DNA from: a virus
Strand: one strand, 5' to 3'
DNA length: 25,043 nt
IMG/VR virus record: IMGVR_UViG_3300013126_004392
Span: 1 to 25,043 of that record
This document shows positions 1 through 25,043 of this stretch, one piece after another (position 1 is the first letter of the stretch; each line of letters opens with the position of its first letter). The notes beneath the pieces are model-generated. The model made no database searches and was not told where the DNA came from. It saw only the letters and a list, made by a program, of their open reading frames with translations. The position numbers and the translations under genes are program-made.

Positions 1-688
1 TTTCCAAAGAAATTAGAAGTACGTTTTTATCAGCTAGCAACATATTGGTTGCAATGTTTCCCAATACAATTGATTTACCTACATTTACTTGACCTGCAAA
101 AACTGTAAGAGTTTTAGGAAATAGACCTCCCTCTGTCTTGTCATCAAAAAATTTCCAACCAGTAGGAATTGGATTATAAATTGCGACCAGCTCTTTAATA
201 TGTTTGTCGATGTCTTCAAAATACCAATGTCCAAGATTCTCTTTAAGAGTTATGTTGTAGGCTTTTTCAAAATCGACCAATGTTTCTTCAATAGAAAACG
301 ATTGATCAGAAAATTTGTCTGCAACATTGAGAATTGTTTTATAAATAAATCTTTCTTTTAAGAACTTTTCAGTGTTTGATATTAACTCATCTTTATTAAA
401 GGGTCCTTGTAGAGTTGACAACTTTGCTTTGACATCAGCCAATGCCTTTTTATCTTCTTCGGAAGTAAGACGAGCTTTTATCTCCGTGAGTGTTGGTATT
501 GTGCCTCGCTCATTAAAAAACTGACTAATACTTCCTACGACTCTGCCAATGTTTTTATCAGTAAAAAACGATGGTTCAATGTAAGATATTACCGAACTTA
601 GATACTCAGAATCTCCTAGAGCATTATAAAGAAGAATTGTTTCAAAGAAATCTAGATCTAGTTTGTTTGGAGTTTGAACTTTGCTCAT
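1..688 (-). CDS. 41: Replicative DNA helicase gp41 (DnaB-like), 3' part cut by window edge
   Basis: This is the N-terminal 229 residues of a T4 gp41-type hexameric helicase, which unwinds DNA ahead of the polymerase and works with the primase. The Walker A motif GQVNVGKS is at residues 199-206, followed by a strand ending LLISLE. Both the motif and its surroundings match T4 gp41, which has AGVNVGKS at this point. The N-terminal ~190 residues correspond to the helical N-terminal domain of DnaB-family helicases. The start ATG overlaps the uvsX stop as ATGA, so the two are probably translationally coupled. The reading frame is open to base 1, so the rest of the RecA-like motor domain lies outside the window. 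T4 gp41 is 475 residues, so roughly half is visible. No intein is seen in the visible part. Confidence 0.93.
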   Translation of the reverse strand, partial: MSKVQTPNKLDLDFFETILLYNALGDSEYLSSVISYIEPSFFTDKNIGRVVGSISQFFNERGTIPTLTEIKARLTSEEDKKALADVKAKLSTLQGPFNKDELISNTEKFLKERFIYKTILNVADKFSDQSFSIEETLVDFEKAYNITLKENLGHWYFEDIDKHIKELVAIYNPIPTGWKFFDDKTEGGLFPKTLTVFAGQVNVGKSIVLGNIATNMLLADKNVLLISLE

Positions 689-1764
689 TCTTCGTCATTC
701 TCATCTGCTGCTTCATCTGAGTCAACAGCTCCATAACGAAGCTCTTCTTGTAGTTTTTGTTCGAGAGCGGGACAGACTTTTTCCCAGAATACTGGATCTT
801 TCTCGATGTTTTTTCTGTATCCAACGCTCTCTCCTTGGAATTGATAAGTCTTGCCGGCTTGTTCTATCACTCCAAGAGCTAATGCCAAATCAAACAAACC
901 AGTATTAGAATCAAGACCGGTTTTAAAGTTAAGGTACAATTCTGTTTTAAGAAAGGGAGGCACTATGCGATTTTTGATAGTCATAGCACTCATGGTCACC
1001 CCTGAGACATTGTTTGCAATAGCAATTGAATCCTCATCTGGATTTTCAGAGACCTTTTCGTTACGCGTGGCGAGTTGAACTAACACAGACGCTAGATAAA
1101 TTGGTCCTTTGCCTCCCGCTTGGTTTTTAATTAACGAAGGAAACATTTCCATTCCTTCGTAAATATGATTTGAAAATAGAATTGGTACTCCAGCTTTAGC
1201 AGCCTTGTATGTAATAGACCTCATCATACTTTTAGTGGCCTTTGCACGTTGTCCCACATCCGCGGCGTCTTTGCCTTTACGAGCATCTTCGATTTCTTTC
1301 GATGAAGCAAGATTTCCTAATGAATCTATCGAAATAATAAATTTAAGATTTGGATCATTAGCTGCAATTACGTTATCTAAAAACGTAGAAATTTGATTAC
1401 GGCACTCTTCAATTGTTTCGACAGGATAGTATTTTGTTTTCTTCAAATTCATTCCGACATTTTTAGCACTTTGCTTATCTACAGCAACCTCAGAATCCCA
1501 AATAACGGCAATATATCCTTTCTTTTGAGCGTTAGCCAACACTTTGTTAATAATAAGAGTCTTTCCTGCACCAGATGGACCTGCAAAACCTGTGATTCGG
1601 CCAACAGGAACTCCTTTGTGCAAGGAACCAGAAATAATTGCATTCAATGCCTTAGAACCTGTATCAATCCAATCAGAAGGAGTTGAAATGGATGCATCTT
1701 CAAGCATCACACCGTCAGGATTCATTTTATCAATATCGCCAAATATGTCTTTAAGATTACTCAT
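685..1764 (-). CDS. uvsX: UvsX RecA-like recombinase
   Basis: Strand-exchange recombinase that forms filaments on single-stranded DNA and drives recombination-dependent replication and repair. The Walker A motif GPSGAGKT is at residues 62-69, a WDSE acidic strand at about 89-92, and IDSLGNLAS (Walker B region) at 146-154. The last is nearly identical to T4 UvsX. The C-terminal part carries YGAVDSDE, like the T4 LGAIDSNE, and an acidic tail ending DENDEE. From the ATG at 1764 it is 359 residues, against 391 in T4. A TTG two codons upstream (1770) is in frame, but ATG giving MSNLKDIFG is the more likely start and resembles the T4 start MSDLKS. A possible AGGTAG ribosome-binding sequence lies upstream, rather far from the ATG. 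It follows a strong terminator and overlaps the gp41 start by four bases. Confidence 0.96.
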   Translation of the reverse strand: MSNLKDIFGDIDKMNPDGVMLEDASISTPSDWIDTGSKALNAIISGSLHKGVPVGRITGFAGPSGAGKTLIINKVLANAQKKGYIAVIWDSEVAVDKQSAKNVGMNLKKTKYYPVETIEECRNQISTFLDNVIAANDPNLKFIISIDSLGNLASSKEIEDARKGKDAADVGQRAKATKSMMRSITYKAAKAGVPILFSNHIYEGMEMFPSLIKNQAGGKGPIYLASVLVQLATRNEKVSENPDEDSIAIANNVSGVTMSAMTIKNRIVPPFLKTELYLNFKTGLDSNTGLFDLALALGVIEQAGKTYQFQGESVGYRKNIEKDPVFWEKVCPALEQKLQEELRYGAVDSDEAADENDEE

Positions 1765-1807
1765 ACGCAAACACTATCTACTACCTTTTGTTTTATTCAA
1801 CAAAAAG

Positions 1808-1831
1808 AAAAGACCTCCGAAGAGGCCTTTT
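1808..1831 (-). terminator. Rho-independent terminator upstream of uvsX
   Basis: Read on the minus strand, AAAAGGCCTC pairs with GAGGTCTTTT. All ten positions pair, one as G-U, around a TTCG loop closed by C-G, which is an extra-stable UUCG tetraloop. The sequence CTTTTTG follows. This is the textbook form of a phage intrinsic terminator. It lies 26 bases past the stop of the 118-residue gene and about 45 bases before the uvsX start. It should therefore end or attenuate the transcript carrying gene 43, leaving uvsX-41 to read-through or its own promoter. Confidence 0.88.
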
Positions 1832-1856
1832 CTGCAGTCGACTCTTTAATTGGAAA

Positions 1857-2213
1857 TTATTCGTCGAAAAGTTTTACAACTTCGGGATCTTTTTGCTGAA
1901 CCTGTTCGGCTACTTTAAACATTTGTTCGTATTGAGCAAGAAATTGCTCAGCAAACGAAATTTCATCAGAAACTGTAATGTTTGCCTTTTTATAGTTCCA
2001 TACAGTTGGTTGAGTTCTATCTGATTGAAATTCTCTAAAAAACAAAGGCAAAATTTGCAATTGCAATTGATTTGTTTGAGGGTTAGCCTGAACATGAACA
2101 AGGGCAGGATTTTCAATTGAGAGAGTTGCATCGTCTTGTTTTGCAACCTTTCCAATGATAGTACGGCCAATGTTGTCTAGGAATACAGTTAGTTGTTTGT
2201 TTGTAGTGCTCAT
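1857..2213 (-). CDS. Conserved-type hypothetical protein, 118 aa, between gp43 and UvsX
   Basis: I do not recognise this protein by name. It is 118 residues, soluble, with no signal peptide or membrane segment. The first half is rich in beta-strand pattern. The stretch from about residue 14 (NIGRTIIGKVAKQDD) to 40 loosely recalls the bent sheet of Sm-like barrels, but this is only an impression. The C-terminal third is helical and acidic, with many glutamines, and ends VVKLFDE. Its ATG overlaps the stop of the upstream 92-residue gene as ATGA, and a terminator follows it, so it is the last gene of the gene 43 transcription unit. Its place next to the polymerase and uvsX suggests a replication or recombination accessory role, by context only. 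Confidence 0.8.
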   Translation of the reverse strand: MSTTNKQLTVFLDNIGRTIIGKVAKQDDATLSIENPALVHVQANPQTNQLQLQILPLFFREFQSDRTQPTVWNYKKANITVSDEISFAEQFLAQYEQMFKVAEQVQQKDPEVVKLFDE

Positions 2214-2488
2214 AATTTTTTCTTCTTTTTTACTTTATTAGAGAAAGTTTCAAGTTCAACAATTTTTGCTATATATTGTAAAACTTTTTCTCCTTTGCTT
2301 GTCAATAACACCCGATCATCTGATGCAATATATGTAATATCATAAACATCCAGCATGTACAAAAAATCTTCCAGTATTTCGTTGTCGAGAAATTCGTCAA
2401 TGTAACAATCGTTTTCAGTAATGCCTTTGAGAGTGTAGTACAATTCTTCGTACGTTAAAGCTTGAAACAATTGTTCTGCTGCATACAT
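2210..2488 (-). CDS. Small hypothetical protein, 92 aa, possible winged-helix fold
   Basis: Unrecognised small protein. Residues 1-50 are acidic and helical (ALTYEELYYTLKGI, DEFLDNEILEDFLYML). They are followed by two short strands (ITYIASDD, RVLLTSKGEK) and a last helix, then a strongly basic tail, KVKKKKKL. The helices followed by a strand-turn-strand resemble a winged helix-turn-helix, and the lysine tail could contact nucleic acid. Both are inferences. The start lies 13 bases after the stop of the polymerase C-half, and its stop overlaps the next ATG, so it is co-transcribed with gene 43. It could be a small DNA-binding or transcription-adaptor protein. No specific T4 counterpart can be assigned from the sequence alone. 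Confidence 0.78.
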   Translation of the reverse strand: MYAAEQLFQALTYEELYYTLKGITENDCYIDEFLDNEILEDFLYMLDVYDITYIASDDRVLLTSKGEKVLQYIAKIVELETFSNKVKKKKKL

Positions 2489-2501
2489 AGAATTAATTTA
2501 A

Positions 2502-3473
2502 TCAATCTTCCCCAAACATGTCAAATAAATCAGTTTGAATCTCTTTACCGATTTCTGGCAACGACCAACCAATTGCCTCGTAAAGACGTTCCGTTGGTTG
2601 AGTAACCAATTTTGAAAACATTTTATCCCAGTCAATCTTTATATTGAATTCCTCAGGAAGTTCGGAAACATAAGTTATAGCATCTAGTCCGTATTTGTTT
2701 TTTGCGCAGTAAAGTTTCTTTACCTTTTGTCCAGCTTGAACCGCTTCGTATCTATCATCTAGCTTGAGCTCTTTAATGAGAATATTATAAGCTATGGCTC
2801 CCTTAACATGTGAGGGAGTTTTGTTTTGAAATTTATAAAGCGAAGCTCCTTCTGAATATTTTTCTAAATTATTAATTGAAGTTCTAGCAGCAATATCGTT
2901 CGGATCTAGTTTTTGGAAGCAGTCATAGCTTTTTCGATATACCTCATTTGTTTCTTTAAAATTTTGAGTAAGCAATGCCGTCTTAATGATGTTTTCAATA
3001 AATTTTTTGACTTTTTTGGGAGTTGTCGAACGAGCTAGCTCAATGCCTGTGTATTTAAATTTGTCTACACTGACTCCTTCTTCATCCAAGACGTGCAATA
3101 TGTAACGTTTTTTCTGCAAAAAGATTCCGACGTCTGCAATTACCTCTCTTTTAAAGACGTATCTCGGATCTACAGAAAATAATTCTTTCCTAGCCCATTC
3201 AAGAATTTCTGTATTGACATGTTTGTCTAGCTTGTCTACAATTTCATGAACTTTGGGATTTACTTCATTTTTTATTAATAAAGGAATTTGTAGTTTGTCC
3301 AACAATGGTTGGATAGAAACATAAAGTGAATTGTGAATTAATACATCGTTTGCAAAAAACGTGTGTTCTGTATCGTCAGACATTTCTATGTCGTACACAT
3401 ACTCATCGTCAAAATCCCCTATACATTCTACCTTTTCTATATCAACTATTTTGTAATTAAAACCGTTATTCAT
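2502..3473 (-). CDS. 43: C-intein + DNA polymerase gp43 C-terminal half (split gene)
   Basis: A 323-residue fusion. Residues 1-48 are a C-intein ending VLIHN. From Ser49 the sequence (SLYVSIQPLL) continues the polymerase palm right after the YGDTD of the other half, then runs through the thumb. Family B features include TPSHVKGAIAYN, similar to the T4 thumb, and KNKYGLDAIT. The C-terminus is LFDMFGED, nearly the clamp-binding tail of RB69 gp43, so the joined enzyme should bind the sliding clamp. The 275-residue C-extein plus the 577-residue N-extein gives about 852 residues, close to T4 gp43 (898). Alone, this half lacks the exonuclease, motifs A and B, and the catalytic aspartates. The start ATG overlaps the endonuclease stop as ATGAATAA, so translation is probably coupled to that gene. 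Confidence 0.95.
   Translation of the reverse strand: MNNGFNYKIVDIEKVECIGDFDDEYVYDIEMSDDTEHTFFANDVLIHNSLYVSIQPLLDKLQIPLLIKNEVNPKVHEIVDKLDKHVNTEILEWARKELFSVDPRYVFKREVIADVGIFLQKKRYILHVLDEEGVSVDKFKYTGIELARSTTPKKVKKFIENIIKTALLTQNFKETNEVYRKSYDCFQKLDPNDIAARTSINNLEKYSEGASLYKFQNKTPSHVKGAIAYNILIKELKLDDRYEAVQAGQKVKKLYCAKNKYGLDAITYVSELPEEFNIKIDWDKMFSKLVTQPTERLYEAIGWSLPEIGKEIQTDLFDMFGED
3330..3473 (-). other. C-intein (IntC) of split gp43 intein
   Basis: Forty-eight codons encode the C-terminal intein fragment. A strand (YKIVDIEKVECIGD) leads into block F (YVYDIEMSDDTEHTFFANDV). Block G, VLIHN, holds the penultimate His47 and terminal Asn48, which cyclises during splicing. The +1 residue is Ser49, the first residue of the C-extein. 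All residues needed for the C-terminal splicing steps are present. The fragment is very acidic: 13 acidic against 2 basic residues by my count. Confidence 0.94.
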
Positions 3474-4488
3474 TTAAAAAATCTATACATTGTTTGATAA
3501 TTTGTTCTTTATTCTCTATAAAGTCACTTTCCCAAATTAACAAAACTTTACAACCAAATTCATTGCTTAGCGTTTTATTTCTGTTTAATGTATTTTCAAA
3601 TAATGCTTGCGCAGTAGCTTTTGCTTGAGGATTGTAAAAACCAGGTTTGTATTTTTTAGGATTTCCGTGCCAGTAGTCTCCAGCAAACTCAATGACTTTA
3701 TTTGAAAAGGCACAATAAAAATCTACAAACATCGTTTTATAACCTTTTTTTGCAAAAAAATATTCATAGTTTTTTGAATCAAAAAACACGCTAGCTCGTC
3801 TCTCTATAGACAACAACTCATCGACTTTTTCAAATAATTGATTTGCTAAATTAGATTGTCTCCGATAACGAGCTTTTTGTTTAGCCAGACTTTCCCATTT
3901 TTCTTTGCCTATAATTTCTCCGTATCTTTGAACAAAGGTATCTAGCGTATTAACTTTTCGATTGCAAACTTCTTTAAATTTTTTTGTTCCTTCGACAGTT
4001 CCGTATTTTTCTATGAAATACTCTTGGGTTACACCTGCATAGCTTTGTCTTCGTCGATAATCGTCCCATTTTTTTGAGCCAATGTCATCTCCGTGACGTT
4101 TAATAAAGTTTTGCTTTGTAGAGGCTCTGGTGTTGTTATAGAGGTCGTATTGTTCTTTTGTCCAGCCGTATTTTTTATGTTTGTATTCAAAGCTATTCGA
4201 GTAAGCTTGTTTTTGTTTGTATTGATCCCACCTTTTATTACCTTCTAATTCTCCGTATTTTTTTATAAAGTTTTTTAAAGTTACTTTTCTGAGCTCTATA
4301 ACATTTTTACAATACAGCTGTTCCTTGCTTGTTTTATGTTTTGCAACGTATTGTTTTAGTGTCATGCCATGAGAGTGTTTAAGATGGGTGTGAGTTATTT
4401 GAGGATGCAGTGTATTGCACTCCAAACAAACAACGAACGTATTTTGATCGTTCTTATCTACTTTAGTAAGAGTTTTTTTGCTTTGCAT
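3466..4488 (-). CDS. Free-standing homing endonuclease, Vsr-like (EDxHD type), nested in split gp43
   Basis: A 340-residue putative site-specific endonuclease. The N-terminus has a MucR/Ros-type zinc finger: Cys21 and Cys24 (CLEC), then HLKHSHGMT with His35 and His40. Next come four repeats of the form FIKKYG...G..KW at about residues 74-90, 128-144, 158-171 and 185-198, probably DNA-contacting. The C-terminal domain (about 240-335) is Vsr-like, with VDFYC (Asp256), IEFAGDYWHGNP (Glu267, Asp271, His274) and a final VLLIWESDF. This resembles the EDxHD homing endonucleases reported inside fractured, split-intein genes of environmental phages. It lies exactly between the two polymerase halves. 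A hairpin precedes it, and its stop overlaps the C-half start by eight bases. The likely target is an uninterrupted gene 43 allele at the YGDTDS codons. That is inferred, not seen. Confidence 0.88.
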   Translation of the reverse strand: MQSKKTLTKVDKNDQNTFVVCLECNTLHPQITHTHLKHSHGMTLKQYVAKHKTSKEQLYCKNVIELRKVTLKNFIKKYGELEGNKRWDQYKQKQAYSNSFEYKHKKYGWTKEQYDLYNNTRASTKQNFIKRHGDDIGSKKWDDYRRRQSYAGVTQEYFIEKYGTVEGTKKFKEVCNRKVNTLDTFVQRYGEIIGKEKWESLAKQKARYRRQSNLANQLFEKVDELLSIERRASVFFDSKNYEYFFAKKGYKTMFVDFYCAFSNKVIEFAGDYWHGNPKKYKPGFYNPQAKATAQALFENTLNRNKTLSNEFGCKVLLIWESDFIENKEQIIKQCIDFLNE

Positions 4489-4498
4489 AAGTATACTT
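4489..4498. other. Perfect 10-bp palindrome abutting the endonuclease start
   Basis: AAGTATACTT is its own reverse complement and ends one base before the endonuclease ATG. Because no good Shine-Dalgarno sequence is visible there, folding of this stretch could hide the ribosome-binding region, or it could be a protein-binding site. It may also be chance: the core GTATAC recurs elsewhere in the window, including in coding sequence. Confidence 0.35.
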
Positions 4499-4503
4499 AG
4501 GCT

Positions 4504-4526
4504 GACACAGCTTATTTTGCTGTGTC
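4504..4526 (-). promoter_or_regulatory. Perfect 8-bp stem-loop between gp43 N-half and the endonuclease
   Basis: On the minus strand GACACAGC pairs without mismatch with GCTGTGTC around a 7-base A-rich loop. It starts 10 bases past the stop of the polymerase N-half and ends 15 bases before the endonuclease ATG. No run of T follows, so it is not a standard terminator. In T4, hairpins upstream of free-standing homing endonucleases are known to limit their translation from early read-through transcripts. A similar role, or mRNA 3' end protection for the N-half, is plausible here. A seven-codon ORF (MYRDTAK) overlaps the upstream arm. Confidence 0.6.
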
Positions 4527-4535
4527 GCGATACAT

Positions 4536-6629
4536 TTATTGCAAAACGACCATTTTGTCTGTTGCTGCATTAATATCAGCTGGAGCAACTCTAAGAAGTT
4601 TCCCGTTCCTCAATACCATACATCCATGATCTTCTGTCATAATCACCTCTTTACCATCTGCTACAATTTTATATTTCTTCTTAGAAACTTTGTGACGTAT
4701 GATGTTTTTTACGTTGCCCCAGTTTACGTAATTCTCTTTGGAGTAAAAAGTTGGAACTTTTAGTTGTTTGTCTTGAATGTCGATAATTTCGTGTCCATTA
4801 AAGGTAAAAAACTTTTTAGAGTTTTTGAAGTTTTCGTATAAAGTTTCAATAGGTAAAGAACCTAGATTTGTTCGAATGATCGTGTCTCCAACCACAGAAT
4901 CTGTATCACCGTATTTGGTTATCGTTTGGTCAATGCCATATTTAGCTTTAACAAAATTATCAATAATATGACCACCTGCTTTAGAAACGTTTTGTCCTGT
5001 AACCGTAATAGAGGTGGCGTGATCAATATCCATCAAAGATGAGTGTTTGTTTGCAAACGTTCCATAGATGGAATTCAAAAGAATCTTTAACGTATACTGC
5101 AATGTATCGCAATAGGTAATTTTTAATTGATGAGATCTATCATTTTTGTTTTTAGATTTTTTGAGTTTAGTTAGCTCTTGTTTGGTTTTTACTCGTTCGT
5201 TGTAAATTTCATCGATCAAGTTAGGGATCACGCCTTTAGTTTTTTGGGAATATAAAACACCAGCCTTTGATAAGGATATTTGTTCTTTTGTTAAGAACGT
5301 TTTGAATTTATCTGACGTTAAAGTATGAGTTTTTCCGTTTATCAACCTAATGGTTAGCTCTCCGGAAAAGTTTTCGAAATCTCCAGAAATAACTTTTCCA
5401 ATTTTTGTCTCTGGAGAAATGTTTAGAGTAATAATTGTATTTGGATATAGGGAATTTACGTCAAAACTTACAACAGCTTTTTGTAAGCCTTTTTCGGGAT
5501 CTCTAACATATCCTCCTTCATATGATTCTCTTTCCATGTTATTAGGAAAAGTAGGAATTACATACCCTTGTTTAGACGCTTGAATAGCAACTGCCCCTGT
5601 AACAATCGCTACCTTTCCAAGTGCTGCTTCAAAATTTGTACAGCCTTTATAAGCAAGCATTCGAGCAATTTCCAAAAATTTTAACTTTTCTTCTAATTTA
5701 ACAAGCAAGTGCACGTCTTGAATGTTGTAATCTACAAAAGTTTTCCAATCACTTGCTGCAAGCTCTCCGAGACTGACTGCATTGTAAGCAGTTTTTCCCT
5801 CTCCGAGCTCTAATTCTGATATATAGTTTAAACTAAAAGATTCTTTCTCTCCTGGAGAAAAAGTTTTATACAAATCCATGTAGTCCAATAACGAAACTCC
5901 TTGAATAGACCAGATGGTTACTTCTTTACCCATGTCAGTAAACACTTTTCTCCCTCTAACATTACCTATAGGAGAAAGCTGTCGTATAAAATCATCGCCA
6001 AAAATCCTCATAAACCGATTAATAATATAAGGAAAGTCAAAATTTTGAGAGTTCCAACCGGATGCAATATCTGGATAATCTGATTTCCAGAAATCTACAA
6101 ATTGCAAAATTAAATCTTCTTCGTCTTTACAATAGTGATATACACAATCAGGTATTGTTGGGGTATATCTTTGTTTCAAACCCCAAGTATGAGTTGCCTT
6201 AGTCAAAGTATCATAGACAGTGATTAAGTTAATTGGTACAGCTGCTTTTTCGGGAGTAGGAAACGCAGAATCGACTGTGGTGTCTACTTCAATATCAAGC
6301 AAAAATATCTTTAATGGATGTTTTGAAAACTCAGGTTTGTTATTTTGATCTCTATACATTTCGATCAAAAATTGTTGTTCAGGAGCCAAATTGTGAAATA
6401 TACGTTTATTGGCTGTTGAGTCTACAAACTTCCTTCGCTCCATTGAGTTTTTAAACTGTTTTTTTACTAAAGAAGTCTTAAAAATAGATGTTGCGTCTTC
6501 TGCTCCTTCTTTTTCCAAAAACAAGTAAGGTCTGAAAGGAATTTCTGTTTCTATACGAACGCCTTCTTCTGACCATGTACGAAGAAAAACTGATTCGTTA
6601 AATGGATTATAACTTGCAGATCGATACAT
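4536..6629 (-). CDS. 43: DNA polymerase gp43 N-terminal half + N-intein (split gene)
   Basis: A 697-residue fusion: the first 577 residues of a family B replicative polymerase, then a 120-residue N-intein. The 3'-5' exonuclease motifs are present: Exo I LDIEVD (Asp112, Glu114), Exo II GWNSQNFDFPYI (191-202) and Exo III YNIQD (301-305). Polymerase motif A is FDVNSLYPN (389-397), motif B is KILLNSIYG (515-523), and motif C is cut after YGDTD (573-577). It therefore cannot be active without the SLYVSIQ half encoded at 2502-3473. Both halves keep every expected motif, which argues for function rather than decay. The start ATG at 6629 has only a weak upstream GGG. A 5-bp inverted repeat (ACTCA/TGAGT) precedes it, where T4 has its gp43 translational operator. 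It follows a glycosyltransferase gene by 30 bases. Confidence 0.96.
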   Translation of the reverse strand: MYRSASYNPFNESVFLRTWSEEGVRIETEIPFRPYLFLEKEGAEDATSIFKTSLVKKQFKNSMERRKFVDSTANKRIFHNLAPEQQFLIEMYRDQNNKPEFSKHPLKIFLLDIEVDTTVDSAFPTPEKAAVPINLITVYDTLTKATHTWGLKQRYTPTIPDCVYHYCKDEEDLILQFVDFWKSDYPDIASGWNSQNFDFPYIINRFMRIFGDDFIRQLSPIGNVRGRKVFTDMGKEVTIWSIQGVSLLDYMDLYKTFSPGEKESFSLNYISELELGEGKTAYNAVSLGELAASDWKTFVDYNIQDVHLLVKLEEKLKFLEIARMLAYKGCTNFEAALGKVAIVTGAVAIQASKQGYVIPTFPNNMERESYEGGYVRDPEKGLQKAVVSFDVNSLYPNTIITLNISPETKIGKVISGDFENFSGELTIRLINGKTHTLTSDKFKTFLTKEQISLSKAGVLYSQKTKGVIPNLIDEIYNERVKTKQELTKLKKSKNKNDRSHQLKITYCDTLQYTLKILLNSIYGTFANKHSSLMDIDHATSITVTGQNVSKAGGHIIDNFVKAKYGIDQTITKYGDTDSVVGDTIIRTNLGSLPIETLYENFKNSKKFFTFNGHEIIDIQDKQLKVPTFYSKENYVNWGNVKNIIRHKVSKKKYKIVADGKEVIMTEDHGCMVLRNGKLLRVAPADINAATDKMVVLQ
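4539..4898 (-). other. N-intein (IntN) of split gp43 intein
   Basis: One hundred and twenty codons from Ser578 to the stop. Block A is SVVGDTIIRTNLG, with Ser1 as the nucleophile. Block B is GKEVIMTEDHGCMVL, with the TxxH residues Thr88 and His91. The fragment ends after LRVAPADINAATDKMVV, the usual place where an endonuclease domain or a natural split begins. The inserted position is inside polymerase motif C (YGDTD|S), the site called pol-c in archaeal family B inteins. The fragment is net basic (about +6), opposite to the acidic IntC. Confidence 0.94.
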
Positions 6630-6659
6630 GACCCGAGCTTACTCATTTTGAGTGAAAAG

Positions 6660-7892
6660 TCAATTTATTTGTTTAATGAATTTTCTCTCTGGAGAACCAT
6701 AAGGAGTGAAGTAAATTTCATGATACTTCATCAGATTCTCTTGCGTATCTAGCCAATAGTCTTCAGCCAATTTGCGAGCTTTTTTGCATTGGTCTATATA
6801 CGTAGAATTATTCTTGAGTGTAGCCTTGATGCAATCTATAAATTCATTGCCTTTGTTGTAGGCGTATTTAATGGGAGCGTCTTTATAGGTAACCAAATCA
6901 GGACAAACACAAGGAATTCCCAATGCTCCAGATTCAATTAATTTAATATTTGATTTGCATTTATTAAATTCGTTGTTTTGCAAACAAGCAAATGTCAATT
7001 GAGCACCTGATTTGTACATTGTTTCAGCAAATTCAGGTAGTTGAGTCCATGGAAAATATTTAATTTCTCCGCGATCAATAAACTGTTTTAAAGCAAAAGG
7101 GAATGATCCATAAAAATGCCACTGAAATTCAGTACGAGTTTTAATAATATCATTAACGACAAAGGCAAAATCGTCTTGCTGATTCGTTCTGTTTGCTACA
7201 TCAACGTGGGTTCCGGAAGCAAATATTGCTATAATAGGTTTCTTTTTATTTTTTTCGTATTTTTTACTAAGTTCTCCAAGATTATAGTATCTATCGAACC
7301 ACCACTTCATCAAATAATTTGGCACGGTTGTGACGTTTTTAAATCCTGTTTTATGAATAAAAAAATCTCTAAAATAATCTGTCGTTACAGTAACCTCATC
7401 CATCATAGATATAATCTCTTTGATGCTATTTTGAATAGTTGGGTCAGTAAAAGCATCTCTGTTCCGATTGTACATGGGAATGTCTTCAGCAAATACTACG
7501 TCATCAACTTCGTAAATTAATTTGAGCGGTTTCTGAGCAGAGATCTGTTTCAAAGATTTAATAAATTCTTTTTGAGTTGGAGTAGCTTGTCTCTGAACTT
7601 TTACCGCTTCCACTGTTTGATAAAATCTAGGATCTAGAATCATTGAAGTAGATTCTACTACACAAGCTTTTTGATATAAATTTAATAATAAATTAGGAGC
7701 TAAACATCTATAATAACCACAGCCTCCATAATCTGCTAAATAGTTTAAAGCTCTTTTAAGATTTGCTCCAGGTACCTCTGGAGGAGGAAGCGCAAGTCCC
7801 CTCGAAAGATACGTTTGAGCTGGAATTCCAAACGGAAGTCCGAGTGGAGCTCCCAAAACTTCTTTAAGACCATATTGTATAGGTGTAGCCAT
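6660..7892 (-). CDS. GT-B fold glycosyltransferase (GT4/GT1-like)
   Basis: A 410-residue probable glycosyltransferase. The N-terminal domain contains YGGCGYYRC (55-63) and YEVDD (127-131). The C-terminal domain contains the family pattern CKSNIKLIESGALGIPC (312-328), with the basic residues and glutamate that hold the nucleotide-sugar diphosphate in GT-B enzymes. The middle strand IIAIFASGT begins the second Rossmann domain, as expected. The first 45 residues are proline- and glycine-rich and may be a flexible or contact segment. It has no membrane segment. It sits between gp46 and gp43, away from the main sugar cluster, where many T4-like phages have the clamp and clamp-loader genes. Acceptor and donor are unknown. 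The start ATG is 33 bases after the gp46 stop, without a clear Shine-Dalgarno sequence. Confidence 0.82.
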   Translation of the reverse strand: MATPIQYGLKEVLGAPLGLPFGIPAQTYLSRGLALPPPEVPGANLKRALNYLADYGGCGYYRCLAPNLLLNLYQKACVVESTSMILDPRFYQTVEAVKVQRQATPTQKEFIKSLKQISAQKPLKLIYEVDDVVFAEDIPMYNRNRDAFTDPTIQNSIKEIISMMDEVTVTTDYFRDFFIHKTGFKNVTTVPNYLMKWWFDRYYNLGELSKKYEKNKKKPIIAIFASGTHVDVANRTNQQDDFAFVVNDIIKTRTEFQWHFYGSFPFALKQFIDRGEIKYFPWTQLPEFAETMYKSGAQLTFACLQNNEFNKCKSNIKLIESGALGIPCVCPDLVTYKDAPIKYAYNKGNEFIDCIKATLKNNSTYIDQCKKARKLAEDYWLDTQENLMKYHEIYFTPYGSPERKFIKQIN

Positions 7893-7925
7893 AATGTTAT
7901 ATTTAAAGTTGGTCGTTAAGTTCGT

Positions 7926-9722
7926 CTACGGTTGGATCGTAGAAATGCCATTCCTTTTAATGACGTGTATAGTATGTTCTGCTTTAGTAGTTACTTCTGG
8001 ACCTCTGTGAGTAATAATATAACAAGACTCGTTGTTCTCGTTATATCTTTCTCTCAAAACTCTTAAAGTAAGATAAACTCCTTTATCATCTAAAGAAGAA
8101 TCCAGTAATTCGTCATAAAATACTGTACTAAAGTTTACGTCTCCTTGTAAACGCCTTATGTCTGCAAAAGCAAATAAACACGCAAGATCTATTCTTTTCC
8201 GTTCTCCTCCAGAAAAATTAAAGTAGGATTTCGGGTTGGCATTTTCATCGATTATTTCTTCGTCGAAAAATTCATTAAACTGACACAGGCAATTAGCTTC
8301 TAATTTTTTAAGATATAAAGCAATCTGAGAATTTAGTACTTTAAGAATTTTTTTAACAATAAATGATTTAATCCCTTCTTCGGAAATAACAAACTTTACT
8401 GTTTCAAGAATATTTAATTCGTTGTTGAGTTTGTCCACGTTGGCATTTGATTGCTCCACATTGGTTTTTAAAGCACTAACTTTACCTTTTAATTCGTTGT
8501 TCTGCTCTTTAGAGGCAACGGTTAACTCATCATTCGTTTCTTTTATGTGTTTTGAAATAAAAGCAATGCTAGTTTGTATGTGAGCGTTATCAGCAACTTG
8601 TTGTTGATATTGAGCTTTTTTGGCCTCTTCCTCTTTAATTGTCTGTTTTAATGACTCTATTTCTGTAATTCCTGATGTCTTTGTTTCTTCTAACTTGGAT
8701 ATTACTTTGTTGTACTTTTTGATCGAACTTTCGTGTTTAGTAATTAGCCCATTTACATGATCTACGTGATCTGTGGAATAAGTTCGCGAGCAAGTAGGAC
8801 AAGAGTCTTTATTTGTTTGAAGGCTTTTGATTTGCTTGGTTTCTGAATTAATCTCCGCTTGAGCTTGAAATATGCTTTTTTCGATTTGTTGCAATTTAGC
8901 ATGCAATTGTTCCAAGTTTGTTTTGTACAAATCGAGCTGTTGATCAGAACAAGACAAATCTCTAGTTCCAGTCGAAACTAGCTTTGTTTGCAAATGCATT
9001 AGATCGTTTTCGAGATTGATTTTTTTAGTTTTCAATTTTTCAATACGTTCTTGAGCAATACTTTCGTAGTTGTCTAGTTGAGTTTGATTGAAAACAAGCT
9101 CGTTTTGTTGTTGTTCAAGTTTAGTATATGCTATTTCGTAATCTTTTTTAGCAATGCTGTAATCATCTCGAGCCTTTAAAACCATTTCCGTAAAAACTTC
9201 CATACCCAACACACTCTCAATAAACTTACGCTTATCTGTTTTTGGCAATGCCATAAACGGCAATGCATTATTGATGGACATTATTACGGAATTTTGAAAA
9301 ACAGTAGAAGGCGTTCGAATAATTTGCTGAATTAGATTATTTGTTTTGACTAAAGTTGACCGAGTTATTTCTTCTCCGTTTTTGAAAAGCTGACACTTCG
9401 TCGGATTTAGTTTTCTTTGAATTTCATAAGAATCAATTATGTTATTGTAAAGTACGTCAAAAGTCAAAGACACTTCGCACTTGCCTTTAGTTAAACTGTT
9501 TTGTACATGATCTTTAGAAATTTCTCTAAGAGTTGCACCATACAAGGCATAGTATAAAAGCTCCGTAACAGAACTTTTGCCAGCACCGTTTTTTGAATCT
9601 TCTTTATCGAAATTTGTACCGACTATTGCATTTACTCCTGCTTTTAATTCAATTTTTACTGGACTGTTGCCGAACGACAAAAAGTTTTTGCCTTCGAGCG
9701 TTTTAAACGTAATAACTTTCAT
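7926..9722 (-). CDS. 46: Recombination endonuclease subunit gp46 (SbcC/Rad50-like)
   Basis: SMC-like ATPase partner of gp47. The complex resects DNA ends to start recombination-dependent replication and degrades host DNA. The N-terminal ATPase half has NFLSFGNSP and a P-loop ending NGAGKS (45-50). It is stretched by an acidic insert compared with cellular Rad50. Two long glutamine/lysine-rich coiled-coil arms flank the zinc hook CPTC (Cys308, Cys311). The C-terminal half has the ABC signature FSGGE (503-507) and the Walker B motif TVFYDELLD (Asp537, Glu538). All catalytic elements are intact. Length is 598 residues (T4 gp46 is 560). Its usual neighbour gp47 is over 12 kb upstream, across the sugar cluster. 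The start ATG at 9722 follows a six-codon reading frame (MYRGRA) whose TAA overlaps it. Confidence 0.95.
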   Translation of the reverse strand: MKVITFKTLEGKNFLSFGNSPVKIELKAGVNAIVGTNFDKEDSKNGAGKSSVTELLYYALYGATLREISKDHVQNSLTKGKCEVSLTFDVLYNNIIDSYEIQRKLNPTKCQLFKNGEEITRSTLVKTNNLIQQIIRTPSTVFQNSVIMSINNALPFMALPKTDKRKFIESVLGMEVFTEMVLKARDDYSIAKKDYEIAYTKLEQQQNELVFNQTQLDNYESIAQERIEKLKTKKINLENDLMHLQTKLVSTGTRDLSCSDQQLDLYKTNLEQLHAKLQQIEKSIFQAQAEINSETKQIKSLQTNKDSCPTCSRTYSTDHVDHVNGLITKHESSIKKYNKVISKLEETKTSGITEIESLKQTIKEEEAKKAQYQQQVADNAHIQTSIAFISKHIKETNDELTVASKEQNNELKGKVSALKTNVEQSNANVDKLNNELNILETVKFVISEEGIKSFIVKKILKVLNSQIALYLKKLEANCLCQFNEFFDEEIIDENANPKSYFNFSGGERKRIDLACLFAFADIRRLQGDVNFSTVFYDELLDSSLDDKGVYLTLRVLRERYNENNESCYIITHRGPEVTTKAEHTIHVIKRNGISTIQP

Positions 9723-9761
9723 TATGCACGACCACGATACATGAAGACAACCAATAATCTA

Positions 9762-10547
9762 CTAAAAAGTCTGTAACAAACGATTTTTTGTCCTGGTAAT
9801 TCCTTCATACAAACCAATGTAATCTAACGGCAACCCTATAAAATTTCCTACATAAACATCGTTATTAACCGGTTTATCAAATTCAATATTTGGCTGTTTA
9901 AATAAACTTCTTATGTAGTTGGAAATGTCTACTAAAGATGGCTTGTTTTGATAGCAGCAATTGTAAATTTTTGGAAGATTGTGTATCTTTGTAGAGTTGA
10001 TGTAATAATCAATTACTTTTAACAAATCTTCCATGTAAAAAAAATCAAACAAACGATTGCAGTGTATTTCTGGAGTTTCGTTGTTGGCGCATTTTAATAT
10101 GTTATTTTTAATAAATCGAGTAGGAAGTTCATTTTCATCAAAAACAGCAAAAATACGTAGATTGTAGGCAGAATCTATATCTTGCATTAAGTTGTTAATA
10201 ACTTTTTTACTTAAACCGTATGGAGTTGTTGGATAATAAATCTCTGCTCCAGATCCAAAGCTTATAAATTTTGCGAACTTGTGTTTGTTTTCAATAAGAT
10301 TATCAAACATTAACAAGTTTTTAAATGTGTTTTGTTCCACGTCTTGTACTAGCCTACTGCCACCAGCAATAGCAGTGTGAATCACTACATCAAAATAATT
10401 ATTTTCAAAAAAACAATTAACCTTTTTCGTATCCGTCAAATCAAATACATTTCTGTTAAGGCCCGTAATTTTGTATTTTTTGGAAAACCGTTTTATAAAA
10501 CTTTGAGCAATATAACCATTACTTCCTGTAACTAATACTGACTTCAT
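9762..10547 (-). CDS. NAD(P)-dependent nucleotide-sugar reductase/epimerase (extended SDR)
   Basis: A 261-residue extended short-chain dehydrogenase. TGSNGYI at residues 7-13 is the glycine-rich dinucleotide loop. VVIHTAIAGGS (54-64) is the usual strand after the acidic loop, and YGLSK (110-114) is the catalytic Tyr-Lys pair. It is short for the family. The N-terminal half resembles dTDP-4-dehydrorhamnose reductases and GDP-fucose synthase-like reductases that finish deoxysugars, so reduction of a 4-keto sugar is a reasonable guess. The ATG at 10547 is preferred because it forms an ATGA overlap with the ThDP enzyme upstream. An in-frame ATG three codons earlier (10556) is the alternative. It is the last gene of the sugar cluster, 40 bases before gp46. 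Confidence 0.83.
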   Translation of the reverse strand: MKSVLVTGSNGYIAQSFIKRFSKKYKITGLNRNVFDLTDTKKVNCFFENNYFDVVIHTAIAGGSRLVQDVEQNTFKNLLMFDNLIENKHKFAKFISFGSGAEIYYPTTPYGLSKKVINNLMQDIDSAYNLRIFAVFDENELPTRFIKNNILKCANNETPEIHCNRLFDFFYMEDLLKVIDYYINSTKIHNLPKIYNCCYQNKPSLVDISNYIRSLFKQPNIEFDKPVNNDVYVGNFIGLPLDYIGLYEGITRTKNRLLQTF

Positions 10548-12289
10548 TCGATCCATTGAATGTTCTTTAGTTCTCCTGGAATAAATTTGCCGTCACTGCC
10601 GAGCTTTGCAACTACTTTTGGCTCATGAAACTCGTCTGGATCAGTAAAGACCTCACATACTGCTGGCCCAGAAAAGTTAAAAAACTTGGTCAACTCTTCG
10701 TCAATTTGGGTATGATTAGTTATTTTAAAATAAGGCAATTTATATGCTTTAAACAGATCTTCAAATACAGGAAAAGACACTCCGCTATTTTTTTCTGATG
10801 CTACAAACTTGCCTTTAAAAAAGGCTTTTTGGGATATTTTAATGGAAAGATATCCATCATTGTTCAACAAAATCAATTTAATAGGAAGATTGTAATGTTT
10901 CATTGTTTGTAATTCATGGACATTTAAATGCAAACTTCCATCTCCTTCTATACAAACAATGTTGTGATGAGAAGCAGCTCCAATTGCTGCCGGCAAACCA
11001 TACCCCATTGGAGCACATCCTGTGTTTGTGATTAATCTTTGGTTTTTTATTAAATTCATTACTTGCATCGTCACCACGTTTGCAGACCCATCACTGGTAA
11101 CAATATGATGATCTGCTGGAATGTGTTTTTGTAACTTTTCTATAAAATGATAATTGCTAACAAAATTTGTTTTGTTTCTATGTTTGTCTAAAACGGTTGG
11201 GGAAGACTTTTTGAGAGTTAAGCAACGATCCAACCATTCAACAGATGGTTTAGGAATGCTTTCTGTTTTTAACTTAGATATAAATTCCTTTGCATCTGAA
11301 CAAATTTTGAGATCTGGATATAAAGTATTTTTATTGAGTTCAGCTTGATCTATATCTACATAACATTTAAACGCCTGTTGTGCAAACCCTTTAAAGTTAT
11401 AGCCTGTTTGTCTGACGTACAATCTACTTCCTACCGATAAAAGAAAATCACATTCGCTTAATAAGTTGTTAGCGCATATTTGTGCGTGAGTTCCAAAGCG
11501 GCCACAATAGAGCTCATATTCAGATGTAACCACATCATTGCCGTTTACCGCTGAAATTACAGGAATATGTGATTGTTGAATTAGCTCATGTAATTCGTTT
11601 ATAGCTCCGCTTAAACGTATTCCGTTTCCTACAACCAATAACGGCTTTTTGCTACTCTTCCATGCGTGCATAAGAGTATCAATATCATGCTTAGAAGGAG
11701 AAGGTTTATAAACATTGTTTGCCTTCCACTCATCTGAGGCTCCAATTAAAGAATTTACATCGATGTCTACTGATTGAACGTTTAATGGAATATCCAGCCA
11801 CACAGGCCCTGGTCTGCCAGTTGTTGCCAACAAACAAGCTTTCTCTAAATGTTCTTTTATAGTCGAAGGATCATTCACTTGCTCTGAGTATTTGGTCATG
11901 TTTTTGACTGTTTGTATAATGTCAAATTCTTGATCTCCTAATTGTCTCAAAGGTTGCTTAGTAAAACTGGTAGTCATTTCTTTATTGACTTGACCACTCA
12001 ACACAATAACAGGAATTGAATCCAGCCAACTGCACAAAACTCCGGTAATTGCATTAGTGCCTCCCGGACCGCTTGTTACAACGCAAGCCCCAAGTTTATT
12101 GTTGATTCTAGCGTAGCCTTCTGCTGCAATTGCTGCCGCTTGCTCGTGATGGGTTGCAACGTACTTTACTCCATCCGTATTTCCTAGACTGTCTATTAAA
12201 AAAATACAACCTCCTCCGGACACCGTAAAAACAGTATCTACTTGATATGTATCTCTCAAAAATTGAATGACGTAATCAGAAACTCTCAT
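10544..12289 (-). CDS. Thiamine diphosphate-dependent enzyme, acetolactate synthase-like
   Basis: A 581-residue ThDP enzyme of the pyruvate oxidase/acetolactate synthase superfamily, with all three domains. The N-terminal Pyr domain has the activating glutamate in HHEQAAA (Glu49) and SGPGGTNAITGV. There is a central domain, and a C-terminal PP domain with GDGSLHLNVHE (449-459) and Asn476-Asn477, the standard GDG-to-NN spacing for Mg-ThDP binding. Such enzymes join a two-carbon unit from pyruvate to a carbonyl acceptor. In polysaccharide clusters, relatives such as YerE attach it to a keto-sugar to make branched sugars (yersiniose). The position here beside a sugar 3-dehydratase, rather than beside ilv genes, favours a sugar role, but true acetolactate synthesis or cyclic dione cleavage is not excluded. 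It overlaps its neighbours by 14 bases upstream and 4 downstream. Confidence 0.88.
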   Translation of the reverse strand: MRVSDYVIQFLRDTYQVDTVFTVSGGGCIFLIDSLGNTDGVKYVATHHEQAAAIAAEGYARINNKLGACVVTSGPGGTNAITGVLCSWLDSIPVIVLSGQVNKEMTTSFTKQPLRQLGDQEFDIIQTVKNMTKYSEQVNDPSTIKEHLEKACLLATTGRPGPVWLDIPLNVQSVDIDVNSLIGASDEWKANNVYKPSPSKHDIDTLMHAWKSSKKPLLVVGNGIRLSGAINELHELIQQSHIPVISAVNGNDVVTSEYELYCGRFGTHAQICANNLLSECDFLLSVGSRLYVRQTGYNFKGFAQQAFKCYVDIDQAELNKNTLYPDLKICSDAKEFISKLKTESIPKPSVEWLDRCLTLKKSSPTVLDKHRNKTNFVSNYHFIEKLQKHIPADHHIVTSDGSANVVTMQVMNLIKNQRLITNTGCAPMGYGLPAAIGAASHHNIVCIEGDGSLHLNVHELQTMKHYNLPIKLILLNNDGYLSIKISQKAFFKGKFVASEKNSGVSFPVFEDLFKAYKLPYFKITNHTQIDEELTKFFNFSGPAVCEVFTDPDEFHEPKVVAKLGSDGKFIPGELKNIQWIE

Positions 12290-13295
12290 AAATTTGTCGA
12301 ATAGCTGTTTCTACTATATCCAATCTTTCAACGTTTTCAATGACGGGACAGTTATTAATTAAAACCATTGTTAGTTTACCTGTACTTTTTTTGTCAGCTT
12401 TTGTTGCAGCAAACAATTTATCAAATTCGAGCCAGGATGGATTAATATTTACTTTTGATTTACTAATTAGTTCTTTGCCTTTAATAATTGCGTCTTCGTA
12501 ATTAGGAACAACAAATCCATATAATTTGCTTATAGTTATTGCAACCATACACCCAATAATTACAGCCACTCCATGTGGTATTTTGTAATCAGAAGTGCTT
12601 TCTAAAGCGTGACCAAATGTATGTCCAAAATTTAAAAATTTTCTTTCAGCTTTATCGAACTCGTCTATTTCGATAGTATGCTTTTTAAAAAGTAACCCGT
12701 CATACACCATTTGCGAAATTTCGCTTGAAAAGTCAAATGTTTGAATTTTGTTTTGTAAAATGTAAAATTTGTATATTTCTCCTAGTCCACTAATAAAGTC
12801 TACGTTTGATAGAGTTGTTAAAAACTCAGAAACAATTAATATTTCTTTTGGTGGAAAAAAAGTCCCTAAAATGTTTTTTCTATTTTCGAAATTTATAGAA
12901 GTTTTTCCACCAATGCAACTATCTGCTTGAGCTAAAAGAGTAGTGGGAACTAAAGTGTACTCAATTCCTCTGCAAAATATGGACGCACAAAAACCAACAA
13001 CGTCCTGCAACACTCCTCCTCCTATAGCCAATATATGAGTAGATGTATTAGATTTACGTTCTAATAGTTTTTGTAAAATAACTTGCGAGCCTTCTATTGT
13101 TTTAGTAGTCTCGTTACATAAAACAGACACAGGCTTTAATTTGTCGAGTTCTGGAAAAAGTTTAAGAACCGTTTCGTCAATAAATACTACTACGTTTGTT
13201 TTATCTATATAACAATCCAACAAACTCTGAATAGTCTGCATGAAGGTTACGTCATAATTTCCAAAACGAGATTGTATTGTTAGTTTCTTGTACAT
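12276..13295 (-). CDS. 3-dehydroquinate synthase-like sugar phosphate cyclase
   Basis: A 339-residue NAD- and metal-dependent cyclase of the AroB superfamily. Seen: GGGVLQD (92-98) for NAD; VPTTLLAQADSCIGGKT (116-132), the strongly conserved active-site loop; GLGEIYKF with Glu173; NFGHTFGHALE with His225; and HGVAV with His241. The Glu/His/His set and spacing match the zinc ligands of dehydroquinate synthases. The superfamily also includes 2-epi-5-epi-valiolone, 2-deoxy-scyllo-inosose and aminoDHQ synthases. The substrate cannot be settled from these motifs. Because no other shikimate gene is nearby, a cyclitol-type precursor or other specialised product is as likely as dehydroquinate. The ATG has a good Shine-Dalgarno, GGAGGA, six bases upstream, inside the end of the preceding SDR gene, which it overlaps by 16 bases. 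Confidence 0.9.
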   Translation of the reverse strand: MYKKLTIQSRFGNYDVTFMQTIQSLLDCYIDKTNVVVFIDETVLKLFPELDKLKPVSVLCNETTKTIEGSQVILQKLLERKSNTSTHILAIGGGVLQDVVGFCASIFCRGIEYTLVPTTLLAQADSCIGGKTSINFENRKNILGTFFPPKEILIVSEFLTTLSNVDFISGLGEIYKFYILQNKIQTFDFSSEISQMVYDGLLFKKHTIEIDEFDKAERKFLNFGHTFGHALESTSDYKIPHGVAVIIGCMVAITISKLYGFVVPNYEDAIIKGKELISKSKVNINPSWLEFDKLFAATKADKKSTGKLTMVLINNCPVIENVERLDIVETAIRQIYESF

Positions 13296-13915
13296 AAAAA
13301 TCCTCCATCTATGATAATATTTTGTCCGCTAATAAAGGTATTCTCTATGGTTAAAAAATACACAAGATTGGCAACTTCTTCTGGAGTTCCGAGTCTATTA
13401 ATTGGAGTACTTTGAATTAAAGCATTTATCTGTTCTAAATTATTGTTTTGCTTGGTCATGTCTGTCATTATAAAACCAGGGGAAACAGTGTTAGACAAAA
13501 TGTTGTATTTTGAATATTCTGACGTCAAAGATTTGCTGAGCTCGTGTATAGCTGATTTACTTGCACTATAAGCATGCCTTAATGCTTTAGATTGCTTTGT
13601 CCAAATACTTCCAATATTAACTATTCTGCCATAACACTTTTCTTTCATATAAGGCAAACATTGCTGAACTATTTTAAGAGGAGAAAAATAATTGACTTTC
13701 ATAACCGACTCAGCTGTTGCGTTTTCAATGTTAGACAGTACGTTAATACCTGCATTGTTGATAACGATATCAAAATTTGCTTTTGGTAAAATAAAATCAG
13801 TACTTAAATTTAACTCAGCTCTCGTTGGAGCCCAAACATCGTGACCTTTTGAATTAAACAATTTAGCAATAGAGTTACCAATCCCTCTTGAAGCTCCAGT
13901 AACAAGAACCTTCAT
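13280..13915 (-). CDS. Classical short-chain dehydrogenase/reductase (FabG-like)
   Basis: A 211-residue classical SDR. The cofactor loop is TGASRGIG (6-13), the structural motif NNAG is at 53-56, catalytic Ser103 is in NIGSIW, and YSASK (Tyr116, Lys120) is followed by a conserved SPGF. The C-terminal end, DGGF, is typical. It is slightly shorter than FabG (about 245). Substrate is unknown. In this setting it could reduce a keto group on a sugar or cyclitol made by the neighbouring cyclase or aldolase. The ATG at 13915 overlaps the stop of the aldolase-like gene by one base (TGATG). An in-frame GTG just before it (13918) is a less likely start. Confidence 0.9.
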   Translation of the reverse strand: MKVLVTGASRGIGNSIAKLFNSKGHDVWAPTRAELNLSTDFILPKANFDIVINNAGINVLSNIENATAESVMKVNYFSPLKIVQQCLPYMKEKCYGRIVNIGSIWTKQSKALRHAYSASKSAIHELSKSLTSEYSKYNILSNTVSPGFIMTDMTKQNNNLEQINALIQSTPINRLGTPEEVANLVYFLTIENTFISGQNIIIDGGFLCTRN

Positions 13916-14715
13916 CACTCTAAAGAAATAGATTGATTAATTCTATCTTGAATCATTTCTATTCTTTTAAGATCTTGATTTGCCTGAGTTAAATAAAATT
14001 CGTGCTTAGTTTTAAGCCATTCATATTCAAACATTTGACCTTTAGAAAGAGCCCTAGGCAAATTTTTAAGAGCAACCGAAGGATCATAAATTGCATATCT
14101 CGTTTCAAATTTGTCTAATAAACCTTCGGAATGCAATTTTTTAAGAAAAGGTAAGGAATCTGTAGAAACTGCTCCGCCCAAGCAAGCTTTTAATCCTTTT
14201 TCTTTAACTTTAGTAAATACGGTCGTAACCATATCCAATATTTGTTTGTCATTTACAAAGGACCGAGTTTTTTCCATTGAGGAAACCAAGTCTACCCTCC
14301 CGACTGTTACTCCGTAGAGTTGCTCGGATTCTAATGTGTTTAGTATATCATCTATTTTGTGAACCGCTCCTATAGTTTCAACGTTAATGTTTAACTGAAG
14401 AGAAGAAACAATATCGGCTGGAATGTAATTACTAACAGCTGCTATAAATTTTTTAAGACCAAAGCCCGATTCGATCATAGGGGCCACAATTCCCTTAACT
14501 CCAACAATCAAAGAATCCTTCAAATCTCTAATTGCTTCCGGGCCTCCTATCTTAAGGGTAATTTTTGTTCCGGCTTGATTGCAAATTTCTTTTAGACGAA
14601 TAGTTTCATATAACGTTGCTCCTTCGTCCTCAAAACTAGTTTTTATACCAACGAGACCATCAGTTTCAATCAATTCTTTTAAAATTTTAGCGCATTTAAA
14701 TTCTCTTGTATTCAT
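13915..14715 (-). CDS. HpcH/HpaI aldolase / citrate lyase-family protein
   Basis: A 266-residue TIM-barrel protein of the HpcH/HpaI class II aldolase and citrate lyase beta family, whose members make or break carbon-carbon bonds next to pyruvate-type enolates. Seen: FEDEGATLYE near the start, KIGGPEAIRDL (55-65), GIVAPMIES (75-83), NVETIGAV with Glu113, and VGRVDLVSSM with Asp142. The last two are candidates for the metal-binding acidic pair. The C-terminal 50 residues form a long charged helix unlike the swapped C-terminal helix of short HpaI enzymes. In the cluster it could supply or extend a carbon skeleton for the cyclase or the ThDP enzyme. That link is inference. It starts 4 bases after the dehydratase stop. 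Confidence 0.78.
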   Translation of the reverse strand: MNTREFKCAKILKELIETDGLVGIKTSFEDEGATLYETIRLKEICNQAGTKITLKIGGPEAIRDLKDSLIVGVKGIVAPMIESGFGLKKFIAAVSNYIPADIVSSLQLNINVETIGAVHKIDDILNTLESEQLYGVTVGRVDLVSSMEKTRSFVNDKQILDMVTTVFTKVKEKGLKACLGGAVSTDSLPFLKKLHSEGLLDKFETRYAIYDPSVALKNLPRALSKGQMFEYEWLKTKHEFYLTQANQDLKRIEMIQDRINQSISLE

Positions 14716-14718
14716 ATT

Positions 14719-15678
14719 TTACCAAATAAATTTTTGTTTATAATACTGTACAATCTTAGATATTTCAACGTCAAACTGTTTTTTAGGAGTCCATCCTAAA
14801 GCTTTTAGTTTATCGTCATTGAGTGCATACCGAATATCTTGTCCGGGACGGTTTGAAGAAAAATCTACAAATTGGTTAATGTCCCAGTTTTTTAATTCTA
14901 CATAACATTCAATTACTTTTTTAATTGCTTCGATGTTTTGTTGTTCGAATCCTCCAGCCACGTTATATATTTGCCCTGTAGCTCCGTTTTCGATTAGTGT
15001 AATTACTGCTTGTGCTGTATCTTCTGCATGAAGCCAGTTACGGTAGGGAGTGCCATTCAAATGCAAAGGAATTTTTTTGTTGAGATTTAAACATTTAACA
15101 GCTTTAGGAATTAATTTTTCGGTATATTGACCGATTCCATAGTTGTTTGTTGGGCGAAGAATAATGTAAGGTATATTGTGAGTTCTGCCCCAAGCAGTAA
15201 TTAACATATCAGCAGCTGCTTTACTTGCGCTGTATGGATTGCTTGGTTTAAGCATATCAGTTTCTGTATGCACTCCTTCGTGAATATCTCCGTACACCTC
15301 ATCAGTGCTGAAGTGAAGAAGGGTAGGCTTATGATTTGACTCCGCTCTGTACAATCGAATTAATTCTAATAAATTGTGAACTCCGTCAATATTAGATTTA
15401 ATAAATTCAGCACTACTTACAATGGAATTGCCAACATGCGTTTCTGCTGCTGTGTTAATAACAAAATCACACTCATACAAAAATCTTAAATCATTTATGT
15501 CGCAGTAAACAAACGAAAAATTTTCGTAAGAATTAAATTCTTTTAATAATGTTTTATTTGCTGCATATGTACATTTGTCTACTCCTTTTACGTACCAGCC
15601 TTTTTCGAGACACAATCGCGTAACATAAGAACCTATAAATCCTAAACAACCTGTTACATATACAACTTTTTTAGTCAT
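14719..15678 (-). CDS. RmlB-like nucleotide-sugar 4,6-dehydratase
   Basis: A 319-residue extended SDR close to dTDP-glucose 4,6-dehydratase, which converts NDP-glucose to NDP-4-keto-6-deoxyglucose. Seen: TGCLGFIGS (9-17), NTAAETHVGNSI (75-86), STDEVYGD (124-131) with the dehydratase-specific Asp126-Glu127, PYSASK with Tyr149 and Lys153, RPTNNYG (175-181), and RPGQDIRY late in the chain. The TDE triad and AAETHV favour the dTDP-type enzyme over the CDP-glucose type. It is a little shorter than bacterial RmlB (about 350). The product is the natural input for the 3-dehydratase at 16398-17714, although the best-known members of that family use CDP or GDP sugars. No nucleotidyltransferase is visible, so the activated sugar may come from the host. 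Confidence 0.9.
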   Translation of the reverse strand: MTKKVVYVTGCLGFIGSYVTRLCLEKGWYVKGVDKCTYAANKTLLKEFNSYENFSFVYCDINDLRFLYECDFVINTAAETHVGNSIVSSAEFIKSNIDGVHNLLELIRLYRAESNHKPTLLHFSTDEVYGDIHEGVHTETDMLKPSNPYSASKAAADMLITAWGRTHNIPYIILRPTNNYGIGQYTEKLIPKAVKCLNLNKKIPLHLNGTPYRNWLHAEDTAQAVITLIENGATGQIYNVAGGFEQQNIEAIKKVIECYVELKNWDINQFVDFSSNRPGQDIRYALNDDKLKALGWTPKKQFDVEISKIVQYYKQKFIW

Positions 15679-15687
15679 GTTGAATAG

Positions 15688-16401
15688 TTATTTATATGTC
15701 AAGGTTCCGTTTGTCAAAATACTAAGACGTTCTTCTTGAGTAAGACCTGTTAAATGAGCAATAAAACATTCCGAGTTCCACGGTTCTTCTATAGTTGGTC
15801 TTCCTTTCCAAGTATTCATTTGTTCTTGTGTTTTTGGAACGCTGTTCAAAAACTTGCGTGGGACAATTTTTAAACAACTGCTCAAATTAGAATGAACAGA
15901 AAAAATCAAATTGAGAGTTCTTTGCTCTTGCATTATATTGCCTATGACAGACTTGCTCGTCTCTAAAAATTGTTCGTATACTTCTTGAGTTTTCGAATGA
16001 CGCTTAATAGCAAAATTACCAGTACTAAAACTTCTTACACCAACAGCCCAATCATAAGAAGCAAAAAAGCAAGCATTATCGTCGTTGATAATTTCTTCGA
16101 TTGTTATGTCAGAATTAGTTACAACAGAATCCCCATCGAGCCACATAACAACGTCATAGTCTTTTAGTTGTTCGAAACAAATTAGAACTCTCAAAAATCC
16201 AAGTATACCTAATAGCGGCTTATGATACCCTAACAACTGATCTTCATATTGAGTAAAGTGAAATTTTGCAACTCCGTTCCAGGAACGCTTAACCAGTAAG
16301 TCGTAATTATGTTTGCTAGCATATTTTTGTTTTGATTCTAGAGTTAAATCAAGAACCGGAAACATATCTTCCGTGGCACCTGTTATAATTAAACTTTTCA
16401 T
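15688..16401 (-). CDS. GT-A glycosyltransferase, GT34 (galactosyltransferase GMA12/MNN10)-like
   Basis: A 237-residue probable glycosyltransferase. The diagnostic stretch is DYDVVMWLDGDSVVTN (81-96), with a DxD motif at Asp89-Asp91 that binds the metal and nucleotide sugar. This arrangement, following a helix with KPLLGILGFLRVL, is typical of the GMA12/MNN10 and related GT-A families. FSTGNFAIKRH and a late ECFIAHLTG could be acceptor-side elements. It has no membrane anchor. The start ATG overlaps the preceding 3-dehydratase stop as ATGA. Donor and acceptor are unknown. Confidence 0.8.
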   Translation of the reverse strand: MKSLIITGATEDMFPVLDLTLESKQKYASKHNYDLLVKRSWNGVAKFHFTQYEDQLLGYHKPLLGILGFLRVLICFEQLKDYDVVMWLDGDSVVTNSDITIEEIINDDNACFFASYDWAVGVRSFSTGNFAIKRHSKTQEVYEQFLETSKSVIGNIMQEQRTLNLIFSVHSNLSSCLKIVPRKFLNSVPKTQEQMNTWKGRPTIEEPWNSECFIAHLTGLTQEERLSILTNGTLTYK

Positions 16402-17714
16402 TTTTTAAAAAAATTGTTTAATGTTTGTTCAATATAGTCTAGTTGAGGATCTGTAATTACTGGACTAGTTCCTAAAAAGAACGTGTCTGTAGTAACTTTT
16501 CTAGAAACAGGAAATTTATTAATAACGTCTTCTGATTTCATCATACCTTCATAAGCAGGTTGAAGCATAATGTTCCCGGCAAAATATGGTCTTGTTTGAA
16601 TTTTATTGCTTTCTAAATAATTTACTACATCAAACCGATTAAACTTTGCGTTGTCTTTAATTGTTACTGCAAACGCAAACCAATTGGGATCCGAATTTTT
16701 GGTAGCTTTTGGAAGCACAAAGACATCTTCATAAGGTTTAAAAATCTCTATTAAACGAGCGTGATTTTTTTTGCGCAAACTAGCAATCTCAGGCAATTTT
16801 TTCATTTGCTCGATACCCATTGCAGCTTGTATTTCAATTGGTTTTAAGTTATATCCAATTTCATCATAAACGTATTTGTGATCAAAAATTTCGTTTGGCA
16901 GAGAAGGCAACCAGTTAGAAAAACGATTACCACAACTACCGTTTTTTAGCAAATTGGCTTTAATACCTACGCAATAGCAACCTCTGCCCCACTCTCTAAA
17001 ACTTCTCGAAACAACTTCTTGCATATGTGTATTGCAAGCAACAAACCCTCCTTCTCCCATAGTAATATGATGAGCTGGATAAAAAGAGCAACTTGCAAAC
17101 TCTCCAAAGCCTCCTAAAGGTTTGTTGTCGTAAGTTGAACCAAGAGCATCACAACAATCTTCTAAAAGAATTAAATTGTATTGTTTAACTATTTGCATTA
17201 AATGGTCCATGTTTGGTGGATTTCCTAATACATGGGCAAATGTTATAACTCTAGCTCCAAGTTTTGCTTGCTCTTCAACTTGATCTAAATTTAAATTTAA
17301 TGTGTCAATATCAATGTCTACAAACAGTGGTTCGAAGCCAAGCTGAAAAATAGGATTAATTGTAGTAGGAAAACCAGCAATTGGTGTAATAACTTTTGTG
17401 CCTTTAGGCAAATTATAAAGGCGTTTTGAAGTCAAAGCAGACATCATAATTAAATTTGAACTGCTTCCGCTGTTGGTAAGAATTCCATAACTCTTGTCAA
17501 GAAGTTTAGGAAATTGAGATTCAAAAGTAATTCCTTTTTTGCCTAGAACTAACCAACCATCCAGCAACGTGTCTAAGGATGAAACGTATTCCTCTTCATT
17601 AAAATAAGGACCTGCATATTGCACCCAGTCCTTTCCAGCAGTCCAAGTTTTTGTTTGGTTTTTATCAATTATATATTGCTTTACGAGTTGTAAAATGTCT
17701 TCTTTTGATATCAT
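16398..17714 (-). CDS. NDP-4-keto-6-deoxyhexose 3-dehydratase (E1/RfbH/DdhC-like, PLP and [2Fe-2S])
   Basis: A 438-residue member of the DegT/DnrJ/EryC1/StrS fold, but not an ordinary aminotransferase. The usual PLP lysine is replaced by histidine in SFYPAHHITMGEGG (His215), as in E1 of 3,6-dideoxysugar synthesis and the related ColD. It also has cysteines placed like the E1 iron-sulphur ligands: Cys188, then 57 residues to Cys246, one residue to Cys248, and finally Cys261. The first two intervals match the E1 pattern I recall; the last is 12 residues instead of 7. It probably uses PMP to remove the C3 hydroxyl of a 4-keto-6-deoxy sugar. E1 requires a separate reductase, not seen here. It lies in the same operon as an RmlB-like enzyme. 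ATG at 17714, one base after the upstream glycosyltransferase. Confidence 0.88.
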   Translation of the reverse strand: MISKEDILQLVKQYIIDKNQTKTWTAGKDWVQYAGPYFNEEEYVSSLDTLLDGWLVLGKKGITFESQFPKLLDKSYGILTNSGSSSNLIMMSALTSKRLYNLPKGTKVITPIAGFPTTINPIFQLGFEPLFVDIDIDTLNLNLDQVEEQAKLGARVITFAHVLGNPPNMDHLMQIVKQYNLILLEDCCDALGSTYDNKPLGGFGEFASCSFYPAHHITMGEGGFVACNTHMQEVVSRSFREWGRGCYCVGIKANLLKNGSCGNRFSNWLPSLPNEIFDHKYVYDEIGYNLKPIEIQAAMGIEQMKKLPEIASLRKKNHARLIEIFKPYEDVFVLPKATKNSDPNWFAFAVTIKDNAKFNRFDVVNYLESNKIQTRPYFAGNIMLQPAYEGMMKSEDVINKFPVSRKVTTDTFFLGTSPVITDPQLDYIEQTLNNFFKK

Positions 17715-17715
17715 A

Positions 17716-18585
17716 TTATAATTTGCAGTATTCGTATATTCCCAATCCCCAATCGTTCAAATTGGGTATGTCATATTTTTGTGTTTGTTCTTTAATGTAT
17801 TGAAGTTTGTAGTTAGTTTTGAGATCTTGTATTCGGTAAATATCGTCTCTAATTTTTAGAGGAGTGTGAAAGTCTTTGTATGTCCAATTAAAATTATTAA
17901 CTGACTGATCGTATAACCGTCTGTCTATTATATTAGCTCCTCTTTCTTGATGTTGGACGTAATCCCAAATTTTCCAGTAGTATTGCTTTATGCCAACCCA
18001 TTTTTTATCCAACCACTGCAAATGAGCGATAAACAATTGGTTTGGATCGACATGAATTTGTTTAATTTTATTACTTTGCTTGTCTTTGGGCAGGTGGGAA
18101 GAATGATTGAATGTTTTGTCAAACTGAGCATTGTAAGTATAACTACCTATACGATCGTGATAAGGATCGCTCCAAACTCCATCTACTCGGATTTGCTGTT
18201 TGCTTGTGTATTGCTCCCAATGAAGCAATAAAATCGTATCTTGTTTGTCGTCTAAAATTTTTTCTAGCTGTTCCTTTGTAGCAGGCCCGTCAAGATATTC
18301 GTCAGAATCTAAAGATATAATTTTGTTCGAGTATTTGTACGCTCTATCAAACAGCTCTTGTCTTCCATCCGCTTCAAGTGTTTGAATTTTTGCAAAATTC
18401 CATGAATAGTCAAATACTTCTAGGATATTATATGTTGCTTTATGAGCCTCTAAAAATTCTCTCGTATCATCTGTAGTACGACTGTCAACCATAATTACAA
18501 ACCCATCAGCATATTTTTGCCAAAGAGGAAATAGTTCTTTTAACAAAAACCCTTCATCTCTTGTCATAACTGTTTGTATAATCAT
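17716..18585 (-). CDS. GT2-like glycosyltransferase
   Basis: A 289-residue GT-A type protein. The start (IIQTVMTRDEGFLLKELF) and the segment IMVDSRTTDDTREFL (31-45) are typical of GT2 enzymes that begin by binding UDP. IISLDSDEYL (89-98) provides a DxD-like motif at Asp93-Asp95. The C-terminal half is rich in Trp, Tyr and His (HLQWLDKKW, YYWKIWDYVQH), as often seen in acceptor-binding regions. No transmembrane helix. It starts 22 bases after the upstream gene's stop. Sugar specificity is unknown. Confidence 0.8.
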   Translation of the reverse strand: MIIQTVMTRDEGFLLKELFPLWQKYADGFVIMVDSRTTDDTREFLEAHKATYNILEVFDYSWNFAKIQTLEADGRQELFDRAYKYSNKIISLDSDEYLDGPATKEQLEKILDDKQDTILLLHWEQYTSKQQIRVDGVWSDPYHDRIGSYTYNAQFDKTFNHSSHLPKDKQSNKIKQIHVDPNQLFIAHLQWLDKKWVGIKQYYWKIWDYVQHQERGANIIDRRLYDQSVNNFNWTYKDFHTPLKIRDDIYRIQDLKTNYKLQYIKEQTQKYDIPNLNDWGLGIYEYCKL

Positions 18586-18607
18586 GTTCTAATATTGTAT
18601 ACTAAAT

Positions 18608-19444
18608 TTAATTGTTGGCAAATTTTTCGTTACATAGTTTTATAAAATCTTTAACCGTTTCAAACTCTTTTAATTTGACTTGCTTTGTGTGTTCCTCAAC
18701 TAAATGAATTGTTTTTTCTGCATGTTCTAAATTCTCAATTCCGTACGCAATGCCGTACTTCATCTGAGGATTATTTTTCATATATTCTTCAAACGGAATA
18801 TTCTCCGGAGGAGTCATTATAGTAATACAACCACATAAAGTCGCTAAGCAAGCCAAGTAACAATAACTATCATAGCAATAAAAATATTTTGTTTTTCTAA
18901 AGATATCAGCCATTTGTTCGTGATCGTTTTGATATACCCTCAAATCTATGGAATCGTCTGGATGCCACCTTTGCTTCATTCCCCCTTTTTTTATTAAAAA
19001 TGTAGAGCCAGATCTAGGTTCATTTGAGTTATAAAATATACCGAGCTTGTCGGAAAACGTAGTTCTCAAATAACCGTGATGAATGCAACCGTCTCTGAGT
19101 TTATAGCTTTCTGAATATTTCAATATTATATCATTTGCCTCCAATTTGTCATAAAAGCTATCTCCAGGCACATTTAAAATCCATCGAACTACATTCTTTG
19201 CTTTACGTGGATTTTCATGCGTAATTTCAGGATATATTACCACAACTTGGTCTTTAGGAAATGTTTTAGAACCTACAAAAGGGGCGTTTAATGACGGATG
19301 TGTAATAGGAGATGTAATATATGCTGTCTCTCCTAGCGAATTTATATCATGACATAAACGATGCAGCGTACATATGCCTCCACTACTAGGAATAAAAGTA
19401 GCTATATCAATTATATAAACTAGCCCTTGTCCGTCGCTCTTCAT
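18608..19444 (-). CDS. Probable glycosyltransferase-like protein (GT-B-like)
   Basis: A 278-residue protein that I can place only loosely. The N-terminus has SSGGICTLHRLCHDINSLG (20-38), which resembles the glycine-rich acceptor loop and first helix of GT-B enzymes. There is a middle strand NVVRWILNVPG, and a C-terminal YDSYCYLACLATLCGCITIM resembling the segment that reads E..A.G.P.V in GT4 proteins, here with cysteines instead. Cysteine is unusually frequent in the C-terminal half. Its position in a run of glycosyltransferases supports a role in glycan assembly. It may equally be a nonenzymatic or modified member. Its ATG overlaps the preceding gene's stop as ATGA. Confidence 0.62.
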   Translation of the reverse strand: MKSDGQGLVYIIDIATFIPSSGGICTLHRLCHDINSLGETAYITSPITHPSLNAPFVGSKTFPKDQVVVIYPEITHENPRKAKNVVRWILNVPGDSFYDKLEANDIILKYSESYKLRDGCIHHGYLRTTFSDKLGIFYNSNEPRSGSTFLIKKGGMKQRWHPDDSIDLRVYQNDHEQMADIFRKTKYFYCYDSYCYLACLATLCGCITIMTPPENIPFEEYMKNNPQMKYGIAYGIENLEHAEKTIHLVEEHTKQVKLKEFETVKDFIKLCNEKFANN

Positions 19445-20118
19445 AGAATGTTAGAGAAATTGTTTAAACGCCTTCTTTGATAAGTTGCTCCGTCAATTTT
19501 CATGTACTGGTCATTCCTAGCGTATAACAAATCCGAATTTGATTTTTGCCATGCAGGATGCTGATGTTCAATTATTACTTTTTCAGTTCTATATACTTTT
19601 TTAAGAGCGACAGAAACATCTGTAAATTCGTTATCACACCAAAGACTAATATACTCTGGATTGTATATATAATTGAAACGTTCGTAATACTTTTTACCTA
19701 AAATACAAAGAGTGTTAATTCTGTCTTGCCCACCATCACTATACCACAACACACCATCCGTGTCGCTGAAGTGCTGCTTCATATCGCTTCTAATCACTTC
19801 ATCATATCCATCTGCTACAGGAATCATATCGTCTGAAGCTAAAAGTAATACATCCCATCCAATTACTTTTTTAACGTCAGCATTAGCAGCTTGAATTTTT
19901 GTTTTGCTGTCACCAAAAAAGTATGCGATCTTAATTTGTTTTTTATAGCTTTCAAGTTTATCTACAATTTGTTTGTTGTTCATAGATAGGTCATCGCTAT
20001 CCAATGTAATTAAAAACCCGGTATTTTTCAAATCTTTAGCAAATTCAATATATTTGTCTAAAGCTGCAAAAAATTTTTGTGGGCGCTGTCTGGTTGGAAA
20101 TTTAATTAGTAGTTTCAT
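19441..20118 (-). CDS. Putative GT-A (GT2-like) glycosyltransferase
   Basis: A 225-residue protein with a GT2-like layout. KFPTRQRPQKFFAAL (6-20) is followed by a strand and acidic turn (ITLDSDDLS, 37-45), and then WDVLLLASDDMIP (88-100), where Ser-Asp-Asp stands for the metal-binding motif. LWCDNEFTDV resembles the late catalytic ED region. The chain is short but has all core strands. The start overlaps the preceding GT2 gene by 17 bases. Donor and acceptor are unknown. Confidence 0.68.
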   Translation of the reverse strand: MKLLIKFPTRQRPQKFFAALDKYIEFAKDLKNTGFLITLDSDDLSMNNKQIVDKLESYKKQIKIAYFFGDSKTKIQAANADVKKVIGWDVLLLASDDMIPVADGYDEVIRSDMKQHFSDTDGVLWYSDGGQDRINTLCILGKKYYERFNYIYNPEYISLWCDNEFTDVSVALKKVYRTEKVIIEHQHPAWQKSNSDLLYARNDQYMKIDGATYQRRRLNNFSNIL

Positions 20119-20659
20119 GTTCAGAAGAAGGATAATAGTAATACAATGGGGTATCTATAAAGGTTTCTGTTTTAAGTTTGCTTTTTATCTTATAAGAAAA
20201 AGCTCTGTCTTCTTGGTTTGATATTTCAGGAAACATTGTATCTAAAGCTAGTTCTCTTTTTATAGGATTTAAGTGATTAGGAAAACGATAATAAACATCG
20301 TCTTTTTCAAACCAACTATCATATTTAACTGAGTGAATAAATAACTTAGGAATTGAATTTTTTAATGTAATAATTCCTTTTAAGCCAATGCAGTCGGCAT
20401 CATTTTTAGCAGCATTCAAAATACTAGAAACGTAATAAGGTGATATCATATCATCATCGTCTACAAAACTGACATACTTTCCGGTTGCTTCTCTGAGTAA
20501 TTTGTTTCTTTTGGCTCCTATTGAGCTCTCTTTGCTATCAATACAAACCAAAACTTCCACTTCTGGTGTTTTTTGTATTTTAATAAATCTCAGTAAATTA
20601 TCTAACATCGGTTTTCGGTTTGTTGTACTGACTATTAAAATTGAGAAGAGTTTATTCAT
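20102..20659 (-). CDS. Short GT2 glycosyltransferase
   Basis: A 185-residue GT2 catalytic core. The first strand SILIVSTTNRKPMLDNLL (6-23) is typical. SSIGAKRNKLLREATGKYVSFVDDDDMIS (46-73) combines the conserved nucleotide-binding helix with the DxD motif (Asp67-Asp70). A later ISNQEDRAFSYKI carries the ED pair expected of the catalytic base. It ends soon afterwards, so it is a minimal GT-A domain without the C-terminal extension of most family members. ATG at 20659 follows the previous stop by 8 bases. Confidence 0.83.
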   Translation of the reverse strand: MNKLFSILIVSTTNRKPMLDNLLRFIKIQKTPEVEVLVCIDSKESSIGAKRNKLLREATGKYVSFVDDDDMISPYYVSSILNAAKNDADCIGLKGIITLKNSIPKLFIHSVKYDSWFEKDDVYYRFPNHLNPIKRELALDTMFPEISNQEDRAFSYKIKSKLKTETFIDTPLYYYYPSSEHETTN

Positions 20660-20667
20660 ATTTAAAT

Positions 20668-21402
20668 TTATTGCTTGGCATTAATTTGGACGTTTTCATA
20701 CAAACCCATTTCTTGTTTGTACAAAGTTTCAACATATTTTCCGTATTTATAAAGCTCTAAATTATTGTGAGTGTCGTCTGCGTTTGTATCTATATTTCCC
20801 TCTACTTTTCCGTACTTTAACGTCCTCCACGACATGCCTTCGTAATGCTTAAAATAAATGTTTTGTACAGTCACCTGACCCACTTTAAGTTTGTTTTTTC
20901 TAATATCTTCAAAAAAGCTCGCTCCTACGTCATAAATTTTTGTTCCATCTCGTTTAGAAAGTCTTTCGTAATCATAAAATTTAATACCAAATTTTTTTAT
21001 GTTTTTAACATGTATAAAACAATGCCATGGATGAACTCTGTAATGAAGGCTTTTTCCTCCTCTGTCTCCACAAATTTCTCCCATTAGTGTTAACTCTAAT
21101 GTCAAAAACTGATCTATTAGTTTTTTGTGGTTTTGCAGAAAAATAACATCTGTATCAACTAAAAGCATGTAATCTGTTTTGCAGTGATCGATAAGCATGT
21201 CCACAGAAGGAGAATGAAGCCCTCCCTTATTTCTAATAAAAGGCACATTATGCTTTTGCAAAATATTCACCGTATCTTCGTTAGTGGAGTTTTCGCAAAT
21301 TAACACTTCTGTTTCTCCGTGGTGTTTAAAAAACGATTTCAGCATCGTTTCAGTTACATTTGGAGTGTTATAAGAACAAGCTGCTAGAGTAAAGTTATCC
21401 AT
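20668..21402 (-). CDS. GT2-like glycosyltransferase
   Basis: A 244-residue GT-A type protein. It begins FTLAACSYNTPNVTETML (4-21), continues VLICENST, and has the metal-binding motif in YMLLVDTDVIF (78-88; Asp83-Asp85). GICGDRGG-like spacing in EICGDRGGKS and HPWHCFIHV may form part of the acceptor site. IYDVGASFFEDI, with Glu-Asp, may hold the catalytic base. Soluble and without signal peptide. It overlaps the following upstream gene by 8 bases. Specificity unknown. Confidence 0.8.
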   Translation of the reverse strand: MDNFTLAACSYNTPNVTETMLKSFFKHHGETEVLICENSTNEDTVNILQKHNVPFIRNKGGLHSPSVDMLIDHCKTDYMLLVDTDVIFLQNHKKLIDQFLTLELTLMGEICGDRGGKSLHYRVHPWHCFIHVKNIKKFGIKFYDYERLSKRDGTKIYDVGASFFEDIRKNKLKVGQVTVQNIYFKHYEGMSWRTLKYGKVEGNIDTNADDTHNNLELYKYGKYVETLYKQEMGLYENVQINAKQ

Positions 21403-22228
21403 TTTTAATCCTTTTCAAAGTTTGTAACACAACATCTTTTGTCGCAAAAGGTGGTTGGTTTGGATAATGTCCGTGAATTTGCTTGTACAATTCCTGTCCT
21501 TTTTTGACATTAAGCATCCATTGATCTGTATTTTTAGATATGGCTGAATTTTGTATTGCGTCTTTATATTCACCGATATAAGTCTCACTATCAGCTATGT
21601 CTGCAAACCACCAAAAAGGTGGGTGGAATCCTGCTTTAATAATTCTATATGTATGCTCTACATGCTCCCAAGCGTTAAAAAAACGTTCGTCAAATAATCC
21701 AACTTTTTCTAAAACAGAATTGTGAAAAAAAGAAAACATACCAGCAACGTGTTCGTACAACGCAATTCTGACAGTTTTATAATCTATAATTAATTTAGGA
21801 TTAGCTTCCGCATCTGTAGATAGTTCATGTCGATTGTGTATATCAAATGTCGTAGTTTGTTTGCGATTAAATGGAGTGCCAGGTCCGTAATTGAAATGTT
21901 TAATATTTGTTTGCTTAGCAGCTTCTATATATACAGAAAACGTTTCTGGCTTTTTAATAATAACATCATCTTCAATTAAAAATATATTTTTGCATGATTT
22001 GTTTAAAAGAAATTGAAGTGCCTTGTTTTTAGTTTTGGCTACACCTAGATTTTTAATATTTTCAATCCATGTTCCTGGAAGTTCTTTTGAATCTGGTAAA
22101 GACTCTCCATCATTAACAACAACCAATTCATCTATATCTTCACAGACGTTTAGATTACCTAAAAGACGCTTTACATAATTGGGCCTATTGCAGGTTATGA
22201 CTCCTACTCCAATTTTTTCTTTATTCAT
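21395..22228 (-). CDS. GT2 glycosyltransferase
   Basis: A 277-residue GT2 enzyme. Motifs in order: GVGVITCNRPNYVKRLL (7-23), ELVVVNDGES (34-43), NLGVAKTKNKAL (60-71), FLIEDDVII (83-91) with the acidic metal site Glu86-Asp88, and FNAWEHVEHTYRI (184-196), a likely catalytic-base segment like that of chondroitin-polymerase-type GT2 domains. The C-terminal helix (DVVLQTLKRIKNG) is basic. It is the first gene of the sugar cluster. Its ATG overlaps the gp47 stop by eight bases (ATGAATAA), so the cluster is fused directly to the T4 core transcript. Confidence 0.86.
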   Translation of the reverse strand: MNKEKIGVGVITCNRPNYVKRLLGNLNVCEDIDELVVVNDGESLPDSKELPGTWIENIKNLGVAKTKNKALQFLLNKSCKNIFLIEDDVIIKKPETFSVYIEAAKQTNIKHFNYGPGTPFNRKQTTTFDIHNRHELSTDAEANPKLIIDYKTVRIALYEHVAGMFSFFHNSVLEKVGLFDERFFNAWEHVEHTYRIIKAGFHPPFWWFADIADSETYIGEYKDAIQNSAISKNTDQWMLNVKKGQELYKQIHGHYPNQPPFATKDVVLQTLKRIKNG

Positions 22229-23297
22229 ATGAAGCTTGACACGATTTATACAGTTCTAAACATTTTTGCAACACTTCTTTTTTAGTGGCATTTGTTTCTA
22301 CATGCTCAACAAACTCGTAAAAGGCAGTTTCAATATCGATTGATAACTTTTTTATGTCTTTTGTCTCACTCTGGACGCTGTCTAAAATATTAAATTCCGT
22401 TCTAAATTGTAAAGGAGAGTGTTGGGAAAGCTTGCTAATTAATAAATCTAAAGTAAGCGTGTCGATTTTTGTATCTACATATAAACTAACAATGTTCCCT
22501 TTAACAATGCTTGAAATATCGCTATATTTTTTTTGAATTAATTCAGAAATTTTAATTCTGTGATGTTTTGGGGTAATACAATTTTCAATAAACTTTACTT
22601 CAAAATTATCAAAATCTATTACAGAAACACCTTTTTGTTGATTTCTGTCTCCAAAATCCATCTCGTAGGGAGATCCCAAATACAAAATAAATTTATCGTC
22701 GTAATTTCTTTGATCTCTGTAATGAAAGTGTCCAGTAATTACCGAGCTAGCTTTCTGTAACAAATCTGTAGAGTTATCACCGTGGTCACAAATTTTAGTT
22801 GCATTCATTTTGAAGTTAGCTATTTCAAAATGGCCTACGAGCATGTCTACTTCTGAAAGTTCTTTTACTATAGTTTTCCAAGGACAAAAAGTAACTAATT
22901 TTTCATTAACTTGTAAAGTAGTAGGCTTTGTATAAACGTGTATATTTTGAGATTGCAAAATTTCTACCGAATTTACCTCAACTGTAGAAGAAAGAAACGC
23001 ATCGTGATTTCCCGGAACAATGTGTATGTCGTACGACTTTAACGTGTCAAAAAACTTTTTTGCTACATGAAGTGTATTGACTCCAATTTCGTGTCTATCA
23101 TGAAAAACATCTCCCGCAAAGAAAATTGTATCTAGCTTGCAATCTTTCATTACCTGATCAATCCACTGCGCCAAATCTAAACAAATTTTGTGCCAGGCTT
23201 GAGAGTTTTGATGAACTCCCAAATGTAGATCAGAGAAGAAAAGTACTTTATTGTTTTTGGGATTAATCTTCAAAATGTCCATTATTGGTGTAGTCAT
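22221..23297 (-). CDS. 47: Recombination endonuclease subunit gp47 (SbcD/Mre11-like)
   Basis: Metallophosphoesterase nuclease partner of gp46. The five conserved motifs are visible: FFSDLHLGVH (Asp23, His25), FAGDVFHDR (Asp63), VPGNHD (Asn97-Asp99), VGHFEI and TGHFHYR, followed by LYLGSP. Length from ATG 23297 is 358 residues (T4 gp47 is 339). The start is uncertain. A GTG lies one codon upstream (23300), and an ATG five codons downstream (23282) would give MDILKINP and shorten the overlap with gp55 from 35 to 20 bases. The end overlaps a GT2 gene rather than gp46. The two subunits are therefore encoded over 12 kb apart but probably on the same strand and transcript class. Confidence 0.95.
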   Translation of the reverse strand: MTTPIMDILKINPKNNKVLFFSDLHLGVHQNSQAWHKICLDLAQWIDQVMKDCKLDTIFFAGDVFHDRHEIGVNTLHVAKKFFDTLKSYDIHIVPGNHDAFLSSTVEVNSVEILQSQNIHVYTKPTTLQVNEKLVTFCPWKTIVKELSEVDMLVGHFEIANFKMNATKICDHGDNSTDLLQKASSVITGHFHYRDQRNYDDKFILYLGSPYEMDFGDRNQQKGVSVIDFDNFEVKFIENCITPKHHRIKISELIQKKYSDISSIVKGNIVSLYVDTKIDTLTLDLLISKLSQHSPLQFRTEFNILDSVQSETKDIKKLSIDIETAFYEFVEHVETNATKKEVLQKCLELYKSCQASYE

Positions 23298-23796
23298 CAC
23301 TAGATCCGTTACGTGTGTTTTTTCTTGAGGGTATTTGACCCGAGCAAACGTGATTTTCGTATGCCTCTTCTTGATATCGTTTTAACGTATCAAAATCTTT
23401 TTTGGACTTTTTAATGCAATTTTGAAATGCGTGATATGCAACTTTTGTAAAATACGAAAAGGGATTATATCCAACACCACATTTAAAACGCTTTCTTCTG
23501 AGAGCTGTCATCATCTTTACGATTGCATCTCCCTGCATTTCGGTTTTAAAGCTGTATGAATAAAAGTTTCTTGCAAGTCCTAATCTAACAGCAATCATTT
23601 GAACCATGGAAGCTAATTTTTCACAAATTATGTCAGTTTCGTAGTAACGCTCAATTAAAGATTCCATTTCGATGGGATCGATGTATACGTCTTTAAGTTC
23701 TTCTTTTGTTCGTCTAACTCGTTTTGGAATAGGTTCTTTTGGTTTAACAATGGCTGTCACTGCTTTCTTTTTTGGTTTCTTTAGAACTTGACTCAT
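23263..23796 (-). CDS. 55: Late-transcription sigma factor gp55
   Basis: A 177-residue counterpart of T4 gp55, the small sigma-70-family factor that directs host RNA polymerase to late promoters together with gp33 and the sliding clamp. The recognisable core is residues 78-130: FYSYSFKTEMQGDAIVKMM, then FKCGVGYNPFSYFTKVAYHAF and NCIKKSKKD. These line up with T4 FSGYTQSWKQEMIADGI, YKNPHAYITQACFNAF and RIKKERKE (sigma region 2). The N-terminal 35 residues are lysine- and arginine-rich, unlike T4. The C-terminal 30 residues are polar and probably disordered, encoded in the overlap with gp47. The start ATG lies 29 bases after the uvsW stop. The length is close to T4 gp55 (185). Confidence 0.9.
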   Translation of the reverse strand: MSQVLKKPKKKAVTAIVKPKEPIPKRVRRTKEELKDVYIDPIEMESLIERYYETDIICEKLASMVQMIAVRLGLARNFYSYSFKTEMQGDAIVKMMTALRRKRFKCGVGYNPFSYFTKVAYHAFQNCIKKSKKDFDTLKRYQEEAYENHVCSGQIPSRKNTRNGSSDDYTNNGHFED

Positions 23797-23825
23797 AAAA
23801 CTAAATGCAGTATACGTTGTATAAA

Positions 23826-25043
23826 TTACTTTTCAACAAACTGTTTGCAAACAAGCGGGATTTTCTCTGTTTCGTATAACCGCTTTCTTTCTTCAAAATG
23901 TTTATAACCATAAGTTAAATTAACATCTGCAATGTCAAATATTGTCGCTATTTCTTTTGATTGATGTAAACGCAAACTTCTACCAATTGATTGGATAATT
24001 TTAATTCTTGCTTTTCCAATAGCTGCAAAAACGACATTGTGAAGATTTTTTATGGAAATGCCAGTGGAAAAGATTTTAGAAATAGCAATACACACGATGC
24101 CATTAGTCTCTTCCATTAATTGTCTCAATTTCTCTCTTTCCTCTACTTCCACAGAGCCTTGTATAAAGTAAATTTGTTTCGTTGTTTTGTGTTTTAAGTA
24201 TTCCAACAATATTTCTCCATGGACAATTCTGTCTACAAGAACGAGCGTATTTGTGTCTAACTTGTCAATCAACTTTCCTAATAGCTCGTTTCTGAATTCA
24301 TTTGTGTGCAGCCAAACCGTTTCTTCTTCATATCCAGCAGTTGGGTCGGACATCGAAGGTCTGGTAAAATTTGGTACGTTGGTATATTCGATTTTTAATC
24401 CTACAACTCTAACTTTTGAGATATACTGATCTTGTCTTAATTCTATAGACTTTTTGTGGTAAATTACGGAACCAAAAATTCTATTCAACGACCAAACATC
24501 AAATTTACTTTCTGGTAATGATCCAGTTAAACCAAAAATATAATTTGCGTTTAGCTTTTTAACTAACTTTGTAATTTCAGTAGCTGTAGCAATTTTGTGA
24601 CACTCATCAACTATTACGCATTGAAAGTCTTTGAGTACGGTCGTGTCTTGTTTTTCAGATAACAGTATTTGACTGTTCGAAATGACGATTTTTGTTCCTT
24701 TGTATTCGTTGTTGCCTGTCCATTTAGAAACTAAATTTTCGTCAATACCATAATCTAAAAAATCTTGATACGTTTGCTGAACCAGTTGGATATTAGGAAC
24801 AATTATAAAAATATTATAGTCCTTTTCTTTAATGGCCGTTGCTGCTATTAAAGCCATTGTAAACGTCTTACCAGCTGATGTAGGAAGAACGATAATTCCG
24901 CTTCCTTTTTGTAAAGCCAATTCTGCTGATTCTTTCTGATAGTCTCTTGGCTCTAATTTAAGTTTGATTAACTCATTAGCAATTTGTTTGTCTTGTATGA
25001 GATGGCTAAATTTATCAGATTTTTTGAGTACAAGACTAGGAAA
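23826..25043 (-). CDS. uvsW: UvsW-like superfamily 2 DNA/RNA helicase, 5' part cut by window edge
   Basis: The visible 405 C-terminal residues of an SF2 helicase like T4 UvsW, which unwinds R-loops and branched DNA and helps switch from origin- to recombination-dependent replication. The frame is open to the right edge with no convincing start, so the N-terminal domain lies outside. Visible: LEPRDYQKESAE, a Q-motif-like segment just before the motor; the Walker A motif LPTSAGKT (residues 53-60 of the visible part); DECH (146-149); GLTGS (171-175); ISKIFSTGISI; and QSIGRSLR (motif VI, arginine finger). All motor motifs are intact. It is followed by gp55, an order also seen in marine T4-like phages. 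Confidence 0.92.
   Translation of the reverse strand, partial: FPSLVLKKSDKFSHLIQDKQIANELIKLKLEPRDYQKESAELALQKGSGIIVLPTSAGKTFTMALIAATAIKEKDYNIFIIVPNIQLVQQTYQDFLDYGIDENLVSKWTGNNEYKGTKIVISNSQILLSEKQDTTVLKDFQCVIVDECHKIATATEITKLVKKLNANYIFGLTGSLPESKFDVWSLNRIFGSVIYHKKSIELRQDQYISKVRVVGLKIEYTNVPNFTRPSMSDPTAGYEEETVWLHTNEFRNELLGKLIDKLDTNTLVLVDRIVHGEILLEYLKHKTTKQIYFIQGSVEVEEREKLRQLMEETNGIVCIAISKIFSTGISIKNLHNVVFAAIGKARIKIIQSIGRSLRLHQSKEIATIFDIADVNLTYGYKHFEERKRLYETEKIPLVCKQFVEK

What the first reader, a model, noticed from the sequence alone, without database searches (positions are those of the whole stretch)
2502..6629. DNA polymerase gene 43 fractured by a split intein with a homing endonuclease gene in the break
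The N-half ends exactly at YGDTD plus a complete N-intein (blocks A and B, TEDH). The C-half begins with a C-intein ending VLIHN and continues with SLYVSIQ. Joining 577 and 275 residues restores motif C and a full-length gp43 with intact exonuclease, palm, thumb and clamp-binding tail. A Vsr-like endonuclease gene occupies the gap. This is the fractured-gene arrangement known for some phage genes such as gp41 and ribonucleotide reductases in environmental sequences, here in the replicative polymerase at its catalytic site. Replication would depend entirely on protein trans-splicing.
Basis: partly seen in the sequence, partly recalled or inferred. Interest (0 to 1): 0.88.

Follow-up and report, generated by a model that had tools for sequence, protein, structure and literature searches.

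The report
Split-intein phage DNA polymerase gene
A T4-like phage carries its replicative DNA polymerase in two gene halves that a split intein should rejoin as protein, with a homing-type nuclease gene between them; this arrangement is already known from many phages, and this locus is a clean new example.

Summary
On the minus strand, 4536-6629 encodes a 577-residue N-extein ending YGDTD plus a 120-residue Ser1 N-intein; 3466-4488 encodes a 340-residue nuclease; 2502-3473 encodes a 48-residue C-intein ending HN plus a 275-residue C-extein. The joined 852 residues match RB69/T4 gp43. The nuclease's C-terminal domain is predicted to have the Vsr / I-Bth0305I fold. The suggestion that the polymerase is a new home for a fractured gene is wrong: the same intein, site and nuclease are annotated in Aeromonas phages (Aes123, Aes508), the arrangement recurs in several other phage groups, and PolB split inteins of this family splice in vitro. 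I found 120 distinct N-inteins of the family: 95 split with a nuclease, 11 split without one detected, 8 contiguous. New here is the allelic picture. The window's polymerase is closest to one with an empty site (92% identical); carriers are scattered among empty polymerases; one carrier is 94-97% identical in flanking DNA to empty relatives; nuclease remnants and apparently re-fused inteins occur. This fits a mobile element that gains, decays and may re-fuse. Splicing and cleavage by this locus are inferred, not shown. New member of a known kind.

The parts
4899..6629 (-). N-extein of the family B DNA polymerase (gp43-like), 577 aa, exonuclease and palm motifs, ending YGDTD
4536..4898 (-). N-intein, 120 aa plus stop codon; Ser1, RH (NX-type motif) at residues 68-69, TEDH (N3/block B)
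   Evidence: profile match to the Aes123 PolB1 intein structure 9hth E 2.3e-37
4489..4535 (-). 47 bp spacer between the N-half stop and the nuclease start, with an 8 bp hairpin (GACACAGC...GCTGTGTC)
   Evidence: similar hairpins only in part of the close relatives; function unknown
3466..4488 (-). Free-standing homing-type endonuclease, 340 aa: N-terminal zinc-finger-like segment (ROS_MUCR match), helical repeats, C-terminal Vsr-like nuclease domain (about 209-340)
3330..3473 (-). C-intein, 48 aa, ...VYDIEMSDDTEHTFFANDVLIHN; its start codon overlaps the nuclease stop by 8 nt
2502..3329 (-). C-extein of the polymerase, 275 aa plus stop, starts SLYVSIQ, ends LFDMFGED

Best explanation
The phage replicative polymerase gene (gene 43) is fractured by a mobile split-intein element of the Aes123 PolB1 family. 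The two halves are translated separately, the N-intein (Ser1) and C-intein (Asn-Ser+1) associate, and an oxyester-type trans-splicing reaction joins D577 to S578 to give an 852-residue gp43. The Vsr-like nuclease between the halves most likely cuts empty alleles of gene 43 so that repair copies nuclease plus split intein into them. Shown here: the anatomy, junction residues, conservation, allelic presence and absence, and predicted nuclease fold. Inferred: that splicing occurs in this phage, that the nuclease cuts the empty site, and the direction of gain versus loss.
For: Exact fit of the halves. Intein profile matches the crystallised Aes123 PolB1 intein; the contiguous relative in L010 is modelled at pLDDT 96.6 with 9hth as best PDB hit. 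Same order and site in named phages. Nuclease domain: 1cw0 Vsr Z 11.1 and homing endonuclease I-Bth0305I Z 10.2. Mobility: the window polymerase is sister to empty-site L007 and groups with empty L008 and L009, while its intein and nuclease group with those of L005, L006 and L003; the 29-row polymerase tree rejects the four intein carriers of that subclade as one clade (p-AU 6e-46). L041 (with element) and L072/L073/L075 (empty) have flanking DNA 94-97% identical; at the join the whole +1 Ser codon (AGC to TCA) is replaced. Many more synonymous than amino-acid-changing differences per site in N-intein, C-intein and nuclease between WIN and L005 (synonymous sites near or at saturation).
Against: No splicing or cleavage assay. 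No flanking co-conversion tract beyond the +1 codon was detected, and none around the window's own site against L007. The window-clade nucleases have Thr300 where most relatives and Vsr have a catalytic-site Asp (D97), so activity of this copy is unproven. A second polymerase outside the 25 kb fragment cannot be excluded.
Confidence: 0.93

Rival explanations
1. The halves work as a two-subunit polymerase without splicing; the intein pieces are relics.
For: Aeromonas phages Aes123 and Aes508 also have gp43 split into 43A and 43B at another place without an intein annotated there.
Against: The break lies inside catalytic motif C, both halves would carry intein tails at the active site, and splice-junction residues are conserved across the family with low amino-acid change.
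Confidence: 0.04
2. The nuclease no longer homes; it persists because its stop codon overlaps the C-half start, so its translation may be coupled to an essential gene.
For: 8 nt overlap in the window and L005; in 85 of 94 distinct loci the C-half start chosen lies within -30 to +3 nt of the nuclease stop, though the script picked the ATG nearest that stop; Thr300 replaces the Vsr D97 equivalent in the window clade; nuclease remnants in L036 and L080.
Against: Carriers in this clade are scattered among empty polymerases, so movement continued; L010 shows the nuclease can be lost with the polymerase frame kept.
Confidence: 0.2
3. Vertical inheritance with many precise losses instead of repeated gains.
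For: Presence/absence on a tree alone gives no direction.
Against: Closest polymerase is empty while the closest intein sits in a more distant polymerase; at least 9 changes over 84 rows.
Confidence: 0.12
4. Assembly artefact joining unrelated pieces.
For: The record is an IMG/VR contig.
Against: Same structure in other contigs and in phage genome records.
Confidence: 0.01

Closest known systems
Aes123 PolB1 split intein in gene 43 of Aeromonas salmonicida phages (JN377899, JN377894; PMC11923092)
   Same: Ser1, Asn-Ser+1, insertion after DTD of motif C, 120 aa N-intein, Vsr-type nuclease gene between the halves
   Different: N-intein about 31-34% identical; Aes123 and Aes508 have an extra intein-free split of gp43, and Aes508 a group I intron; polymerase distant
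Tenacibaculum phage PTm1 fractured polymerase (AP019524)
   Same: Site, split intein, 'VSR endonuclease' in the gap; best named N-intein match by E-value (37%)
   Different: Its polymerase is also broken upstream, with two extra ORFs
Pseudomonas phage MIJ3 / PA5oct split PolB (PMC6892783)
   Same: Split intein after motif C DTD with a nuclease gene between the halves
   Different: The authors call that nuclease HNH; the Vsr-like profile found no match in the gap
Fractured genes with split inteins and a nuclease between (Dassa et al. 2009, cited in PMC6892783; paper not held)
   Same: Split intein plus free-standing nuclease in the break
I-Bth0305I, EDxHD homing endonuclease (3r3p; PMC3943268)
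   Same: Predicted catalytic fold of the nuclease C-terminal domain
   Different: Different DNA-binding part; Thr300 at the position aligned with Vsr D97
pol-c (position III) PolB inteins: Mimivirus and split Nanoarchaeum equitans Pol (PMC549080)
   Same: Intein in polymerase motif C
   Different: pol-c is YGD|TDS; the window's intein is at YGDTD|S, two residues downstream

Membership tests
Cysteine-less (Ser1) PolB split inteins, Aes123 PolB1 type | Ser at intein position 1 and Ser/Thr at +1 | tested here: met
   S1 and S+1 in the window; S1 in 112/112 relatives scored
Cysteine-less (Ser1) PolB split inteins, Aes123 PolB1 type | NX-type His preceded by Arg (PMC10189870) and N3 TxxH | tested here: met
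   RH at residues 68-69, His69 invariant in the alignment; T88, D90, H91 invariant
Cysteine-less (Ser1) PolB split inteins, Aes123 PolB1 type | Terminal HN and block F VYD | tested here: met
Cysteine-less (Ser1) PolB split inteins, Aes123 PolB1 type | HINT fold | tested here: met
   profile to 9hth E 2.3e-37; model of the contiguous relative L010 hits 9hth, TM 0.87
Cysteine-less (Ser1) PolB split inteins, Aes123 PolB1 type | Trans-splicing activity | not testable with these tools
   needs protein expression
Fractured gene with split intein | Host gene broken at the intein with a free-standing nuclease gene in the gap | tested here: met
EDxHD / Vsr-like homing endonucleases | Vsr-like catalytic fold | tested here: met
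   Vsr 1cw0 Z 11.1, rmsd 2.8, 113 aligned; I-Bth0305I 3r3p Z 10.2, rmsd 3.4, 94 aligned. Foldseek E-values weak (0.26 and 0.61 for Vsr)
EDxHD / Vsr-like homing endonucleases | Conserved catalytic residues (Vsr D51, H69, D97) | tested here: inconclusive
   D256 and H274 invariant; D97 equivalent is Thr300 in WIN, L003, L005, L033 and Asp in 26 of 32
EDxHD / Vsr-like homing endonucleases | Site-specific cleavage of the empty allele | not testable with these tools
   needs a cleavage assay
T4 gp43 family B polymerase | Full-length match with motif C restored on joining | tested here: met
pol-c allele inteins | Insertion at YGD|TDS | tested here: not met
   window inserts at YGDTD|S; about 40 relatives of the same family do use YGD|T

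The most novel reading that the evidence does not exclude
Within one phage clade this split intein has been re-fused: L010 (and possibly L037) derives from a fractured, nuclease-bearing ancestor by precise loss of the nuclease, so that a contiguous mini-intein keeps the former C-half start Met. Together with empty sites, nuclease remnants and near-identical empty/occupied pairs, the clade would show a full gain-decay-refusion cycle in an essential replication gene.
Probability: 0.45. Interest if true: 0.5.

Novelty: new member of a known kind. Interest (0 to 1): 0.33.

Why it matters
The locus adds a member with full anatomy to a family whose inteins are used as oxidation-tolerant protein-ligation tools. 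The relatives collected here give matched empty, fractured and contiguous alleles of one essential gene, so one can test how a split-intein element invades, whether its nuclease targets the polymerase active-site codons, and whether splitting is reversible.

Tried and rejected
Co-conversion tract around the window's insertion: binned identity to L007, L008, L009 and L005 shows no switch near the site; gaps make the farther upstream bins meaningless for rows with indels. Ser codon bias at +1 as a general footprint: occupied sites favour TCN, but empty sites also use both codon boxes, so only the L041 pair is used. Spacer hairpin as a general control element: strong in some relatives only, 7 of 18 with z below -2. 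RNA introns or tRNAs in the window: none found. A second intein in the window: none beyond this pair. Sequence-only assignment of the nuclease to Vsr: E 0.13-0.18, not significant; it rests on the predicted structure. dS-based rates: synonymous sites near or at saturation, so only low amino-acid change is claimed. The Dassa 2009 paper is not held and was not read.

Full report
The window is the whole of one IMG/VR record of 25,043 bases. On its minus strand three consecutive reading frames make up the finding: an N-half of 697 residues (4536-6629), a middle ORF of 340 residues (3466-4488) and a C-half of 323 residues (2502-3473). The N-half ends in YGDTD followed by a 120-residue N-intein; the C-half begins with a 48-residue C-intein ending VLIHN and continues SLYVSIQ. 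The two exteins fit one polymerase profile end to end: 18-583 and 581-852 of 856 positions of phrog_262. Joined, they give 852 residues, 97.8 kDa, closest in the PDB to RB69 gp43, with motif C restored.

The intein is of the cysteine-less kind. Position 1 is Ser, the last residue is Asn and +1 is Ser. The invariant columns of the N-intein alignment are S1, H69, T88, D90 and H91. H69 is preceded by Arg, as in the NX motif that PMC10189870 describes for Ser1 inteins. A profile of the family matches the crystal structure of the Aes123 PolB1 intein (9hth) at E 2.3e-37. A contiguous relative (L010; the two window pieces are 71% and 77% identical to it) is predicted with pLDDT 96.6 and has 9hth as its best match, TM 0.87.

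The middle ORF has a ROS_MUCR match near its N-terminus, helical repeats and a C-terminal alpha/beta domain in the model (pLDDT 90.9, pTM 0.47). Residues 209-340 align with Vsr endonuclease (1cw0, Z 11.1, rmsd 2.8 A over 113 residues) and with the homing endonuclease I-Bth0305I (3r3p, Z 10.2). Sequence alone does not reach significance, and Foldseek E-values are weak. D256 and H274, which align with Vsr D51 and H69, are invariant in 32 relatives. The position aligned with Vsr D97 is Asp in 26 of 32, but Thr300 in the window and in L003, L005 and L033. That assignment of D97 uses a residue offset I counted from the printed alignment.

This is not a new arrangement. In the phage collection 49 records match the N-intein. 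Aes123 is annotated as gp43B1 with N-intein, 'putative VSR endonuclease', gp43B2 with C-intein; Aes508 and PTm1 likewise. The MIJ3 paper describes a split PolB with a novel intein and a nuclease between the halves (PMC6892783). Aes123, CP21 and LCGC14 PolB inteins have been studied in vitro as split inteins (PMC11923092, PMC12707363). In IMG/VR, profile searches on the fetched loci, together with the named phages above, give 120 distinct N-inteins: 95 split with a nuclease between, 11 split without a detected nuclease, 8 contiguous, 6 without a C-intein in the stretch held. Some 'no nuclease' cases are merely nucleases the profile misses; MIJ3 is one, since an annotated nuclease sits there. 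The family occupies two adjacent positions, YGDTD|S as in the window and YGD|T as in Mimivirus (PMC549080).

The relatives show how the element behaves. Of 84 polymerases in the window's wider clade, 70 have an empty site, 11 are fractured with a nuclease signal and 3 are contiguous. The window's polymerase is sister to empty L007 (SH-aLRT 95) and groups with empty L008 and L009 (100). Its intein and nuclease instead group with those of L005, L006 and L003. On a 29-row polymerase tree, holding WIN, L003, L005 and L010 together is rejected, p-AU 6e-46 (the group was chosen after seeing the trees). At least 9 changes of state are needed on the 84-row tree. L041 carries the element and its flanking DNA is 93.6-96.8% identical to empty L072, L073 and L075; the empty alleles run straight through the site, and at the join L041 differs in all three bases of the +1 Ser codon. 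This is what a mobile element would leave, but the direction of each change is inferred.

Decay is visible too. L033 and L080 have nearly identical inteins, but L080 keeps only the last 108 residues of the nuclease. L036 keeps a short remnant. L010, L025 and L037 have one open frame through the intein with no nuclease. In L010 the reading ...DEMITMNEDL... keeps a Met aligned with the C-half start Met of the split forms, and its intein falls among split ones (support 92/92 for the set holding WIN, L005, L006 and L010, tree midpoint-rooted). Re-fusion of a split intein is the natural reading but rests on a short alignment.

How it most likely works: the halves are made separately, the intein pieces associate, and trans-splicing ligates D577 to S578. 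This is inferred from the conserved junctions and from characterised relatives; no splicing was observed here. The nuclease most likely promotes spread into empty alleles; its activity and target were not tested, and Thr300 leaves this copy's activity open. Dependence of replication on splicing is likely. Seven phage genome records with this intein (six described as complete) contain only the pieces of one PolB gene, and the 217 kb empty relative has a single PolB, but the window itself is a fragment.

Verdict: observation confirmed, mechanism well supported by homology, novelty not supported. New member of a known kind, interest 0.33, with the matched alleles of its relatives as the part worth following.

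Noticed in passing
window 7926-9722 and 22221-23300: gp46-like and gp47-like recombination subunits are separated by a ~12.5 kb cluster of sugar and nucleotide-sugar enzymes and further ORFs: epimerases, ThDP enzyme, dehydroquinate synthase-like, aldolase-like, DegT aminotransferase, others without a family hit.
   Followed up: partly
L080:7824-8044: A group I intron (Rfam RF00028, 103.8 bits) interrupts the same polymerase gene upstream of the intein, so this gene holds two kinds of splicing element; Aes508 (L121) also has both.
   Followed up: partly
MK250016 (L116), 202073-202462 and 426168-428890: In Prevotella phage Lak-A1 the PolB pieces lie about 224 kb apart: one early piece far from the intein-bearing pieces.
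   Followed up: no
window 4489-4535: The spacer between N-half and nuclease holds an 8 bp hairpin next to the nuclease start; similar hairpins occur in L033, L034 and L005 but not in all relatives.
   Followed up: partly
window 3466-3473: Nuclease stop and C-half start overlap by 8 nt (ATGAATAA), also in L005; may couple C-half translation to the nuclease. Overlaps look common in relatives but the script favoured the nearest ATG.
   Followed up: partly
L041 versus L072, L073, L075: Near-identical viral contigs with and without the element: a natural before/after pair for homing studies.
   Followed up: yes
L117 (Nitratidesulfovibrio phage SRB7757) 6948-8131: Nuclease homologue in a polymerase gap with only a weak N-intein match and no C-intein hit; may be a diverged intein.
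   Followed up: no
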